Made by a program: the position numbers and the translations under genes
The notes under the pieces: generated by a model
The model's database searches: none
Seen by the model: the letters and a program-made list of their open reading frames with translations, nothing else
Told to the model about the DNA's origin: nothing
From: Frateuria soli
Lineage (GTDB): Bacteria > Pseudomonadota > Gammaproteobacteria > Xanthomonadales > Rhodanobacteraceae
Assembly (NCBI RefSeq): GCF_021117385.1
Contig: NZ_CP088252.1
Span: forward strand, 186,001-250,000
Direction of reading: 5' to 3'
DNA: 64,000 nucleotides
In this document: piece by piece, positions 1 to 64,000 of the stretch
Numbering within the stretch: position 1 is the first letter of the stretch
Layout of the letters: each line of letters starts with the position of its first letter

Positions 1-243
1 GCGGTCACCGGCGCGAAGCTGGACGACAAGATGTACCACCGCTTCACCGGCTACGTCGGCAATCTCAAGACCATGAGTCTGAAGGACATGCTGGCCACGC
101 ACCCGGAGCGTGTGATCGAGATCGCCGTCAAGGGCATGCTGCCGAAGAACCCGCTGGGCCGTGCGATGTACCGCAAGCTCAAGGTGTACGGCGGCGCCGA
201 GCATCCGCATACCGCCCAGCAGCCGCAGGCGCTGGAGATCTAA
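1..243 (+). CDS. rplM: 50S ribosomal protein L13, C-terminal part
   Basis: The first 80 codons in frame 1 are the C-terminal portion of ribosomal protein L13, which helps nucleate 50S subunit assembly. The reading frame is open from base 1, so the N-terminal part lies outside the window. Recognisable L13 features are the TGY segment, the [20 protein letters not shown] stretch and the MLPKNPLGR motif near the end. It stops with TAA 8 bases before rpsI, the usual rplM-rpsI operon. Identification is secure; only the start is missing. Confidence 0.96.
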
Positions 244-251
244 GGAAACCC

Positions 252-644
252 ATGGCTATCCAGCAGAATTACGGCACCGGTCGCCGCAAGACCTCCGCCG
301 CCCGCGTGTTCCTGCGCAAGGGCAACGGCGCGATCGAAGTCAACGGCAAGCCGCTCGACCAGTTCTTCGGTCGCGAGACCTCGCGCATGATCGTGCGCCA
401 GCCGCTCGAACTGACGCAGAGCGCCGACAAGTTCGACATCAAGGTCACCGTCGCCGGCGGCGGCATCACCGGCCAGGCCGGTGCGATCCGTCTCGGTATC
501 GCCCGCGCGCTGATCGAGTACGACGAGACCCTGAAGTCGCCGCTGCGCAAGGCCGGCTTCGTGACCCGCGACGCCCGCGAGGTCGAGCGCAAGAAGGTCG
601 GTCTGCACAAGGCCCGCCGCGCCACCCAGTTCTCGAAGCGCTAA
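252..644 (+). CDS. rpsI: 30S ribosomal protein S9
   Basis: S9 sits in the head of the 30S subunit and its basic C-terminal tail reaches the P-site tRNA. The 130-residue product has the usual bacterial length, the N-terminal [15 protein letters not shown] signature and the conserved [17 protein letters not shown] tail ending in Lys-Arg. An AAGGAAA ribosome binding site precedes the ATG. It is co-transcribed with rplM. Confidence 0.98.
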
Positions 645-698
645 CATCCGCTTCGAGGGACGATGCAACCGGTCAGAGCGCATCGTGCCCAAGGGTTT

Positions 699-772
699 TG
701 GGAGATCGTCTAACGGTAGGACAACGGACTCTGACTCCGTTTATCTAGGTTCGAATCCTAGTCTCCCAGCCA
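699..772 (+). tRNA. tRNA-Gln (anticodon CTG)
   Basis: A complete 74-nt cloverleaf is visible. The acceptor stem pairs TGGGAGA (699-705) with TCTCCCA (762-768). The anticodon stem ACGGA/TCCGT encloses a loop with CTG at 731-733, reading CAG (Gln). The T arm carries GGTTCGAATCC. A genomically encoded CCA ends the gene at 770-772. Confidence 0.97.
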
Positions 773-776
773 AACG

Positions 777-808
777 AAAGAGGCCCGCCATTGGCGGGCC
801 TCTTTTTT
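777..808 (+). terminator. Rho-independent terminator after tRNA-Gln
   Basis: The arms AAAGAGGCCCGCC and GGCGGGCCTCTTT form a 13-bp stem with a 3-nt loop, and the T run continues the 3' arm. It begins 4 nt after the tRNA CCA end. Confidence 0.93.
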
Positions 809-1086
809 GCATGTTCGACGGAGGTGGCGGAAAGCCGGCTTGTCGTTCCGCTCGTTGCGCCCCGATGCGGAATCCTGCGACGCAGGGCACAACGATGGCA
901 GGATGGTTGCCCGCCGTGCCGAGCCGGCTTGCGCTACGATGAGCACCACCGAAAGGCGATGGTAGGTTATTGGTTTCACTCGTTTTTCACGAAGCAAGTC
1001 GTTGTATAGATGGAATAACATGTCGACGTGGACCGGTCGCTGGATTGGGGTAATTCAGGCCATCCATGCCCAAGGGGGTTAGGACG
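809..1086. other. Intergenic region, nothing recognised
   Basis: About 280 bases between the tRNA terminator and the MASE1 gene. Short AT-richer stretches around 966-1020 could hold the downstream promoter (for example a TATAGA at about 1005), but no convincing -35/-10 pair or small gene was found. Confidence 0.4.
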
Positions 1087-2664
1087 ATGCTGACAAGGAT
1101 CTGGGACAACATCTGGCTCAGGCACGTGACCGTTGCGGCCGGTTATGCCCTGAGTTACCTCCTGCTTCGCGAGATTTCTTTCTCCCACTGGGTGCTGTTC
1201 GCAGGCTTGCGTCTGTGCGCCCTGATGTTGTTGCCGTATCGCTACTGGCCGGCGCTGCTGGTGGGCGAGCTGATTCCGCTCGGCTACCTCAGCCTGAGCT
1301 GCCTGGAACAGTACGGCTGGATGTGGTCGGCGATCATGCTGGTGCCGCCCGTTGGCCTGGCGATGCCCATCGTCCGCTTCTGCCGCGAGCAACGTCGCCT
1401 GTTTCCATCGCGCACGATCACCAGCATCAATGTGCTGCTGCTCTGTTCCCTGCTGGTGTCGGTCGTGTGGACCATCGCCGATACGTCGGCCCTGTTCGTG
1501 GCCACGGTCGAGCCGCGGCATGATTTCCGCACGGCGGCCGGGTGGTATTTCCTTGGCTCGTACATCGGCATCCTGACCGTCGTGCCGCTGGCGCTGGCAG
1601 TAAGGGAAGAGCTGGCCAGCCGGTCGCTCCGGCAGATTCTCGCGGGCGTCTCGGAGAGTCGCCTGGTGCTCGAGACGGTGTCGCTGCTGTTGCCGGCCCT
1701 GGCCTTGCTCGTCTGGCTGGCGTCGGGCGTGGCCGGTGATGCCAGTCAGGCTGCGCGGATGGCGATGTTCCTGCCGGTCGCCTGGCTGTCGCTGCGCCAT
1801 GGCTGGCGCGGCGCCGCCGTCGGCGGCACGGCGGCAAGCGTCGCGGTCATCCTCACCATGCCGGTCGTTCGGGACCACGAAACCGTCCAGGCCCAGGTCT
1901 TCATCGCTTTCACCATCACCACGATGCTGATGCTCGGCGCGCGCATCGCGGTGCTGCATCAGCGCGAGAAGCAGGAACGGATGGATTCTCGTCTGGCGTT
2001 GGCGATGGCGCAGAGGAATGTCTATCTGGGTGAACTGCAACTGCGGCAGACATCCTATGCGCTGGAGCAGATGAGCGGGGCAATCCAGGCGTCCTACACC
2101 CAGTTGCTGGGCCGGCTGCGCTGCCTGCTGCCAGGAACCGACGAGCGCACCTACTACCGTCAGGCTGCCGTGGCGCAGCATCAGATGTACCGGCTGGCCG
2201 ACTCGCTGTACCCGCTTTCTTGGCGCGACCGCGGGCTGACGGCCGCGCTGCGCGAAGGGTCGATCCCCCGTGCGCTTGACGAAGGCGGCATCGTCTACTG
2301 GTGCGACATCCAGGGAGATGTCGAACAGTTGTCCACCAGCGTCCAGATGGCGCTGTACCGGCTTGCCTCGGAAGCGATCGCGCTGGCATGCGCCAAGCGC
2401 AACGTCAGCAAGGTGCGCATGCGGTTGCGTAGCGGCCACTCCGGCGGGCGGCGCTGGGCAGTACTTTGCGTGGACAGCGACGTGGATTACGAGCGTCTGG
2501 CCCGCGTGCGCTGGGACGATATCCAGTCGGCCCTCGGTGGCAGTGGCATGGGCCTGGGCGCACTCAAGGATCGCGCCGGCATTTTCGAAGGCAAGGTCCA
2601 TGCACGTGCACGAGGCACGGGCCATCGGATCAGCCTGATGCTGTTCGACCCGGAACTCGCCTGA
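1087..2664 (+). CDS. MASE1-type membrane sensor with degenerate histidine-kinase domain
   Basis: This 525-residue protein has about eight hydrophobic segments in its first 300 residues, in the pattern of the MASE1 sensory domain. A soluble tail follows that resembles the C-terminal half of NarX-like histidine kinases. The tail retains a helix resembling the one that follows the phosphorylated His in such kinases (LYPLSWRDRGLTAALREG), an N-box-like helix (LYRLASEAIALACAKRN) and a final GMGLGALKDR-GTGHRISL segment. The N-box Asn and the DxGxG box are not visible and there is no HxE/D phospho-acceptor motif, so kinase activity is doubtful. The ATG at 1087 is preferred over 1066 because GGGGGTTAGGA precedes it. 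No response regulator is adjacent. The family call is moderate; the signal sensed is unknown. Confidence 0.7.
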   Translation: MLTRIWDNIWLRHVTVAAGYALSYLLLREISFSHWVLFAGLRLCALMLLPYRYWPALLVGELIPLGYLSLSCLEQYGWMWSAIMLVPPVGLAMPIVRFCREQRRLFPSRTITSINVLLLCSLLVSVVWTIADTSALFVATVEPRHDFRTAAGWYFLGSYIGILTVVPLALAVREELASRSLRQILAGVSESRLVLETVSLLLPALALLVWLASGVAGDASQAARMAMFLPVAWLSLRHGWRGAAVGGTAASVAVILTMPVVRDHETVQAQVFIAFTITTMLMLGARIAVLHQREKQERMDSRLALAMAQRNVYLGELQLRQTSYALEQMSGAIQASYTQLLGRLRCLLPGTDERTYYRQAAVAQHQMYRLADSLYPLSWRDRGLTAALREGSIPRALDEGGIVYWCDIQGDVEQLSTSVQMALYRLASEAIALACAKRNVSKVRMRLRSGHSGGRRWAVLCVDSDVDYERLARVRWDDIQSALGGSGMGLGALKDRAGIFEGKVHARARGTGHRISLMLFDPELA

Positions 2665-2704
2665 GCGGAGGAAACCCGCGCCGTCGCCCCCGCTTCGGAC
2701 AGGC

Positions 2705-2741
2705 AAAAAGAAAACCGCCCCGGAGGGCGGTTTTCTTTTTT
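2705..2741. terminator. Bidirectional rho-independent terminator
   Basis: AAAAAGAAAACCGCCC and GGGCGGTTTTCTTTTTT form a long stem with a short CGGA loop, with A and T runs on both sides. It lies between the plus-strand sensor gene and the convergent exported-protein gene and can serve both. Confidence 0.93.
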
Positions 2742-2756
2742 CGTATCCCCCGGCGC

Positions 2757-3248
2757 TTACGGCGAGTGGCTGCTGCACTCCACCGGGTCGTCGCACGGTG
2801 CGGCGGCCGCGTAGGTCGTGGTATCGGGATTCACCGTGAAGGCAGTCGTACCGTCGCTCATCGGTGTCGCCCGCAGCTGGATGTTGTTGCCGCGATAGAC
2901 CGTCTCGGCATAGGAGGTCAACGGCACGGCCGTCGTGCTGGTGGACGCGGTCTGCTGCGGGGTAGAGAGACGCTGCGCATCGCGACCCATGGGCAGCACC
3001 AGGAACTGCCCGCTCACGTTGCCAAAAGCCACGCGAACATTGCCGTACATGTCGTTCACCTGGACGTACTGCACGCCGTTGTTGGTGAACGTGTACACAT
3101 GCCAATGCGTGCTCGCGCTCACGTCCTGTGCATTCGGCCAGGCTTGACCCAGGCCCGTGCCCGTTGCCGCCACGGCAGACGCCGAAAAGCCCATGACGAC
3201 CAGGCCGGCGAGAAGCGCGCGGCGAGGCAGGAATTTGATCATAGCCAT
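2757..3248 (-). CDS. Exported protein of unknown function
   Basis: I do not recognise this 163-residue protein. It starts with a clear Sec signal peptide: a positive N-terminus (KFLPRRALL), a hydrophobic core (AGLVVMGFSASAVA) and an AxA cleavage site near residue 27. The mature part is Thr/Ser/Ala-rich, with two Cys near the C-terminus (CDDPVEC) that could form a disulfide. Two ATGs are possible, 3248 and 3242; the AAGGGG Shine-Dalgarno is better spaced (8 nt) for 3242. It stands alone between a terminator and a divergent ClC gene and is probably periplasmic. Confidence 0.7.
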   Translation of the reverse strand: MAMIKFLPRRALLAGLVVMGFSASAVAATGTGLGQAWPNAQDVSASTHWHVYTFTNNGVQYVQVNDMYGNVRVAFGNVSGQFLVLPMGRDAQRLSTPQQTASTSTTAVPLTSYAETVYRGNNIQLRATPMSDGTTAFTVNPDTTTYAAAAPCDDPVECSSHSP

Positions 3249-3562
3249 GTCCCCTTCTGGAATTTGCTCGTTGGTCGAGCAATCGCACTCTACCTTGCAA
3301 AAGTGATTTTTTCGCGAAAAGCCACGCTTAAACTGAGTGCCGCGTTAAGCTTTTGCTGTCGCGCGCGGCGAAGGGTCATCGTCGCGGCCGAGGTGCCGTC
3401 TGGCCGCCGCATCCGCTGTGGCGGCCCCATCTCCCGCGGAAGCGCCACGGCCCCGGGACAGCATCCGCGACCCATGGGTAGGGCGGCAGGCATCGGAGCT
3501 GAAGGGAGCCCTTCGGTTCCCTGGCCGGGAGGCGTAAAATCCCCGCTTTGCGCGTGATTTCG
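3249..3562. other. Divergent intergenic region with a 12-bp palindrome
   Basis: This 314-base spacer separates two divergent genes. It contains the perfect palindrome TTTTCGCGAAAA at 3309-3320, embedded in an AT-rich patch (3300-3360) that is the likely promoter area. The rest is GC-rich with no ORF or RNA that I recognise. Confidence 0.4.
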
Positions 3563-5449
3563 ATGACCTCCCCCTCCGACAAGCCGGCTCCGCCGCTGGG
3601 CGTGCGCCTGGAAGGCAGCACGGACGCCCTGCCACTTTCTCCCGCGTTGGGAGTCAGCCTCGACGCCACCCGCATGCCACGCCGCTCCACCCTGGTGGAC
3701 CGGCGGGTGCTGCGGATCACCGCGGTGTCGGTGGTGCTGGGCGTGGCTGCGGCCTTCATTGCCCAAGTGTTGACCTCCCTGATCGGGCTGGTCACCAATC
3801 TGGCGTTCTACGGTCGACTGTCGACCGACTTTTCCTCGCCGGCCGGCCATCACCTGGGACCCTGGGTCATCGTGGTCCCCGTGATCGGTGGCCTGATCGT
3901 CGGCGCGATGGCGCGCTGGGGTTCGCGCGCCATCCGCGGCCACGGCATTCCCGAGGCGATGGAGCAGGTGCTGCTCAACGAGTCGAAGATCCCGCCGCGG
4001 ATCACTTTCCTCAAGCCGGTGTCCTCGGCGATCGCCATCGGCACCGGCGGGCCATTCGGCGCCGAGGGGCCGATCATCGCCACCGGCGGCGCACTGGGCT
4101 CGTTCATCGGGCAGCTCCTGCGGGTCACCGGCGGCGAGCGCAAGGTGCTGCTGGCGGCTGGCGCCGCCGCGGGCATGGCGGCGGTGTTCGCCTCGCCGGT
4201 GGCGGCGGTCGTGCTGGCGGTGGAACTGTTGTTGTTCGAGCTGCGTCCGCGTTCGCTGATTCCCGTCGCGCTGGCGACCGTGGCCGCCACCTCCGTGCGC
4301 TACGCGTTCCAGGGCACTGCGCCGGTGTTCGCGATGCCGGCGCTGGCCGAGCCCGGCGCTGTCGCGCTGGCGTGCTACGTGGGCGTGGGCGCGTTGCTCG
4401 GCCTGGTCAGCGTCGGTGTCACGCGGATCGTCTACGGCATCGAGGACGCGTTCGAGCGGCTGCCGATCCACTGGATGTGGTGGCCGGCGCTGGGCGGCGT
4501 GGCGGTGGGCGTGGTCGGTTATTTCGCGCCGCTGACGCTCGGCGTGGGCTACACCAACATCGAAGGCATCGTCAGCGGCGAATTCACGCTGCACACGCTG
4601 TTTTTCCTGTGCGTGATGAAGTTCATTTCCTGGTCGATCTCGCTGGGCAGCGGCACCTCGGGCGGTACGCTGGCGCCGCTGTTCACCATCGGCGGCGCGC
4701 TGGGTGCACTGATCGGACTGGGGCTCGCCGCATTGCTGCCGCAGTTCGGCATCGACTCGCGCATCGCTGCCCTGGTCGGCATGGCGGCGATCTTCGCGGG
4801 CGCCTCCCGCGCTCTGCTGACCGCAGTGGTGTTCGCGTTCGAGACCACCGGCCAGCCAGCCGGCCTGCTGCCGCTGCTGGGCGGCTGCACCGCGGCCTAC
4901 CTGATCTCCGCACTGATGATGCGCAACACCATCATGACCGAGAAGATCGCCCGCCGCGGCGTGCGTGTGCCTTCCGAATACGCGGCCGACTACCTGGACC
5001 AGGTGGCGGTGGGCGATGCCTGTTCGCGCAACGTGGTGACCCTGCGCACCACCCAGACGCTGGGCGAGGTGCGCCACTGGTTGAACGAAGGTTCGGCCGA
5101 GGCGCAGCACCAGGGTTTCCCGGTGGTGGACGAGCACGAGCAGGTGGTGGGCGTGCTGACGCGGCGCAGCCTGCTCGATCCGCAGTGGTCCTATTCGCTG
5201 CCGCTGGCCGACCTGGTCATCCGTCCGCCGATGATGGTCAAGGAGGATCATTCGCTGCGCGAGGCCGCCGACCACATGGTGGCCGAGCAGGTCGGCCGGC
5301 TGATCGTGGTCAGCAAGGATGCGCCGCACCGGATGGTCGGCATCATCACGCGAGGTGACCTCTTGAGCGCGCACAAGCGCCGGTTGCAGGAAGCGCGCCA
5401 GGCCAGTCGTCACCTGCGCTTCGGCCGCAACGGCGTGCGTGCGGCCTGA
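3563..5449 (+). CDS. ClC-family chloride channel/antiporter with C-terminal CBS pair
   Basis: The 628-residue product is a ClC chloride transporter with about 430 residues of membrane core followed by two CBS domains (roughly residues 480-620), which in the family bind adenine nucleotides and gate transport. The selectivity-filter motifs are visible: GHGIP (about residue 126), GTGGPFGAEGP (about 160-170, with the gating Glu) and GSGTSGGTLAP. The ATG at 3563 is chosen; an in-frame TTG at 3548 is less likely. The first 40 residues are a polar cytoplasmic tail. It appears monocistronic. Whether it acts as channel or H+/Cl- exchanger cannot be settled here. Confidence 0.92.
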   Translation: MTSPSDKPAPPLGVRLEGSTDALPLSPALGVSLDATRMPRRSTLVDRRVLRITAVSVVLGVAAAFIAQVLTSLIGLVTNLAFYGRLSTDFSSPAGHHLGPWVIVVPVIGGLIVGAMARWGSRAIRGHGIPEAMEQVLLNESKIPPRITFLKPVSSAIAIGTGGPFGAEGPIIATGGALGSFIGQLLRVTGGERKVLLAAGAAAGMAAVFASPVAAVVLAVELLLFELRPRSLIPVALATVAATSVRYAFQGTAPVFAMPALAEPGAVALACYVGVGALLGLVSVGVTRIVYGIEDAFERLPIHWMWWPALGGVAVGVVGYFAPLTLGVGYTNIEGIVSGEFTLHTLFFLCVMKFISWSISLGSGTSGGTLAPLFTIGGALGALIGLGLAALLPQFGIDSRIAALVGMAAIFAGASRALLTAVVFAFETTGQPAGLLPLLGGCTAAYLISALMMRNTIMTEKIARRGVRVPSEYAADYLDQVAVGDACSRNVVTLRTTQTLGEVRHWLNEGSAEAQHQGFPVVDEHEQVVGVLTRRSLLDPQWSYSLPLADLVIRPPMMVKEDHSLREAADHMVAEQVGRLIVVSKDAPHRMVGIITRGDLLSAHKRRLQEARQASRHLRFGRNGVRAA

Positions 5450-5523
5450 AGCGTGGCCACCGGGGCAGTGGGCTGACCCACTTCCCCGATGCGGGAGTGG
5501 CCGGAGCTCTCCCGCTCCCCGGA

Positions 5524-6159
5524 CTACATTTCCTTGTCGCCCACCAGCACGATATCGGCCGGGCGCCGCGCGAACAGGCCGACGGTGACCACGCCCGGAA
5601 TCTGGTTCAGCTCGGACTCCAGCGCCACCGGATCGGTGATCTGCCAGCCGTGCACGTCGATCACCCAGTTTCCATTGTCGGTCACCACGCCGTCGCGCCA
5701 CACCGGCTGCCCGCCGCGCTTGACGATCTCGCGACCGACCAGGCTGCGCGCCATCGGGATCACCTCGATCGGCAGCGGAAAGCGGCCGAGCAGGTCCACG
5801 CGCTTGCTCGAATCGATGATGCAGACGAACTGCGCGCTCGCCTCGGCGACGATCTTCTCGCGGGTGAGCGCGGCGCCGCCACCCTTGATCAGCCGCTTGT
5901 GCGGATCGCACTCGTCGGCGCCATCGACGTACAGCGAAAGCGGCCCGGTGGCATTGAGGTCGAGCACCGGTATGCCGTGTCGCTTCAGTTGCGCGGTCGA
6001 CTGCTCGGAACTGGATACCGCGCCGTGGATGCGGTGCTTGATGCCGGCCAGCGCGTCGATGAAGAAGGCCACGGTCGAGCCGGTGCCGACACCCACGATG
6101 GCGCCGTCCTCGACGTAGCGGATGGCGGCTTCGCCGGCGAGGCGCTTTTCGTTGCTCAT
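5524..6159 (-). CDS. rpiA: Ribose-5-phosphate isomerase A
   Basis: RpiA interconverts ribose-5-phosphate and ribulose-5-phosphate in the non-oxidative pentose phosphate pathway. The 211-residue protein matches the family length and shows the phosphate-binding GVGTGSTV loop (about residues 23-30), the catalytic YVDGADE segment and the [11 protein letters not shown] motif. AAGGA precedes the ATG. It is the last gene of a minus-strand run that starts with the ZapB-like gene. Confidence 0.97.
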
Positions 6160-6215
6160 GGAGGTTTCCTTGGGGAGGTCTGCGCGCCTGCCGTCGGCGG
6201 GCGTCGGATCGGTGG

Positions 6216-6679
<464 letters not shown>

Positions 6680-6683
<4 letters not shown>

Positions 6684-7285
6684 CGGGAGGCTTCCGGGTG
6701 GCAGTCGATCAGTTCGCGATCGGTGGCGATGTAGTCCAGCGGTACATCCCAGGGTTCGGGCGCGATCGCGGGCAACTCCTGGAAGTCGTAGGCGACGCCG
6801 ACCAGAAGTGGCTCGGTGGGGCGTGCCTGGTCGTTCAGGAACGCAAAGCTGCGGTCATACCAGCCGCCGCCGTAGCCGAGCCGGTGACCACGGCGGTCGA
6901 AGCCCAGCAACGGGACGAGCACCAGGTCGAGCTGGAACGGAGCGAACCATTCCCGCGGCGCCACCGGTTCGGGGATGCCATAGCGGTTGGGCTCGACATC
7001 CTCGCCGGCCGACCAGGGGGCGAAGCGCAGTCCCCGGTCCTCGCCCAGTACCGGAAGCAGGAAGCGCTGGCCGCGCGCAGCCAGTGGCGGGATCGCCAGG
7101 TTCAGCGGCAGCTCGCCATCGCAGGCCCAGTAGCCGGCCACGCGAGCGTCGGTGTGGTACTCGGGGAGCTGTTCGAGGCTGTGCCTGAGGCCCTGCGCGG
7201 CGGCGATGCGCTGCGCCGGCGTCAGTGCGCGGCGGCGGGCGGCGAGATGCTGGCGCAGTTCGCGGCGTTGGGCGGTGGCGTCCAC
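6680..7285 (-). CDS. ygfA: 5-formyltetrahydrofolate cyclo-ligase
   Basis: The enzyme converts 5-formyl-THF to 5,10-methenyl-THF using ATP, recycling folate. The 201-residue product has the family's N-terminal [17 protein letters not shown] helix, the substrate loop around PNRYGIPEP and the ATP-binding [13 protein letters not shown] motif. It lies directly downstream of the 6S RNA gene, the conserved zapA-ssrS-ygfA arrangement of gammaproteobacteria. A strong hairpin separates the RNA from this gene. Confidence 0.95.
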
Positions 7286-7331
7286 GTTCGCGCATCTCCT
7301 GGCAAGAGGGCGCGACGGCGCCGCTCACGCA

Positions 7332-7362
7332 CCCGGCCGACGTTGCGTCAACGTCGGCCGGG
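7332..7362. other. 13-bp perfect hairpin between 6S RNA and ygfA
   Basis: CCCGGCCGACGTT (7332-7344) pairs perfectly with AACGTCGGCCGGG (7350-7362) around a 5-nt loop. There is no T run on either strand, so it is not a textbook terminator. It starts 14 nt past the 6S RNA 3' end in minus orientation and could halt exonucleases at, or attenuate read-through of, the ssrS-ygfA transcript. Confidence 0.6.
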
Positions 7363-7375
7363 GCGGAAAAGAGGT

Positions 7376-7564
7376 GGCGTCAACCGCGATGCCGCTGCCC
7401 ACCGAACGACCTTGATCCTTTTGGATCAGGTGGGAGGACTACATGGCCTTCAAGGCTTTCCGCACGCGGCGGACATGCACAACAACCATGTGAAGCCGAC
7501 CCGGGGTCGTATGTAGGAACAAGGCAAATGTAAGAGTGTGCTGGCGCACACCGCAGAAAACGCC
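7376..7564 (-). ncRNA. ssrS: 6S RNA
   Basis: 6S RNA binds sigma70-RNA polymerase as a promoter mimic and tunes transcription in stationary phase. Read on the minus strand, the ends pair: GGCGTT, a 2x2 mismatch, then CTGCGGTGT against GCATCGCGG and GACGCC, which closes a 189-nt RNA (E. coli 184 nt). The 3' half carries sequence close to the E. coli RNA: an AAGCCTTGAAG segment, the ACCTGATCCAAAAGGATCAAGG hairpin region and GGCAGCGGCATC. Position between zapA and ygfA agrees. The 5' end lies within a few bases of the zapA stop codon, so it may be processed from the zapA transcript. Confidence 0.9.
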
Positions 7565-7569
7565 GGGGA

Positions 7570-7887
7570 CTATCTTACTTGCGCGTCGAGCGCCGCTTCA
7601 AGCTTGCGACGCAATGCGGCGAGACCGTCAGTCACGCTGCGATCAGCCCCGTCGTGTTGTCTGCGCAGGCCCAGGTACTCGTGGGTCACGCTGATCGCCG
7701 CGAGCACCGCCAGCCGGTCGAAACCGGGCGTGCGGGCATTGGCGCGCAGCTCGCGCATCTTCTGGTCGAGGAAGGTGGCCGCGGCGAGCAGGCCCTCGCG
7801 CTCCTCGGGGGCGCAGGCGATCAGGAATTCGCGATCCAGCAGGCGCAGCGCGACCGGCTCGGAAGCGGGGGAGGGCGTGCTGCTCAT
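7570..7887 (-). CDS. zapA: Cell division protein ZapA
   Basis: ZapA cross-links FtsZ protofilaments and stabilises the Z-ring. The 105-residue product has the ZapA pattern: a short N-terminal domain with VALRLLDREFLIACAPEER and LLAAATFLDQKMRELR, then a helical C-terminus (about residues 55-100) expected to form the coiled-coil tetramer. The ATG at 7887 shares its A with the stop of the upstream ZapB-like gene (TGATG), so the two are coupled. The 6S RNA gene follows immediately. Confidence 0.92.
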   Translation of the reverse strand: MSSTPSPASEPVALRLLDREFLIACAPEEREGLLAAATFLDQKMRELRANARTPGFDRLAVLAAISVTHEYLGLRRQHDGADRSVTDGLAALRRKLEAALDAQVR

Positions 7888-8111
7888 CAGCCGTTGTTCT
7901 CGAGGGCTTTCAACCGTTGGATCATGGCCTCGACGCGCGTGCGCGCCTGGTCGTTGCGCGCCATCAGGCCCGCCCGCTCGTTGGCCAGCTGTTCCTGGCT
8001 GTGCCGCAGGCTGCGGTTTTCCTCCTGCAGCCGGCGCACGAGGTCCAGCAGGCGGTCCAGCTGCTGGTTCAGGGTGGCCAATTCCTGCTGGACGGGATCG
8101 GGCGTGCTCAT
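7887..8111 (-). CDS. ZapB-like coiled-coil protein (TIGR02449 type)
   Basis: A 74-residue protein that is almost entirely coiled coil with heptad Leu (LATLNQQLDRLLDLVRRLQEEN). It belongs to the short family usually found immediately upstream of zapA in gammaproteobacteria and is presumed to act with ZapA at the septum. The ATG at 8111 is chosen because the sequence upstream does not look like coiled coil. The role is inferred from context. Confidence 0.82.
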   Translation of the reverse strand: MSTPDPVQQELATLNQQLDRLLDLVRRLQEENRSLRHSQEQLANERAGLMARNDQARTRVEAMIQRLKALENNG

Positions 8112-8266
8112 GGTGTGAAATATAGCAAGCCTGCCGCGGGAAAAGGTGCGGCATTTCCCCATGGCGGCGCGCAGGGGCGCGACCGCCTGTCCGGCCGCGC
8201 CCAGGCGCTCTCCTACAAGAGCCCGGGGCGATTAGACTTGGTGGCCGATCCCCGTGGAGATCCGCC

Positions 8267-8833
8267 ATGACCGCCCCCGATTTACTCGGCTACGACGAGC
8301 TGGATGCCGCGCTCGTGCGCATGCGCATCGGCGCGGACGCGAGCGAGCTGCATGGCTCGCTCTGCGGCTACCTGGCCGGCGGGGGCTCGCTGGAAAGGCA
8401 ACCGTTGCTGGCGGCGCTGGCGTTCGAAGGCGGCGAGGCGGTCGTGCCGGCACCGCATGACCAGGCGCTGCTGGAGCGGCTGGCGACCCAGTCCCGCGGC
8501 GAGCTGGCGGACCCCGAACTCGGCTTCGAGCCCTTGCTGCCGGCGGACGATCGTCCGCTGGCCGAACGTGCCGAGGCGCTGGTGGAGTGGTGCCGGGGCT
8601 TCCTTGGCGGCTTCGGCCTGGCCGGCGCCGGCACCCACGCGCAATTGTCCGAAGAGGCGCAGGAAATCCTGCGCGACCTCACCACGATCGCCAGTTCGGC
8701 CTTCGATTTCGGCGACGAGAGCGAGGACGAGGATGCGCTGATCGAGGTGCACGAGTTCGTGCGCATGGGCGCCATGCTGTTGTTCGCCGAGATCCACTCC
8801 GCGCAGCGCCCGGCGAACGACACCCTGCATTGA
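8267..8833 (+). CDS. ygfB: YgfB/YecA (UPF0149) family protein
   Basis: This 188-residue protein belongs to the UPF0149 family: N-terminal ASELHGSLCGYLAGGG, central WCRGFLGGFGLAG and C-terminal acidic EDEDALIEVHEFVRMGAMLL segments are all present. There is no zinc-binding SEC-C tail as in YecA. In other gammaproteobacteria ygfB likewise precedes pepP and lies divergent from zapA. The biochemical function is not settled. Confidence 0.93.
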   Translation: MTAPDLLGYDELDAALVRMRIGADASELHGSLCGYLAGGGSLERQPLLAALAFEGGEAVVPAPHDQALLERLATQSRGELADPELGFEPLLPADDRPLAERAEALVEWCRGFLGGFGLAGAGTHAQLSEEAQEILRDLTTIASSAFDFGDESEDEDALIEVHEFVRMGAMLLFAEIHSAQRPANDTLH

Positions 8834-10140
8834 GCATCGCGATCGCCGAATTCGCGCGCCGTCGGCGCCAGCTGATGCGCATGGCCGGCGCCGACGCGGC
8901 GCTGCTGGTCGCCGCCGCGCCCGAGCGCATGCGCAACGCCGATGCCGCCTGGCCGTATCGGCAGGACTCGGACTTCCACTATCTCACGGGCTTTCCGGAA
9001 GCCGACGCCGTGCTGGCCCTGCTGCCCGGTCGCGCGCACGGCGAGGCGGTACTGTTCTGCCGCGAGCGCGACCCCGCGCATGAGCGCTGGCACGGCGAGG
9101 TGGCCGGCACCGAGGGCGCGGTCGGCAGCTTCGGGCTGGACGATGCGTTCCCGATCGAGGACATCGACGACATCCTGCCGGGCATGATCGAGGGGCGCGC
9201 GCGGGTGTACTGCCATTTCGGGCGAGAGCCTGATTTCGATGCGCACCTGCTCGGCTGGATGCGCCGCCTGCGCCAGTTGCGCGGCGGGGGCGTGGTGCCG
9301 AAGGAATTCGTGGCGCTGGGGCATCTGCTGCACGACCTCAGGCTCTACAAGTCGCGGGGCGAGCTGAAGCTCATGCGTCAGGCGGCGGCGATCGCCGCCG
9401 AGGCACACGTGGCGGCGATGGCGGCCGCGCTGCCTGGACGGCTGGAATACGAAGTCGAGGCCGAACTGCTGCGGGTGATGCGCGGCCGTGGCGCGGTGCC
9501 GGCCTTCCCGCCGATCGTCGCCGGCGGGGTCAACGCATGCACCATGCACTACCTGGCCAACCGCGCGCCGCTGAAGGACGGCGATCTGCTGCTGATCGAC
9601 GCCGGCGCCGAGGTGGACTGCTACGCCTCCGACATCACGCGCACCTTTCCCGTCAACGGGCGCTGGTCGCGCGAGCAGCGCGCCCTGTACGAGGTGGTGC
9701 TGGCCGCGCAGCAGGCGGCGATCGACGAGGTGGGACCCGGTCGCCCGTTCGATGCCGCGCACCACGCGGCGGTGCGGGTGATCGCCGAGGGCCTGTGTGC
9801 GCTGGGACTGCTCAAGGGCTCGGCCGATGCGGCGATCGACAGTGGCGCGTACAAGGCCTTCTTCCCCTCCAAGACCGGGCACTGGCTGGGGCTGGACGTG
9901 CACGACGTGGGCGATTACCGCGTCGATGGCGATGCGCGCCTGCTGGAGCCGGGCATGGTGGTGACGGTGGAACCGGGCATCTACGTACCGCCCGACCTGC
10001 GCGGCGTGGCCGAGCGCTGGCGCGGCATCGGCATCCGCATCGAGGACGACGTGGCGGTGAGTGCGGACGGGAACGTGGTGCTCACGGAGGCCGTGCCGAA
10101 GGAGCCGGAGGAGCTGGCGCGGGTGTTGGGCAGGCGTTGA
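8830..10140 (+). CDS. pepP: Xaa-Pro aminopeptidase P
   Basis: A cytosolic metallo-aminopeptidase releasing an N-terminal residue that precedes proline. The 436-residue product has a creatinase-like N-terminal domain and a pita-bread catalytic domain. All five metal ligands are visible: Asp257 and Asp268 (LLIDAG, SDITRTF), His351 (KTGHWLGL), Glu381 (VEPGIY) and Glu at about 405 (RIEDD). The start is inferred to be TTG at 8830, overlapping the ygfB stop (TTGA), because it restores the family's N-terminal EFxRRR; the first ATG at 8875 would delete that helix. The ubiH gene that follows pepP in E. coli is not here. Confidence 0.93.
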   Translation: MSIAIAEFARRRRQLMRMAGADAALLVAAAPERMRNADAAWPYRQDSDFHYLTGFPEADAVLALLPGRAHGEAVLFCRERDPAHERWHGEVAGTEGAVGSFGLDDAFPIEDIDDILPGMIEGRARVYCHFGREPDFDAHLLGWMRRLRQLRGGGVVPKEFVALGHLLHDLRLYKSRGELKLMRQAAAIAAEAHVAAMAAALPGRLEYEVEAELLRVMRGRGAVPAFPPIVAGGVNACTMHYLANRAPLKDGDLLLIDAGAEVDCYASDITRTFPVNGRWSREQRALYEVVLAAQQAAIDEVGPGRPFDAAHHAAVRVIAEGLCALGLLKGSADAAIDSGAYKAFFPSKTGHWLGLDVHDVGDYRVDGDARLLEPGMVVTVEPGIYVPPDLRGVAERWRGIGIRIEDDVAVSADGNVVLTEAVPKEPEELARVLGRR

Positions 10141-10484
10141 ACCCTCGCGTGCGCGGCGTCGCTTCCGTGCGATCAATGCTGCACGGATGATGGCTCTTCG
10201 GGTGCCGCGCCGCGCCCGGCGCTATCCCGTCTCCCGCGAGAGGGCTCGCGCGATGCGCAAGCCCGTGCGCGCCGGGCGCCTGCAGGGCGGAGTCGAGGGG
10301 CCGGGTTGAAACGCGCCCCTCCCGGAGGGCGCCGACGCGCGGGTGAGGATCCGGGCAGGGCGCCCCATCCATTCATGGCGAAGGCTCCTGCGGCGCCACG
10401 CCGCGCGGCAGCCTGTCGCGATGCCGCGGCCGTCACGCCGCGCGTGTCTATAGTCGCCGATGCCCTTCCCCCCGGGAGTGAAGC
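10141..10484. other. GC-rich spacer upstream of cydA
   Basis: These 344 bases separate pepP and cydA. A TATAGT at 10449-10454 is the best -10 candidate for cydAB, but there is no clear -35. I see no gene, RNA or known regulator site. Confidence 0.35.
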
Positions 10485-11888
10485 ATGCCGACTGCCGAGT
10501 TCCTCTCGCGCCTGCAGTTCGCGTGGGTGATGTCCTTCCACATCCTGTTCCCCGCCTTCACCATCGGGACGGCGGCGTGGCTGGCGTTCATCGAGGGCGT
10601 GTGGCTGGTCAAGCGCACCGACCTGTGGCGTGACCTGTATTTCTTCTGGCTGAAGATCTTCGCCGTTGCCTTCGGCATGGGCGTGGTGTCGGGCATCGTG
10701 ATGAGCTTCCAGTTCGGCACCAACTGGGCCGGCTTCTCGATCGCCGCCGGCAACGTCGTCGGTCCCCTGCTCAACTACGAGGTGCTGACCGCGTTCTTCC
10801 TCGAAGCGACCTTCCTGGGCGTGATGCTGTTCGGTTGGAAGAAGGTCAGCGACAGGATGCATTTCCTCGCTACCTGCATGGTTTGTCTCGGCACCCTGCT
10901 GTCCTCGTTCTGGATCATGTCCGCCAACAGCTGGATGCAGACCCCGGCCGGCTACGAGATCCGCGAGGGCGTGTTCTACCCCGCCGACTGGTGGCAGGTG
11001 ATCTTCAATCCCTCGTTCCTGGTGCGCCTGCCGCACATGGTGCTGGCCGCGTTCATTTCGACCGCCATGGTGGTCGGGGGCGTGTCGGCCTTCTATCTGC
11101 TCAAGGGGCGCTTCGTCGACCGCGCCGGGGCGATGCTCAAGCTGGCACTGGCGTTCCTGGCGATCGTGATTCCGATCCAGATCGTCATCGGCGACATGGC
11201 GGGCCTGAAGGTGCGCGAGTACCAGCCGGCGAAGCTGGCCGCCATCGAGGCGCGCTGGGAGACCGCCAGCAGCGTGCCGCTGGCGCTGTTCGCCTGGCCC
11301 GACGAGCAGGCCGAGGCCAACCGCTACGCGGTGGAGGTGCCGCACCTGGGCAGCCTGATCCTCACGCATTCGTGGGACGGCGAGGTCAAGGGCCTGAAGG
11401 ATTTCCCGCGCGACGAGCGTCCGCCGGTCAAGATCCCGTTCTTCTCCTTCCGTGTCATGGTCGGTCTGGGCCTGCTGATGCTGGCGCTGGCGCTGGTCGG
11501 GTTGTGGCGCTGGAAGCACGGCACGCTCTTCTCCGGTCGCGGGTACCTGAAGGCGTGGGTGGTGATGATCCCCTCGGGCTTCGTCGCGTTGCTGACCGGC
11601 TGGTGGGTCGCCGAAGTAGGTCGCCAGCCCTGGGTCGTGCAGGGCCTGATGCGAACCTCGGAAGCAGCCACGGAACTGCCGGCGGGTAGCGTGCTGGCCT
11701 CGCTGGTCACCTTCGTGGTGGTCTACCTGGGCATCTTCGGCGCCGGCATCTGGTACCTGCTCAAGCTGTTCCGGGACGGGCCGCTGCCGGCGCCGCAACG
11801 CGGGCAACCGGCCACGCCGGTGCACGGCAGCCGTGCCCGCACACCGGCGCGTCCGCTGTCGGCACCCGACGATCCGATGGGAGACTGA
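10485..11888 (+). CDS. cydA: Cytochrome bd-type quinol oxidase subunit I
   Basis: Subunit I carries the quinol site and all three haems of the bd oxidase in the inner membrane. The 467-residue protein has nine or so membrane helices. Candidate haem ligands match the family: His19 (LQFAWVMSFHILFP), His184 (RLPHMVLAAF) and Met389 just after GRQPW (residues 379-383). The short hydrophilic Q-loop suggests the CioA/short-loop type rather than the E. coli long-loop type. GGGAGTGAAGC precedes the ATG. cydB follows after 2 bases. Confidence 0.96.
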   Translation: MPTAEFLSRLQFAWVMSFHILFPAFTIGTAAWLAFIEGVWLVKRTDLWRDLYFFWLKIFAVAFGMGVVSGIVMSFQFGTNWAGFSIAAGNVVGPLLNYEVLTAFFLEATFLGVMLFGWKKVSDRMHFLATCMVCLGTLLSSFWIMSANSWMQTPAGYEIREGVFYPADWWQVIFNPSFLVRLPHMVLAAFISTAMVVGGVSAFYLLKGRFVDRAGAMLKLALAFLAIVIPIQIVIGDMAGLKVREYQPAKLAAIEARWETASSVPLALFAWPDEQAEANRYAVEVPHLGSLILTHSWDGEVKGLKDFPRDERPPVKIPFFSFRVMVGLGLLMLALALVGLWRWKHGTLFSGRGYLKAWVVMIPSGFVALLTGWWVAEVGRQPWVVQGLMRTSEAATELPAGSVLASLVTFVVVYLGIFGAGIWYLLKLFRDGPLPAPQRGQPATPVHGSRARTPARPLSAPDDPMGD

Positions 11889-11890
11889 CG

Positions 11891-12901
11891 ATGGACTGGG
11901 CGACCGTTCTCCCCGTGGTGTGGTTTTTCATCATCGGCTTCGCGGTGATCATGTACGTGCTGCTGGACGGCTTCGTGCTGGGGCTGGGCATCCTGCTGCC
12001 GTTCGCCGACGACGAAGACCAGCGCGACCACATGATGAACACCGCCGCGCCGATCTGGGACGGCAACGAAACCTGGCTGGTGCTCGGTGGCGCGGGTTTG
12101 ATGGCGACTTTCCCCAGGGCCTACGCGGTCGTGCTGTCGGCGCTGTACCTGCCGATCCTGGCGATGCTGATCGCGCTGATCTTCCGTGGCGTGGCGTTCG
12201 AGTTCCGTTTCAAGGCGCACACCTCGCGCTGGCTGTGGGGCGTGGCCTTCAGCGTGGGCTCGGTGGTCACCGCCTTCGCGCAGGGCCTGATCCTGGGCGC
12301 GCTGGTCGAGGGCATGCCGTTGACCGGCGGCAAGTACGTACAGGGCGCGTTCGGCTGGTTCAGCCCGTTCGCGGTGATGACCGGCGTGGCGGTGGTGTTC
12401 GGTTATGCGCTGCTGGGGGCGACCTGGCTGATCCTCAAGACCGAGGGCCGGCTGCAGCGTATCGCCTTCGATCTCACCCGGCCGCTGATGCTGGCGGTGA
12501 TCGGCTTCATGCTGATGGTCAGCGCGTGGTTGCCCTTCCTGGATTCGCAGCTGATGGAACGCTGGTTCACCGGGGCGCACATGCTGTGGCTGTCGCCGGT
12601 GCCGGCCCTCACGGTGCTCGACGCAGTGCTGTTGTGGCGGGCGGTGCTGAAGAACCGCGAGGTGCAGCCGTTCGTGCTGGCGCTGTGTTTCTTCGCACTC
12701 GGCTTCATCGGGCTGGTGGCGGGCATGTGGCCGAACATCGTGCCGCCGAGCATGAGCATCTGGGACGCCGCCTCGCCGCCGTCCTCGCAGGGCTTCGTGC
12801 TGGTCGGGGCGGCGTTCCTGATCCCCGCGGTGTTGGCCTATACGGTGTATTCGTACCGGGTGTTCCGCGGCAAGGTGCTGGCCGGCGAGGGGTACCACTG
12901 A
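11891..12901 (+). CDS. cydB: Cytochrome bd-type quinol oxidase subunit II
   Basis: CydB is the haem-free partner of CydA. The 336-residue protein shows multiple membrane helices, the typical opening ending in LLDGFVLGLGILLPF, and the conserved WDGNETWLVLGGAGLMATFP region (about residues 55-75). No cydX-like small ORF follows. It is translationally close-coupled to cydA, and the operon ends in a REP-like repeat region. Confidence 0.96.
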   Translation: MDWATVLPVVWFFIIGFAVIMYVLLDGFVLGLGILLPFADDEDQRDHMMNTAAPIWDGNETWLVLGGAGLMATFPRAYAVVLSALYLPILAMLIALIFRGVAFEFRFKAHTSRWLWGVAFSVGSVVTAFAQGLILGALVEGMPLTGGKYVQGAFGWFSPFAVMTGVAVVFGYALLGATWLILKTEGRLQRIAFDLTRPLMLAVIGFMLMVSAWLPFLDSQLMERWFTGAHMLWLSPVPALTVLDAVLLWRAVLKNREVQPFVLALCFFALGFIGLVAGMWPNIVPPSMSIWDAASPPSSQGFVLVGAAFLIPAVLAYTVYSYRVFRGKVLAGEGYH

Positions 12902-12914
12902 CGCACCGCTCTTC

Positions 12915-12939
12915 GTAGGAGCCCGCTTGCGGGCGATGC
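12915..12939 (+). repeat. REP-like element, left copy
   Basis: A 25-base imperfect hairpin starting GTAGGAGCCC and ending GGGCGATGC. It is the inverted counterpart of 13051-13075: the two differ at two positions that pair with each other in the stem (G-C versus A-T), so the hairpin is conserved. Confidence 0.75.
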
Positions 12940-12997
12940 CTTGCTCTTCGGGGATTCGGGATTGGGGATTCGTCAAAGCGGAGCCGTGCTTCGCTTT

Positions 12998-13032
12998 CCC
13001 GACTCCCGACTCCCGACTCCCGACTCCCGACT
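12998..13032 (+). repeat. Tandem heptamer array (CCCGACT)5
   Basis: Five exact head-to-tail copies of CCCGACT followed by a partial CCCG, located between the two REP-like elements. The copy number is likely to vary between strains by slippage. Confidence 0.9.
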
Positions 13033-13050
13033 CCCGGTTGCGTGCGAAGC

Positions 13051-13075
13051 GCATCGCCCACAAGTGGGCTCCTAC
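13051..13075 (-). repeat. REP-like element, right inverted copy
   Basis: Starts GCATCGCCC and ends GGGCTCCTAC, the inverse of the element at 12915-12939 with two compensatory changes. Together they form a BIME-like doublet between cydB and the convergent pepQ. Confidence 0.75.
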
Positions 13076-13084
13076 GGTTTGCGG

Positions 13085-14404
13085 CTAGAGGAGGGCGAAG
13101 GCGTCGCGGGTGAGGTTTTCCGGCGCGCCTTCCGTGCACACCACGTCGTCCTCGATGCGGATGCCGCCGTAGGGCCTGAACGCATCGACACGGGCCCAGT
13201 CGACGTCCTTCGCGGCCGGGTTGGCGCGCAGTTCGTCCAGCAGCATGTCGATGAAGTACAGGCCCGGCTCGATCGTCACCACCATCCCGGCCTCGAGCAC
13301 GCGGGTCATGCGCAGGTAGGGATGGCCTTGCGGACGCGGGATGCTGCCGCCGCGCTCGTTCTGCTGGAAGCCGGCCACGTCGTGCACCGCCAGGCCGATC
13401 GGGTGACCCAGGCCGTGCGGGAAGAACGCCGAGGTCACCCCGCTGGCGACCGCCGACTCGGCATCCATGCGGATGATCCCGTGCTCGCGCAGCACGCCGG
13501 CCACCAGATGGTGGGCGTGGATGTGCAGTTCGGGGTAGCTCTGGCCAGGGCGCACCTTCGAGGCGAGCTCGCGCTGGGCGAGGTCCATGCTGTCGATCAG
13601 CGCCTGGAACTCGCCCGCGCCGGCGGCGGCGTAGGTGCGGGTGATGTCGCTGGCGTAACCCGCGCAGCTGGCGCCGGCATCGATCAGGAACGAGCGGTGC
13701 ACCGACGGCGGCTGGCGGTCGAAGTGGCTGTAGTGCAGCACCGCGCCATGCTCGTTCAGGCCGACGATGCTGGCGTACGGAAGCTCGGCGTCGATCTGCC
13801 GCGCGGCGGCGAGGTAGGCCATGTGGATGCCGAACTCGCTCTCGCCGTTGCGGAAGGCGCCTTCGGCCGCGCGGTGCGCACGGGTACCGATGCGGCTGGC
13901 TTCGCGCATCAGCGCGAGTTCGTAGGGTGTCTTGTAGCTGCGATGCCAGTGCAGGTAGTTCATCACCGGCTCGGGATTGTTAGCCTCGACGCCTTCGATC
14001 GACGGGCAGGCCGACCCGATGACGGCGTTGCGGCCCTGCCTGGGGAGCACGGCGGTCGCATCGGCATCGCTGCGCGCGACGTGGATGTCGAACTGATCGA
14101 CCCAGTAGCCGCTTGGGGCTGCCGGTACCACGTGCCAGTAGTCGCGCGGCTGCACGAACACCAGCTTCGGCTTCTTGCCGGGCTCGTACACGATCCAGCT
14201 GCCCGGCGCGTCGGTGAGCGGCAGCCAGTGGCGGAAGTGCGGGTTGGAGACGAACGGGAAATCCTGGTCGTCCAGGAACTTGTTCAGCGGCTTGCCCGCG
14301 GCGATCAGCAACCGGTCGAAGCCGCCCAGTGCGAGCGCCCGGTCCGCGCGTTCGCGCAGGGTGGCCAGGTGCTGGGCGTAAAGCGGGGCGAGGTTCTCGG
14401 TCAT
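13085..14404 (-). CDS. pepQ: Xaa-Pro dipeptidase
   Basis: PepQ (prolidase) hydrolyses Xaa-Pro dipeptides. The 439-residue length is normal for the family. The catalytic domain shows metal-binding Asp pairs (FLIDAGASCAGYASDITRT), His in HGLGHPIGLAVHDV, Glu in VTIEPGLYF and Glu in GIRIEDDV. The ATG at 14404 is preferred over an upstream in-frame start because MTENLAPLYAQHL matches prolidase N-termini. It is paralogous to the pepP gene nearby. It converges on cydB across the REP-like repeats. Confidence 0.95.
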   Translation of the reverse strand: MTENLAPLYAQHLATLRERADRALALGGFDRLLIAAGKPLNKFLDDQDFPFVSNPHFRHWLPLTDAPGSWIVYEPGKKPKLVFVQPRDYWHVVPAAPSGYWVDQFDIHVARSDADATAVLPRQGRNAVIGSACPSIEGVEANNPEPVMNYLHWHRSYKTPYELALMREASRIGTRAHRAAEGAFRNGESEFGIHMAYLAAARQIDAELPYASIVGLNEHGAVLHYSHFDRQPPSVHRSFLIDAGASCAGYASDITRTYAAAGAGEFQALIDSMDLAQRELASKVRPGQSYPELHIHAHHLVAGVLREHGIIRMDAESAVASGVTSAFFPHGLGHPIGLAVHDVAGFQQNERGGSIPRPQGHPYLRMTRVLEAGMVVTIEPGLYFIDMLLDELRANPAAKDVDWARVDAFRPYGGIRIEDDVVCTEGAPENLTRDAFALL

Positions 14405-14504
14405 GCGGCGTCCTTCGTCGGGCGGCGGGCGCGAGGCGGCCCCGCCGGTGGGGAGACTGCCCATGATCGCGCGGTGGGCCGCCGAGGGCCACCCATGAGG
14501 AAAC

Positions 14505-14852
14505 TCAGCCAGGCATTTCGAGCCAGCGCTGGAGCTGCGCCGATTCCTGGTCGCCGATGGCGATGATGCGGTAGCCGGCCCAGAACTGGCCGGGAGTGGC
14601 CGCCTCCTCGTGCCACTGTTCCTGTACGCCGACCTCGATGACCGGCGTGCCCTGGGACAGTCCCGGCAGCGGCAGGCGCAGTTGGTAGATCGCCTCGCTT
14701 CGCGGCGCCTCGCTGCCGATCAGCAACATGCCACTGGCCGAAAGGTTGCCGAGCTGGCCCATGCGCCTGCCACTGATCGCGTCGACCACTTCGGCGGCGA
14801 TGTTGACCGGCTTGCGATGGGCACGGCGGCTCTCCTGCGGGTCGGGTGTCAC
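14505..14852 (-). CDS. PilZ domain protein (copy A)
   Basis: A stand-alone 115-residue PilZ domain. The c-di-GMP motifs are intact: an Arg-rich RRAHRK at about residues 9-14 and NLSASG at about 38-43 (family pattern RxxxR and D/NxSxxG). It overlaps the upstream DUF1631 gene by 4 bases. A second DUF1631-PilZ pair of the same layout lies just upstream. Confidence 0.9.
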   Translation of the reverse strand: MTPDPQESRRAHRKPVNIAAEVVDAISGRRMGQLGNLSASGMLLIGSEAPRSEAIYQLRLPLPGLSQGTPVIEVGVQEQWHEEAATPGQFWAGYRIIAIGDQESAQLQRWLEMPG

Positions 14853-16969
14853 GAACGGGCTCCAGGCATCGGGGTCGCCTGGCGCAGGCTGTCGGTCAGC
14901 GCACGCCAGGCACGGTCCAGGTCACTCTCGTTAACGGCCGGCAGCGCGCGGACTTTACCCGCGGCGATCGCTTGGGCGAGGTCGGCCACGCTCATCTCCC
15001 CGGCGCGCTGCCCCTGGCGCGTCACGAACAGGCCACGCGCGGCGCGCGCGGAGTACCAGGCGAGCTTGCGCCGGACCCGGCCACCGTCCGCCTGGACGAA
15101 CTCGAACCAGTCGCCGGAGTGCCGGCTGAGGCGCTGGTGCAGACGCAAGGCCTCGGCCGAGGGCACTGGCGCCTGGGCCTGGGCCGGCCGTGCCGCCTCG
15201 CCCGGCCCGTGCCGTTGTTTCAGGCGCATCGCCAGTCCGGTCAGCCCGGCGGTGTCGCCTTCCTGCATGACGGCGCCCGCACCGATCAACCGTTGCGCAA
15301 GCTCGTTGGCCTCTTCTCCTTGCATGCCGATCTGCTGGAGTCCGGCAACCACCTCGGCCTGCAGGGCATCCAGGTTGCCCGGGGGCAGGCGGCCGAGCAG
15401 CTGGTCAGTGATCACCAGCCGGCGGGCGAAGCTCTCGCTCTGCTCGCCATGGCGCAGCAGGGTCAACGCAAGCACGTCCGACCAGGCATGTTCGAGCAAC
15501 GCCCGCAGCGCGGGTCGCGGCGGTGCCTTGGCGAGCAGTCCGGTGAGCAGTTCGGCGGCCCGCTGGCGGGCCTGTTCCAGGCGCTCGCGGCCCTGCATCG
15601 CCTCGATGTGCCGACGCTCGGTGGCCTGCGCCCGGCGCTGCTGCTGGGCCACCTGCCGTTCCAGTTCGGCCGCCAACCCGGCATGCAGCGTGGGAGTCGG
15701 CGACTCGCGATCGAGGCGATCGAGCAATTGTTCCAGCGGGGCGACGAGGCTGCCGTCGGCGCCATCCAGCCACTCGCGGGCGGCCTCGATCAATTGCTCC
15801 AGCAGTTGGCGGGCGGGCTGTTCGCGCCGCTCGAAAAAGCCCTCGTCCGCCAGGGCGGCGCGCAGCATGGGCAATTGCACGCGGTCGAGCAGGGCGTGCG
15901 CGGATCCCGCGGGCGGCAGCTGCCGGCGCAGTGTGTCGAACAGCCGTGCGATCAGTTCCAGGGTGTCGTCGGCATCCGGGCTGGGCAGGAGGGGCACGGC
16001 GTCCAGCGGCTGTCCGGCGTTGAGCTGGTCGACCAGCGCTTCGCGCAGGCGCTGCGGGCGACGCGGCAGGTCCCGGGCCGCGGCACCTTGTGGCAGGGCG
16101 GCGAGGGCGGCATCGAGTTCGCCCGTGGTGGCGAAGCGTGCGTGGTCAGGCACCGGGCGCGGGCCGCGTTGGTGGGTGAGCAGTTCGCGCAGGCCGGACG
16201 GCCGCGCCGGCGCGTCGGCCGATTCGCCGGCCGGTGCGGGTGCGGCCGGCAACGGGCGCGTCCGGCGGGGCCGGCGCGGCGAGCGCGGCAGCGGGAAGGG
16301 GCGCAGCCGCGGCAGGATGCCGGCGGCGGCCAGGTGGTTGTTGACCACCTCGTGCAGCGGGGCCAGGCCGTCGATCAGCTTGCCTTCGACCGCCTGCAGC
16401 AACAGCAGGTGGTGCTCGGCCGGCAGGCCGAGCGCCGCGCTGGAATCGCGGAACGCCCTGGCCATCGCCTGCGGCCCGAGCGGCATGGCCTCACTTTCCA
16501 GTGGCGGCATGCCGATCAGCACCGCCAGGCGGTAGCCGAGCTCCACCAGCAAGGGTCCGCCACGGGCCGCGCTGCGGGCGACCAGCTGGTCCAGCGCGGC
16601 GGTCATCTCGTGTTCGATCGGGTCGAGCAGGCTCAGGGTCTGGCGCGCGGGAGATTGCGGCGCGGCGGGCTGCGAGCCCAGTTCCAGCAGGGCCTGGTGG
16701 ATACAGCCGACGAAGCGCTGCTCGAACGCCTCGCGCTCCTGCACCAGGCGCTGGCGGGTGGCCTGGTAGCGCTGCTGGTCGAGGTGGCTGCGGGCGTTGG
16801 CCGCACGCTCGTGCAGGGCGCGGTCGAAGTCCGCCAGACAGGACCTCAGCGGCCCGGACAACCACTCGCTGCAGAGCTGGCAGACCTCCTCGACCAGCCG
16901 GCGCGTTCTCGCCGGCCAATGCGCCGACGGGGCGCCTGTGCTCGAGCGGTCCGGTTGTTCGACAGCCAT
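14849..16969 (-). CDS. DUF1631 protein (copy A)
   Basis: A 706-residue, largely helical, Arg/Gln/Leu-rich protein of the DUF1631 family (sometimes mis-named thymidine phosphorylase). It has no signal peptide or membrane segments. Family segments include RQGQRAGEMSVADLAQAIAAGKVRA near the C-terminus and an RRKLAWYSARAARGLFVTRQG stretch. It is partnered with a PilZ gene by a 4-base overlap, which suggests a c-di-GMP-linked role, but no function is established. A paralogue of 759 residues lies upstream. Confidence 0.85.
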   Translation of the reverse strand: MAVEQPDRSSTGAPSAHWPARTRRLVEEVCQLCSEWLSGPLRSCLADFDRALHERAANARSHLDQQRYQATRQRLVQEREAFEQRFVGCIHQALLELGSQPAAPQSPARQTLSLLDPIEHEMTAALDQLVARSAARGGPLLVELGYRLAVLIGMPPLESEAMPLGPQAMARAFRDSSAALGLPAEHHLLLLQAVEGKLIDGLAPLHEVVNNHLAAAGILPRLRPFPLPRSPRRPRRTRPLPAAPAPAGESADAPARPSGLRELLTHQRGPRPVPDHARFATTGELDAALAALPQGAAARDLPRRPQRLREALVDQLNAGQPLDAVPLLPSPDADDTLELIARLFDTLRRQLPPAGSAHALLDRVQLPMLRAALADEGFFERREQPARQLLEQLIEAAREWLDGADGSLVAPLEQLLDRLDRESPTPTLHAGLAAELERQVAQQQRRAQATERRHIEAMQGRERLEQARQRAAELLTGLLAKAPPRPALRALLEHAWSDVLALTLLRHGEQSESFARRLVITDQLLGRLPPGNLDALQAEVVAGLQQIGMQGEEANELAQRLIGAGAVMQEGDTAGLTGLAMRLKQRHGPGEAARPAQAQAPVPSAEALRLHQRLSRHSGDWFEFVQADGGRVRRKLAWYSARAARGLFVTRQGQRAGEMSVADLAQAIAAGKVRALPAVNESDLDRAWRALTDSLRQATPMPGARS

Positions 16970-17038
16970 GGGAAGCCTTGCTCTACCACGATGTCTGCGA
17001 GTCTATGCCGATGACGCAGGCGCGTCACGGTGGCCGGT

Positions 17039-17386
17039 TCAGGCGCGCTGCAGCCACTGCACCAGGGTGAGCGCGTCATCCGGTGCGATCGCGATGATGC
17101 GGTAACCGACCCACACCTGGCCGGCATTGGCCGCCTGCTGCCATTGCTCCTGCAGGCCGAGTTCGATCGCGCTGGCGCCGTGGCGTCCATCGGCCAGCGG
17201 CAGGCGCACCTGGAACACCGCCTCGCTGCGCGGCCGATCGGGGGCGATGAGCAGCACGCCGCTGGCCGACAGGTTGCACAGGTGACCCAGCGGCCGCGCG
17301 CTGATGGTGTCGGTCACCAGCGGCGAGGCCGCCGCGCGCTTGCGTGGCGCGCGGCGCTGCTCGAACGAAATGACCTGGGCGGTCAT
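17039..17386 (-). CDS. PilZ domain protein (copy B)
   Basis: The second 115-residue PilZ protein, same length as copy A and clearly paralogous (shared NLSASG, PRSEA, QVRLPL-like and GYRIIAI segments). RRAPRKR and NLSASG preserve the c-di-GMP-binding pattern. It overlaps its DUF1631 partner by 4 bases; the copy A DUF1631 gene starts 69 bases downstream, so all four may be one transcript. Confidence 0.9.
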   Translation of the reverse strand: MTAQVISFEQRRAPRKRAAASPLVTDTISARPLGHLCNLSASGVLLIAPDRPRSEAVFQVRLPLADGRHGASAIELGLQEQWQQAANAGQVWVGYRIIAIAPDDALTLVQWLQRA

Positions 17387-19662
17387 GCGCGGGCGGTCGG
17401 GCGCTGCAGGCTGCCGGTGAGGGCGCGCCAGGCGCGGTCGAACAGGCCGTCGCGCGCCGCCACCTGTTCACGCACGCGGCCGCTGGCGATGGCCGCGGCC
17501 AGCTCGCGCAGGTTCATCTCGGCCACCCGCTGGCCACGTCGGTTGACGAACAGCGTGTTGCCCGACAACGGCGAGAACCAGGCCAGCTTGCGACGTTCGA
17601 CGACGCCGGTGTGCGTGTCGACGAACTCGAACCAGCTGCCGAAGGGCAACTGTCGCAAGCGGTTGTGGATGCGTGCTTCCTGCGGCCCAAGGGGTGGCTC
17701 GGGGTCCTGCGGGGTGGTCGGGCGCGATTCCTGCCCGCGGTGTTCGCCCAGGCGCTGGCGCTGTTTCAGGCGCAGGGCCAGGTCGGTCGCGCTGGGCGGC
17801 TCGGCCGCCTGCGCATGGGCGGTCGGCGCTGCCGCCTCCGCCACCGCGGGGGCCGTTGCAGGCGCCGCCTCGCCGGTGCGTTCCACCGACCTCGCGGGAG
17901 TGGCTTCACCGCCGATCAGGCGCTGGGCCACCTGCTCGGCCTCCTCGGCCTGCATGCCGATCTGCTGCAGGTGATCCTCCACCGCAAGGCGCAGGCGCAG
18001 CGGATCTTCCACCGGCAGGCGGCCGAGCAGCTGGTCGGTCAGCCGCAGGCGCTCGGTGAAGGCCTCGCTGTCCTCGCCGTGGCGCAGCAGGGCCAGCGCC
18101 AGCACGTCCGACCAGGCGCGGTCGAGCAGCGCGCGCAGCAGGCCGCGCGGCGTGGTCTCGGCAAAGCGCGCGTTCAGCACCTCCGACGCGCGCTCGCGCG
18201 CCTGGTGCAGGCGCTCGCGGCCCTGCATGGCCTCGACCTGGCGCCGCTCGGTCACCTGCGCCTTGCGGCTGAGCTGGGCCAGGTGGTGGCGGATGTCCGC
18301 CAGCAGGCTGGTGTACAGGCCGGCGCTGGGCGCCTCGCGCTGCGCGCGGGCGACCAGCCGGCTGAGCTGGGTGGCGAGGTCCGGGTCGATGTCCTTGCCG
18401 TCGCCCCAGTCGTTGGTCGCCTCGGCCAGTGTGCCGAGCAGGTGGCGGGCCGGATGCTCGGCCTGCTCGAAGAAGCCGCGATCGCTCATCGCCATGCGCA
18501 GGATCGGCACCTGAAGATCGCCCAGCAGGGCGGTCGCCCCGGGGCCAGGATGCAGCTGCTGGCCAAGCTGTTCGAACAATCGCGCGACCAGTTCCACCGT
18601 GTCGTCCTGCTCCTCGCTCAGGCCGGTGCGCACGGCGCCGGCCGGCTTGCCCGCATTGAGGTGGGTCAGCAGTTCCTCGCGCAGGCGCTGGGCGCTGCGC
18701 AGTTCACGGCTGGCGCGGTCGGTGACCTGGACCAGGTGCTGCTGCAGCGCGCCGAGGGCCATCTCCAGTTCGGCGGCGCTGGCGGCCTGCCCGGTGACGA
18801 CGCGCGCCACGCCGGCGCGTTGACGCGCCAGCAGATCGCGCAGGTTCTCCAGCACGGCGATCGGCTCGTGGCTGGCGGCCGTTGCCGGCCTGGCGGGTTC
18901 GTTCGCGGGCGTCGGCGCCTTCATCGAGGGCGGGGCCGGCGGCGCGTTGGCCGGTCGTGCGCCGGCGAAGGCGCGCAGGTGGGGCAGGATGCCGCCGGCC
19001 AGCAGGTGGGCGTTCGCCGCTTCGTAGAGCGCCGGGAGGATGGGCGCCAGCTTGCGCTCCAGTGCCTGTACCAGCAGCACCTGGTGGTCCGCCGGCAGGT
19101 CCAGCGCCGGGATGGCCTGGCGCACGGCGGCCGACAGGCTCTGCGGCGAGGCGGGCAGTGCCTCGCCTTCCAGCGGCGGCGCGCCGACCAGCACGGCCAT
19201 CCGGTAGGAAAGCTCGGCCAGCACCGGGCCGGTGTGGGCCTCGCCACGCGAGATGAGCTGTTCCAGCGCCGCGTTGAGTTCGTGTTCCTCGCGCCCGAGC
19301 AGGCTCAACGACGGCGCCGGCGCGAGGACGTTGCCGGCCTCGTGCACTTCGCCCAGGCGGGCGAAGCTGCGGGCAACGTGGTCGGCGATCAGGCGCAGGA
19401 AGGCGGCGCGGTGGCAGCGCACCATCGCCCGGCTGTCGAAGCAGCGCTGCTGTTCCAGATGGCCGCGCGAGCGTTCCGCGTGCTGGTACAGCGCATCGTC
19501 GAGGGCATCGAGGGCATCGACCAGCGCGGGCTGCAGCCGGGCGTTGCATAGTCCGCGCAACTCCGCCACCAGGCGCTGGATGCGCACGGGCAGGAGCTGC
19601 AGGGTGGCCTGATCGTCCAATCCGGGCAGGGCCGCGGGGTGCTGCCTTTGCTCGACATCCAT
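17383..19662 (-). CDS. DUF1631 protein (copy B)
   Basis: A 759-residue DUF1631 protein paralogous to copy A. Shared landmarks include a central EAMQGRERL..AR segment and C-terminal RRKLAWFSPLSGNTLFVNRRG and VAEMNLRELAAAIASGRVR stretches. It is longer because of Ala/Pro-rich linkers (for example about residues 225-255 and 600-640). The ATG at 19662 (MDVEQRQ) is chosen because codons upstream look non-coding, though no strong ribosome binding site is seen. Confidence 0.82.
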   Translation of the reverse strand: MDVEQRQHPAALPGLDDQATLQLLPVRIQRLVAELRGLCNARLQPALVDALDALDDALYQHAERSRGHLEQQRCFDSRAMVRCHRAAFLRLIADHVARSFARLGEVHEAGNVLAPAPSLSLLGREEHELNAALEQLISRGEAHTGPVLAELSYRMAVLVGAPPLEGEALPASPQSLSAAVRQAIPALDLPADHQVLLVQALERKLAPILPALYEAANAHLLAGGILPHLRAFAGARPANAPPAPPSMKAPTPANEPARPATAASHEPIAVLENLRDLLARQRAGVARVVTGQAASAAELEMALGALQQHLVQVTDRASRELRSAQRLREELLTHLNAGKPAGAVRTGLSEEQDDTVELVARLFEQLGQQLHPGPGATALLGDLQVPILRMAMSDRGFFEQAEHPARHLLGTLAEATNDWGDGKDIDPDLATQLSRLVARAQREAPSAGLYTSLLADIRHHLAQLSRKAQVTERRQVEAMQGRERLHQARERASEVLNARFAETTPRGLLRALLDRAWSDVLALALLRHGEDSEAFTERLRLTDQLLGRLPVEDPLRLRLAVEDHLQQIGMQAEEAEQVAQRLIGGEATPARSVERTGEAAPATAPAVAEAAAPTAHAQAAEPPSATDLALRLKQRQRLGEHRGQESRPTTPQDPEPPLGPQEARIHNRLRQLPFGSWFEFVDTHTGVVERRKLAWFSPLSGNTLFVNRRGQRVAEMNLRELAAAIASGRVREQVAARDGLFDRAWRALTGSLQRPTARA

Positions 19663-19706
19663 GACGCAGTTCTCGGATTTTTGACCTCTGCCAGTGTAAG
19701 CGCGTC

Positions 19707-19733
19707 GATTCCGGACCGCCATAGGCCGGAATC
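19707..19733. other. Hairpin downstream of hemW
   Basis: GATTCCGG (19707-19714) and CCGGAATC (19726-19733) are perfectly inverted around an 11-nt loop. It lies between hemW and the DUF1631 gene. No T run follows on the minus strand, so a terminator role is only possible. Confidence 0.4.
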
Positions 19734-19741
19734 ACCCGCTG

Positions 19742-20908
19742 TCAGGCCAGGAACAATCCGATCAGGTCGTTGAGGAAACGCTGGCCGAGCTGGGACGGTT
19801 GCAGGCGCCCCGGCGCGTCCGTCAGCCAGCCGCGGGCGTGGGCCTGGGCCAGGGCGGGAGCAATGCGCTCGGCGGGCAGGCCGGTCCGCTGCGAAAAGGC
19901 CTCCAGCGGCACGCCCTGGTAGAGCCGCAGGGCATTGAGCATGTATTCGAACGGCAGCTCGGCCGGCTCGACCGGGCCGCCGCCGCCGATGCGCGCGGGG
20001 CCGCCGGCGGCCTCCAGGTAGGTGCGCGGATGGCGGCTCTTCCAGCGCCGGTGCACGGTGCCGGTTCCCGCGTCAGTGAGCTTGCCGTGCGCGCCGGCAC
20101 CGATCCCCAGGTAATCGCCGAATTCCCAGTAATTGAGGTTGTGCCGGGAGCGCCGGTCGGGCCTGGCGTAAGCGGAGACTTCGTATTGGCCATAGCCGGC
20201 CTCGGCCAGGCGCGCCTCGCAGGCCTCCTGCATGGTCCAGGCCGCGTCGTCGTCAGGCAGCGGCGGCGGGCTGGCGGCGAAGGCGGTGTTGGGCTCCAGC
20301 GTGAGCTGGTAGTGCGAGACGTGCGTCGGCGACAGCGCGATCGCGCGCTCCACGTCGGCCAGCGCACCGTCCAGCGACTGCCGCGGCAGCGCGTACATCA
20401 GGTCGAGGTTGAGGTTCGCGTAGCCGGCATCCTGCGCGGATTTGACGGCAGCCTCGGCCTCGCTGGCGGAGTGGATGCGACCCAGGCGCCTGAGCTTGTC
20501 GTCGTCGAAGCTCTGGATGCCGAAGGAAAGCCGGTTCACGCCGGCCGCCAGATAGCCGTCGAAGCGGCCGTGTTCGACCGTGCCGGGGTTGGTCTCCAGC
20601 GTGATCTCGCAATCGTCCGCGAACGGCAATCGCGCGCGGGCGCCGTCCAGGAAGCGGGCGACGTGCCCGGGCGCGAACAGGCTGGGCGTGCCCCCGCCGA
20701 AGAACACGCTGACGATCGGGCGGCCTTCGGCGGCCGCGCCGAAGTCGGCCAGGTCCGCGTCGAGATCGGCCAGCAGCGTGTCGATGTAGGCCGCGTAGGG
20801 CGGTGGCTCGCCGCGCAGCCCGTGCGAGTTGAAGTCGCAGTACGGGCACTTCTTCACGCACCAGGGCATGTGCACGTAGAGCGCCAGCGGCGGCGCGGTC
20901 AGCGGCAT
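19742..20908 (-). CDS. hemW: HemW, radical SAM haem chaperone
   Basis: A HemN-like radical SAM protein now regarded as a haem chaperone rather than a coproporphyrinogen oxidase. The 388-residue product has the [4Fe-4S] CxxxCxYC motif in WCVKKCPYC (about residues 16-24), the SAM-binding GGGTPS and the QSFDDDKLRRLGR segment. The ATG at 20908 is set by the family N-terminus (PLALYVHMPWC). It lies 2 bases after rdgB in an rph-rdgB-hemW operon. Confidence 0.94.
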   Translation of the reverse strand: MPLTAPPLALYVHMPWCVKKCPYCDFNSHGLRGEPPPYAAYIDTLLADLDADLADFGAAAEGRPIVSVFFGGGTPSLFAPGHVARFLDGARARLPFADDCEITLETNPGTVEHGRFDGYLAAGVNRLSFGIQSFDDDKLRRLGRIHSASEAEAAVKSAQDAGYANLNLDLMYALPRQSLDGALADVERAIALSPTHVSHYQLTLEPNTAFAASPPPLPDDDAAWTMQEACEARLAEAGYGQYEVSAYARPDRRSRHNLNYWEFGDYLGIGAGAHGKLTDAGTGTVHRRWKSRHPRTYLEAAGGPARIGGGGPVEPAELPFEYMLNALRLYQGVPLEAFSQRTGLPAERIAPALAQAHARGWLTDAPGRLQPSQLGQRFLNDLIGLFLA

Positions 20909-20910
20909 GG

Positions 20911-21507
20911 CTAGTGCTGCGCGGCCAGCTGGGCGTGCAGGCTGGCCAGTGCCTGGCCGCGGTGGCTCAGGCGGTTCTTGAGCGAGGGGTCGAGCTCGGC
21001 CGCCGACAGCGTCTGGCCTTCCGGCTGGAACAGCGGGTCGTAGCCGAAACCGAGGTCGCCGCGCTCGGCCTCCAGCACGTGGCCGTACCAGCGGCCTTCG
21101 GCGATCAGCGGGGCCGGGTCGTCGGCGTGGCGCAGCAGCACCAGCACGCAGATGAAGAACGCGCCGCGCCGCTCGGCCGGCACGCCCTCGAGCGCATGCA
21201 GCAGTTTGGCGCGGTTGGCCGGCGCGTCGCCGTGGCTGCCGGCGTAGCGGGCCGAGTACAGGCCGGGCGCGCCGTCGAGGTGTTCCACGCACAGGCCCGA
21301 GTCGTCGGCAAGCGCCGGCAGCCGGGTGATGCGTGCGGCATGACGCGCCTTCAGCAGGGCGTTCTCGACGAAGGTGGTGCCGGTCTCCTCGATGTCGAGC
21401 ACGCCCAGGCTGCCCTGGGTCACCACTTCGAAGCCGGTGTCGGCGAGCAGGTGCTCGAACTCGGCGAGCTTGCCGCGATTGCCGCTGGCCAGTACCAGTC
21501 GACGCAT
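20911..21507 (-). CDS. rdgB: XTP/dITP diphosphatase (Ham1/RdgB)
   Basis: RdgB hydrolyses non-canonical purine triphosphates such as dITP and XTP to monophosphates, keeping them out of DNA. The 198-residue protein has the N-terminal LASGNRGKLAEFEHLL signature, the catalytic ALADDSGLCVEHLDGAPGLYSARYAG block and FGYDPLF. It is followed by hemW after a 2-base gap and preceded by rph, a common arrangement. Confidence 0.97.
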   Translation of the reverse strand: MRRLVLASGNRGKLAEFEHLLADTGFEVVTQGSLGVLDIEETGTTFVENALLKARHAARITRLPALADDSGLCVEHLDGAPGLYSARYAGSHGDAPANRAKLLHALEGVPAERRGAFFICVLVLLRHADDPAPLIAEGRWYGHVLEAERGDLGFGYDPLFQPEGQTLSAAELDPSLKNRLSHRGQALASLHAQLAAQH

Positions 21508-21510
21508 CGA

Positions 21511-22239
21511 TCAGCCCTCCGCCAGCGCGGCGCGCTGCGCCGCGACCAGTTCGGCGATGCCCTTCTCGGCCAGCACCAGCATCGCGTCCATCTCGTCGCG
21601 ACGGAACGCATGGCCCTCGGCGGTGCCCTGCACTTCGATGAAACCGCCGCCGTCGTTCATCACCACGTTCATGTCGGTATCGCAGCCGGAGTCTTCGGCG
21701 TAGTCCAGGTCGAGCACCGGCACGCCCTGGTAGATGCCCACCGACACCGCCGCCACCGCGCCGACGATCGGGTTGCGCTTGAGATTCTCGCGCCGCATCA
21801 GGAAATTGACCGCGTCGACCAGCGCCACGTAGGCGCCGGTGATGGCCGCGGTGCGGGTGCCGCCGTCGGCCTGGATCACGTCGCAGTCCAGCGTGATCAC
21901 GCGCTCGCCCAGTGCCTGGCGATTGACGCAGGCGCGCAGCGAGCGGCCGATCAGTCGCTGGATCTCCAGCGTGCGCCCGCCCTGGACGCCGCGCGCGGCC
22001 TCGCGCTGGGTGCGCGTGCCGGTGGCGCGCGGCAGCATGCCGTACTCGGCGGTGATCCAGCCCTCGCCCTTGCCGCGCAGCCACGGTGGCACGCGGTCCT
22101 CGATGCTCGCGGTGCACAGCACGCGCGTGTCGCCGAAGCTCACCAGCACCGAGCCCTCGGCATGGCGGGTGTAGTTGCGCTGCAGGGTCACCGGACGCAG
22201 CTGGTCGCTGGCGCGGCCGCTCGGGCGGGTCATGGTCAT
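21511..22239 (-). CDS. rph: Ribonuclease PH
   Basis: RNase PH is a phosphorolytic 3'-5' exoribonuclease that trims tRNA precursors. The protein (about 242 residues) shows [28 protein letters not shown], the [14 protein letters not shown] loop and [20 protein letters not shown]. Starts at 22239 or 22233 (MTRPSGR) fit the family; 22233 aligns best with E. coli Rph. It is divergent from yicC, as in E. coli. Confidence 0.97.
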
Positions 22240-22316
22240 GCGGGGGCCTGGATTGGGCAAGGCGGGAGACGAGAGTTTACCATTGCCGCTTCCCCAACGA
22301 CCCCAAGGCTCGACGC

Positions 22317-23180
22317 ATGATCCGCAGCATGACGGCCTACGCCAGTGCCGAAACCCAGGGCCCTGCCGGCACGCTCAGCTGCGAGCTGCGCACCGTCAAC
22401 CATCGCTACCTGGAGCTCAGCCCGCGGTTGCCCGAGGAGCTGCGCAGCTTCGAGTCGGCACTGCGCGAGCGCGTGGCCGCGCGGCTGTCGCGCGGCAAGG
22501 TGGACCTCACCGTGCGTCTGCGCGGCAACGACGCGCGCGGCGAGTCGCTGGAAGTGGACGAAGTGACGCTCGGTCGCCTGGCCACGCTGAACCGCGAACT
22601 GGCCGGTCGCTTCCCCGGCATGCAGGTGCAGCTGACCGAGCTCCTGCGCTTCCCGGGCGTGCTGCGCCAGTCCGAGACCGATCCGGAGGCCCTGCAGGCG
22701 GCGCTGTTCGAGGTGCTCGAACGTGCCCTGGATGCGCTCAGCGCGACCCGCGAGCGCGAGGGAGCCCAGCTCGCATCGATCCTGCGCGACAAGCTCGGCG
22801 CCATCGAACGCATCGTCGGACAGGTCCGCGAGTGGATGCCGGAGATCCGCACCGCCCTGCGCGCGCGCCTGGAAGCGCGCCTGGCCGACCTCAGGCAGCC
22901 CGCCGACCCCGGCCGGCTGGAACAGGAGCTGGTGCTGCAGGTGACCCGCAGCGACGTCGACGAGGAGCTCGACCGGCTGGCCACCCACGTGGCCGAGACC
23001 CGGCGCGTGCTGGGCCTGAAGGAGCCGGTCGGCCGCCGCCTCGACTTCCTGATGCAGGAGTTCAACCGCGAAGCCAACACGCTTGGTTCCAAGTCGGTCG
23101 ATGCACGCACGACCAATGCCGCCGTGGAACTCAAGGTGCTGATCGAGCAGATGCGCGAGCAGGTGCAGAACATCGAGTGA
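22317..23180 (+). CDS. yicC: YicC family endoribonuclease
   Basis: The 287-residue protein matches YicC, for which RNase activity has been reported. Landmarks are the N-terminal [24 protein letters not shown] and the C-terminal [19 protein letters not shown]. The ATG at 22317 is set by the invariant SMTAYA beginning. It is divergent from rph with about 80 bases between the starts. Confidence 0.94.
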
Positions 23181-23329
23181 CGCCCGCGTCGGCCGCCAGC
23201 ACGGGTCGGGCGGGCAGCCGGATGCTCGGGGCCGGCGCCCCGGTGCTCGCCGGGTCGGCCCCTGCGGCGTACCCGCAGGCTGCAAATCCGCCAGGCTGGT
23301 CCCGGCGACGCGGAAAGCCGCCGCCGCGA

Positions 23330-24073
23330 TCAGCCCCCGCGCGCCCGCCGCGAGCGTGCGTACAGCGCGGCCAGCACGATGACCACCGCCAGGCCCAGCG
23401 CGGTCGACGCCGCGACCCCGGCTCCGTCCAGCGCCGACCGGTGTTGCCTGGCGTAGACGCCGATCAGGCCCCACACGGCGGCCAGGGCGTACCAGGGATT
23501 GCCGCGCAGGTACAGGACCGAGCCCAGCAGCAGGGCCGCGACGAGGACGAACAGGACCAGCGACCAGGGCAGCATGTGCGCCACCGGCAGCAGCCGGTAG
23601 GCAACGATCACCTGGGCGACGTTGAGGAACACCGCCAGCGACACCCAGCCCGCGTGAAGCGAGAGTGGCACCCATTGCCACCACCGGCCGTGCCCGTGGG
23701 CGGCGGTATCCGATACGCGTGCGGCGGAAAAAAGCAGGCTGGCCAGGCTTACCCAGATGATCGCCAAGGCCAGCCAGAACCACTGCAGCGAAAACACGAC
23801 CATCCACAGCGAAGTCATCGCGAAACCCAGCGTCGTCCACGGCCGGATGCTTGCCAGCCTGCGGTCGCGCGCGCGATCGAAGGCCTGCCAGGTGCCGAAC
23901 AGCACGTCCAGCGCGAAGATCGGCCCCCAGATGGCGAAGGCATAGCCGGCCGCCACGATCAGGGTCGGATAGCGGTCTGAGATCTCGCCGTTGGTGGGGC
24001 CGAACACCCCTGCGTTGGACAGCCACGCGACCACGGGCATCGCCCACGCGGACAGGAAAACCAGGTATTTCAT
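23330..24073 (-). CDS. TspO/MBR-like tryptophan-rich membrane protein
   Basis: A 247-residue integral membrane protein with about seven hydrophobic segments and many Trp residues. The AGYAFAIWGPIF motif near residue 42 resembles the larger TspO/MBR-related proteins. It is the last gene of the sigma/ChrR-linked lipid operon and overlaps the lipocalin gene by 4 bases (ATGA). TspO proteins bind porphyrins and have been linked to oxidative stress; a similar role here is inference. Confidence 0.72.
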   Translation of the reverse strand: MKYLVFLSAWAMPVVAWLSNAGVFGPTNGEISDRYPTLIVAAGYAFAIWGPIFALDVLFGTWQAFDRARDRRLASIRPWTTLGFAMTSLWMVVFSLQWFWLALAIIWVSLASLLFSAARVSDTAAHGHGRWWQWVPLSLHAGWVSLAVFLNVAQVIVAYRLLPVAHMLPWSLVLFVLVAALLLGSVLYLRGNPWYALAAVWGLIGVYARQHRSALDGAGVAASTALGLAVVIVLAALYARSRRARGG

Positions 24074-24642
24074 CGGCAGGCTCCGGCAAAGGTCTGGCTG
24101 CCAGCCCCCGTTTCGGGCCAGCGTTGCGGCGCCTTCACGATGCGGGCGACGTCGTATCCCATCGCGGCGGCTCGACCCAGCATCGCCTGGTACTCCGCAT
24201 CGGCAACCTGCGGCGTGCGCGCCATGTACCAGAGGTAGTCGCGCGCATCGCGCACCACCATCACCTGACTGTAGTCCGGCTTGAGCCAGCCGATCAGGTA
24301 CTGGGCGCTGAAGAACGCGAACAGCTGTACACGCCACTGGCCATTGCCACTGTCCGGCACCACCCTGGCGCTGGAGTGGAGCAGTTTCACCGGCGCATCG
24401 AAGCTGCCCGGTCGCAGGCGGAACCAGGTGCAGATGGTGCCGTCGGGGGTCAGCGTGTAGGTTTCCACCGGATTATGGCCGCCGCGCTCGTAGCGGGTCG
24501 GAATGGACGCGATCACGTACCAGCGGCCCATGAAGCGCGGCAGGTCGACCCCGGTGGCCGGCCTGATCGGCGGCCGGGCGCCGGCACAGCCGGCGGCGAA
24601 CGCCATGGCAAGGCAGATCGGAACCAGGCGGCCCATGATCAT
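24070..24642 (-). CDS. Lipocalin family lipoprotein
   Basis: A bacterial lipocalin (Blc-like) with a lipoprotein signal peptide: LAMAFAAGC is a good lipobox, so the mature protein is probably anchored to the outer membrane. The lipocalin GxW signature is FMGRWYVIASIP, followed by the conserved FSAQYLIGW and DYLWYMARTP strands. ATGs at 24642 and 24636 are both possible; the GAGGAGG ribosome binding site fits 24636 better. It is embedded between a methyltransferase and a TspO-like gene. A role in binding modified fatty acids is plausible but inferred. Confidence 0.88.
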   Translation of the reverse strand: MIMGRLVPICLAMAFAAGCAGARPPIRPATGVDLPRFMGRWYVIASIPTRYERGGHNPVETYTLTPDGTICTWFRLRPGSFDAPVKLLHSSARVVPDSGNGQWRVQLFAFFSAQYLIGWLKPDYSQVMVVRDARDYLWYMARTPQVADAEYQAMLGRAAAMGYDVARIVKAPQRWPETGAGSQTFAGACR

Positions 24643-24650
24643 GTGCCTCC

Positions 24651-25733
24651 TCAGGCGCCGCGCGCGAAGCGGTAATGGGCGACCAGCCACTCGCGGCCGC
24701 CGGCATAGCCGAACAGTTCCGCGCAGGCCATCCAGAACATGCGCCAGCGGTGGAACCAGAGCCTCGCCTGCGGTCCGTAGGCGAGCGCCAGCTCGGCCAG
24801 CACCGCCTCGCGCGCGGCGTCCTGGCGTGCCAGCCAATGGTTGGCGGTGCGCTGGTAGTGGCGGCCATCGACCAGCCAGCGCTGTTCGATCGCCAGGTCG
24901 CGCTGGAACCACAGCAGGGTGTCGGCCGCCGGCATCAGCCCGCCGGTGAAGAAGTGCCGGCCGAGCCAGTTGTCCTCGCCATGGGTTTCGAATGGATACA
25001 TCAGCGTGCGGTGCGCGAACACGTGCACGAACAGCTTGCCGCCGGGACGCAGCCACCGGGCGATGCGCTCGAGCAGGGTGTCGTAGTTGCGCATGTGCTC
25101 GAACATCTCGACCGACACGCAGCGGTCGAAGCAGGACGGTTCGAGCGCGAGCGTGTTCGCGTCGGCGGTCAGCACGCGCACGTTGGCGAGGCCGCGCGCC
25201 CGGCATTGCGCCTCGATGTGTCGACGCTGGCCGTGCGAGTTGGACACGGCCAGAATCCTGGCGCGCGGGTAACGCTCGGCCATCCAGAGCGTGAGCGAGC
25301 CCCAGCCGCAGCCGAGCTCCAGGATGTCCTGGCCGTCGGCCAGTTCGGCGCGTTCGCCGTAGAGCGCAAGCATCGCTTCCTCGGCCTCGGCCAGCGACTC
25401 GTCGCCGCGCGGGTAATAACAGCAGGAGTACTTCAGCCGCGGACCCAGGCAATGCTCGAAGAACGCCGCCGGCAGCTCGTAATGCTGGGCGTTGGCGGCG
25501 TCGGTGTGGATCGCCACCGGGCTCTGGCGCAATGCGTCGATGTGGCGGGCGTAGCGTTCGGCCACCCGCTCCGGGCCGCCCGCGCGCTCTTCGGCCAGCC
25601 GCTGCGCGCAGAGCCGGCGGATGCCAAGGCGAAGCAGCGCGTCGGGCAGCAACCCACGCTCGGCCAGGCCGAGCAGCCCGGAAGCGGGCCGGTCGGGCGA
25701 CAACTCGGTGGAATCCAGCGTGGCGATCGTCAT
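24651..25733 (-). CDS. CFA-synthase-family SAM methyltransferase (second in operon)
   Basis: A 360-residue SAM-dependent methyltransferase of the cyclopropane-fatty-acid-synthase superfamily. The SAM-binding motif is ILELGCGWGSLTLWMAERYP; SVEMFEHMRNY corresponds to the family's SxEMxEH signature. It keeps a CFA-like AAFFEHCLGPRLKYSCCYYP segment (canonical family form FFxLFL...MxYS). It overlaps the DUF1295 gene by 4 bases. It may methylate an unsaturated acyl chain without closing a cyclopropane ring; the substrate is unknown. Confidence 0.85.
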   Translation of the reverse strand: MTIATLDSTELSPDRPASGLLGLAERGLLPDALLRLGIRRLCAQRLAEERAGGPERVAERYARHIDALRQSPVAIHTDAANAQHYELPAAFFEHCLGPRLKYSCCYYPRGDESLAEAEEAMLALYGERAELADGQDILELGCGWGSLTLWMAERYPRARILAVSNSHGQRRHIEAQCRARGLANVRVLTADANTLALEPSCFDRCVSVEMFEHMRNYDTLLERIARWLRPGGKLFVHVFAHRTLMYPFETHGEDNWLGRHFFTGGLMPAADTLLWFQRDLAIEQRWLVDGRHYQRTANHWLARQDAAREAVLAELALAYGPQARLWFHRWRMFWMACAELFGYAGGREWLVAHYRFARGA

Positions 25734-26527
25734 GAACCACTCTCCTTGGGGCGCGTGCGCCTGGGGAACCAGGGGAAGAACATCGGCGTGCTTTGCTGAT
25801 AGGCGCGGTAGTCCCCGCCGCGCGTGCGCAGCGCCTGTGCCTCGGTCCACGGGATGCCGCTCAGCCAGCGCAGGAAGACGAACATCAGCACCGGGCCGAG
25901 CCAGGCCAGCCACGCATGCGGCGAGCCCTGGGCCAGCGCCACGTAGGCGAACCAGTGCAGCCATTCGAAGAAGTAGTTGGGATGGCGCGAGTAGCCCCAC
26001 AGGCCGATGCGGCAGGTGCGGCCGCGGTTCGCCGGGTCGGCGCGGAAGCGGGCCAGTTGCGCGTCGGCCAGCGCCTCGCCGCCGACACCCAGCAGCCACA
26101 CGAGCACGCCGGCCAGCAGCCAGCCCGGACGCGTGTGCGGGTTGTCCGCCACGGCCAGGAATGGCAGCGCGAACAAGGCGACCAGCACCGCCCGGGCCTG
26201 GAAGAACAGCCCCCAGCGCAGCGGGCGGTCACCCCATCGCCCACGCAACTGCCGGTAGCGGCCGTCTTCGCCTTCGCGCCGTACGCGGCGCCACAGGTGC
26301 CATGCCAGGCGCGCGCCCCACGCCCCGCCGAGCACGGCCAGGCAAAGCCGCGGCGCCGGTGCGCCGCGACCGAGCGCGGCGAGCAGCAGGGCGCTCGAGG
26401 CTAGCCCCGCGGCCCACAGCACGTCGACGATGCCGGCATTGCGCCGGCGCTGCTGCCACCACCAGCCGGCGGCCATCAGTGCCGCCGCAAGCAGCCATGC
26501 GAGCGTCAGGGCCAGCCATGGACTCAT
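25730..26527 (-). CDS. DUF1295 membrane protein (steroid 5-alpha-reductase-like)
   Basis: A 265-residue multi-pass membrane protein of the DUF1295 family, related in fold to steroid 5-alpha-reductases and isoprenylcysteine methyltransferases. The family signature is GLWGYSRHPNYFFEWLHWFAY; an early NAGIVDVLWAAG is also typical. Overlaps of 4 bases on both sides place it between DUF2878 and a CFA-family methyltransferase. A reductase step on a methylated or methylene fatty acid is my inference. Confidence 0.87.
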   Translation of the reverse strand: MSPWLALTLAWLLAAALMAAGWWWQQRRRNAGIVDVLWAAGLASSALLLAALGRGAPAPRLCLAVLGGAWGARLAWHLWRRVRREGEDGRYRQLRGRWGDRPLRWGLFFQARAVLVALFALPFLAVADNPHTRPGWLLAGVLVWLLGVGGEALADAQLARFRADPANRGRTCRIGLWGYSRHPNYFFEWLHWFAYVALAQGSPHAWLAWLGPVLMFVFLRWLSGIPWTEAQALRTRGGDYRAYQQSTPMFFPWFPRRTRPKESGS

Positions 26528-27057
26528 GCGCGGACCTGCTTCGGCGGATGGAGCAGCCAGTACCGCGCCAGCGAGGTCAGCACCGGCGTGGCCACCGCCC
26601 AGCCGAGTGCGAGCGCCAGCAGCGGGTGCCACGCCGGCGCCGCGATCGCCAGCGCACGCCAGCCGCGCGCCGCGCCGAGGTAGGCGAGTGGCCCGCCGAT
26701 CGCGCCCAGCATGGCGGCCAGCCACGGCCGCGCATGCAGGTAGCCGAACAGCGGCACGATGGTCAGCGCGAAGGCCACCCACAGCGCCAGCAGCCAGGCC
26801 GGTGCCGTCGCCACCGGCCAGGGCGCCGCGTAACGCAGCAGTCCGGCCCCGGTCCAGGTGGCTTCCAGCGCAAGGCCGAGCGCTAGCGCCACGGCGGCCA
26901 GGCGCAGGTCCACCAGGCGGGTACGGGATGTGGCCAGGCGCCAGGCGGCAAACAGCGCGACCGCCAGCAAGCCGGGCCAGGCATGGCCGCGACCGGCGCC
27001 GGCAACCGCCGCCAGCCACGCCAGCTCGTATGCGGCCAGGGTGACCCAGGCGTTCAT
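26524..27057 (-). CDS. DUF2878 membrane protein
   Basis: A 177-residue, very hydrophobic protein with about six membrane segments, matching the DUF2878 family that recurs next to CFA-synthase and DUF1365 genes in sigma/ChrR-linked clusters. Landmarks: LGLALEATWTGAGLLRY and a C-terminal LTSLARYWLLHPPK. It overlaps the CFA gene upstream and DUF1295 downstream by 4 bases each. Function unknown. Confidence 0.8.
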   Translation of the reverse strand: MNAWVTLAAYELAWLAAVAGAGRGHAWPGLLAVALFAAWRLATSRTRLVDLRLAAVALALGLALEATWTGAGLLRYAAPWPVATAPAWLLALWVAFALTIVPLFGYLHARPWLAAMLGAIGGPLAYLGAARGWRALAIAAPAWHPLLALALGWAVATPVLTSLARYWLLHPPKQVRA

Positions 27058-28328
27058 GCCGCCGCCGTGCCACGCCAGCCGGGCTTGGCCAGCAGCAGGT
27101 GTGCCACGCCGATCGAGCGCTCGCGGAAGCCGCCTTCGCAATAGGCCAGGTAGAACGTCCACATCCGGATGAACCGTTCGTCGAATCCCTGCGCGCGTAC
27201 GGCCGGCAACCGGGCGAGGAAGCGCTCGCGCCAGGCCTCCAGCGTGCGCGCGTAGGACTCGCCGAAATCGCGCAGCGCGACCAGGCCCAGGTCGCTGACG
27301 CGGGTCTTGGCCGAGAGCAGCGCCTGGATCGACGGGATGAAGCTGCCGGGAAAGACGTGGCGCTTGATGAAGTCCACCGAGCCCAGCGCCTGCGCGTAGC
27401 GGTGGTCCTCGATGGTGATCGCCTGCACCAGCGCGAGCCCTTCGGGCTTGAGCAGCCGGCCGAGCTGCGCGAAGTAGGTGTCCAGGTAGGCCGCGCCGAC
27501 CGCTTCGACCATCTCGATCGAGACCAGCTTGTCGTACTGGCCGCACAACTCGCGGTAGTCCTTCAGCTGCACTTCCACGCGGTCGCCCAGGCCGGCCGCC
27601 GCGACGCGCGCCCTGGCCAGCAAGAGCTGCTCGCGCGAGATGGTCGCGGTGGTGACGTGGCAGCCGTAGTGGCGTGCCGCGTGCAACGCGAAGCCACCCC
27701 AGCCGGTGCCGATCTCGATCACGCGGTCGCCGGGCTTCAGCGCGAGCTGCCGGCAGATCGCCTCGAGCTTGCGTGTGGAGGCCGCCTCGAGCGTGTCCGC
27801 CGGGCCGTCCCACAGCGCCGAGGAGTACATCAGGTCCGCGGACAGGAAGAGCTTGAAGAAGTCGTTGCCCAGGTCGTAGTGCGCGGCGATGTTGCGGCGG
27901 CTGCCGCTACGGGTGTTGCGCCGAAGCGCGTGCCAGGCGCGCATCGCGGCGCCGCCGAGGCGCGCCGGGCCGGTTTCCATGCCGTCGAGCAGGTCGCGGT
28001 TGCGCACCAGCAGGCGCACCAGCTTCACCAGCGCGTCCGCCTCGCTCAGGCCGGTGGCATGGCATCGCCACAGCCCGTCCATGAACGCCTCGCCCGCGCC
28101 GACGCTGCCGCGGCGCGCCAGCGCGCGATAGAAGGCCGGGTCGAGCACCTCGATGTCGACGGTCGGCAGCAGGCCTTCATCCGGGCCCAGCTCGGTCGTG
28201 CCCAGCGCATCGTGCACGCGCAGCCGGCCGTGGCGCAGGCCGGCCAGCCGGGCGAGCAGGCGGCCGCGCAGCAGGCGGTCGATGGTGCCCGGGGAGGGCG
28301 CCGTTGTGGTGCGGGCAACGGTGTTCAT
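27054..28328 (-). CDS. CFA-synthase-like methyltransferase (first in operon)
   Basis: A 424-residue cyclopropane-fatty-acyl-phospholipid synthase family enzyme. Visible features are the N-terminal lipid-binding domain with GEAFMDGLW, RNIAAHYDLGNDFFKLFL followed by MYSSALW, the SAM motif VIEIGTGWGGFALHAA, SIEMVEAVG, and the C-terminal RMWTFYLAYCEGGFRERSIG. It keeps the residues expected of an active enzyme, including the family Cys in YCEGGF. It is the archetypal CFA gene of sigmaE/ChrR clusters. The start at 28328 overlaps DUF1365 by 4 bases. Confidence 0.93.
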   Translation of the reverse strand: MNTVARTTTAPSPGTIDRLLRGRLLARLAGLRHGRLRVHDALGTTELGPDEGLLPTVDIEVLDPAFYRALARRGSVGAGEAFMDGLWRCHATGLSEADALVKLVRLLVRNRDLLDGMETGPARLGGAAMRAWHALRRNTRSGSRRNIAAHYDLGNDFFKLFLSADLMYSSALWDGPADTLEAASTRKLEAICRQLALKPGDRVIEIGTGWGGFALHAARHYGCHVTTATISREQLLLARARVAAAGLGDRVEVQLKDYRELCGQYDKLVSIEMVEAVGAAYLDTYFAQLGRLLKPEGLALVQAITIEDHRYAQALGSVDFIKRHVFPGSFIPSIQALLSAKTRVSDLGLVALRDFGESYARTLEAWRERFLARLPAVRAQGFDERFIRMWTFYLAYCEGGFRERSIGVAHLLLAKPGWRGTAAA

Positions 28329-29101
28329 GGCGTACCTCGGGAAGCGGCGGGATGGTCGTGAACCGGGTTGCGCTTCAGCCACAGGCGCAGTGCCTGCCAG
28401 TGGATCGCGCCGATCACCTGGGCGGTCATCAACGGGTAGCGCCACAGCACCCGCGCGAGCGAGGCGCCGGTGAGCGGCCTCCGTTGCAAGGCCAGCGACG
28501 CATCGAATTCGCGCCGGCCCTCGCGCAGCACGTCCATGTGTACGTGCAGGTCCTCGCCCGGCGCGGTGAAGCGCCAGTCGTAGTCGCGCGCCATCGGCAT
28601 GAACGGCGAGACGTGGAAGCTCTTGGGGAACGACCACGCCAGCACGCGGCCACGTCGGCGTGCATCGGCCACCGGCAGCACGTACGCGTGGCGCTCCTTC
28701 CAGGGCGTGTTGGTGATCTCGGCCAGGATGCACTCGAGCGTGCTGCCGTCTGCCGCATGGCAGTAGTAGAAGCTCACCGGGTTGAACACATAGCCCGCGT
28801 AGCGCAGGTGGGTGAGCAGGCGGATCGGACCGGCCGGCCTGTGCCCGGTCGCCTCGGCCACGCGCACGCGCACCGCCTCGGCCAGCGGCAACGTGTCTGG
28901 GGCGAGGTAATCGCCGCGGCGGAACTGGGCGAGGTTGCGCCGGTCGACCGACCACAGCCAGCGCCCGGCGAACACGCGATCGAGCTCGTCCAGGTCGAGG
29001 TAGAGCTGGGCCATGCGGTACTGGAAGGCGTGGGCATGCGGCTCCCGCCGGCGGTGGCGCACGATGCCTTCGTACACGGCGCTCGAAAGCGGCGCATTCA
29101 T
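28325..29101 (-). CDS. DUF1365 family protein
   Basis: A 258-residue cytoplasmic protein of the DUF1365 family. Signature stretches are AVYEGIVRHRRREPHAHAFQYRMAQLYLDLDEL, YAGYVFNPVSFYYCH and FPKSFHVSPFMPM. DUF1365 is almost always coupled to an FAD oxidoreductase and a CFA synthase, as here, with 4-base overlaps on both sides. No enzymatic activity is established; it may assist the lipid-modifying enzymes. Confidence 0.92.
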   Translation of the reverse strand: MNAPLSSAVYEGIVRHRRREPHAHAFQYRMAQLYLDLDELDRVFAGRWLWSVDRRNLAQFRRGDYLAPDTLPLAEAVRVRVAEATGHRPAGPIRLLTHLRYAGYVFNPVSFYYCHAADGSTLECILAEITNTPWKERHAYVLPVADARRRGRVLAWSFPKSFHVSPFMPMARDYDWRFTAPGEDLHVHMDVLREGRREFDASLALQRRPLTGASLARVLWRYPLMTAQVIGAIHWQALRLWLKRNPVHDHPAASRGTP

Positions 29102-30390
29102 GCGGCGTCGCCCGTGATCAGGCGCAGTGGCGGGCGCGTCGTCTCGCGCAGCCAGTCGATCCCGAAGCACGCGGCCACCTCGACGGCGCTGCGCAGGCCA
29201 TCCTCGTGGAAACCCCAGCCCCAGTAGGCGCCGGCGAACCAGGTGCGGTTGCGGCCCTGGATCTCGGCCTTGCGTTGCTGCGCCGCGACCGCCTCGCGGG
29301 TGTACACCGGGTGGTGGTACTGCAACCTGCGCAACACGCGATCCGGGTCGATCGCCGCGCTGCGGTTGAGCGTGACCACGAACGGCTCGGGCGGATCGAT
29401 GCCCTGCAGCAGGTCCATGCAGTAGCTGACCGTGCAGGGCGCCTCCGGCTCGCGCGGCACGAACGCGTTCCAGGCCGCCCATGCCTTGCGGTGGCGCGGC
29501 AGCAGCCGGCGATCGGTATGCAAGACCACCTCGTTGGCCTGGTAGGGCATCGCGCCGAGGATGGCGCGCTCACGCGCGCTGACGTCGGCGAGCAGCGCCA
29601 GCGCCTGGTCGCTGTGGCAGGCCAGCACCACGTGGTGGAAGCGCTCGTTGCCCGCCGGACTGCGCACGTTGACGCCCGCCCCGTCGCGGTCGATGGAAAA
29701 AACCGGGCAGGCCGGCCGCTCGCTCACGTGCCAGCGCTCGCGCAGCGCCTGCACGTAGCTGGCCGAACCGCCGCGGACCACGCGCCACTGCGGCCGCCCG
29801 GCGACCTGCAACATCTGGTGGTTGGCCATGAACCGCACCAGGTAGCGCGCCGGAAAGGCGAGGATCTGCTGCGGCGGCGATGACCACAGTGCCGAGGCCA
29901 TCGGCACCAGGTGCTCGTCGCGGAAAGCCTCGCCGTAGCCGTGCGCCTGCAGGTACTCGCCCAGCGTGGGATCGTCCCCGCCGGCTTCGAGCAATGCGGG
30001 CGCCTCCCGGTAGAAGCGCATGATGTCGCGCACCATCCCGAGGAAGCGGGGCGAGCACAGGTTTCGCCGCTGGCAGAAGAGCGTGTCGAGCGAGGTGGCG
30101 TTGTATTCGCGTCCGCTCGCCTCGTGCTGCACCGAGAAGCTCATGCTGGTCGGCTGCGATGCCACCCCGAGTTCCCCGAACATGCGGGTCAGCAGCGGAT
30201 AGTGCCGGGGGTTGTACACGATGAAGCCGGTGTCGATCGCGTAGCGCCGCCCGTGCTGTTCCACGTCGTGCGTGTGGGTGTGCCCGCCCAGGTAGGCATT
30301 GGCCTCGAACAGCACCACCTCGTGGCAGCGCGCGAGCAGCCACGCCGAGGCGAGGCCCGCGATGCCCGACCCGATCACGGCAATGCGCAT
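29098..30390 (-). CDS. FAD-dependent amine-oxidase-like oxidoreductase
   Basis: A 430-residue flavoprotein: the N-terminal Rossmann motif is IAVIGSGIAGLASAWLL with Glu in LFEANAYLGGHTHT, and the C-terminal GAYWGWGFHEDGLRSA matches the NAD(P)-binding/amine oxidase family. Comparable flavin amine oxidases sit beside CFA-like genes in the Rhodobacter sphaeroides RpoE-ChrR regulon, from memory. Desaturation or oxidation of methylated acyl chains is a reasonable inference. It starts 1 base after the desaturase stop and overlaps DUF1365. Confidence 0.9.
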   Translation of the reverse strand: MRIAVIGSGIAGLASAWLLARCHEVVLFEANAYLGGHTHTHDVEQHGRRYAIDTGFIVYNPRHYPLLTRMFGELGVASQPTSMSFSVQHEASGREYNATSLDTLFCQRRNLCSPRFLGMVRDIMRFYREAPALLEAGGDDPTLGEYLQAHGYGEAFRDEHLVPMASALWSSPPQQILAFPARYLVRFMANHQMLQVAGRPQWRVVRGGSASYVQALRERWHVSERPACPVFSIDRDGAGVNVRSPAGNERFHHVVLACHSDQALALLADVSARERAILGAMPYQANEVVLHTDRRLLPRHRKAWAAWNAFVPREPEAPCTVSYCMDLLQGIDPPEPFVVTLNRSAAIDPDRVLRRLQYHHPVYTREAVAAQQRKAEIQGRNRTWFAGAYWGWGFHEDGLRSAVEVAACFGIDWLRETTRPPLRLITGDAA

Positions 30391-30391
30391 G

Positions 30392-31345
30392 TCAGCGCGC
30401 CGCCCGCGCCAGCACCCGCGCGGGCACCGGCTTGAGGTCGTGGACCAGCCCCAGCAGCGCCATCAGCTTGAGGCCGTACCAGGTCAGGTCGATCTCCCAC
30501 CAGCGGAAGCCCTGGCGTGCGCTGCCGGGGAAGAAGTGGTGGTTGTTGTGCCAGCCCTCGCCGAAGGTCAGCAGCGCCAGCCACAGGTTGTTGCGGCTCT
30601 CGTCGCGCGTGGCGAAACGGCGCGTGCCGAACCGGTGGGCGAGCGAGTTGATCGTCACCGTGGCGTGGAACAGCACCACGGTGGACACGAAGAACCCCCA
30701 CGCCACCATCTGCATGCCGCTGGTGTGCAGGCCCGGTGCGGAGTGCTCGAGCCACGCGCCCAGGCCGTAGAGCGACAAGGCCAGCAACGCCGGCACCAGC
30801 GTGTCGAAGCGGTCGAGCAGCCGCAGTTCGGGATAGCGCGCCAGGTCCGGCACGCGCTTGAGGTCGGTGGCGAAGGCGCGCGGGGTGAGGAACCACCCGA
30901 GGTGGCTCCACAGGAAGCCGCGCACGCTCGGGGAGTGCGGGTCGCGTGGCGTGTCGGCATGGCGGTGATGATGCCGGTGGTGTGCGGACCACCAGAGCGG
31001 ACCGCGTTGCACGCAGGCGGCGCCGATCAGGGCGAAGGTGAACTGCACGGCGCGCGAGGTGCGGAAGGTGCGGTGCGAGAAGTAGCGATGGTAGAACCCG
31101 GTGAGCGCGAACATGCGCACGGCATAAAGCGCCGCGGCAACCAGCAGCGCGGCGGTTGACACACCGGTCCAGATCGTCGCCAGGCAGCCGAGGTGGATCA
31201 GCGCGAACGGCACCGCGCGCAGCCAGTCGATCCGGTCCGCCTTCGACTCGTCCGCCAATGCGGGTGTGCCGGCATCGAACCACATGCGCAGGCTGGCGCC
31301 GAGGCGACTCGGCGGGCGGAGGGCGGGGGCGGAGCGGCTCGGCAT
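30392..31345 (-). CDS. Acyl-lipid/acyl-CoA fatty acid desaturase
   Basis: A membrane di-iron desaturase (about 317 residues). All three histidine boxes are present: HRYFSH, HHRHHHRH and HNNHH, between paired hydrophobic segments, as in delta-9 desaturases. An ATG at 31375 is possible, but it directly follows the predicted -10 CGTA and has no ribosome binding site. The ATG at 31345 (MPSRSAP) has AGGT 8 nt upstream and fits transcription from that promoter, so it is preferred. It is the first gene of the nine-gene lipid operon. It would supply the double bond that the CFA-family enzymes act on. Confidence 0.9.
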   Translation of the reverse strand: MPSRSAPALRPPSRLGASLRMWFDAGTPALADESKADRIDWLRAVPFALIHLGCLATIWTGVSTAALLVAAALYAVRMFALTGFYHRYFSHRTFRTSRAVQFTFALIGAACVQRGPLWWSAHHRHHHRHADTPRDPHSPSVRGFLWSHLGWFLTPRAFATDLKRVPDLARYPELRLLDRFDTLVPALLALSLYGLGAWLEHSAPGLHTSGMQMVAWGFFVSTVVLFHATVTINSLAHRFGTRRFATRDESRNNLWLALLTFGEGWHNNHHFFPGSARQGFRWWEIDLTWYGLKLMALLGLVHDLKPVPARVLARAAR

Positions 31346-31375
31346 GGCGCTGACCTGTGGTGGTTCTGCGGTCAT

Positions 31376-31402
31376 TACGTGGCGGACCGGCAAACGGATG
31401 CA
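31376..31402 (-). promoter_or_regulatory. Predicted ECF-sigma promoter of the lipid operon
   Basis: Minus strand: TGCATCCG (31402-31395) as -35 and CGTA (31379-31376) as -10, with 17 bases between ATCCG and the TA of CGTA. The same pattern and spacing precede sigma-chrR and the photolyase. Transcription would begin near 31368, ahead of the preferred desaturase start at 31345. Confidence 0.65.
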
Positions 31403-31424
31403 TCGAAGGCGTCGCTTCGCCGCA

Positions 31425-31451
31425 TGCATCCGGCCGCCGGGTTCGCGCGTA
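31425..31451 (+). promoter_or_regulatory. Predicted autoregulated promoter of sigma-chrR
   Basis: TGCATCCG (31425-31432) and CGTA (31448-31451) with 17 bases between ATCCG and TA, identical in layout to the divergent promoter and to that of the photolyase. The two divergent -35 elements form the inverted repeat CGGATGCAT/ATGCATCCG (31395-31403, 31424-31432). Confidence 0.65.
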
Positions 31452-31491
31452 CGTGACTTGAGACCGCAACCGCGGCAGGAATTGCCCTACG

Positions 31492-32121
31492 ATGAAACTC
31501 CAACCCACCGGCGGAACACCTTCGCCTTTCGAGGCGATACGCATCGTGTCGACTTCCAAGCTGCCAGCGAACGACGGACACGACTGGTCGGCCGAGATGG
31601 TCGCCGTCGCGCAGCGGCGGGACCGCGCGAGCTTCATGCGCATCTACGACCACTTCATGCCGCGCGTGTGCCTCTACCTGAAGGGCATGGGCTCGACCGC
31701 GGCGATCGCCGAAGAACTGGCGCAGGAAGCCCTGCTCAGGCTGTGGCAGCGGGCCGCGTCCTACGATCCGGCGCTCAGCCGCGTATCCACCTGGCTGTTC
31801 CGCATCGCCCGCAACCTGCACATCGACCGGGTGCGCAAGGAGACCGGCTGGATGCTGGTGCAGCATGCGCTCGAAGCCGAAGAGGCCGACCACGACGGAC
31901 GCACCGGTTCGTCCGCCGAGGCGTATGCCGAGCACACCAGGCTGAAGGCCTGCATCGACCGGCTTCCCGCCACCCAGGCCCGACTCGTCCGCATGTCCTA
32001 CTTCGAAGCCAAGTCCCACCACGAGATCGCCGAGGAGCTCGGCATGCCGCTGGGTACCGTCAAGTCCAGCCTGCGCCGGGCCTTCCTGAAGCTGCAGGCC
32101 GATGTGCGAGGTGCCGCATGA
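31492..32121 (+). CDS. ECF RNA polymerase sigma factor (RpoE/ChrR-type)
   Basis: A 209-residue ECF sigma factor with region 2 (about residues 45-110: FMRIYDHFMPRVCLYL, AQEALLRLWQRAASYDP, STWLFRIARNLHIDRVRKE) and region 4 (about 150-205: LPATQARLVRMSYFEAKSHHEIAEELGMPLGTVKSSLRRAFLKL). AGGAA lies 9 bases before the ATG. Its stop overlaps the chrR start (ATGA), the standard sigma/anti-sigma pairing. By homology it is held by ChrR and released by singlet oxygen or related oxidants. It probably drives its own promoter, the lipid operon and the photolyase. Confidence 0.93.
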   Translation: MKLQPTGGTPSPFEAIRIVSTSKLPANDGHDWSAEMVAVAQRRDRASFMRIYDHFMPRVCLYLKGMGSTAAIAEELAQEALLRLWQRAASYDPALSRVSTWLFRIARNLHIDRVRKETGWMLVQHALEAEEADHDGRTGSSAEAYAEHTRLKACIDRLPATQARLVRMSYFEAKSHHEIAEELGMPLGTVKSSLRRAFLKLQADVRGAA

Positions 32122-32789
32122 AGCCTGCGCATCACCTGGATCCCGCCACCGTCGTGGCCTTTGCCGCCGGCGCGCTGTCGGAGGCGATGGCGGTGGTGGC
32201 CGCGACCCACCTGGCCGGCTGCAGCCACTGCCATGAGCAGGTGCGCGACGCCGAGCGGATCGGTGGCGTGCTGGTGGAACAACAGCAGCCGGACGGGGCC
32301 GGCGCGGCGCGCCGCGAGAAGCTGCGCGCGGCGATGCTCGAGCGGCTGGACGAGACGCCGGTGGAGGCTCCCGGGCTCGCGCCGGCGCTGCCCGCCGCGC
32401 CGGACCCGGACCGCCTGCCGGCACCGCTGCATCCGTACTTCGGGACTTCCTTCGGCGCGCTCAAGTGGCGCTGGATGGCGCCGGGCGTGCACTGCATCCG
32501 CAGCGCGGGCACCGGCGGCGGCCAGCTCTTCATGCTCAGGATCACGCCGGGCAGGAGCATGCCGCTGCACAGCCATGGCCGCGGCGAGCTGACCCAGGTC
32601 CTGCGTGGCGCCTATGACGATGTGCTGGGGCATTTCGGTCCGGGCGACGTGGCCGACCTGGACAGCGAGGTGATGCACCAGCCGGTGACCGCCGCCGGCG
32701 TGCCATGCATCTGCGTCGCGGCCCTGGATGCGCCGCTGCGGTTCCCCGGCTGGCTCGCGCGCAGGCTGCAGCCGCTGGTCGGGTTGTGA
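32118..32789 (+). CDS. chrR: ChrR-type zinc anti-sigma factor with cupin domain
   Basis: The 223-residue protein has two zinc domains. The N-terminal anti-sigma domain carries His6, His31, Cys35 and Cys38 (THLAGCSHC), the same residue numbers I recall for Rhodobacter ChrR. The C-terminal cupin has His151, His153, Glu157 (PLHSHGRGE) and His187 (SEVMHQP), offset by ten from that protein. These domains are expected to bind the sigma factor and to sense singlet oxygen or organic hydroperoxide, respectively. It is translationally coupled to the sigma gene and convergent with the photolyase. Confidence 0.93.
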   Translation: MKPAHHLDPATVVAFAAGALSEAMAVVAATHLAGCSHCHEQVRDAERIGGVLVEQQQPDGAGAARREKLRAAMLERLDETPVEAPGLAPALPAAPDPDRLPAPLHPYFGTSFGALKWRWMAPGVHCIRSAGTGGGQLFMLRITPGRSMPLHSHGRGELTQVLRGAYDDVLGHFGPGDVADLDSEVMHQPVTAAGVPCICVAALDAPLRFPGWLARRLQPLVGL

Positions 32790-32826
32790 GCGGGGGTCGG
32801 TTGCGGCGTGGCGTCGTGCCGCAATC

Positions 32827-34245
32827 TCAGTGCCGGGCGATCCTCTGCCAGGCGGCAAGTGCCTGTTCCCTGGAAGCCGCCAGGTCGACCATCGGCGGCG
32901 GATAGCCGCGGGCCGCCAGCGCGGCCGGGTCACGCCATGGCTCGTGCAGCAGGTGGGCGGGCAGGTCGGCCAGTTCCGGCAGCCAGTGTTTGAGATAGGT
33001 CGCCTGCGGGTCGAACCTGGCCGCCTGCGTGCAGGGATTGAACACGCGGAAGAACGGAGCCGCGTCGGCGCCGCAACCGGCGGTCCACTGCCAGCCGAGC
33101 GTGTTGTTGGCCAGGTCCGCGTCCACCAGCGTGTCCCAGAACCAGCGCGCGCCATGCTGCCAGTGCTGGCGCAGGTTCTTGGTGAGGAAGCTGGCCACGA
33201 CCATGCGCACCCGGTTGTGCATCCAGCCCGTGTGCCACAGTTCGCGCATGCCGGCATCGACCAGCGGCACGCCGGTGCGGCCTTGCTGCCAGCGCGCGAG
33301 GGCAGCCGGGTCCTCGGCCCAGTCGAAGCGGTCGAAGCGCGAGTCGAACGGGGCCTCGGGCGTATGCGGGAAGTGGTAGAGCAGGTGGTGAGCGAATTCG
33401 CGCCAGCCGAGCTCGCGCAGGTACGGTTCCAGGTCCGGCGTGCGTTGGCCCGCGGCGGCCCCGGTGGCGCGCCGGAGCAGGATGTCGTGGATCTGCCGCG
33501 GCGTGATCTCGCCCAAGTGCAGGTGTGGCGAAAGCCGCGAGGTGCCGTGGCGGGCGGGCAGGTCGCGGCCGTGCGCGTAGTCGCAGAGCGCGTCGTCCGC
33601 GAACAGCTCCAGTTGCTCCAGCGCACCGGCGGCGCCAGGGCGCCACGCTTCCGCCAGCCCGGCGGCCCAGGGGCGGGTCGGCAGCAGGCCCAATGCCTCC
33701 AGCGGCAGGCTGCCGGGAAGTGAGGCCCACGCCCGCGGGCGGGCCGTGGCCAGCGGCGATACCGGCGCCAGTTGCGCGCGCAGCTTGCGCCAGAACGGAG
33801 TGAACACCCGGTAGGGCAGGTCCTGGGCCGTGGCCAGTTGCCAGGGCTCGTACCAAAGGTTGCCCGCGTGGCTTTCCACCGCCAGGCCTTCGGCGCGCAA
33901 TGCGGCCTTCACCCGGCTGTCCTGCACGATCGCCGCCGGTTCGTAGCGCCGGCTCCAGTAGACCGTGTCCGCACCACACGCGGCCGCCAGCCGGCGCAGC
34001 GCGTCGAAGCTGTCGCCCCGCGCCAGATGCAGCTGCCCGCCCTGTGCCGCAATCTCGCCCTGCAAGGCTGCGAGACTGTGGTGCAGCCACCAGCGGCTGG
34101 CCGCGCCGGGACGCCATCGCTTGTCCTCCGCCGGGGCGTGCACGTAGACCGGCAGCACGCTCGCGTGTGCCGCGCAGGCGGCGGCCAGCGCCGGGTGGTC
34201 GGCCAGGCGCAGGTCCCGCCGAAACACGACCAGGGCAGTACTCAT
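32827..34245 (-). CDS. phrB: Deoxyribodipyrimidine photolyase (CPD, class I)
   Basis: Photolyase uses FAD and blue light to split cyclobutane pyrimidine dimers. The 472-residue protein has the N-terminal antenna-binding domain (LVVFRRDLRLADHPAL) and the FAD domain with TSRLSPHLHLGEITPRQI, GVPLVDAGMRELWHTGWMHNRVRM and WQWTAGCGADAAPFFRVFNP, including the Trp residues used for electron transfer. It converges on chrR with 37 bases between stops. The promoter at 34277-34303 matches the sigma-chrR promoter, so light-damage repair and lipid remodelling are probably co-induced. Confidence 0.96.
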   Translation of the reverse strand: MSTALVVFRRDLRLADHPALAAACAAHASVLPVYVHAPAEDKRWRPGAASRWWLHHSLAALQGEIAAQGGQLHLARGDSFDALRRLAAACGADTVYWSRRYEPAAIVQDSRVKAALRAEGLAVESHAGNLWYEPWQLATAQDLPYRVFTPFWRKLRAQLAPVSPLATARPRAWASLPGSLPLEALGLLPTRPWAAGLAEAWRPGAAGALEQLELFADDALCDYAHGRDLPARHGTSRLSPHLHLGEITPRQIHDILLRRATGAAAGQRTPDLEPYLRELGWREFAHHLLYHFPHTPEAPFDSRFDRFDWAEDPAALARWQQGRTGVPLVDAGMRELWHTGWMHNRVRMVVASFLTKNLRQHWQHGARWFWDTLVDADLANNTLGWQWTAGCGADAAPFFRVFNPCTQAARFDPQATYLKHWLPELADLPAHLLHEPWRDPAALAARGYPPPMVDLAASREQALAAWQRIARH

Positions 34246-34276
34246 GCAGGCAATTCCGAAACCGTAGTCCGTGTTC

Positions 34277-34303
34277 TACGCCCATGGGAGGCGTTCGGAT
34301 TCC
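34277..34303 (-). promoter_or_regulatory. Predicted ECF-sigma promoter of photolyase
   Basis: Minus strand: GGAATCCG (34303-34296) and CGTA (34280-34277), again with 17 bases between ATCCG and TA. A start near 34270 would leave a leader of about 25 bases before the ATG at 34245. Confidence 0.62.
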
Positions 34304-34510
34304 CGCGCGACCCGATAAGCGGCCCATGCGGGGATGGTCCGCCGGTCCGGCGCGGGGGCTCGCGCCTCGCATTGGCTATACTCCCTCGATGAGCGTCGCG
34401 CCGTTGCTTGTGCCCCATCCCGGACCCGCACGGTCCCCCGCGGACCGGAAACCCGCCGCCGTTGCCGAAGCCGGGCGGCATCGACCTGCCTGTGTCCGGA
34501 GCCGGGGCGC

Positions 34511-35131
34511 ATGAGCATGCAGCAGGGGACCCTGTTCGTCGTTGCGGCACCCTCCGGGGCCGGCAAGTCCACGCTGGTTAACGCGCTGCTCGAGCGTGAG
34601 CCGTCGATCTCATTGTCGATCTCGCACACCACGCGTCCGCCGCGGGTAGGCGAGGAGTACGGACGGCACTACTTCTTCGTCGAGCGGGAGGAGTTCGAGC
34701 AGCAGATCGCCGCCGGCACCTTCCTCGAGCACGCCGAGGTGCACGGCAACTTCTACGGCACCTCGCTGGCGACGGTGCAGGGATTGCTCGACCAGGGCCG
34801 CGACGTGCTGCTGGAGATCGACTGGCAGGGCGCGGCGCAGATCCGCCGCACCAAGCCCGACTGCGTGAGCGTGTTCATCCTGCCGCCCTCGCGCGCCGAG
34901 CTGGAGCGGCGGCTGCGCGGGCGTGGCTCGGACGCGCCGGAGGTGATCGAGCGGCGGCTGCACAATTCGCGGGAGGAGATCGCTCACGCGCACGAATTCG
35001 ACTACATCGTGGTCAATGACGGCTTCGATGACGCGCTGGGCGACCTGCAGGCGATCGTGCGGGCGGTGCGGCACCGCGGACCGCTGCAGTGGAAGCGGCA
35101 CGAGGCGCTGATCGCCGAGCTGCTTGCCTGA
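34511..35131 (+). CDS. gmk: Guanylate kinase
   Basis: Gmk phosphorylates GMP to GDP with ATP. The 206-residue protein shows the P-loop PSGAGKST (residues 14-21), the GMP-binding SISHTTRPPRVGEEYGRHYFF region and EIDWQGAAQIR. The ATG at 34511 is the first of two close ATGs. In many gammaproteobacteria gmk directly precedes rpoZ-spoT; here the mla genes lie between. Confidence 0.97.
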   Translation: MSMQQGTLFVVAAPSGAGKSTLVNALLEREPSISLSISHTTRPPRVGEEYGRHYFFVEREEFEQQIAAGTFLEHAEVHGNFYGTSLATVQGLLDQGRDVLLEIDWQGAAQIRRTKPDCVSVFILPPSRAELERRLRGRGSDAPEVIERRLHNSREEIAHAHEFDYIVVNDGFDDALGDLQAIVRAVRHRGPLQWKRHEALIAELLA

Positions 35132-35195
35132 TCGGCTCCTTTCCCCGGGCGGGGCGCTTGGCCTGCCTTCACCGCTCGGCTACCTTTATCCGCTT

Positions 35196-36023
35196 ATGAC
35201 CGCCCCCGCCGCTCCCTCCGAACCGCTGGTGCGCATCCGTGGACTGACCACGGTGCTCAACGGCAAGACCATCTTCGACGCGCTGGATCTGGATATCCCG
35301 CGCGGCAAGGTGACGGCCATCATGGGCCCCAGCGGCACCGGCAAGACCACCCTGCTCAAGCACATTACCGGGCAGATGCGCGGCGACGCGGGAGAGGTGC
35401 GGGTCGATGGCCGGAACGTGCCGGAGCTTTCGCGCGAGAAGCTCTTCGAGCTGCGCGAGAAGATCGGCTACCTGTTCCAGAACTCGGCGCTGCTGACCGA
35501 CTACGACGTCTTCGAGAACATCGCCTTCCCGCTGCGCCAGCACACCAGGCTGCCGGAAGTGCTGATCCGCAACATCGTGCTGACCAAGCTCCAGGCGGTG
35601 GGCCTGCGCGGTGCGGCCGCGCTGATGCCGGCCGAGCTCTCCGGCGGCATGGCGCGGCGCGTGGCGCTGGCGCGGGCGATCGTGTTCGATCCCATGCTGA
35701 TCCTCTACGACGAGCCGTTCGTAGGGCTGGATCCGATCGCGCTCAGCCAGGTGCTCAAGCTGATCCGCACGCTCAACGAGACGCTCGGCATCACCAGCGT
35801 GGTGGTGGCGCACGAGCTCGACGCGATCAAGCACGTGGCCGAGCGGGTCTGCCTGATCGCCAACGGCAAGGTGGTGGCGCAGGGCGATCCGAAAACCATC
35901 GCCGACGACGGCTCGCCATGGACGCGCCAGTTCTTCGGTGGAGAAATCGACGGCCCGGTACCGTTCCAGTACCCCGCCACCGACTACGCACAGGCGCTCG
36001 GCCTGGCCGGAGAGCGGGCATGA
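35196..36023 (+). CDS. mlaF: MlaF, ATPase of the phospholipid ABC transporter
   Basis: The nucleotide-binding subunit of the inner-membrane MlaFEDB complex, which moves phospholipids between the membranes to maintain outer-membrane asymmetry. The 275-residue protein has Walker A GPSGTGKTT, signature LSGGMARRVALARAI, Walker B LILYDEP and the H-loop His in VVVAHELDAI. The ATG at 35196 is chosen because upstream codons do not resemble MlaF. mlaE starts 4 bases before its stop. Confidence 0.95.
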   Translation: MTAPAAPSEPLVRIRGLTTVLNGKTIFDALDLDIPRGKVTAIMGPSGTGKTTLLKHITGQMRGDAGEVRVDGRNVPELSREKLFELREKIGYLFQNSALLTDYDVFENIAFPLRQHTRLPEVLIRNIVLTKLQAVGLRGAAALMPAELSGGMARRVALARAIVFDPMLILYDEPFVGLDPIALSQVLKLIRTLNETLGITSVVVAHELDAIKHVAERVCLIANGKVVAQGDPKTIADDGSPWTRQFFGGEIDGPVPFQYPATDYAQALGLAGERA

Positions 36024-36790
36024 GCGCCCAGCCACGCCGCAACGTGATCACCAACGCGCTGGCGCAGATCGGCGAAGCCGGCCTGTTCCTGCTGACCCTG
36101 CTGGCGGCAGTGCCGCGCAGCATGCGCTACGGTCGCGAGACGGTGCGCCAGCTCTGGTTCGTCGGCGCGATGAGCCTGACCATCATCACCGTCTGCGGCC
36201 TGTTCGTAGGCATGGTGCTGGGGCTGCAGCTGTATTACGTGCTGTCGATCTTCGGCGGCACCGCGGCCAGCGGCACGGTGGTCGCGATCGCGATCTACCG
36301 CGAGCTCGGTCCGGTCGTGACCGCGCTCCTGTTCGCCGGCCGGGCCGGCACGTCGATCACCGCCGAGATCGGCCTGATGCGCGCCACCGACCAGCTCGCC
36401 GCCATGGAAATGATGGCGGTCGACCCGATCGCCTACGTGGCGGTGCCCCGTTTTCTCGGCGGCCTGATCGCCATGCCGCTGCTGTGTGCGGTGTTCTGCG
36501 CGCTGGGCATCTACGGCGGCCACCTGGTCGGGGTGACCTGGCTGGGCATCGACAACGGCACGTTCTGGTCGAACATGACCGCCACCGTCGACCTCCAGAA
36601 GGACGTCATCAACGGCATCCTGATCAAGAGCCTGGTGTTCGGCGCAGTGGTGTCGCTGATCGCCGTCTTCCAGGGCTATACCACGCCGCCGACCAGCGAG
36701 GGGGTGGCCTATGCCACCACCCGCACCGTGGTCGCCTCGTCCATCGCGATCCTCGCGCTGGACTTCGTGCTGACCGCATTCCTGATGTGA
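36020..36790 (+). CDS. mlaE: MlaE, permease of the phospholipid ABC transporter
   Basis: A 256-residue membrane permease with the amphipathic N-terminal helix and about five membrane segments typical of MlaE. Signature: YRELGPVVTALLFAGRAGTSITAEIGLMRATDQLAAMEMM. It overlaps mlaF by 4 bases and is followed by mlaD after 31 bases. Confidence 0.96.
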   Translation: MSAQPRRNVITNALAQIGEAGLFLLTLLAAVPRSMRYGRETVRQLWFVGAMSLTIITVCGLFVGMVLGLQLYYVLSIFGGTAASGTVVAIAIYRELGPVVTALLFAGRAGTSITAEIGLMRATDQLAAMEMMAVDPIAYVAVPRFLGGLIAMPLLCAVFCALGIYGGHLVGVTWLGIDNGTFWSNMTATVDLQKDVINGILIKSLVFGAVVSLIAVFQGYTTPPTSEGVAYATTRTVVASSIAILALDFVLTAFLM

Positions 36791-36821
36791 CTGCCTGATG
36801 TTTTTCCTTGAGGACTGAGCC

Positions 36822-37670
36822 GTGAGCCAGAGAAACTCCTATGCCGTGGGTACCGGCCTGTTCATCGTGCTCGGTTTCGCCGCCCTGGCTTATCTCGCGA
36901 CGCAGACCACCTCGGTGGCCAACACGCACCAGGGCCCGAGCTACAGCGTGCAGGCCCGCTTCGCCAACATCGGCCAGCTCAAGGAGCGCGCGCCGGTGAA
37001 GATCGCCGGCGTGCGCGTGGGCCAGGTCAGCTCGATCGTGCTCGATCCCAAGCAGGAGGTGGCCGACGTGACGCTGTCGATCGACCGGGACTACAACCAC
37101 ATTCCGGACGATTCGGTCGCGACGATCTTCACCAGCGGCCTGCTGGGCGACCAGTACGTGGGCATCCAGTACGGCAGCTCGAAGAAGGACCTTGCCGAAG
37201 GCGGCACGCTGGCGCGCACCAAGCCGGCGCAGCAACTGGAGGAGATGCTGGGCAAGTTCTTCGGCGCCGGCGGCGTGGCCGACAACCTGGGCGGCAGCTA
37301 TACGGTGAAGGCACGCTTCGGCAACGTCGGCGCGCTCTCGGTCGGCGCCCCGGTGAAAATGGCCGGCGTGGCCATCGGCAGCGTGTCCGCCGTGCACGCC
37401 GACCCGGTCAAGCTGGACGCCGAGGTGGAGCTGTCGATCGACAGGAAATTCGACCAGATTCCGGACGATTCTGCCGCTGCGGTGTTCACCAGCGGTTTGA
37501 TCGGTACCCAGTACGTTGCGATCCAGCCCGGCGGCTCGCCGGAATTCCTCAAGAACGGCGACGAGATGGTGCTGACGCAGTCGGCCATGCAACTGGAAGA
37601 CCTGATCGGCAAGTTCCTGGTCAACGGCTCGCCCGCCGAGAAGAAAGACGCCCCCGCCGGCAAGCAATGA
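36822..37670 (+). CDS. mlaD: MlaD with two tandem MCE domains
   Basis: MlaD is the membrane-anchored periplasmic MCE subunit that forms the lipid tunnel on MlaFEB. One N-terminal membrane helix (about residues 8-26) is followed by two MCE domains, about residues 40-118 and 159-240. Both share SY-V-ARF-N(I/V)G-L, APVK(I/M)AGV, G-VS, LSIDR, IPDDS and FTSGL(L/I)G-QYV-IQ. E. coli MlaD (183 residues) has one. Each domain is followed by a matching QLE(E/D)-(L/I)GKF helix. The start is GTG at 36822. Confidence 0.94.
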   Translation: MSQRNSYAVGTGLFIVLGFAALAYLATQTTSVANTHQGPSYSVQARFANIGQLKERAPVKIAGVRVGQVSSIVLDPKQEVADVTLSIDRDYNHIPDDSVATIFTSGLLGDQYVGIQYGSSKKDLAEGGTLARTKPAQQLEEMLGKFFGAGGVADNLGGSYTVKARFGNVGALSVGAPVKMAGVAIGSVSAVHADPVKLDAEVELSIDRKFDQIPDDSAAAVFTSGLIGTQYVAIQPGGSPEFLKNGDEMVLTQSAMQLEDLIGKFLVNGSPAEKKDAPAGKQ

Positions 37671-37696
37671 GCCGGTTCCCCACAAGGAGTTTTCCC

Positions 37697-38368
37697 ATGT
37701 TGCGCACTCTGGCTTTCGCCATGGCCATCGCGTTCGGAACCGTGGCCGCCTCCCCGGTGCTGGCCCAGGACGCGGCCACCCCGGCGCCGGCATCCCGGCA
37801 GGCCCCGGAGCAGGTGGTCCAGGAGATCGCCCACCAGCTGGACAGCACCATCGCCGGCCACCGCGATGAACTGAAGAACGACAAGGAAAAGTTGATCTCG
37901 GTGATCGACGACGTTTTCCTGCCGCACTTCGACATCGACTACGCCTCGATCCTGGTGCTCGGCCGCCACGCCCGCGAGGCCACGCCCGAGCAGCGCCAGC
38001 GCTTCGCCAAGGCGTTCTACAACTCCATCACCCACCGCTATGCCGAAGGCCTGCTCAACTACACCAAGGGCGCGGTGCAGGTACTGCCCTTCAATGGCGA
38101 CCTCAACGACAAGCGCACCGTGGTGCGCACCCAGGTGGTGCTGGACGACGGCAAGAAGCTTTCGGTCGACTACGCCTTCCGCAAGAGCAAGGACGGCGAC
38201 TGGAAGGCCTACGACGTGATCATCGAGGGCATCTCCTACGTCACCAACTACCGCAACCAGGTCGATGCGGAGATCCGCAAGGTCGGCATCGAGAAACTGA
38301 TCGCCAACCTGGAGAACCAGGGCGAGAAGGCGCTCGAATCCATGGACAAGGACAGCAAGGCCCCGTGA
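37697..38368 (+). CDS. mlaC: MlaC, periplasmic phospholipid carrier
   Basis: MlaC shuttles phospholipid between the MlaA complex in the outer membrane and MlaD. The 223-residue precursor has a signal peptide (TLAFAMAIAFGTVAASPVLAQ, cleavage near residue 23) and the MlaC fold, with DVFLPHFDIDYASILVLGRHAREATPEQRQRFAKAF and the C-terminal DVIIEGISYVTNYRNQV. AAGGAG lies upstream of the ATG. Its stop overlaps the mlaB GTG start. Confidence 0.95.
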   Translation: MLRTLAFAMAIAFGTVAASPVLAQDAATPAPASRQAPEQVVQEIAHQLDSTIAGHRDELKNDKEKLISVIDDVFLPHFDIDYASILVLGRHAREATPEQRQRFAKAFYNSITHRYAEGLLNYTKGAVQVLPFNGDLNDKRTVVRTQVVLDDGKKLSVDYAFRKSKDGDWKAYDVIIEGISYVTNYRNQVDAEIRKVGIEKLIANLENQGEKALESMDKDSKAP

Positions 38369-38664
38369 GTACGGCCACCTTCGAACTCGACCGCGGAACG
38401 CCGGGCACGCTCGGCGTCCGCGGCGTGCTGAGCTTCGACACGGCCGCCGCCGCGCTGGAGGCGATCGGCGCGGCGCTGGCGGGCGGGTCGGTAGCCCGGC
38501 TGGACCTTGCCGGCGTCCAGCGCAGCGACAGCGCCGGTCTGGCCTGCGTGCTGGCGGTGCAGGCCGAGGCGCGGCGCCTCGGCCACCCGCTGGTGGTCGA
38601 GAACATGCCCGCAGGCATGCACGCGCTGGCGCAGGTATGCGAGGTGGACGCGCTGGTCGGCTGA
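38365..38664 (+). CDS. mlaB: MlaB, STAS domain subunit
   Basis: A 99-residue STAS-domain protein that supports MlaF in the transporter. The LDLAGVQRSDSAGLACVLAVQ segment carries the conserved STAS Ser/Thr loop. The start is GTG at 38365, overlapping the mlaC stop by 4 bases. It ends the mlaFEDCB operon, just ahead of a bidirectional terminator. Confidence 0.92.
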   Translation: MSTATFELDRGTPGTLGVRGVLSFDTAAAALEAIGAALAGGSVARLDLAGVQRSDSAGLACVLAVQAEARRLGHPLVVENMPAGMHALAQVCEVDALVG

Positions 38665-38685
38665 TGCCGGGCGATGTACCGGCAA

Positions 38686-38713
38686 GAAAAAAGGGCCGCG
38701 AGGCCCCTTTTTC
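38686..38713. terminator. Bidirectional terminator between mlaB and mlaA
   Basis: AAAAAAGGGCC and GGCCCCTTTTTT flank a GCGA loop, with A and T runs on both sides, between the convergent mlaB and mlaA genes. Confidence 0.85.
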
Positions 38714-38764
38714 GTGGGCAGGGGCTTCAGGCCACCTTGCCGGCGGCGACCGAAGCAGTCCCTG

Positions 38765-39592
38765 CTACTGCTTCTGGTCGTCGTTCGGGTGCCTGTTTTC
38801 CCACCGGTGCTGCTCGTCCAGCAACTGCTCCGGATCGAAGTCGTCGTCGTTCAGGCCCTGCATCTGCTGGATGATCTCGGCCGGCGGGTTGCCGTCGTAG
38901 ATCTGGTACAGGCGCCGCTGCCGGTAGGCGTCGCGCATGAACACGTACGGGTCGTAAGCCGACTCCAGGAAGCTCTCCGCATCGATGCCGCGGGAGCGCA
39001 GCGTCACCAGGTACATCATCTGCGGCAGATACTGCTGGCCGTACTTGTAGTCGTGGGTACGCGCGTAGATCGACAGCGGGTCGAAGAAGTAGCTGTCCAC
39101 CGGCATGCGCCAGACGTCGCGCACGGTGGTCGGACCGATCAGCGGCAGCACCAGGTAATCGCCATCGGGCACGCCCCAGCGCGCCAGGGTCACGCCGAAG
39201 TCGTTGTCTTCCAGCGGGATCCCCAGCTGGCTGGCCGGGTCGAAGAAACCGCCCAGGCCCAGCGTGAGGTTGACCAGGAAACGCCCGGTACTCTGCAACG
39301 CCTGCTTCGGGCGCGCCTGCAAGAGATCGTTGGCGACCGTGATCGGCATCCGGATGTTGGTGAAGAAGTCGCTGACCGAGCGACGTACCGGCGGATTGGT
39401 GACCTTGCGGTAGCCCACCGCCACCGGCCGGATCACCGCCTTGTCCACCGCGTCGTTGAACGCATAGACCTTGCGGTTGAACTTCTCCAGCGGGTCGTCC
39501 GTGCGCGGCTTGGCAATGGTGCAGCCGGCCAGCAAGGCCAAGGCCACCAGCGGCAGCAGACGGCTGGGTGAAAGACGGGGCAGGGAGAGCAT
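38765..39592 (-). CDS. mlaA: MlaA (VacJ) outer-membrane lipoprotein
   Basis: MlaA removes phospholipid from the outer leaflet and passes it to MlaC. The 275-residue lipoprotein has a lipobox (ALALLAGC, Cys about residue 24), DPLEKFNRKVYAFNDAVD, GFFDPA and the conserved VRDVWRMPVDSYF. Its tail is acidic and Gln-rich. It is convergent with mlaFEDCB, so the whole Mla pathway is encoded together here. Confidence 0.95.
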   Translation of the reverse strand: MLSLPRLSPSRLLPLVALALLAGCTIAKPRTDDPLEKFNRKVYAFNDAVDKAVIRPVAVGYRKVTNPPVRRSVSDFFTNIRMPITVANDLLQARPKQALQSTGRFLVNLTLGLGGFFDPASQLGIPLEDNDFGVTLARWGVPDGDYLVLPLIGPTTVRDVWRMPVDSYFFDPLSIYARTHDYKYGQQYLPQMMYLVTLRSRGIDAESFLESAYDPYVFMRDAYRQRRLYQIYDGNPPAEIIQQMQGLNDDDFDPEQLLDEQHRWENRHPNDDQKQ

Positions 39593-39624
39593 CGGTCGAA
39601 GAGATCCGCTACGGGTACTGCAAA

Positions 39625-39654
39625 AGTGTACCGCCTGGTTCTATATTTTTGCAG
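39625..39654 (-). promoter_or_regulatory. Candidate promoter of mlaA
   Basis: Minus strand: CTGCAA (39654-39649), 18 bases, TACACT (39630-39625). The area is framed by the inverted repeat CTGCAAAA (39618-39625) and TTTTGCAG (39647-39654), which overlaps both promoter elements and could be a regulator site. Confidence 0.45.
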
Positions 39655-39714
39655 TCAGGCGGATCGGCGCCGGCTGGCCGGCGATCGAACCGCGCATGAT
39701 ACGCGCATGGCGCA

Positions 39715-39744
39715 TTGCCAGCCAAGCCGGCGCTCCATTACACT
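39715..39744 (+). promoter_or_regulatory. Candidate sigma70 promoter of rpoZ-spoT
   Basis: TTGCCA (39715-39720), an 18-base spacer and TACACT (39739-39744) lie 40 bases upstream of the rpoZ start. Confidence 0.55.
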
Positions 39745-39783
39745 CGCACGTCTCTAAGTTGCCTTTGTGCTTGAGGATTTCGC

Positions 39784-40074
39784 ATGGCCCGCATTACCGT
39801 GGAAGATTGCCTCGAGGTGGTGGACAACCGCTTCGAGCTGGTGCTGATGGCGACCAAGCGCGCCCGCCAGCTGGAGAAGGGCGCCGAGCCGGCCGTCCAT
39901 CCGGACAACGACAAGCCGACCGTGCTGGCCCTGCGCGAGATTGCCGACCGCCGCATCGACCAGGCCACCATCGACGAGATCGACCGTGCCGAGCGCGAGC
40001 GCGCCGAGCGCGAGGCGCTGGAATGGGCGGCCGCCGAGGTCGACGACGACCTGTCCAAGGGCGGCGACGACTGA
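39784..40074 (+). CDS. rpoZ: RNA polymerase omega subunit
   Basis: Omega aids assembly of RNA polymerase and forms part of a ppGpp site. The 96-residue protein has [29 protein letters not shown] and the [15 protein letters not shown] segment, with an acidic tail. GAGG precedes the ATG. spoT follows, as in most gammaproteobacteria. Confidence 0.97.
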
Positions 40075-40186
40075 TGCGCGCCGGCGGCTGCCGAATGCGC
40101 AGTCGCCTTGCCGGCATGGCCGGCCTGCTTGCCGTGCCTGGCCGACATCCGCACGGAAGCATTATCTGAACGGGGAGCGCGAACCG

Positions 40187-42346
40187 ATGACGGCGACCAC
40201 GCCCTCCGTTCCCGTGGACCCGTCCGTGTTGCCCCCCTACGTGCTGGCGCTCAAGGAGCGCGCGGCCTACCTGCCGGAAGCCCAGGTGGCGCGCGTGCTG
40301 CGCGCCTACGAGGTCGGCGCGCACGCGCACCGCGGCCAGGCGCGCAAGAGCGGCGAGCCGTACATCACCCATCCGGTCGCCGTCGCCGGCATCCTGGCCG
40401 AACTGGGGCTGGACGCCGAGACCATCATTTCGGCGATCCTGCACGACACGCTGGAGGACACCGAGCTCAGCCGCGAGGACATCACCACCGAGTTCGGCGA
40501 CGCCGTGGCGGACCTGGTCGATGGCGTCACCAAGCTGGACAAGATGCGCTTCTCCAACCGGCAGGAGGCCGACGCGGAGAGCTTCCGCAAGATGTTGCTG
40601 GCGATGGCGCGCGACATCCGCGTGATCCTGATCAAGCTTGCCGACCGCCTGCACAACATGCGCACGCTCGGGGCCAAGGACGCCGCCTCGCGCCGGCGCA
40701 TCGCGCGCGAGACGCTGGAGATCTACGCACCGATCGCCCAGCGCCTGGGCATGAACAAGTTCAAGGCCGAGCTGCAGGACCTGGGTTTCCGCGCGCTCTA
40801 CCCGGACCGCTACCGCGTCATCAGCGAGCGCATCCGCGCGGCTCTGGGCAACCGTCGCGAGGTGATCAGCAAGATCGAGCACGCACTGGCCACCCGGCTG
40901 GCCGCCGAGCACTTGCCGGCCAAGGTGGTCGGGCGGATCAAGTCGCCGTGGAGCATCTATTCGAAGATGCGCAACGAGCACAAGAGCTTTGCCCAGCTGA
41001 TGGACGTGTACGGCTTTCGCGTGGTGGTCGACACCGCGATGAGCTGCTACATGGCGCTGGGGGCGGTCCACTCGCTCTACAGCCCGGTCGACCGGCGCTT
41101 CAAGGATTTCATCGCGATTCCCAAGGCCAACGGCTACCAGTCGCTGCACACCGTGCTGCTGGGGCCGTTCGGCGCACCGATCGAGGTGCAGATCCGCACC
41201 GCCGAAATGGACTCGGTCGCCGAACGCGGCGTCGCCGCGCACTGGGCCTACAAGACCGACTCCGGTCCGGCCAACAGCGCGCAGGCACGTGCGCGCGAGT
41301 GGTTGTCCGCACTGGCCGACAGCCAGGCGCACACGCCCTCCTCGGCCGAGTTCATCGAGAACGTCAAGATCGACCTGTTCCCGGACGAGGTCTACCTGTT
41401 CACGCCGCGCGGCGACATCCTGGCGCTGCCGCGCAATTCCACCGCGCTCGACTTCGCCTATGCCGTGCACACGGACGTCGGCGACCACGCGGTGGCCGCG
41501 CGGGTGGACAAGAAGCTGCTGCCGCTGCGCACGCGGCTGGAATCGGGCCAGCTGGTCGAGATCATCACCGCGCCCTCGGCGGTGCCCAATCCGGCCTGGC
41601 TCGAGTTCGTCGTGACCGGCAAGGCACGCACCGCGATCCGCCAGTACCTCAAGCACCTGCAGCACGAGGACGCGGTCGACTTCGGCCACCGCATGCTCGA
41701 TCGCGCGCTCGACGCGCTGGGCACCAACATCGACGCGATCCCGGTCAAGGTGCTCGAGCGCTTCCTGGAGGAGGCCAAGCTGCGCCGGCTGGAAGAACTG
41801 CTGGCCGACATCGCGCTGGGCAACCGCATGCCCGACCATGTGGCCCACCACCTGGTCGCGCTGCGTGGTGGCGGCCGTCCACACGAGGCGCCGCACACGC
41901 ACGAGAACATCCGCATCACCGGCGCGGAGCGCGGCGTGCTGAGCTTCGGCAATTGCTGCCACCCGCTGCCCGGCGACGAGATCATCGGCTATCTCTCTTC
42001 AGGCAAGGGCATCGTGGTGCACCGCGTGGAATGCCCCAACGTGGCCGAGTTCCGCAAGTCGCCCGAGCGCTGCGTCGGCATCGAGTGGGATCGCGACGTG
42101 CAGGGCGACTACCGTGCCGAACTCCGCATCGAAGTCATCAATCGCCCGGGTGTGCTGGCCACCGTGGCCGCTGCCATCGCGGCGGCGGATTCGAACATCG
42201 AGAACGTCGAGTACGTCGAGCGCGATGCCGCCGCGGCCACGCTGCTGTTCGCGATGGAAGTGAAGAACCGCAAGCATCTTGCCGACGTCATCCGCCGCGT
42301 GCGCCGCACCGGCGTGGTAAGCGGCGCCTACCGCTACCCGCTCTGA
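40187..42346 (+). CDS. spoT: Bifunctional (p)ppGpp synthetase/hydrolase SpoT
   Basis: The 719-residue RelA/SpoT-family protein contains, in order, an HD hydrolase domain (HDTLEDT, ADRLHNMRTL; about residues 45-195), a synthetase domain (GRIKSPWSIYSKM, YGFRVVV, AIPKANGYQSLHT), a TGS domain (about 390-460) and a C-terminal ACT domain. The synthetase carries RFKD, the RXKD form typical of bifunctional enzymes, not the EXDD of RelA. GGGGAG precedes the ATG. It controls the stringent response and lies in an rpoZ-spoT operon. Confidence 0.97.
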   Translation: MTATTPSVPVDPSVLPPYVLALKERAAYLPEAQVARVLRAYEVGAHAHRGQARKSGEPYITHPVAVAGILAELGLDAETIISAILHDTLEDTELSREDITTEFGDAVADLVDGVTKLDKMRFSNRQEADAESFRKMLLAMARDIRVILIKLADRLHNMRTLGAKDAASRRRIARETLEIYAPIAQRLGMNKFKAELQDLGFRALYPDRYRVISERIRAALGNRREVISKIEHALATRLAAEHLPAKVVGRIKSPWSIYSKMRNEHKSFAQLMDVYGFRVVVDTAMSCYMALGAVHSLYSPVDRRFKDFIAIPKANGYQSLHTVLLGPFGAPIEVQIRTAEMDSVAERGVAAHWAYKTDSGPANSAQARAREWLSALADSQAHTPSSAEFIENVKIDLFPDEVYLFTPRGDILALPRNSTALDFAYAVHTDVGDHAVAARVDKKLLPLRTRLESGQLVEIITAPSAVPNPAWLEFVVTGKARTAIRQYLKHLQHEDAVDFGHRMLDRALDALGTNIDAIPVKVLERFLEEAKLRRLEELLADIALGNRMPDHVAHHLVALRGGGRPHEAPHTHENIRITGAERGVLSFGNCCHPLPGDEIIGYLSSGKGIVVHRVECPNVAEFRKSPERCVGIEWDRDVQGDYRAELRIEVINRPGVLATVAAAIAAADSNIENVEYVERDAAAATLLFAMEVKNRKHLADVIRRVRRTGVVSGAYRYPL

Positions 42347-42347
42347 C

Positions 42348-42869
42348 ATGGCTGGCAGCGCTTTGAGCGTCATCGACCTGCAGGCCGGTGTGCTCGAGGG
42401 TTGCCACGACGCCGATGCCGTGGTCGCGCGCTGCCGCGTGCTGGCGGAACACGCACGCGCCGAGGCACCGGTCCTGTGGGTGCAGCATGAAGAGGAAGAC
42501 ATGCCGCGCGGCAGCCCGTCGTGGCAGCGGGTCGGCGGACTCGGATCAACGCCCGGCGAGCCGTGCGTGCCCAAGACCTTCCGCGACGCCTTTGCCGATA
42601 TGCCGCTGCGCTCCCTGCTTCAGCAGGCGCGTGTGCAGCGGCTGCTGATCGCCGATGCGCAGGGCGGCTACTGCATCCGCACCACCGCGCAGCGGTCGAG
42701 GGGCTACGCGGTGACGCTGGTCAGCGATGCGCACATCACCACGGCCAGTGTGTTTGGCGGCGTGGCATCCAGCGGCGAGCAGATCGTGGCGCACGCCGAC
42801 CGCTACTTCCCCGGCCTGCGCTACCCCGGCGAGGACGATCTTGCCGCGCACGATGCCGTGACGTTCTGA
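42348..42869 (+). CDS. Isochorismatase-like cysteine hydrolase
   Basis: A 173-residue member of the cysteine hydrolase (isochorismatase-like) family. The triad is visible: Asp in SVIDLQ near residue 10, Lys in PKTFRDAF and Cys in [10 protein letters not shown]. The substrate is unknown (nicotinamidase-like or other amide). It starts 1 base after the spoT stop, so it is probably co-transcribed with spoT, which is unusual. Confidence 0.88.
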
Positions 42870-42927
42870 AGGGGGCGCCGCCGGCCCGGTTTACACTGGC
42901 GGGCCTTACCCCGCCAAGAGGCTCGCC

Positions 42928-43311
42928 ATGACCCGCAGCATCATCCACTCCGAACAGGCGCCGGCCGCGATCGGCCCTTACTCGCAGGCCGTGCGCCACG
43001 GCAACACCGTCTACTTCTCCGGGCAGACCCCGCTGGACCCGGCCACCGGCACGCTGGTCGAGGGCGACATCAGCACACAGACGCGCCGCGTGTTCGACAA
43101 CCTGGCGGCGGTGGCCAAGGCGGCCGGTGGCTCGTTCGCGCAGTTCGTCCGCGTGGGCATCTACGTCACCGACCTGGCCAACTTCGCGGCCGTCAACGCC
43201 GTGATGGCCGAGTACTTCCAGCAGCCGTACCCGGCTCGTTCCACCATCGAGGTGTCGGCGCTGCCCAAGGGCGCGCAGGTGGAAATCGACGCGATCATGG
43301 TGCTGGACTGA
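42928..43311 (+). CDS. ridA: RidA family 2-iminopropanoate deaminase
   Basis: RidA hydrolyses reactive enamine/imine intermediates released by PLP enzymes. The 127-residue protein matches the family length, with [18 protein letters not shown] and the active-site Arg in [16 protein letters not shown]. It sits in the common spoT-ridA-recG neighbourhood. Confidence 0.96.
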
Positions 43312-43412
43312 AGCCACCCGTGCCGCCGCGCCGTGGCCTGACCGCCCGGCGCGGCAAGTGCCCACATCCGCCTGCTGCATCCGGCCGGGGCGCTGGGCTA
43401 GGCTAGCGATTC

Positions 43413-45527
43413 ATGCCTCTCCGCAGCGCCAGCGTCGCCACTTCGACGGTTGCCGATCCGGGCCTCGCGCCGGTCGGCACACTGCCGGGCGTCGGCCCGG
43501 CGCTGGCTGCCACGCTCGGCAGGCTCGGGTTGGAGCGTGTGCAGGACCTGTGGTTCCACCTGCCGCTGCGCTACGAAGACAAGACCCGTGTCACCGCCAT
43601 CGGCGACCTGAAGGCCGGCGAGCGCGCGCAGGTGCTCGGCGTGGTGGAGGCGATCGAGCGCGGCTTTCGTTACCGCCCCCAGCTGAAGGTCGCCATCGGC
43701 GACGACTCCCGGCAGACGCTGCTGCTGCGCTTCTTTCATTTCCATCGCGCGCAGGCGGACCTGCTCAAGCCGGGCGTCAGGCTGCTGTGTTATGGCGAGG
43801 TCCGCCAGGGCGCGCAGGGCCTGGAGATGGTGCACCCCCAGTACCAGCGGGTGGGCGACGAGCAGGTCGTGGCGGTCGACGAGCGGCTGAGCCCGGTCTA
43901 TCCGACCACCGAGGGCCTGGGCCAGAAGCGGTTGGCCGGCGTGATCGGCAAGGCGCTCGCGCTGCTGCCGCCCGATGCGGCGCTGGAGCTCATCCCGCCG
44001 CCGCTGTGCGTGGCCCATGGACTGACTTCCCTGCGCGAGGCGCTCCTCTACGTGCACCGCCCGCCACCGGATGCTCCGCTGGCCGACCTGATCAGCGGCC
44101 GCCATCCCGCGCAGCAGCGGCTCGCCTTCGAAGAGTTGCTGACCCAGCACCTGAGCCTCAAGCGCATGCGTGCGGCCGTGCGCCGCCGGCGCGCGCCCGT
44201 GCTGGGCGGGAGCGGTGAGCTGCGCGGCCGCTTCGTCGCCGGCCTGCCGTTCCAGCTCACCGGCGCGCAGCAGCGGGTCACGCGCGACGTGCTCGCCGAC
44301 GTCGCGCACGCCAAGCCGATGCTGCGCCTGGTGCAGGGCGACGTCGGCAGCGGCAAGACCGCGGTCGCCGCACTGGCGGCGTTGGCCGCCGTGGAAGCCG
44401 GTTGGCAGGTCGCGCTGATGGCGCCCACCGAACTGCTGGCCGAGCAGCACCTGCGCAACTTCCGCCACTGGCTGGAACCGCTGGGCATACGTGTCGAATG
44501 GCTGGCCGGCAAGCAGCAGGGCAAGGCCCGTGCGCAGGCGCTGGCGCGCGTCGCCGAAGGCGCCCCCGTGGTGATCGGCACGCACGCCCTGATGCAGGAA
44601 GGCGTGGCCTTCGCGCGGCTGGGACTGGTCATCGTCGACGAGCAGCACCGCTTCGGCGTGCAACAGCGGCTGGCGCTGCGCGACAAGGGCCTGGAAGGCG
44701 ATCTGGTGCCGCACCAGCTGGTCCTTACCGCCACCCCGATCCCGCGCACGCTGGCGATGAGCGCGTATGCGGACCTCGACGTCTCCTCCATCGACGAACT
44801 GCCGCCCGGGCGCACGCCCGTGCAGACGGTGGCCGTATCCAACGCGCGCCGCGTCGAGGTGATCGATCGCATCCACGCCGCCTGCGCCGAAGGCCGCCAG
44901 GCTTACTGGGTATGCACGCTGATCGAGGAGTCCGAGCAGCTGCGCGCACAGGCGGCCGAGGTGGCGCATGCGGAGCTTTCCGCCGCGCTGGAGGGTTGCC
45001 CGGTCGGGCTGATCCACGGGCGCATGAAGCCCAGGGAGAAGCAGGCGGTGATGGATGCCTTCAAGGCGGGCGTGTTGTCCGTGCTGGTGGCCACGACCGT
45101 GATCGAGGTGGGCGTGGACGTGCCCAACGCCAGCCTGATGGTGATCGAGAACAGCGAACGATTGGGATTGGCCCAGTTGCACCAGTTGCGCGGGCGCGTG
45201 GGACGCGGCGCGGTCGCCTCCAACTGCGTGCTGCTGTACCAGCCGCCGCTGGGCCAGCTCGCACGCGAGCGCCTCAATGTGATGCGCGAGACCTGCGACG
45301 GCTTCCGCATTGCCGAAAAGGACCTCGAGTTGCGCGGGCCCGGCGAGGTACTGGGCACGCGCCAGACCGGCCAGCTCGCCTTCCGCATCGCGGACCTGGC
45401 GCGTGACGCCCACCTGCTGCCGGCGGTGCAGCAGGTGGGCGAGGCGATGCTGGGTCGGCATTCGCGCGACGCCGAGCGGTTGATCGAACGCTGGATCGGT
45501 GCTGCCGCGCGCTATGCGCACGCCTGA
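43413..45527 (+). CDS. recG: ATP-dependent DNA helicase RecG
   Basis: RecG remodels stalled replication forks and branch-migrates recombination intermediates. The 704-residue protein has the N-terminal wedge/OB domain (PLRYEDKTR), Walker A GDVGSGKTAVA, motif II DEQH (VDEQHRFGVQQR), TATPIPRTLAMS, and motif VI QLRGRVGRG. The length is normal. The ribosome binding site is weak. Confidence 0.97.
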   Translation: MPLRSASVATSTVADPGLAPVGTLPGVGPALAATLGRLGLERVQDLWFHLPLRYEDKTRVTAIGDLKAGERAQVLGVVEAIERGFRYRPQLKVAIGDDSRQTLLLRFFHFHRAQADLLKPGVRLLCYGEVRQGAQGLEMVHPQYQRVGDEQVVAVDERLSPVYPTTEGLGQKRLAGVIGKALALLPPDAALELIPPPLCVAHGLTSLREALLYVHRPPPDAPLADLISGRHPAQQRLAFEELLTQHLSLKRMRAAVRRRRAPVLGGSGELRGRFVAGLPFQLTGAQQRVTRDVLADVAHAKPMLRLVQGDVGSGKTAVAALAALAAVEAGWQVALMAPTELLAEQHLRNFRHWLEPLGIRVEWLAGKQQGKARAQALARVAEGAPVVIGTHALMQEGVAFARLGLVIVDEQHRFGVQQRLALRDKGLEGDLVPHQLVLTATPIPRTLAMSAYADLDVSSIDELPPGRTPVQTVAVSNARRVEVIDRIHAACAEGRQAYWVCTLIEESEQLRAQAAEVAHAELSAALEGCPVGLIHGRMKPREKQAVMDAFKAGVLSVLVATTVIEVGVDVPNASLMVIENSERLGLAQLHQLRGRVGRGAVASNCVLLYQPPLGQLARERLNVMRETCDGFRIAEKDLELRGPGEVLGTRQTGQLAFRIADLARDAHLLPAVQQVGEAMLGRHSRDAERLIERWIGAAARYAHA

Positions 45528-45610
45528 GTGGCCCGCGTCGTGCATCGCGTTGCTGTTTCCTCGACCGCTGGCGGTCGTAAGCTAGCCGCTTTTTACCGGT
45601 GCCCGACGCA

Positions 45611-46540
45611 ATGACCCGACCCCAGCTCCTGATCGATACCGACCCCGGCGTGGATGACGCGCTCGCCATCCTGATGGCGCACGCCCACGCCGACGTCGCC
45701 GGCCTGTCCATCGCGGCGGGCAACGTCGGTCTGGAGCATACGGTCCACAATGCGGGCGTGCTGGTGGACCTGCTCGGCGCGACGACGCCGGTGTTCCCCG
45801 GTTGCGCCACGCCGCTGGTCCGCCTTCCCGAAGAGGACGCAGCCTTCGTGCACGGCCGCGACGGTTTCGGCGATGTCGGCTTTCCGCCGCCCCGCCATCC
45901 GGCGGCAGACGAGGCGGCCGCACTGGCGCTCCTGCGGCTGACCCGCGAGCGGCCCGGCGAGCTGACCCTCGTGGCGCTGGCGCCGCTGACCAACGTGGCG
46001 CTGGCGCTGCGGCTGGACCCGACCCTTCCGCAACGGGTCAGGCGGCTGGTGGTGATGGGCGGTGCGGTGACCGGACAGGGCAACACCGGTCGCGTGCCGG
46101 CCGAGTTCAACATCGGCTTCGATCCCGAGGCCGCGCACGTGGTGTTCGAGGCGTTCGGGGATTTCGACCTCGTCGATTGGGAGCTGACCCTGCGCCACGC
46201 CTTCGACGAGGACGCCTTCGACGGCTGGATCGCCGCTGGCGACAGGCGGGCGGACTTCTACGGCAGCATCTGCCAGGTGGCGCGCAAGACCAACCGCGAG
46301 CGTGGTCGTCGCGGAATCATCGCCGCCGATGCGTTGGCCATGGCGGTGGCCATCGATCCGTCGGTGGTCGTGCGCAGTGAACGGCGCGCGGTGGCGGTCG
46401 AACTCGATGGCCGCCTGACCCGCGGTGCCACCGTGGTGGACTGGGCCGGTCGGTCGGGCCGGCCGGCGAACGCCAACGTGGTGCTCGAGCTGGACCAGGA
46501 CCGCTTCGCGGCGATGGTGCGCGGGGCACTGGGCGCCTGA
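45611..46540 (+). CDS. Inosine-uridine preferring nucleoside hydrolase
   Basis: A 309-residue nucleoside hydrolase. The calcium-binding [12 protein letters not shown] signature at the N-terminus is intact, together with [18 protein letters not shown] and [11 protein letters not shown]. It would release the base from purine or pyrimidine ribonucleosides for salvage. The ATG at 45611 is preferred over GTG at 45599. A short hairpin (45562-45577) separates it from recG. Confidence 0.93.
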
Positions 46541-46640
46541 CCGGGATCGGCGAACATGCCAGGGCGAGCGGCCTCCCCGGCTCCGAGTCCCCTCACCGGC
46601 GAGGCCGGCGGGGGCGGGCCGGGCGGCGACCACCCGCCGG

Positions 46641-46670
46641 TTGACCCTGACATCACCCCGTCGCTACAAT
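46641..46670 (+). promoter_or_regulatory. sigma70 promoter of rpmE2
   Basis: TTGACC (46641-46646), an 18-base spacer and TACAAT (46665-46670), 34 bases upstream of the start codon; both elements are close to consensus. Confidence 0.75.
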
Positions 46671-46703
46671 GCCGCTCTTTTCACCCGCCGCTTTGAGTCC
46701 GTC

Positions 46704-46949
46704 ATGAAGCCCGATATCCATCCCAACTACCGCCCGGTGGTGTTCCAGGACCTGTCGTCCGACTTCGCGTTCCTGACGCGTTCGACGATCACCACCAAGG
46801 AAACCGTCAAGTGGGAAGACGGCAACGAGTACCCGCTGGTCAAGGTGGATATCTCCAGCCACTCGCACCCGTTCTACACCGGCAAGCAGAAGACCCTCGA
46901 CGTGGGCGGCCGCGTGGACAAGTTCCGCCGTCGCTACGGCCAGAAGTAA
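46704..46949 (+). CDS. rpmE2: 50S ribosomal protein L31 type B
   Basis: An 81-residue L31 of the Cys-less type B (starts [19 protein letters not shown]; contains HPFYTGKQK and VDKFRRRYG). It lacks the zinc-binding CxxC of type A. In genomes that have both types, the Cys-less form replaces the zinc form during zinc limitation; here no Zur box is evident and it has a strong sigma70-like promoter. Confidence 0.96.
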
Positions 46950-47001
46950 GCGACAGTTGCTGCATGCCCGTCGCCGCGGCAGTGGCGGGCGTGACACACC
47001 A

Positions 47002-47040
47002 GGACACGGGGCGGGCCAGCGGCTCGCCCCGTGTCCTTTT
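47002..47040 (+). terminator. Rho-independent terminator after rpmE2
   Basis: GGACACGGGGCG (47002-47013) pairs with CGCCCCGTGTCC (47025-47036), followed by TTTT. Confidence 0.88.
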
Positions 47041-47086
47041 GCGCGCCCGGACAACCATCCGCAGGCGGATGTCGCGCCGGCCGATG

Positions 47087-47095
47087 TGCGATAAT
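47087..47095 (+). promoter_or_regulatory. Extended -10 promoter of gltA
   Basis: TGCGATAAT is an extended -10 (TGnNATAAT-like) about 100 bases upstream of the gltA start. No good -35 is seen. Confidence 0.5.
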
Positions 47096-47196
47096 ACGGC
47101 GGTTGCATCGATCGCTTTCCCCCGCGCGATGCCATTCCCTTGCCGGGCGGTGTCCCTCGCGGATGTCCCCGCACGTCTTTCGAGAAGGAGGTTCCC

Positions 47197-48492
47197 GTGT
47201 CCGATTCCAAGGTCGTCAAGCTCGTCGATGAATCGAGCAACCGCAGCGCCGAGCTGCCCCTGCTGAGTGGCACGCTGGGGCCCTCGTGCATCGACCTGGG
47301 TACGCTGTACAAGGACACCGGCCACTTCACCTACGATCCCGGCTTCGGCTCCACCGCCAGCACCAAGAGCGCGATCACCTACATCGATGGCGACAAGGGC
47401 GTGCTGCTTTACCGCGGCTACCCGATCGAGCAGCTGGCCGAGAAGTCGACCTTCCTGGAAGTGGCCTACCTGCTGCTCAACGGCGAGTTGCCGAAGAAGG
47501 ACGAGTTCGTCGCCTTCGAGCACCAGATCACGCATCACACGATGATGCACGAGTCGCTGAAGAACTTCTTCCAGGGCTTCCACCACGACGCGCACCCGAT
47601 GGCCATGCTGGCCGCCTCGGTGGCGTCGCTGTCGGCGTTCTACCACGACGACCTCAACGTCGACGATCCGGCCGACCGCAAGCTCGCCGCGATCCGGCTG
47701 ATCGCCAAGATGCCGACCATCGCCGCCGCCTGCTACCGCTACTCGATCGGCTGGCCGTTCCGTTATCCGCGCAACAACCTCGAGTACGTCGAGCGCTTCC
47801 TGCACATGATGTTCGAGGTGCCGAGCGAGCCGCTGCAGCTCAATCCGGTGGCGGCCAAGGCACTGGACCTGCTGTTCATCCTGCATGCCGACCACGAGCA
47901 GAACGCCTCTACCTCCACCGTACGCCTGGTCGGTTCCACCGGCGCCAACCCGTACGCTTCGATCGCCGCAGGCATCACCGCGCTGTGGGGTCCGGCGCAC
48001 GGCGGCGCCAACGAGGCGGTGCTCCAGATGCTGCAGGAGATCGGTACGCCGGATCGCGTGGACACCGCGGTCAAGCGCGCCAAGGACAAGAACGACAACT
48101 TCCGCCTGATGGGTTTCGGCCATCGCGTCTACAAGAACTTCGACCCGCGCGCCAAGATCATCCGCGAGATGTGCCACAAGGTGCTCGCCGAGCTGGGCGT
48201 CAACGACCCGCTGCTCGACGTGGCGATGAAGCTGGAAGAGGCGGCGCTGAAGGACGAGTACTTCGTCGAGCGCAAGCTTTACCCGAACGTCGACTTCTAC
48301 TCCGGCATCATCTACAAGGCGCTGGGCATCCCGACCGAGATGTTCACCGTGATGTTCGCCATCGCGCGCACCGCCGGCTGGATCGCGCACTGGATCGAAC
48401 AGCACGAGACCCCCGGTTCGCGCATCGGCCGTCCCCGCCAGATCTACACCGGCGCCGACGTTCGCGATTACACGGCCCTCGACAAGCGCTGA
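47197..48492 (+). CDS. gltA: Citrate synthase (type II)
   Basis: GltA condenses oxaloacetate and acetyl-CoA at the entry of the TCA cycle. The 431-residue size and N-terminal domain match the NADH-sensitive hexameric type of Gram-negatives. Active-site regions are [37 protein letters not shown] and the C-terminal [14 protein letters not shown]. The start is GTG at 47197, fixed by a perfect AAGGAGG 6 bases upstream. Confidence 0.97.
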
Positions 48493-48513
48493 GCGCGTCG
48501 TCCGCCTGATCCG

Positions 48514-48545
48514 GAACGCCCCGGCCGTGCCGGGGCGTTCTCGTT
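48514..48545 (+). terminator. Rho-independent terminator after gltA
   Basis: GAACGCCCCGG (48514-48524) and CCGGGGCGTTC (48530-48540) form an 11-bp stem with a 5-nt loop, then TCGTTT. Confidence 0.8.
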
Positions 48546-48617
48546 TGCGGAAACCTGGCAGGCGCGTAACCTGTGTGCTCCATCGGGCGAGAGATGCGTT
48601 GACGCGTACCGCGATTT

Positions 48618-48643
48618 GCAGGAGCGCCCTCGGGCGCTCCTGC
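48618..48643. repeat. 11-bp perfect hairpin, REP-like
   Basis: GCAGGAGCGCC and GGCGCTCCTGC enclose CTCG; GCGATGG follows. The arrangement (GxAGGAGCGC... then GCGATGG) resembles the REP-like elements at 12915 and 13051. There is no T run on either strand. Confidence 0.5.
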
Positions 48644-48657
48644 GCGATGGCGCCGGT

Positions 48658-49332
48658 TCAACGGCGGACCGCGGCCAGCATCCGCTCGAACGCGTCTTCG
48701 GCCGAGGGCTCGCTCAGCAGCTCTTCGACGGTGCCCAGCGAGGCGCGCCGCATCGGCTTCTCGTCGATGCGGTCGAGCGGTGCCTGGCGCAACGCATCGC
48801 GCGGCATGACGGTGAGATCGAACGGCAGCCCGTCGGCGGCAAACAGCAGCACGGGATAATCGGCCTGCTCATCGCGGCTCAGGCGCAGGCGACGGGTCTG
48901 CACCTCGGCCGGCACGCCATGTTCGCGCAGGAACAGCATGACCGCGTCCGGGTCATCGCTGAAGACGTGCAGGCAGACGGCCGAATGTGCATCGGCCGTG
49001 CCTTCGAGCACCGGCCCGACCAGCCGCGGGTCGAACCTGTCGAGGAAACGCATCGCTTCGGCCGCCGCTTCGCGGCGCGCCTTCAACTGCTGAGGCTGGC
49101 TGTCGGCGTCGAACAGGCGCTGGCGCTCGCGCAGCGCGTCCTCGATCTCCTGGTTGCGCGGCAACGCCTGCGCGTCGTGGATGCCGAGGCGCTCGGCGGC
49201 CTTGAGCTTGGCGTGGTGGAAATCGCGGATGCCATGCTCGCTCATCAGTCGGGCGGCTTCCTGGGCCACCCGCAGCCGGTTGCGCTGCTGGCGGTCCTGG
49301 GCATGAATGCGATGGTGATCGCCGCGTGCCAT
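48658..49332 (-). CDS. Conserved protein with nucleotidyltransferase-like middle
   Basis: A 224-residue cytoplasmic protein. It resembles a conserved proteobacterial family that I know only as hypothetical or nucleotidyltransferase-related: RLRVAQEAARLMSEHGIRDFHHAKLKAAERLG at the N-terminus, RFDPRLVGPVLEGTADAHSAVCLHVF in the middle and APLDRIDEKPMRRASLGTVEELL near the C-terminus. The typical Asp of the family pattern HSDVNLHLF is replaced (HSAVCLHVF). GGAGGA lies 6 bases ahead of the ATG at 49332. Function unknown. Confidence 0.8.
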   Translation of the reverse strand: MARGDHHRIHAQDRQQRNRLRVAQEAARLMSEHGIRDFHHAKLKAAERLGIHDAQALPRNQEIEDALRERQRLFDADSQPQQLKARREAAAEAMRFLDRFDPRLVGPVLEGTADAHSAVCLHVFSDDPDAVMLFLREHGVPAEVQTRRLRLSRDEQADYPVLLFAADGLPFDLTVMPRDALRQAPLDRIDEKPMRRASLGTVEELLSEPSAEDAFERMLAAVRR

Positions 49333-49406
49333 GGTCGCTCCTCCGGAAGGGCCGGACCGGCAGCAAGGCCGATCCGGCGTGAGTGATGCGGTCGCCAAGC
49401 CTGCCC

Positions 49407-51938
49407 TCAGAAGATGTCGTAAGGGTGCTGCTCGTCCTGGTTCTGCTGCTGCTGCGCGGCCTGGGCGCGCAGGCGATCGACATCTTCCACCTTGAGGATC
49501 TCGCTCATGGCGTTGGGATCGTCGGGTGAGGTGGGTAGTCCGCTCTGTCGGTTGATCTGCACCGTGGCAATGCCCGGTGGCATCGGCAGGGCGCTGGACG
49601 GAGCGTCCTTGAGCGCCGCGCCCATGTACTCCATCCAGATCGGCAGTGCCGCCTGGGCGCCGAACTCGCCGATGCCGTTGGCGCGACCGAGCGAGCTGAA
49701 GTCATCGAAGCCCACCCACACCGAGGTCGAGAGGGCGCCGTTGAAGCCGACGAACCAGGCATCACGGTGATCGTTGGTCGAACCGGTCTTGCCGGCCAGG
49801 TCGTCGCGGCCCAGCGCCTTGGCCGCATAGCCGGTGCCGCGCAGGATCACATCCTTCATCAGCGAGGTGATGAGGTAGTCGTTGCGCACGTCGAGTACCT
49901 GCGGTGCGAGCAACGGAGGGTGTGCGCCTTCGCCATGCGCGTCGGCTGGCAGCACGGCGTCGCCCACGCCGGCCACGGTACTGGCGCCGGCTGGCACCTG
50001 GGCGATCGCGTTGGCCGGGTGGCCACCCATGTCCGCCGGCGGCGGGCCGGGCGGGCGGGTGTCGAGCAGGCGCTCCTGGCAGGTGCGGCAGGCGCGGATC
50101 GGGTTGGCCACGTAGATGGGCGTGCCGCCGCGGTCGTCGATCTCCTTGATGAAGTATGGCGAGACGAGGTAGCCACCATTGGCGAACACCGCGTAGCCGC
50201 GCGCCATGCCCATCGGCGAGACCGAGGCGGTACCCAGCGCCAGCGACAGGTTCTTCGGTAGCGCATCGAGCGGGAAACCGAAGCGCGTGATGTAGTCGCG
50301 AGCAAAGCGCACGCCGATCGCGTCCAGCAGGCGCACCGACACCAGGTTCTTCGACTGGACAAGCGCCTCGCGCAGGCGCATCGGGCCATCGAACTTGCCG
50401 TCGTCGTTCTCCGGCGTCCACAGCCCGTTGGGCCTGGACGGGTCGGGCAGGGCCAGCGGTGCGTCGTTGACGATCGAGGCCGGAGTGAAGCCACGTTCGA
50501 AGGCGGCCGAGTACAGGTAGGGCTTGAAGCTGGAGCCGGGCTGGCGCGCGGCCATCACCGCGCGGTTGAACTTGCTGCGCAGGAAACTGAAGCCGCCGAC
50601 CAGTGCCTGGACCGAGCCGTCTTCCGGGTTTACCGAGACGAGTGCGCCCTGGACCTTGGGCAGTTGCGCCAGTTCCCAGTCGCCCTTCTCGTTGCGCGCC
50701 ACGCGCACGATGTCGCCACGCCTGAGCACGTCGTCGACGCTCTTGGGCGAGGGACCGGTATGGTTCTCGTTGCGGTAGGGACGCGCCCAGGCGACCGCGT
50801 CCAGGCCCAGCTCCACGGTCTGTCGGCTGGCCAGGTACAGCGTGGCCTTGCCGTCACCGACCATGGTGACGATCGCCGGCTGCATGCCGGAGATATCGGT
50901 GTAGCCGGAAAGCAGGCGATCCAGGTCGTCGTTGCCTGCGTCCGGCGCCAGCGTCTGGTGCGCCTCGGGCCCGCGCCAGCCGTGGCGGCGGTCGTAGGCG
51001 ACCAGGCCGTCGCGCATGGCCTCCACCGCGGCCTGCTGGCGAGCACTGGTGACCGTGGTACGCACCACGTAACCCTCGGTCAGCGCATCGTTGCCCAGGC
51101 GGTCGAGGGCCTGCAGACGCACCATCTCGGCGAGATACGGAGCGTCGACCTCGATCGGCTGTTCATGCGGGAAGGCGTTGTTCGGCTCGTTCACCGCCTG
51201 CTCGTACTCGGCCTTGCTGATGTAGCGATGCTCCAGCATCTGGCCGATCACCCAGTTGCGCCGTGCCAGCATGCGCTTGGGGTTGTTGATCGGGTTGACC
51301 AGCGAGGGCAGCTGGAAGGTCGAGGCGATCGTCGCGCATTGGGCGATGGTCAGCTGGTCGAGCGTCTTGCCGTAGTAGTACTCGGCGGCCGCCGCCACGC
51401 CATAGGAACGGTGGCCCAGGAACATCTTGTTGAGGTAGAGCTCCAGGATCTGGTCCTTGGTCAGCTCGTTCTCCATGCGCAACGCGATGAAGATCTCTAT
51501 CAGCTTGCGCGAGTAGAGCTTCTCCGGGCTCAGGAAGAAGTTGCGCGCGACCTGCTGGGTGATCGTCGAGCCGCCCGAACCCTTGTCGCCACCGGAGATG
51601 ATCACGTGCCAGCCGGCGCGCGCGATGCCGTGCCAGTCCACGCCCGGATGGCTGTAGAAGCCTGCGTCCTCGGCCGCGAGTACCGCGTGCTTGAGGCGGT
51701 CCGGCACGTTGGCGATGTCGACCGGTATGCGCCGGGTTTCGCCGAAGGTGGCGATCAGCTTGCCGTCGGCGCTGAGCACCCGAAGCGGCACCTGCATGTG
51801 GTAGTCCTTGAGCATCGCCACCGATGGCAGGCGAGGGGAGACCAGCCAGTAGGCGACGCCGACGGCGGCGATGGCGAGGAACAAGCCGGCAAAGGCCAGG
51901 ATCAGGGCCCAGCGCAGCAGACGCTTAAAAATTTGCAT
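49407..51938 (-). CDS. mrcA: Penicillin-binding protein 1A
   Basis: A class A PBP that polymerises and cross-links peptidoglycan. The 843-residue protein has a membrane anchor (about residues 8-33), a GT51 transglycosylase domain with catalytic Glu90 (AAEDAGFYSH) and GGSTITQQVARN, an OB-like insert, and a transpeptidase domain with SSFK (Ser469, Lys472), SKN and KTGS (Lys717). The C-terminus is Gln-rich. It is divergent from pilM, the classical ponA-pilMNOPQ arrangement. Confidence 0.97.
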   Translation of the reverse strand: MQIFKRLLRWALILAFAGLFLAIAAVGVAYWLVSPRLPSVAMLKDYHMQVPLRVLSADGKLIATFGETRRIPVDIANVPDRLKHAVLAAEDAGFYSHPGVDWHGIARAGWHVIISGGDKGSGGSTITQQVARNFFLSPEKLYSRKLIEIFIALRMENELTKDQILELYLNKMFLGHRSYGVAAAAEYYYGKTLDQLTIAQCATIASTFQLPSLVNPINNPKRMLARRNWVIGQMLEHRYISKAEYEQAVNEPNNAFPHEQPIEVDAPYLAEMVRLQALDRLGNDALTEGYVVRTTVTSARQQAAVEAMRDGLVAYDRRHGWRGPEAHQTLAPDAGNDDLDRLLSGYTDISGMQPAIVTMVGDGKATLYLASRQTVELGLDAVAWARPYRNENHTGPSPKSVDDVLRRGDIVRVARNEKGDWELAQLPKVQGALVSVNPEDGSVQALVGGFSFLRSKFNRAVMAARQPGSSFKPYLYSAAFERGFTPASIVNDAPLALPDPSRPNGLWTPENDDGKFDGPMRLREALVQSKNLVSVRLLDAIGVRFARDYITRFGFPLDALPKNLSLALGTASVSPMGMARGYAVFANGGYLVSPYFIKEIDDRGGTPIYVANPIRACRTCQERLLDTRPPGPPPADMGGHPANAIAQVPAGASTVAGVGDAVLPADAHGEGAHPPLLAPQVLDVRNDYLITSLMKDVILRGTGYAAKALGRDDLAGKTGSTNDHRDAWFVGFNGALSTSVWVGFDDFSSLGRANGIGEFGAQAALPIWMEYMGAALKDAPSSALPMPPGIATVQINRQSGLPTSPDDPNAMSEILKVEDVDRLRAQAAQQQQNQDEQHPYDIF

Positions 51939-52104
51939 GGTTTGGAAGAGCGAGACTCAAGTCAAAACACTGTCGAGTATAGATGTTGCACTATCGATCG
52001 CCCGCCCGAACCGGGGCTGGATCGCGAAAACGGCCCATCGGGCGCGGTGTGAACCAAATGTGCAGGCCATCACGCCATTCTGTTGAGAAAGTTGCCGTAG
52101 GCCG

Positions 52105-53247
<1,143 letters not shown>

Positions 53248-53248
<1 letters not shown>

Positions 53249-53877
53249 TGGCACACATCAACCTACTTCCCTGGCGTGCCGAACGGCGCAAGCAGCGCGA
53301 GCGGGAATTCTTCATGCAGTTGGGCGCGGCCTTCGTGGCGGCGCTGCTGGTCGTGCTGCTGTGGGCGTTCTGGATGGGCATGCGCATCGACAACCAGAAC
53401 GAGCGCAATGCCTACCTGCAGGGCGAGATCAAGCAACTGGACGAGCGCATCGCCAAGATCAAGGACCTGGAGAAGGTCCGCCAGCGCCTGCTCGCCCGCA
53501 AGCAGATCATCGAGCAACTGCAGGCCAACCGCTCGCAGATGGTCCACCTGTTCGACGAGCTGGTGAAGACGATCCCCGCCAGCGTCCGCCTGAGCAGCAT
53601 GAAGCAGAACGCCGATTCGATGGTCCTGTTCGGCGTGGCGCAGTCCAACGCCAGCGTGGCCGAGTACATGCGCAACCTCGACGCCTCGCCCTGGATGGGC
53701 AACGCCGACCTGGACAAGACCGAGATCAAGTACCGTGCCGGGCGCATGCCCTACACCTTCGGCTTGCGCGTCAAGCTTAGCCAGCCCGCCGTGGAAGAGC
53801 CGGGCAAGACGTCCGTGCTGCTGCAGGATGACGGCGCACCCTCGGCGTCGGCGGCCAAAAAGGGGGCTGGCAAATGA
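53248..53877 (+). CDS. pilN: Type IV pilus assembly protein PilN
   Basis: A bitopic inner-membrane protein of 209 residues: the N-terminal INLLPWRAERRK motif that binds PilM, a membrane helix (about residues 27-47), then a periplasmic coiled coil and ferredoxin-like domain. The C-terminal tail is Ala/Lys-rich. It overlaps pilM (1 base) and pilO (4 bases). Confidence 0.96.
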
Positions 53878-54545
53878 AGTTCTTCGACGAATTGCGCAGC
53901 CTGGACCGCAACAACATCGGCGGTTGGTCCAAGTCGGTCAAGATCTTCTTCACCGTGCTGGTGTTCCTGATCGTGATGTTCCTGGGCTGGTACCTGCACG
54001 TCAGCGACCAGCAGGACTCCCTGGCGAACCTGGCCTCCAAGGAGGTATCGCTCAAGCAGGAATTCACCCAGAAGCAGGCCAAGGCCGTCAATCTCGAAGC
54101 GCTGCAGCAGCAGCTCGACGAGATGCAGGACATGCTGCGCCAGTTGCTGCGCCAGCTGCCCAGCAAGACCGAGATGCCCGAACTGCTGGTGGACATCTCG
54201 CAGACCGCGCTGGCATCCGGTCTGGAGATCCAGGTGTTCGACCCGGGCACCGAGCAGCCGAAGGACTTCTACGCCGAAGAGCCGATCAACCTCAAGCTCG
54301 TCGGCACCTACCACCAGTTCGGCAATTTCATCAGCGGCGTGGCCTCGTTGCCACGCGTGGTGATCCTCACCATGCATGACGTGTCGCTGTCCACGCAGCT
54401 CCCGATCGGTGCCAACGGCGAGCCGCCGGCAGGCGGGCAACTGGTGCTGGAAGGCACGGTCAAGACCTACCGCTACCTTGAAGACGAGGAGAGCGGCGAG
54501 GCCAAGCCCGCCAAGGGCAAGAGCAAGGCGAGGGGGCGCAAATGA
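53874..54545 (+). CDS. pilO: Type IV pilus assembly protein PilO
   Basis: PilO pairs with PilN in the periplasm. The 223-residue protein has a membrane helix (about residues 24-43), a coiled coil with many Gln/Leu (EALQQQLDEMQDMLRQLLRQLPSKTEMPELLVDI) and a ferredoxin-like domain with YHQFGNFISGVASLPRVV. The C-terminus is basic (KGKSKARGRK). Confidence 0.96.
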   Translation: MKFFDELRSLDRNNIGGWSKSVKIFFTVLVFLIVMFLGWYLHVSDQQDSLANLASKEVSLKQEFTQKQAKAVNLEALQQQLDEMQDMLRQLLRQLPSKTEMPELLVDISQTALASGLEIQVFDPGTEQPKDFYAEEPINLKLVGTYHQFGNFISGVASLPRVVILTMHDVSLSTQLPIGANGEPPAGGQLVLEGTVKTYRYLEDEESGEAKPAKGKSKARGRK

Positions 54546-55084
54546 GCAGGTTGAATGCCATCAGGCCCGCCCACGTGGCGCGGCTGCTGCTGATGCTCGG
54601 CGCCATTGTGTTGTTGGCCGGCTGTACCCGCGGCATGTCCGATCTGCGCGACTGGGTTGCCCAGGAAAAGAGCAAGAAGGGTGCACCGATCCCGCCGCTG
54701 CCGGTCATCAAGACGTTCGAGACTTTCCAGTACTCCGACGAAGGCAAGCGCGATCCGTTCAGTGCGAGCACGGCCGAGCTGCAGCCGAGCGGTCCGTCCA
54801 ATGGACCGCGCCCCGACGAGGGCCGGCCCAAGGAGCCGCTGGAGATGTTCGCGCTGGACAGCCTCAAGATGGTTGGCACGGTCGGCACCGGTGCAGGCAT
54901 CGAGGCACTGGTCAAGGACCCCGGCGGCGTGATCCATCGCGTCCACGTCAATGAGTACATGGGGCAGAACTACGGTCGGGTCACCGACATCGCGGAAGAC
55001 CACATCGACCTGGTCGAGCTGGTCTCCAATGGCAATGGCGGCTGGATGGAACGTTCGGCCAGCATCGGGCTCGGCGACAAATGA
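54542..55084 (+). CDS. pilP: Type IV pilus assembly lipoprotein PilP
   Basis: A 180-residue inner-membrane lipoprotein (lipobox VLLAGC, Cys about residue 28) that couples PilNO to the PilQ secretin. RDPFSAS, the typical PilP motif, is followed by a Pro/Gly linker and the beta-domain (ALDSLKMVGTVG, GGVIHRVHVNEYMGQNYGRV). Overlaps of 4 bases on both sides. Confidence 0.96.
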   Translation: MSRLNAIRPAHVARLLLMLGAIVLLAGCTRGMSDLRDWVAQEKSKKGAPIPPLPVIKTFETFQYSDEGKRDPFSASTAELQPSGPSNGPRPDEGRPKEPLEMFALDSLKMVGTVGTGAGIEALVKDPGGVIHRVHVNEYMGQNYGRVTDIAEDHIDLVELVSNGNGGWMERSASIGLGDK

Positions 55085-57327
55085 ACACAGGGGCTGACGC
55101 AATGAGCAACCACATTCAACCTGTCCGGGGCCGAGTCATGCGCCAAGCACGCCGCTGCCTGTTGACTGGCCTGCTGATGGCCGCCGCCGTATGGGCCGGC
55201 GATGCCGTGGCAGCCACCAACACGCTCAAGGGCATCAGTTACGACACGTTGCCGGGAGGGCGTGTCGAACTGCACATGAGTTTCGCCGGCGGTCCGCCGC
55301 AGCCGCGTATCTTCACCACGGGCAACCCGCCGCGCATCGCGGTCGATTTCGCCGACACCACCAACGCGGCGCCGCGCCACCTCGACATCGGCAAGGGCTC
55401 GACCTCGGGCGTCTCGGCGGTATCCGCCGGCGGCCGTACGCGAGTCGTGGTCGAACTGATGCGCGATGCCTCGTACGAGACGCGCGTGGACGGCAACGAC
55501 CTGGTGATGACGGTCAACAACGGCACTGCCGCGCAGACCACCACCACCGCCTCGGCCGTCGACCCGACCAAGGCGCTGCCTTCGGCCATGAATGGCCCGT
55601 CGGTATCCGGCATCGATTTCCGGCGCGGCCCCAATGGCGAAGGCCGGGTGCTGGTCGGCTTCAGCGGCGCCGGTGCGGACGTGGACATGCATCGCGAGGG
55701 CGGCAAGCTCATCGTCACCATGAACCACGTGAAGCTGCCGGCCGAGCAGGCCCAGCGCCTGGACGTGCTGGACTTCGCCACCCCGGTGCAGTCGATCACC
55801 ACCCGCGCCGGCATGGGCGGCGGCGCGCGCATGGAGATCGACGTCAAGGGCAACGTGGAGACCTCTTCCTACCAGACCGCCGACCAGTACGTGGTCGAGG
55901 TCGCACCCAAGAAGGACGCCACGAGCGACGGCCAGGCTGCCAAGGGCCAGCCGCCGGTCTACAGCGGCACCCGCGTGACCTTCAACTTCCAGGACATTCC
56001 GGTGCGTGCTGCGCTGCAGTTCATCGCGGAGATGTCCAAGAAGAATCTCGTCGTGGCCGACAGCGTGGGCGGCAGCGTCACCCTGCGGCTGGTTAATGTG
56101 CCATGGGACCAGGCCCTGGACGTGATCCTGCGCGCCAAGGGCCTGGACAAGCGCAGTGACGGCAACGTCATCTGGATTGCTCCGCAGCAGGAGCTGGCCA
56201 ACTACGAACAGAACCTGGCCGAGGCGCGCCTGAAGGCCGAGGACACCGCCGAGCTCGTCACCGACTACGTGCCGATCAGCTACGGCAAGGCGGCCGACAT
56301 CGCCAAGCTCCTTACCAGCGGCAGCAAGAGCGGTGCCGGTGGCGGCGGTGGCGGTAACCGCGGTTTCCTGTCTCCCCGCGGCAGCGTCTCGTATGACGAG
56401 CGCACCAACACCCTGCTTCTCAACGAGACGCCGGACAAGATCCGCGAGCTGCGCGAACTGATCGCCGTGCTCGACCGTCCGGTGCAGCAGGTGCTGATCG
56501 AGTCGCGCATCGTGGTTGCCACCGATGACTTCACCCGGGAACTGGGCGTGAAGTGGGGCGTGCAGGCGCTGCACACCACCAGCGGCGGCAACGTGATCAC
56601 CACCGCTCCGCAGGGCGGCGCCAACGGCGCGGCCAGTCTGGCCATCGAGCGTGGCAACAACAACTCCGGCGCCGGCAATGCCTCGGGCGTGACCACGTAC
56701 CAGACGGGCGCGGGTGGCTTCAACGTGAACCTGCCGGCGGCCAACCCGATGGGCAGCTTCGGCCTGGCGATCCTGGGCGCGAACTACCTCGTCGACCTGG
56801 AACTCTCCGCTGCGCAGACCGAGGGTCGTGGCGAGGTGATCTCCAGCCCGCGCGTGATCACCGCCAACCAGCAGGAGGCGGTCATCCGCCAGGGCCAGCA
56901 GATCGGCTACGTGACCTACCAGAACAGCGCCACCGGTTCGGCCGGCAGTGGCACCGCCACGGTGCAGTTCAAGGACGCCGTGCTGGAGCTGCGCGTGACC
57001 CCGACGATCACCGCCGACAGCCGCGTGTATCTGAAGATCAACGTCAAGAAGGACGCGCTGGCCAAGTTCATCGACGCCCCGGGCAGCGGCCAGGTGCCGC
57101 AGATCGACACCCGCGAGATCAACACCTCGGTGCTGGTGGACAACGGCCAGACGGTGGTGCTCGGTGGCATCTACGAGATCACCAAGGCCAACACCATCAG
57201 CAAGGTGCCGGGCCTGGGCGACATTCCCGGCCTGGGGGCGCTGTTCCGCAAGACGGTCAAGAACAACAACAAGGCCGAACTGCTGATCTTCGTGACGCCG
57301 CGCATCCTCAGCGAAACACTGCAGTAA
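55081..57327 (+). CDS. pilQ: Type IV pilus secretin PilQ
   Basis: PilQ forms the outer-membrane pore for the pilus. The 748-residue precursor has a signal peptide (cleavage after AVAA near residue 45), two AMIN domains (about 48-140 and 175-275), an STN/N0 domain (about 300-350), an N1 domain and the secretin core (from about 440 on; GQQIGYVTYQ, TVVLGGIYE, VPGLGDIPGLGALFR). A Gly-rich loop at about 418-430 is typical. It closes the pilMNOPQ operon. Confidence 0.97.
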   Translation: MNTGADAMSNHIQPVRGRVMRQARRCLLTGLLMAAAVWAGDAVAATNTLKGISYDTLPGGRVELHMSFAGGPPQPRIFTTGNPPRIAVDFADTTNAAPRHLDIGKGSTSGVSAVSAGGRTRVVVELMRDASYETRVDGNDLVMTVNNGTAAQTTTTASAVDPTKALPSAMNGPSVSGIDFRRGPNGEGRVLVGFSGAGADVDMHREGGKLIVTMNHVKLPAEQAQRLDVLDFATPVQSITTRAGMGGGARMEIDVKGNVETSSYQTADQYVVEVAPKKDATSDGQAAKGQPPVYSGTRVTFNFQDIPVRAALQFIAEMSKKNLVVADSVGGSVTLRLVNVPWDQALDVILRAKGLDKRSDGNVIWIAPQQELANYEQNLAEARLKAEDTAELVTDYVPISYGKAADIAKLLTSGSKSGAGGGGGGNRGFLSPRGSVSYDERTNTLLLNETPDKIRELRELIAVLDRPVQQVLIESRIVVATDDFTRELGVKWGVQALHTTSGGNVITTAPQGGANGAASLAIERGNNNSGAGNASGVTTYQTGAGGFNVNLPAANPMGSFGLAILGANYLVDLELSAAQTEGRGEVISSPRVITANQQEAVIRQGQQIGYVTYQNSATGSAGSGTATVQFKDAVLELRVTPTITADSRVYLKINVKKDALAKFIDAPGSGQVPQIDTREINTSVLVDNGQTVVLGGIYEITKANTISKVPGLGDIPGLGALFRKTVKNNNKAELLIFVTPRILSETLQ

Positions 57328-57345
57328 GCGAACGATGCACGTAAC

Positions 57346-57376
57346 AAAGGGCGGCCCTGGGCCGCCCTTTTTCTTT
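57346..57376 (+). terminator. Rho-independent terminator after pilQ
   Basis: AAAGGGCGGCC (57346-57356) and GGCCGCCCTTT (57360-57370) with a CTG loop, then TTCTTT. Confidence 0.93.
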
Positions 57377-57486
57377 GGGCCTGCGGACGCGACCATGCGG
57401 ACCGGCACACGCGGCGCCTGCACCGGCATGCCTAAACTTCCGGGCGTTGGCGCGGTCAGTACCGCGTTGCCTTCCCGGAATCGCTG

Positions 57487-58482
57487 ATGGACACACCGCA
57501 AACCGCCGTTCCCAATCGCCTGCAGCAGGCATTCGTGCACCTGCGCGAGGACCTGCAGCGCGAGGTCATCGGCCAGCCGCACCTGATCGATTGCCTGCTG
57601 ATCGCGCTGCTGGCCGACGGCCACCTGCTGGTCGAGGGTGCGCCGGGCCTGGCCAAGACCACCGCGGTCAAGGCACTGGCCGCGCGCATCGAGGCCGATT
57701 TCCACCGGGTGCAGTTCACCCCCGACCTGCTGCCGGCCGACCTCACCGGCACCGACGTGTTCCGCCCGCAGGCGGGCAGCTTCGAGTTCGAGCGCGGGCC
57801 GCTGTTCCACAACATCGTGCTGGCCGACGAGATCAACCGCGCGCCGGCCAAGGTGCAGTCGGCGCTGCTGGAGGCCATGGCCGAGCGCCAGATCACCGTC
57901 GGTCGCAGCACCTGGCGCCTGCCGGACCTGTTCCTGGTCATGGCCACGCAGAACCCGATCGAGCAGGAAGGCACTTTCGCGCTGCCCGAGGCCCAGCTGG
58001 ACCGCTTCGTGATGCACGTGACCATCGGCTATCCGGATGCGGCCTCGGAGCTGGCAATCCTGAAACTGGCCCGCGAGCAGGCGCGCCGCGCGCTGCATCC
58101 GGCGGCGCCGCCGCGTGCGCTGCTCAGCCAGGCCGACGTGTTTGCCGCGCGTGACGCCGCGCTCGAAGTGCACGTGGCGCCGGCGCTGGAGGAATACCTG
58201 GCGCAGCTGGTTCTGGCCACGCGCGACGCCGGGCGCTACGGACCCGAGCTGAAGCGCTGGATCGCGTGGGGTGCCAGCCCACGCGCGACCATCGCGCTGG
58301 ACCGCTGCGCCCGCGCCCATGCCTGGCTGGCCGGGCGCGACTACGCGTTGCCCGAGGACGTGCACGGGGTGGTACACGAAGTGCTGCGCCACCGCGTGCT
58401 GCTCAGCTACGAGGCAGAAGCAGAAGGCGTGCGCAGCGACCAGATCATCGACCGCCTGCTGGATCTCGTGCCGCTGCCGTGA
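57487..58482 (+). CDS. MoxR-family AAA+ ATPase
   Basis: A 331-residue MoxR ATPase, a chaperone-like enzyme that acts with vWA proteins. Walker A is GAPGLAKTT, Walker B VLADEIN, sensor 1 MATQNPIEQEGTFALPEAQLDRF. The next gene overlaps its stop by 1 base, and it heads a Bat operon that continues to the end of the window. The substrate is unknown. Confidence 0.95.
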   Translation: MDTPQTAVPNRLQQAFVHLREDLQREVIGQPHLIDCLLIALLADGHLLVEGAPGLAKTTAVKALAARIEADFHRVQFTPDLLPADLTGTDVFRPQAGSFEFERGPLFHNIVLADEINRAPAKVQSALLEAMAERQITVGRSTWRLPDLFLVMATQNPIEQEGTFALPEAQLDRFVMHVTIGYPDAASELAILKLAREQARRALHPAAPPRALLSQADVFAARDAALEVHVAPALEEYLAQLVLATRDAGRYGPELKRWIAWGASPRATIALDRCARAHAWLAGRDYALPEDVHGVVHEVLRHRVLLSYEAEAEGVRSDQIIDRLLDLVPLP

Positions 58483-59411
58483 TGTCCGCCGTGCCCGCGC
58501 GCGCCGACGGCGACGGCCGCGCCACCGTATCGCTGGCCGAACTGCTCGCCTTGCGCACGCGGGTCGGTCGCGTGCGCCCGCTGCCGCTCGACAGCCGCGC
58601 CGCGCACGCCGGCCAGCAATCCAGCCGCCTTTACGGCCGCGGCATGGACTACGCCGAATCGCGTGTCTACCAGCCCGGCGACGACGTGCGTCGGCTCGAC
58701 TGGCGACTCACCGCGCGCAGCGGTGAACTGCACACCAAGTTGTTCCAGGAGGAGCGCGAGGGCAGGTTGCTGATCCTGCTCGACACCCACGCGAGCATGC
58801 GCTTCGGCACCCGCGTGCGCTTCAAGTCGGTGCAGGCCGCACGCGCAGCTGCGCTGGCCGCCTGGTATGCGGTGCGCGCCGGCGAGCGCGTCGGGGCAAT
58901 GGCCTTCGGCAACGGCCAGCACCTGCTCAAGCCGCGCGGCGGTGCGCGCGGTGCGGTGGCCCTGTGTGGCGCGCTGGCCGACTGGGATGTCGATGCCACG
59001 GCCGGCGGGGACGGCGAACCCCTGTCCGACGCCCTCGCTCGCGCGGGCCGCCTGCACGGCGCCAGCCGCGTCCTGCTGATCAGCGATGGCCTGAGCTGCG
59101 ACGAGGCGGCACGCGGCCGCCTGCGCGAAGTGACGCGCCACGCCCGAGTCGCGGTGCTGGTGGTGGCCGATGCGCTCGAGCGCGACCTGCCGCCGCCCGG
59201 GCGCTACCCGTTCGAGCATGCCGGCGAGCGTCGCGAGGTCAGCCTCGAAGGCATGCGCCAGCGCAGCGAGTTCCAGCATGCGCTCGGTGCCGGCCAGGCG
59301 CGCCTGGTCGCGCTGGCCCAGTCGCTGGGGTTGCGCTGGCGCAGTATCGACACCGTGGCCGATCCGCTGGAAGCGATCTCGGCGTTGCTGGGTGCGAGGT
59401 CCGCCCGATGA
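58482..59411 (+). CDS. DUF58 protein
   Basis: A 309-residue DUF58 protein with a vWA-like fold. The family signature is YQPGDDVRRLDWRLTARSGELHTKLFQEERE; a degenerate vWA stretch LLILLDTHASM follows. It overlaps both moxR and the DUF4381 gene. It probably bridges MoxR and the membrane Bat proteins. Confidence 0.92.
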   Translation: MSAVPARADGDGRATVSLAELLALRTRVGRVRPLPLDSRAAHAGQQSSRLYGRGMDYAESRVYQPGDDVRRLDWRLTARSGELHTKLFQEEREGRLLILLDTHASMRFGTRVRFKSVQAARAAALAAWYAVRAGERVGAMAFGNGQHLLKPRGGARGAVALCGALADWDVDATAGGDGEPLSDALARAGRLHGASRVLLISDGLSCDEAARGRLREVTRHARVAVLVVADALERDLPPPGRYPFEHAGERREVSLEGMRQRSEFQHALGAGQARLVALAQSLGLRWRSIDTVADPLEAISALLGARSAR

Positions 59412-59902
59412 TCCGCTATCTGCCTGCTCCCCAGGGTCCGCAGTTGCGCGACATCCACCTCCCGCCGGCGCCGCCATGGTGGCCGCCCGCGCCCGGGTGG
59501 TGGCTGCTCGCGGCGCTCGTGCTGGGGCTGCTCGGCGTGGCCGCATGGCTGTCGCTGCGCGCACGGAAGCGGCGGCAGCGTCGGGCCCGCATCCTGGCCG
59601 AGGTCGATGCCCTGGCGAACCGCCACGCGGCCGACGCGCAGGCGTTGGCCGCCGGGCTTCATCAACTGCTGCGTCGCGTGGTGCGGACGCGGGACCCGGC
59701 CGCCGCACGGCTGAGCGGGGAGGCCTGGCGCGATGCGCTGGCACGCGTGCCGGTCGATGCGCCGACGCTGGAGCGCCTGCTCGCGCTGGAGCACGCCATG
59801 TACCGGCCGCAACCCTATGACACCCACGCCATGCAGGAGGCCGTGCGGCGCTGGCTGCTGGCGGCGCTCGCCGGGCAAGATCGGAGGACGCGCCGTGCCT
59901 GA
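59408..59902 (+). CDS. DUF4381 protein
   Basis: A 164-residue protein with one membrane helix (about residues 30-50) following a Pro/Trp-rich N-terminus (LRDIHLPPAPPWWPPAPGWW), then a basic RKRRQRR cytoplasmic segment and a helical domain. DUF4381 genes typically sit between DUF58 and BatA, as here. It overlaps its upstream neighbour by 4 bases and its downstream neighbour by 8. Confidence 0.9.
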   Translation: MIRYLPAPQGPQLRDIHLPPAPPWWPPAPGWWLLAALVLGLLGVAAWLSLRARKRRQRRARILAEVDALANRHAADAQALAAGLHQLLRRVVRTRDPAAARLSGEAWRDALARVPVDAPTLERLLALEHAMYRPQPYDTHAMQEAVRRWLLAALAGQDRRTRRA

Positions 59903-60893
59903 GTTCGCCTGGCCCGACTTTGCCTGGCCCTGGGTGGCATTGCTGCTGCCGTTGCCGTGGCTGCTGCGCCGCTGGTTGCGTCCGTTGCCGCCAGGACAGG
60001 CCCTGCACCTGCCGCATCCGGGCGTCGCGCTGGCCGCCATCGAGCGGCAACCGGGCCGCGGCAAGGCCAACTGGTGGCTGGCGCTGGCCTGGCTGTGCCT
60101 GGTCGCCGCGGCGGCGCGCCCGCAGTGGGTCGGGCCGCCGCAGGCGCAGCAGCGCAGCGGGCGCGCGATGCTGCTGGCGATCGATCTGTCCGGCAGCATG
60201 CGCACCGAGGACATGCACGTGGCCGGACAGGGCGTCAGCCGCTTCGAGGCGGTCGAGACCATCGCCAGTGACTTCATCGCCCGCCGTGCCGGCGACGAGC
60301 TGGGCCTGGTGCTGTTCGGCAGCCGCGCCTTCCTGGTCACGCCACTGACCTACGACCTGGACGCCGTGCGCGCGCAGCTGAAGGGCTCGGCCGTCGGCCT
60401 GGCCGGCACCGAGACGGCAATCGGCGACGCGATCGCGGTGGCGGTCAAGCGCCTGGCGGGCCTGCCGCAGCAGGCCCGCGTGCTGGTACTGCTCACCGAT
60501 GGCGTCAACAACGCCGGCAACATCGCGCCCGAACAGGCTGCCGCCGCGGCCAAGGCAGCCGGCGTGCGCATCTACACCATCGGCGTGGGCGCCACGCGGA
60601 TGCGCGTGCCCGACTTCTTCGGCATGCGCCTGGTCAACCCGTCCGCCGATCTGGACGAGGCGATGCTGACCAAGATCGCCGAGGAGACCGGCGGGCGCTT
60701 CTTCCGCGCCACCGACACGCACGAACTGGCGGCCGCCTACCGCGCGATCGACGCGCTCGAGCCGATGCCCCGGCACGGTCCGGTGTTGCGCCCCCGCCAC
60801 GAGCTGTTCCGCGTACCGCTCGGCGCGTCGATGTTGCTGCTGGCGCTGGCCCTCGCCTCTCGCGCGGGTGGACGGCGGGAGCGCCTGGCATGA
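59895..60893 (+). CDS. vWA domain protein BatA
   Basis: A 332-residue membrane protein with N-terminal helices, a vWA domain (about residues 90-280) and a C-terminal helix. The MIDAS motif is intact: Asp97-Leu-Ser99-Gly-Ser101 (DLSGSM), with TGTET-like AGTETAIGD and LLTDGVNNAG following. The start is GTG at 59895, with GGAGGA upstream. It overlaps DUF4381 by 8 bases. Confidence 0.92.
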   Translation: MPEFAWPDFAWPWVALLLPLPWLLRRWLRPLPPGQALHLPHPGVALAAIERQPGRGKANWWLALAWLCLVAAAARPQWVGPPQAQQRSGRAMLLAIDLSGSMRTEDMHVAGQGVSRFEAVETIASDFIARRAGDELGLVLFGSRAFLVTPLTYDLDAVRAQLKGSAVGLAGTETAIGDAIAVAVKRLAGLPQQARVLVLLTDGVNNAGNIAPEQAAAAAKAAGVRIYTIGVGATRMRVPDFFGMRLVNPSADLDEAMLTKIAEETGGRFFRATDTHELAAAYRAIDALEPMPRHGPVLRPRHELFRVPLGASMLLLALALASRAGGRRERLA

Positions 60894-62785
60894 GCGAGGC
60901 ACTGCACCAGTTCCATTTCCTGCGGCCGCTCTGGCTGTGGCTGCTGCTGGCCCTGCCGCTGCTGGCATGGCTGGCCACGCGTGGGCAGGGCGCGCGGGCG
61001 CAACTGGAACAACTGGTCGATCCGGAGTTGCTGCCGCACCTGCTGTACGGCCGCGCACAGCGCCGCAGGGTACCGCCTGCCCTGCTGGGGCTGGGCTGGT
61101 TGCTCGCGGTGCTGGCGTTCGCCGGGCCGAGCTGGAGCCGCGTACCGCAACCGCTGTTTGCCGACCGTGCGGCGCAGGTGGTGGCGCTCTCGTTGTCCGA
61201 GCACATGCTGGCGCGGGATCTCACCCCGAGCCGGCTCGATCGCGCGCGCTACAAGGTGCGGGATCTCTTCGCCGCCAACCGTGGCGGGCTCAACGGCCTG
61301 ATCGCCTACGCGGGCGAGGCGTTCGTGGTCGCGCCACTGACCAGCGACGCCAACAGCCTCGACGACCTCCTGGATGCGCTCTCGCCCGATACCATGCCGG
61401 TCGAGGGCGACAACGCCGCCGCGGCCATCGCGCGGGGCGTGGCGCTGATCCGCGACGCCAAGGTCGGTGGCGGCTCGCTGGTGCTGGTCACCGACGCCGC
61501 CGGACCCGATGCCCTGCAGGCCGCAAGCCAGGCCCGTGCCGATGGCGTGCGCGTGTCAGTGCTGGGGGTGGGCACGACCGCCGGCGGGCCGGTACCGCTC
61601 GCCGAAGGTGGTTTCCTGCGCGACGCAAGCGGCGAGGTCGCCATGGCCGGGCGTGACGATGCCGCGCTGGCGGCAGTCGCTGCGGCTGGCGGTGGCAGCT
61701 ACGTCCCGATGCGTGCGGACCATGCCGACATCGACGCGTTGCAGGGCCAGTTGCGCACGGTGGGTACCGATCCGGCCACCGGCCAGACCAGCGCTCAGTG
61801 GGAAGACCGCGGCCCCTGGCTGCTGCTGCCGCTGCTGCCCCTGCTCGCGTTGGCCTTTCGTCGCGGCTGGCTGTTGCTGCTGCCGCTGGCGCTGGTGCCC
61901 CTGCTGGTTCCCACCCGCGCCGAAGCCGGCACCTGGCAGGACCTGTGGCAACGCCGCGACCAGCAGGCGGTGCAGGCGCTGCGCGAAGGCCAGCCGAAGC
62001 AGGCGCTCTCGCTCGCCCGCGATCCGGCGTTGCGTGGTGCCGCCGCCTACCGCGCCGGCGACTACGAGAAGGCGATCGACGCCCTGCAACCGATCGACAC
62101 CTCCGACGCGCAGTACAACCTCGGCAACGCGCTGGCCAAGGCCGGCCAATACCAGGACGCGCTGGCCGCCTACGATCGTGCAATCGCACTCGATCCAGCC
62201 AATGCCGATGCCCTGGCCAACCGCAAGGCGGTCCAGGATTGGTTGCGCCGCCAGCCCCCGCCGCACGACCCTGGCGCCGACGCGCAGAACCAGAACGGCG
62301 GCAAGTCCTCGCAATCGAAGCAGGGCCAGGGCGACGAGCAGTCCAGCAAGGACAGCCAGGGTAACCGCCGCGGCGAGCAGCAGGACGGCAAGCAGGACAA
62401 CCAGGGCCAGCAGGGGCAGGGCCAGCAGCAGCCGAACGCGCAGGGCAGCCAGGACGGTGCACGCGATGGCGAAAAGCGCGAGCAGCAGAGTGCCGCCCAC
62501 CCGCAGACCGCGCAGGAGCGCGCCGAACAACAGGCACGCCTGGCGCGCGCGGGCCAGGCGCTCAAACAGCAGATGGATCGCGCGCTGCGCGACAAGGCCG
62601 GCGCCAAAGGCGGCGAGCACCAGCTCGGCGCGTTGGACAAGGACGACCCGCAGGCACGCCTGCCGGCCGAGCTGCGCCAGGCGCTGCAGCGCGTGCCGGA
62701 CGATCCGGGCGCCTTGCTGCGGCGCAAGTTCGAACTGGAATACCGCCAGCGCCACGGGGTGGCGAATCCGGAGGACCTGCCGTGA
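60890..62785 (+). CDS. vWA-TPR protein BatB/BatC fusion
   Basis: A 631-residue protein that joins two Bat functions. The first 300 residues hold two membrane helices and a vWA domain; another hydrophobic stretch follows (about 305-340), then TPR repeats (about 382-450) and a Gln/Lys/Gly-rich low-complexity region (about 460-560). The MIDAS DxSxS is replaced by Ser101-x-Ser103-x-His105 (LSLSEHM), so metal binding is doubtful. Overlaps BatA and BatD by 4 bases each. Confidence 0.9.
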   Translation: MSEALHQFHFLRPLWLWLLLALPLLAWLATRGQGARAQLEQLVDPELLPHLLYGRAQRRRVPPALLGLGWLLAVLAFAGPSWSRVPQPLFADRAAQVVALSLSEHMLARDLTPSRLDRARYKVRDLFAANRGGLNGLIAYAGEAFVVAPLTSDANSLDDLLDALSPDTMPVEGDNAAAAIARGVALIRDAKVGGGSLVLVTDAAGPDALQAASQARADGVRVSVLGVGTTAGGPVPLAEGGFLRDASGEVAMAGRDDAALAAVAAAGGGSYVPMRADHADIDALQGQLRTVGTDPATGQTSAQWEDRGPWLLLPLLPLLALAFRRGWLLLLPLALVPLLVPTRAEAGTWQDLWQRRDQQAVQALREGQPKQALSLARDPALRGAAAYRAGDYEKAIDALQPIDTSDAQYNLGNALAKAGQYQDALAAYDRAIALDPANADALANRKAVQDWLRRQPPPHDPGADAQNQNGGKSSQSKQGQGDEQSSKDSQGNRRGEQQDGKQDNQGQQGQGQQQPNAQGSQDGARDGEKREQQSAAHPQTAQERAEQQARLARAGQALKQQMDRALRDKAGAKGGEHQLGALDKDDPQARLPAELRQALQRVPDDPGALLRRKFELEYRQRHGVANPEDLP

Positions 62786-64000
62786 GGCGATGGATCGCGC
62801 TACTCCTGCTCACCCTGCTGCCGATGCTGGCGCAGGCCGCGCAGGTACAGGCCTCGCTCGACCGCAACCAGGTGCAGTTGGGCGAAACGGTCACGCTCAA
62901 CCTGCGCGTCGAGGGCGGTGGCCTGGCACAGGCGCCGGACCTGTCCGCGCTGGCGCCCGATTTCGAAGTGCTCGGCCGTTCCAGCAATACCAGCGTGAGC
63001 ATCGTCAATGGCCAGCGCAGCGCGCGGTTCACCATCGGCATCGCGCTGCGCCCGACGCGCGCCGGCCAGCTGACGATTCCGTCGCTGGATGTTGCCGGCG
63101 GGCACACCCAGCCGCTCACGCTGACCGTCACGCCGCCCGATCCCCGCGCCGCGGCCAGCAGCGGCAAGGCCGTATTCCTCGAAGCCAGCGCGCAGCCGAC
63201 CACGGTCCGCGTGGGCCAGCAGCTGCTCTTCACCGTGCGGCTGTATTTCGCCGGCAGCCTGAGCAGCGGCTCGCTGGAGGATCCGCGACTGCCCGGCGTC
63301 GACGCGCGCCGGCTGGGCGACGACCTGGACTACGACGTGGTGCGCGGCGGCCGCGCCTACCACGTGATCGAGCGCCGCTACGCGCTGATCCCGCAGCACG
63401 CGGGTACGATCGACATTCCGCCGTTGCAGTTCCAGGGCGAACTGATCGATCCGGCCGATCCGGACAGTTTCTTCGCGATGGGCACGCCCGCGACAGCGGC
63501 CTCGCCCGCGGTATCGATCGACGTGCAACCGGTGCCGTCCTCGTGGGGCAGCAGCGCCTGGTTGCCGGCGCGCGCGTTGAGCCTGACCCTGGAAGGCATC
63601 CCCGCCGACGGCAAGGCGCGCGTCGGGCAGCCGCTGGACCTGGTGATGACGCTGCAGGCGACCGGGCTGCCCTACGAGGCGCTGCCGGCGCTGAGCCTGC
63701 CGGACCTCAAGGGCGCCACGATCTATCCGGACAAGCCGGTGACCGGCACCCGCAACGACGGCCAGTGGCTGATCGGGCGTCGCCAGCAGAGCTTCGCCGT
63801 CGTCCCCAACCAAGCCGGAGCGCTCACGATCCCCGCGATCACGCTCAAGTGGTGGAACGTGCAGAGCGGCCGGGTCGAGGAGGCACGGGTCGCGGCGCAT
63901 ACGCTGACGGTGCTGCCTGCGGTGGGCGGATCGTCGGCGCCGGCGGCGGACGCCCCCCCGCCGGCGAGCTCCGCGCCCGCGTCGGCCACGGTACCGGCGC
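62782..64000 (+). CDS. BatD (BatD/oxygen tolerance family), partial
   Basis: The frame starts at GTG 62782 (overlapping the BatB stop) and stays open for 406 codons to the end of the window. It begins with a signal peptide (IALLLLTLLPMLAQA) and continues with beta-rich BatD features (VQASLDRNQVQLGETVTLNLRVEG, ALRPTRAGQLTIPSLDV, LYFAGSLSSGSLEDPRLPGV). A periplasmic partner of the Bat vWA proteins. The C-terminal part lies outside. Confidence 0.92.
   Translation, partial: MRRWIALLLLTLLPMLAQAAQVQASLDRNQVQLGETVTLNLRVEGGGLAQAPDLSALAPDFEVLGRSSNTSVSIVNGQRSARFTIGIALRPTRAGQLTIPSLDVAGGHTQPLTLTVTPPDPRAAASSGKAVFLEASAQPTTVRVGQQLLFTVRLYFAGSLSSGSLEDPRLPGVDARRLGDDLDYDVVRGGRAYHVIERRYALIPQHAGTIDIPPLQFQGELIDPADPDSFFAMGTPATAASPAVSIDVQPVPSSWGSSAWLPARALSLTLEGIPADGKARVGQPLDLVMTLQATGLPYEALPALSLPDLKGATIYPDKPVTGTRNDGQWLIGRRQQSFAVVPNQAGALTIPAITLKWWNVQSGRVEEARVAAHTLTVLPAVGGSSAPAADAPPPASSAPASATVPA

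Follow-up and report, generated by a model that had tools for sequence, protein, structure and literature searches.

Predicted promoters of one ECF11-type sigma factor ahead of sigma-chrR, a nine-gene lipid operon and, more weakly, a photolyase-family gene in Frateuria soli

Three neighboring transcription units, an ECF sigma factor gene with chrR, a divergent lipid operon and a photolyase-family gene (phr), raise the question of whether a single sigma factor reads them all. Within the window (the whole 64,000-nucleotide stretch analysed), the first-pass annotation had described a shared ATCCG-N15-CGTA core preceded by (A/G)(A/C), and this core is present letter for letter at 31428-31451 on the plus strand and at 31399-31376 and 34300-34277 on the minus strand, with preceding letters that read G(C/A) instead. 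Both divergent sites, whose -35 boxes lie 22 bases apart, extend to TGCATCC (from 31425 and 31402), and the photolyase site reads GGAATCC (from 34303), deviating from the consensus at the T and C of TGC. ATCC-N16-CGTA is found ahead of the sigma gene and the core targets, preceded by TGC or GGA and not by TG. Judged from sequence, the three sites are very probably promoters of one ECF11 (RpoE/ChrR-type) sigma factor.

Table 1. Coordinates of the genes and predicted promoters in the window.
Feature	Position	Strand	Basis	Bases to start codon
ECF11-type promoter (predicted), sigma-chrR operon	31425..31451	+	TGCATCC-N16-CGTA	40 (ATG)
ECF sigma factor, 209 aa	31492..32121	+	Pfam Sigma70_r2/r4, tree position	
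ChrR anti-sigma (zinc anti-sigma domain + cupin)	32118..32789	+	TIGR02451, Cupin_7, metal ligands	
Weaker ECF11-type promoter (predicted), photolyase-family gene	34277..34303	-	GGAATCC-N16-CGTA	31 (ATG)
DNA photolyase/cryptochrome family gene (phr)	32827..34245	-	PF00875 and PF03441 over cut-off	
ECF11-type promoter (predicted), lipid operon	31376..31402	-	TGCATCC-N16-CGTA	30 (desaturase ATG 31345)
Fatty-acid desaturase, first operon gene	30392..31345	-	PF00487	
FAD amine-oxidase family protein, UfaD-like by family and operon position	29098..30390	-	PF01593	
DUF1365 protein, UfaO-like by operon position	28325..29101	-	PF07103	
Cyclopropane-synthase family methyltransferase, UfaM-like by operon position	27054..28328	-	PF02353	
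DUF2878 protein	26524..27057	-	PF11086	
DUF1295 protein	25730..26527	-	PF06966	
Second cyclopropane-synthase family methyltransferase	24651..25733	-	PF02353	
Lipocalin	24070..24642	-	PF08212	
Last operon gene, membrane protein by eye	23330..24073	-	no Pfam match at 0.01	

The regulatory pair itself agrees with this assignment. The sigma and chrR ORFs adjoin with an overlap of 4 bases, and the anti-sigma qualifies as a ChrR on model score and metal ligands: it passes TIGR02451 (154.2 bits, cut-off 124.5), falls below the cut-off of the NCBIfam equivalog NF051881 (153.6 vs 300), and carries the zinc ligands H6/H31/C35/C38, the same residues with the same numbers as those described (PMC6852236). 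The cupin ligand pattern, HxHxxxE with a further H 30 residues on, is found at H151, H153, E157 and H187, and positions 141, 143, 147 and 177, which correspond in number to the reference ligands H141, H143, E147 and H177, hold other residues here. For the sigma factor, a putative ECF11 member, the best NCBIfam match is a SigK subfamily model, below its cut-off (109.4 vs 226). Downstream of the divergent site, the lipid operon comprises nine genes, as first read, and its junctions range from -4 to +8 bases. By family and gene order, it fits the UfaM/UfaD/UfaO trio of Rhodobacter sphaeroides, where UfaD is RSP1091 (PMC7380195, PMC5507510) and UfaO is RSP1090 (PMC7380195). In Dongia, the order FAD-DUF1365-CMAS likewise adjoins sigma-chrR.

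Comparison with orthologous loci shows that the sites of the sigma gene and the lipid operon are kept. With an in-frame desaturase query, and with two loci that duplicate others, the 250 bases upstream contain the fuller motif TGCATCC[A/G]-N15-CGTA for the sigma gene at 62 of 66 related loci and for the desaturase of the operon at 46 of 48; the two controls gave 0/66 and 0/48. The exact site is absent ahead of four of the 66 sigma genes (L101, from the congener G074, L109, L206 and L210) and two of the 48 desaturases (L086 and L212). Since the last G of the proposed ATCCG is replaced by A in 79 of 105 sites, the core should be given as TGCATCC[A/G]. The predicted promoter of this lineage is thus TGCATCC[A/G]-N15-CGTA, with one base more ahead of ATCC than the published TGATCC. 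Genomes with an ortholog of the sigma factor (34) hold on average 5.06 copies of TGCATCC-N16-CGTA, vs 1.21 in the 61 without a hit, a comparison that ignores relatedness; the reversed-pattern controls gave 0.26 and 0.36, respectively. The predicted sigma and lipid-operon promoters are deeply conserved, and the putative photolyase promoter is weaker and lineage-specific.

Within this genome, the originally proposed core is not specific: ATCCG-N15-CGTA occurs 21 times in 3.49 Mb, compared with 3 copies of the reversed pattern, and 14 of the 21 fall within coding sequence as predicted by a simple codon score. TGCATCC-N16-CGTA occurs 7 times (0 for its reversed pattern), and with one mismatch permitted 41 times (16 reversed). 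A weight matrix built on relatives' sites picked for exact ATCC and CGTA, with a desaturase query one base out of frame, ranks the lipid-operon site first, the sigma site second and the photolyase site fourth among 127,936 window positions, and in first-order random sequence none of 1,279,360 positions attains the score of the photolyase site. The third-ranked site (44075, minus strand; match 44049-44072) was set aside as lying antisense within a predicted gene.

The alternative that survives best concerns the photolyase alone. It accepts just the sigma-chrR and lipid-operon promoters as real and takes the GGAATCC match for chance, with phr read by the housekeeping polymerase. In its favor, besides the departure from TGCATCC and the frequency of the short core inside predicted genes, phr lies close to chrR in three congeners (G005, G031 and G046) but no site falls within 500 bases of it, and 26 of the 33 sigma-carrying genomes with phr have no exact site within 200 bases. 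However, the site combines its fourth rank with a close spacing to the ATG. Of the genomes with a phr match, 83 in all, 82 were read (G079, a partial match with no start, was omitted); a site no farther than 200 bases from phr was found in 7/33 sigma-carrying genomes, representing four genera, and in 0/49 sigma-less ones (Fisher one-sided p 0.0011, uncorrected). Moreover, in G018 and G038 phr follows chrR on the same strand, and in L237 it forms the end of the lipid operon, and therefore its linkage to the regulon recurs. A chance match is thus judged unlikely, though it keeps some weight. As for the gene product, none of the NCBIfam photolyase models attained its cut-off, and the best by E-value was a cryptochrome model.

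The earlier prediction that a single ECF sigma factor controls its own gene, the lipid operon and photorepair is accordingly upheld to different degrees. Conservation, together with one RNA-seq experiment on the same operon in Stenotrophomonas (PMC11832516), lends strong support to control of the sigma gene and the lipid operon. Support for the predicted control of photorepair is moderate: the site is weaker and three congeners lack it, but phr sites at 200 bases are confined to sigma-carrying genomes.

Other genes show matches of varying promise. A BLUF gene and msrA have sites common to some relatives and may be regarded as leads to further targets; as to a literature link between BLUF and ChrR, passages of PMC5241685 mention BLUF only in general terms. 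The folE gene (GTP cyclohydrolase) carries CGCATCC-N16-CGTA 37 bases upstream in this genome, but was rejected because the site is not conserved: exact ATCC-N16-CGTA occurs in two of 29 relatives' loci (G003, GGGATCC at -51; G046, CACATCC at -206) and in none of the other 27. Before clpS, the exact motif occurs in 4/30 loci (this genome plus three congeners that carry the sigma gene), overlapping a TATACT or TATAAT box common to all 30 loci read, and is absent in G074, which has the sigma gene, and in G060, which does not; pattern matches also place it before clpS in four g4 genomes. Further candidates in this genome are a redoxin gene (C1:2185907) and a 100-aa ORF (C1:1466487), and a candidate DsbD/redoxin site overlaps with the beginning of an ECF sigma gene that runs divergently.

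Could another ECF sigma factor read these promoters? In genomes without this sigma factor, the same operon and motif, or phr, occur together with a different ECF whose anti-sigma is of the RskA type, and a more distant ECF gene is present here at C1:1977k. Yet a search of this genome with the sigma factor at E<=1e-20 returned one match, its own sigma, whose gene bears the motif, which makes such a reader improbable in this organism. Least probable of all is that the divergent sites form a single palindromic operator for a repressor: GGATGCAT and ATGCATCC do make an inverted repeat, but differently arranged relatives carry a single motif before sigma or desaturase, mostly with CGTA 16 bases past ATCC.

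For the family as a whole, the RskA-linked loci allow a tentative proposal, held with slightly less than even confidence: TGCATCC-N16-CGTA and the lipid/photolyase regulon would persist while the sigma/anti-sigma pair is exchanged, some genomes using ECF11 with soluble ChrR and others another ECF with an RskA-type partner. If true, this could answer the remark that in some P. fluorescens strains phrB retains such a promoter although the sigma factor is missing (PMC5507510). At the level of search listings, the open-licence literature yielded no RskA-type or SigK pair tied to these genes.

Drawing on relatives and general knowledge for sigma binding, inducing signal and lipid product, one sigma factor would act as follows. 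ChrR, the zinc anti-sigma, would keep the sigma factor bound in resting cells until singlet oxygen or organic peroxides set it free. The freed sigma would then transcribe its own sigma-chrR operon and the divergent membrane-lipid operon, whose nine genes include the trio of families known from furan-fatty-acid synthesis. It would also transcribe the photolyase, though more weakly. Starts would probably lie a few bases past CGTA. The signal is uncertain because in S. maltophilia the activated sigma factor conferred tolerance to superoxide and not to singlet oxygen (PMC11832516). This reading would extend the singlet-oxygen sigma regulon to another lineage with a corrected promoter, TGCATCC[A/G]-N15-CGTA, tell nearly fixed targets (sigma, lipid operon) apart from those wired lineage by lineage (photolyase; BLUF and msrA as leads), and hint that regulators may have been exchanged while the promoter stayed constant.

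The RpoE/ChrR-type promoter first proposed (TGATCC with a CGTA-type -10) proved correct, as the published consensuses agree: TGATCC-N16-CGTA in P. syringae (PMC5507510); TGATCC and CGTAAT in Shewanella, where starts were mapped (PMC4336711); and TGATC-N16-18-CGTAW in V. cholerae (PMC5241685). Photolyase is a member of the regulon in other gammaproteobacteria (PMC5507510, PMC4336711, PMC5241685). As in the ECF11 system RpoE-ChrR of R. sphaeroides (PMC6852236, PMC5507510, PMC7380195), the sigma factor is paired with a zinc/cupin ChrR, and the regulon, predicted here, comprises sigma-chrR, FAD/DUF1365/CMAS lipid genes and photolyase; unlike there, the -35 is TGCATCC and not the TGATCC published for this sigma type, and the lipid genes sit in a single operon of nine genes that also includes a desaturase, a second CMAS and a lipocalin. 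P. syringae PSPTO_1043/1042 (PMC5507510) and Shewanella RpoE2-ChrR (PMC4336711) likewise have ATCC-N16-CGTA promoters, including that of the sigma gene, and regulons with photolyase and CMAS genes. In both, phrB shares a locus or operon with lipid genes (a second, separate phr in Shewanella has its own promoter), whereas here phr lies across sigma-chrR from the lipid operon with its own site. A further close likeness is to rpoEc-chrR-chrA and smlt2375-2367 of S. maltophilia (PMC11832516), whose divergent lipid operon runs from desaturase to lipocalin in identical order; the gene families match over the same span in S. maltophilia loci such as L214. Without ChrR, smlt2375-2367 rose 165-697-fold and reverted when the sigma factor was also lacking (RNA-seq, once; PMC11832516), a dependence that is predicted here. 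In contrast to S. maltophilia, this locus has no leading smlt2375-like gene, has phr in place of chrA directly after chrR, and ends its operon with one extra gene. As far as these sources extend, the arrangement as a whole is thus already described in kind, the same lipid operon being sigma/ChrR-dependent in Stenotrophomonas (PMC11832516).

The pattern ATCCG-N15-CGTA, which the first-pass annotation had read in front of an ECF sigma gene, the divergent nine-gene lipid operon and the photolyase-family gene phr, is present in the sequence at all three places, ending 40, 30 and 31 bases before the start codons of sigma, the desaturase that opens the lipid operon and the photolyase, respectively. 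The desaturase start is placed at 31345, 3' of its promoter; a longer mechanical ORF from 31429 would cross this promoter. Because the lipid-operon genes are joined at -4 to +8 bases, a single promoter plausibly serves all nine.

Conservation of these bases, which had been proposed as a check, was borne out at orthologous loci of sigma and the desaturase. Among 117 genomes sampled from the family, 34, counting the source genome, carry sigma orthologs (51-100% identity), and 68 loci were read, including 35 selected out of 80 further loci; two members of the set (L215, L224) duplicate other loci. Of the 66 loci having at least 200 bases upstream of sigma, 62 carry ATCC-N16-CGTA in the 250 bases before that gene; for the desaturase, 46 of 48 carry it in the same interval. 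Two controls, one taken from immediately inside each gene and the other being the upstream sequence reversed, yielded no occurrence in either set. Within these 250 bases the motif was not found before sigma in L101, L109, L206 and L210 or before the desaturase in L086, which holds a one-base variant, and L212. ATCC is preceded by TGC in 94 of 109 sites (CGC 11, TGA 3, AGG 1), and among 105 sites the next base is A at 79 and G at 26. At L239 (Dongia) and L240, which are more distant, the sequence before sigma is TGATCC instead.

Across the genome (3,488,520 bases), the first-pass pattern alone is unspecific, with 21 copies versus 3 reversed. Fourteen of the 21 lie within predicted genes and seven outside, five of the latter directed toward a gene. 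The fuller motif of the relatives, TGCATCC-N16-CGTA, has 7 copies versus 0 reversed, all with a same-strand gene 3' (one overlaps the start of a divergent gene): sigma, the desaturase, clpS, msrA, a DsbD/redoxin fusion, a BLUF protein and a 100-aa ORF for which no Pfam match was found. By weight matrix, the three sites rank 1, 2 and 4 among 127,936 window positions.

Close BLUF homologs (E 4.2e-44 or better) occur in eight relatives, seven of them with a sigma ortholog. The exact site precedes two of the eight (G046 and G054, the latter reading CGCATCC) and a degenerate TGCGTCT-N16-CGTA stands at similar distance in four; a site was found neither in two of the eight nor in three weaker matches. 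Of 30 msrA loci read, those of the source genome, G046 and G031 have the exact site near -60, those of G067 and G092 have it near -85, and that of G040 has it at -226. G067, G092 and G040 have no sigma match among those listed, and the site was not found in five of the eight sigma-carrying genomes of the 30 (G005, G074, G089, G053, G020), making msrA a mixed case. G005 and G074 are congeners of the source genome. The clpS motif appears in 4 of 30 loci read, belonging to the source genome and to three sigma-carrying congeners. As a conserved target, folE was rejected, its site not being conserved.

Other candidate targets of the motif in the source genome (G000), and loci of a second ECF in relatives
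Feature	Location	Strand	Motif
BLUF blue-light photoreceptor gene	L173:1501-2123 = G000:C1:2225512-2226134		TGCATCC-N16-CGTA 29 bases upstream
msrA	L170:766-1527; site G000:C1:1375698-1375724	minus	33 bases upstream
clpS promoter	L169:1501-1878 = G000:C1:1214806	+	ECF motif overlaps TATACT box
Between a different, divergent ECF sigma gene and DsbD/redoxin fusion	L172:817-3024 = G000:C1:1977775	+	motif present
Other ECF beside FAD operon	L403, L404, L401, L402, L395, L396, L397		TGCATCC-N16-CGTA
Other ECF in a row with phr	L387, L389, L391, L392, L388		

The photolyase site is less widespread. phr was found in 83 of the 117 genomes, and 82 upstream regions were read: a site lies within 200 bases of phr in 7 of the 33 from sigma-carrying genomes versus 0 of the 49 from genomes lacking sigma (Fisher one-sided p = 0.0011, relatedness ignored). 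The seven are the source genome, three in genus g4, two in g26 and one in g12; one sigma-less genome has a match at -548. No site was found within 500 bases of phr in the congeners G005, G031 and G046, and no phr match in G060 and G074. A lipocalin gene with its own site lies between phr and chrR in G005, G031, G046, G069, G116, G094, G022 and G110 (spacer 17, not 16, in G031 and G046), and in L082, L083, L085 and L105 it is followed by a homolog of the last lipid-operon gene of the source genome; the phr/chrR neighbourhood is therefore rearranged. Downstream of chrR and in the same orientation is where phr lies in G018 and G038, and in L237 phr is the last gene of the lipid operon. In the source genome, the lipocalin and the next gene form the end of the lipid operon (window 23330-24642); in L082, L083 and L085 they lie near phr instead, with a site before the lipocalin.

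The motif is also frequent in genomes with only a weaker ECF match. Mean copies are 5.06 in the 34 ortholog genomes, 4.27 in 22 with only a weaker ECF match and 1.21 in 61 with neither (reversed-motif controls 0.26, 0.32 and 0.36; uncorrected Mann-Whitney p versus the 61-genome group, 2e-13 and 8e-10, respectively). Around the weaker matches, 18 stretches were read. In seven (G059, G109, G070, G033, G111, G021, G011), a FAD gene is in reach and TGCATCC-N16-CGTA stands before the gene preceding it, which Pfam identifies as a desaturase in G021, the sole one scanned; a ChrR-linked sigma was found in none of these seven genomes. In five others (G039, G104, G052, G054, G055), the sigma gene, one additional gene and phr stand consecutively, and in G080 and G114 the lipid-operon end precedes the sigma gene. 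Among all genomes of these FAD and phr loci, only G054 has a ChrR-linked sigma ortholog; it carries both sigmas. All eight presumed anti-sigmas scanned, a set outside which those of G104 and G054 fall, match RskA_C. The three of these sigmas that were scanned score 164-169 bits with a SigK subfamily model (cut-off 226); SigK is a loose label, because the window's own sigma also matches this model best (109 bits). We infer that an ECF paired with an RskA-type anti-sigma reads the TGCATCC-N16-CGTA motif. An exact ATCC-N16-CGTA just before the weaker-match sigma gene was found in only 1 of 18 stretches (G045, CTCATCC), which argues against simple autoregulation.

In a single-gene tree, the window sigma (31492-32121) falls in a 13-row clade (99/97) with Lysobacteraceae sequences, one g5 genome and two proteobacteria, and four congener sigmas group elsewhere (100/99). 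This grouping suggests that the sigma locus may have been acquired from outside the genus.

The second gene of the sigma operon encodes ChrR: the protein scores over the family cut-off, and eight metal ligands are present, four at identical numbers and four at identical spacing. The lipid operon includes FAD-oxidoreductase, DUF1365 and CMAS genes, which, as far as the literature and operon order tell, belong to the families of UfaD, UfaO and UfaM (PMC7380195, PMC5507510). Stenotrophomonas maltophilia has a lipid operon in the same gene order, which rose 165-697-fold on ChrR loss and came back down when sigma was also lost; the tolerance described there was to superoxide, not singlet oxygen (PMC11832516). 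In other gammaproteobacteria, a sigma factor of this type is published or predicted to control photolyase (PMC5507510, PMC4336711, PMC5241685). Given the ChrR identity, the lipid families, the S. maltophilia operon and this photolyase control, a sigma/ChrR system with lipid and photolyase targets is of an already known kind.
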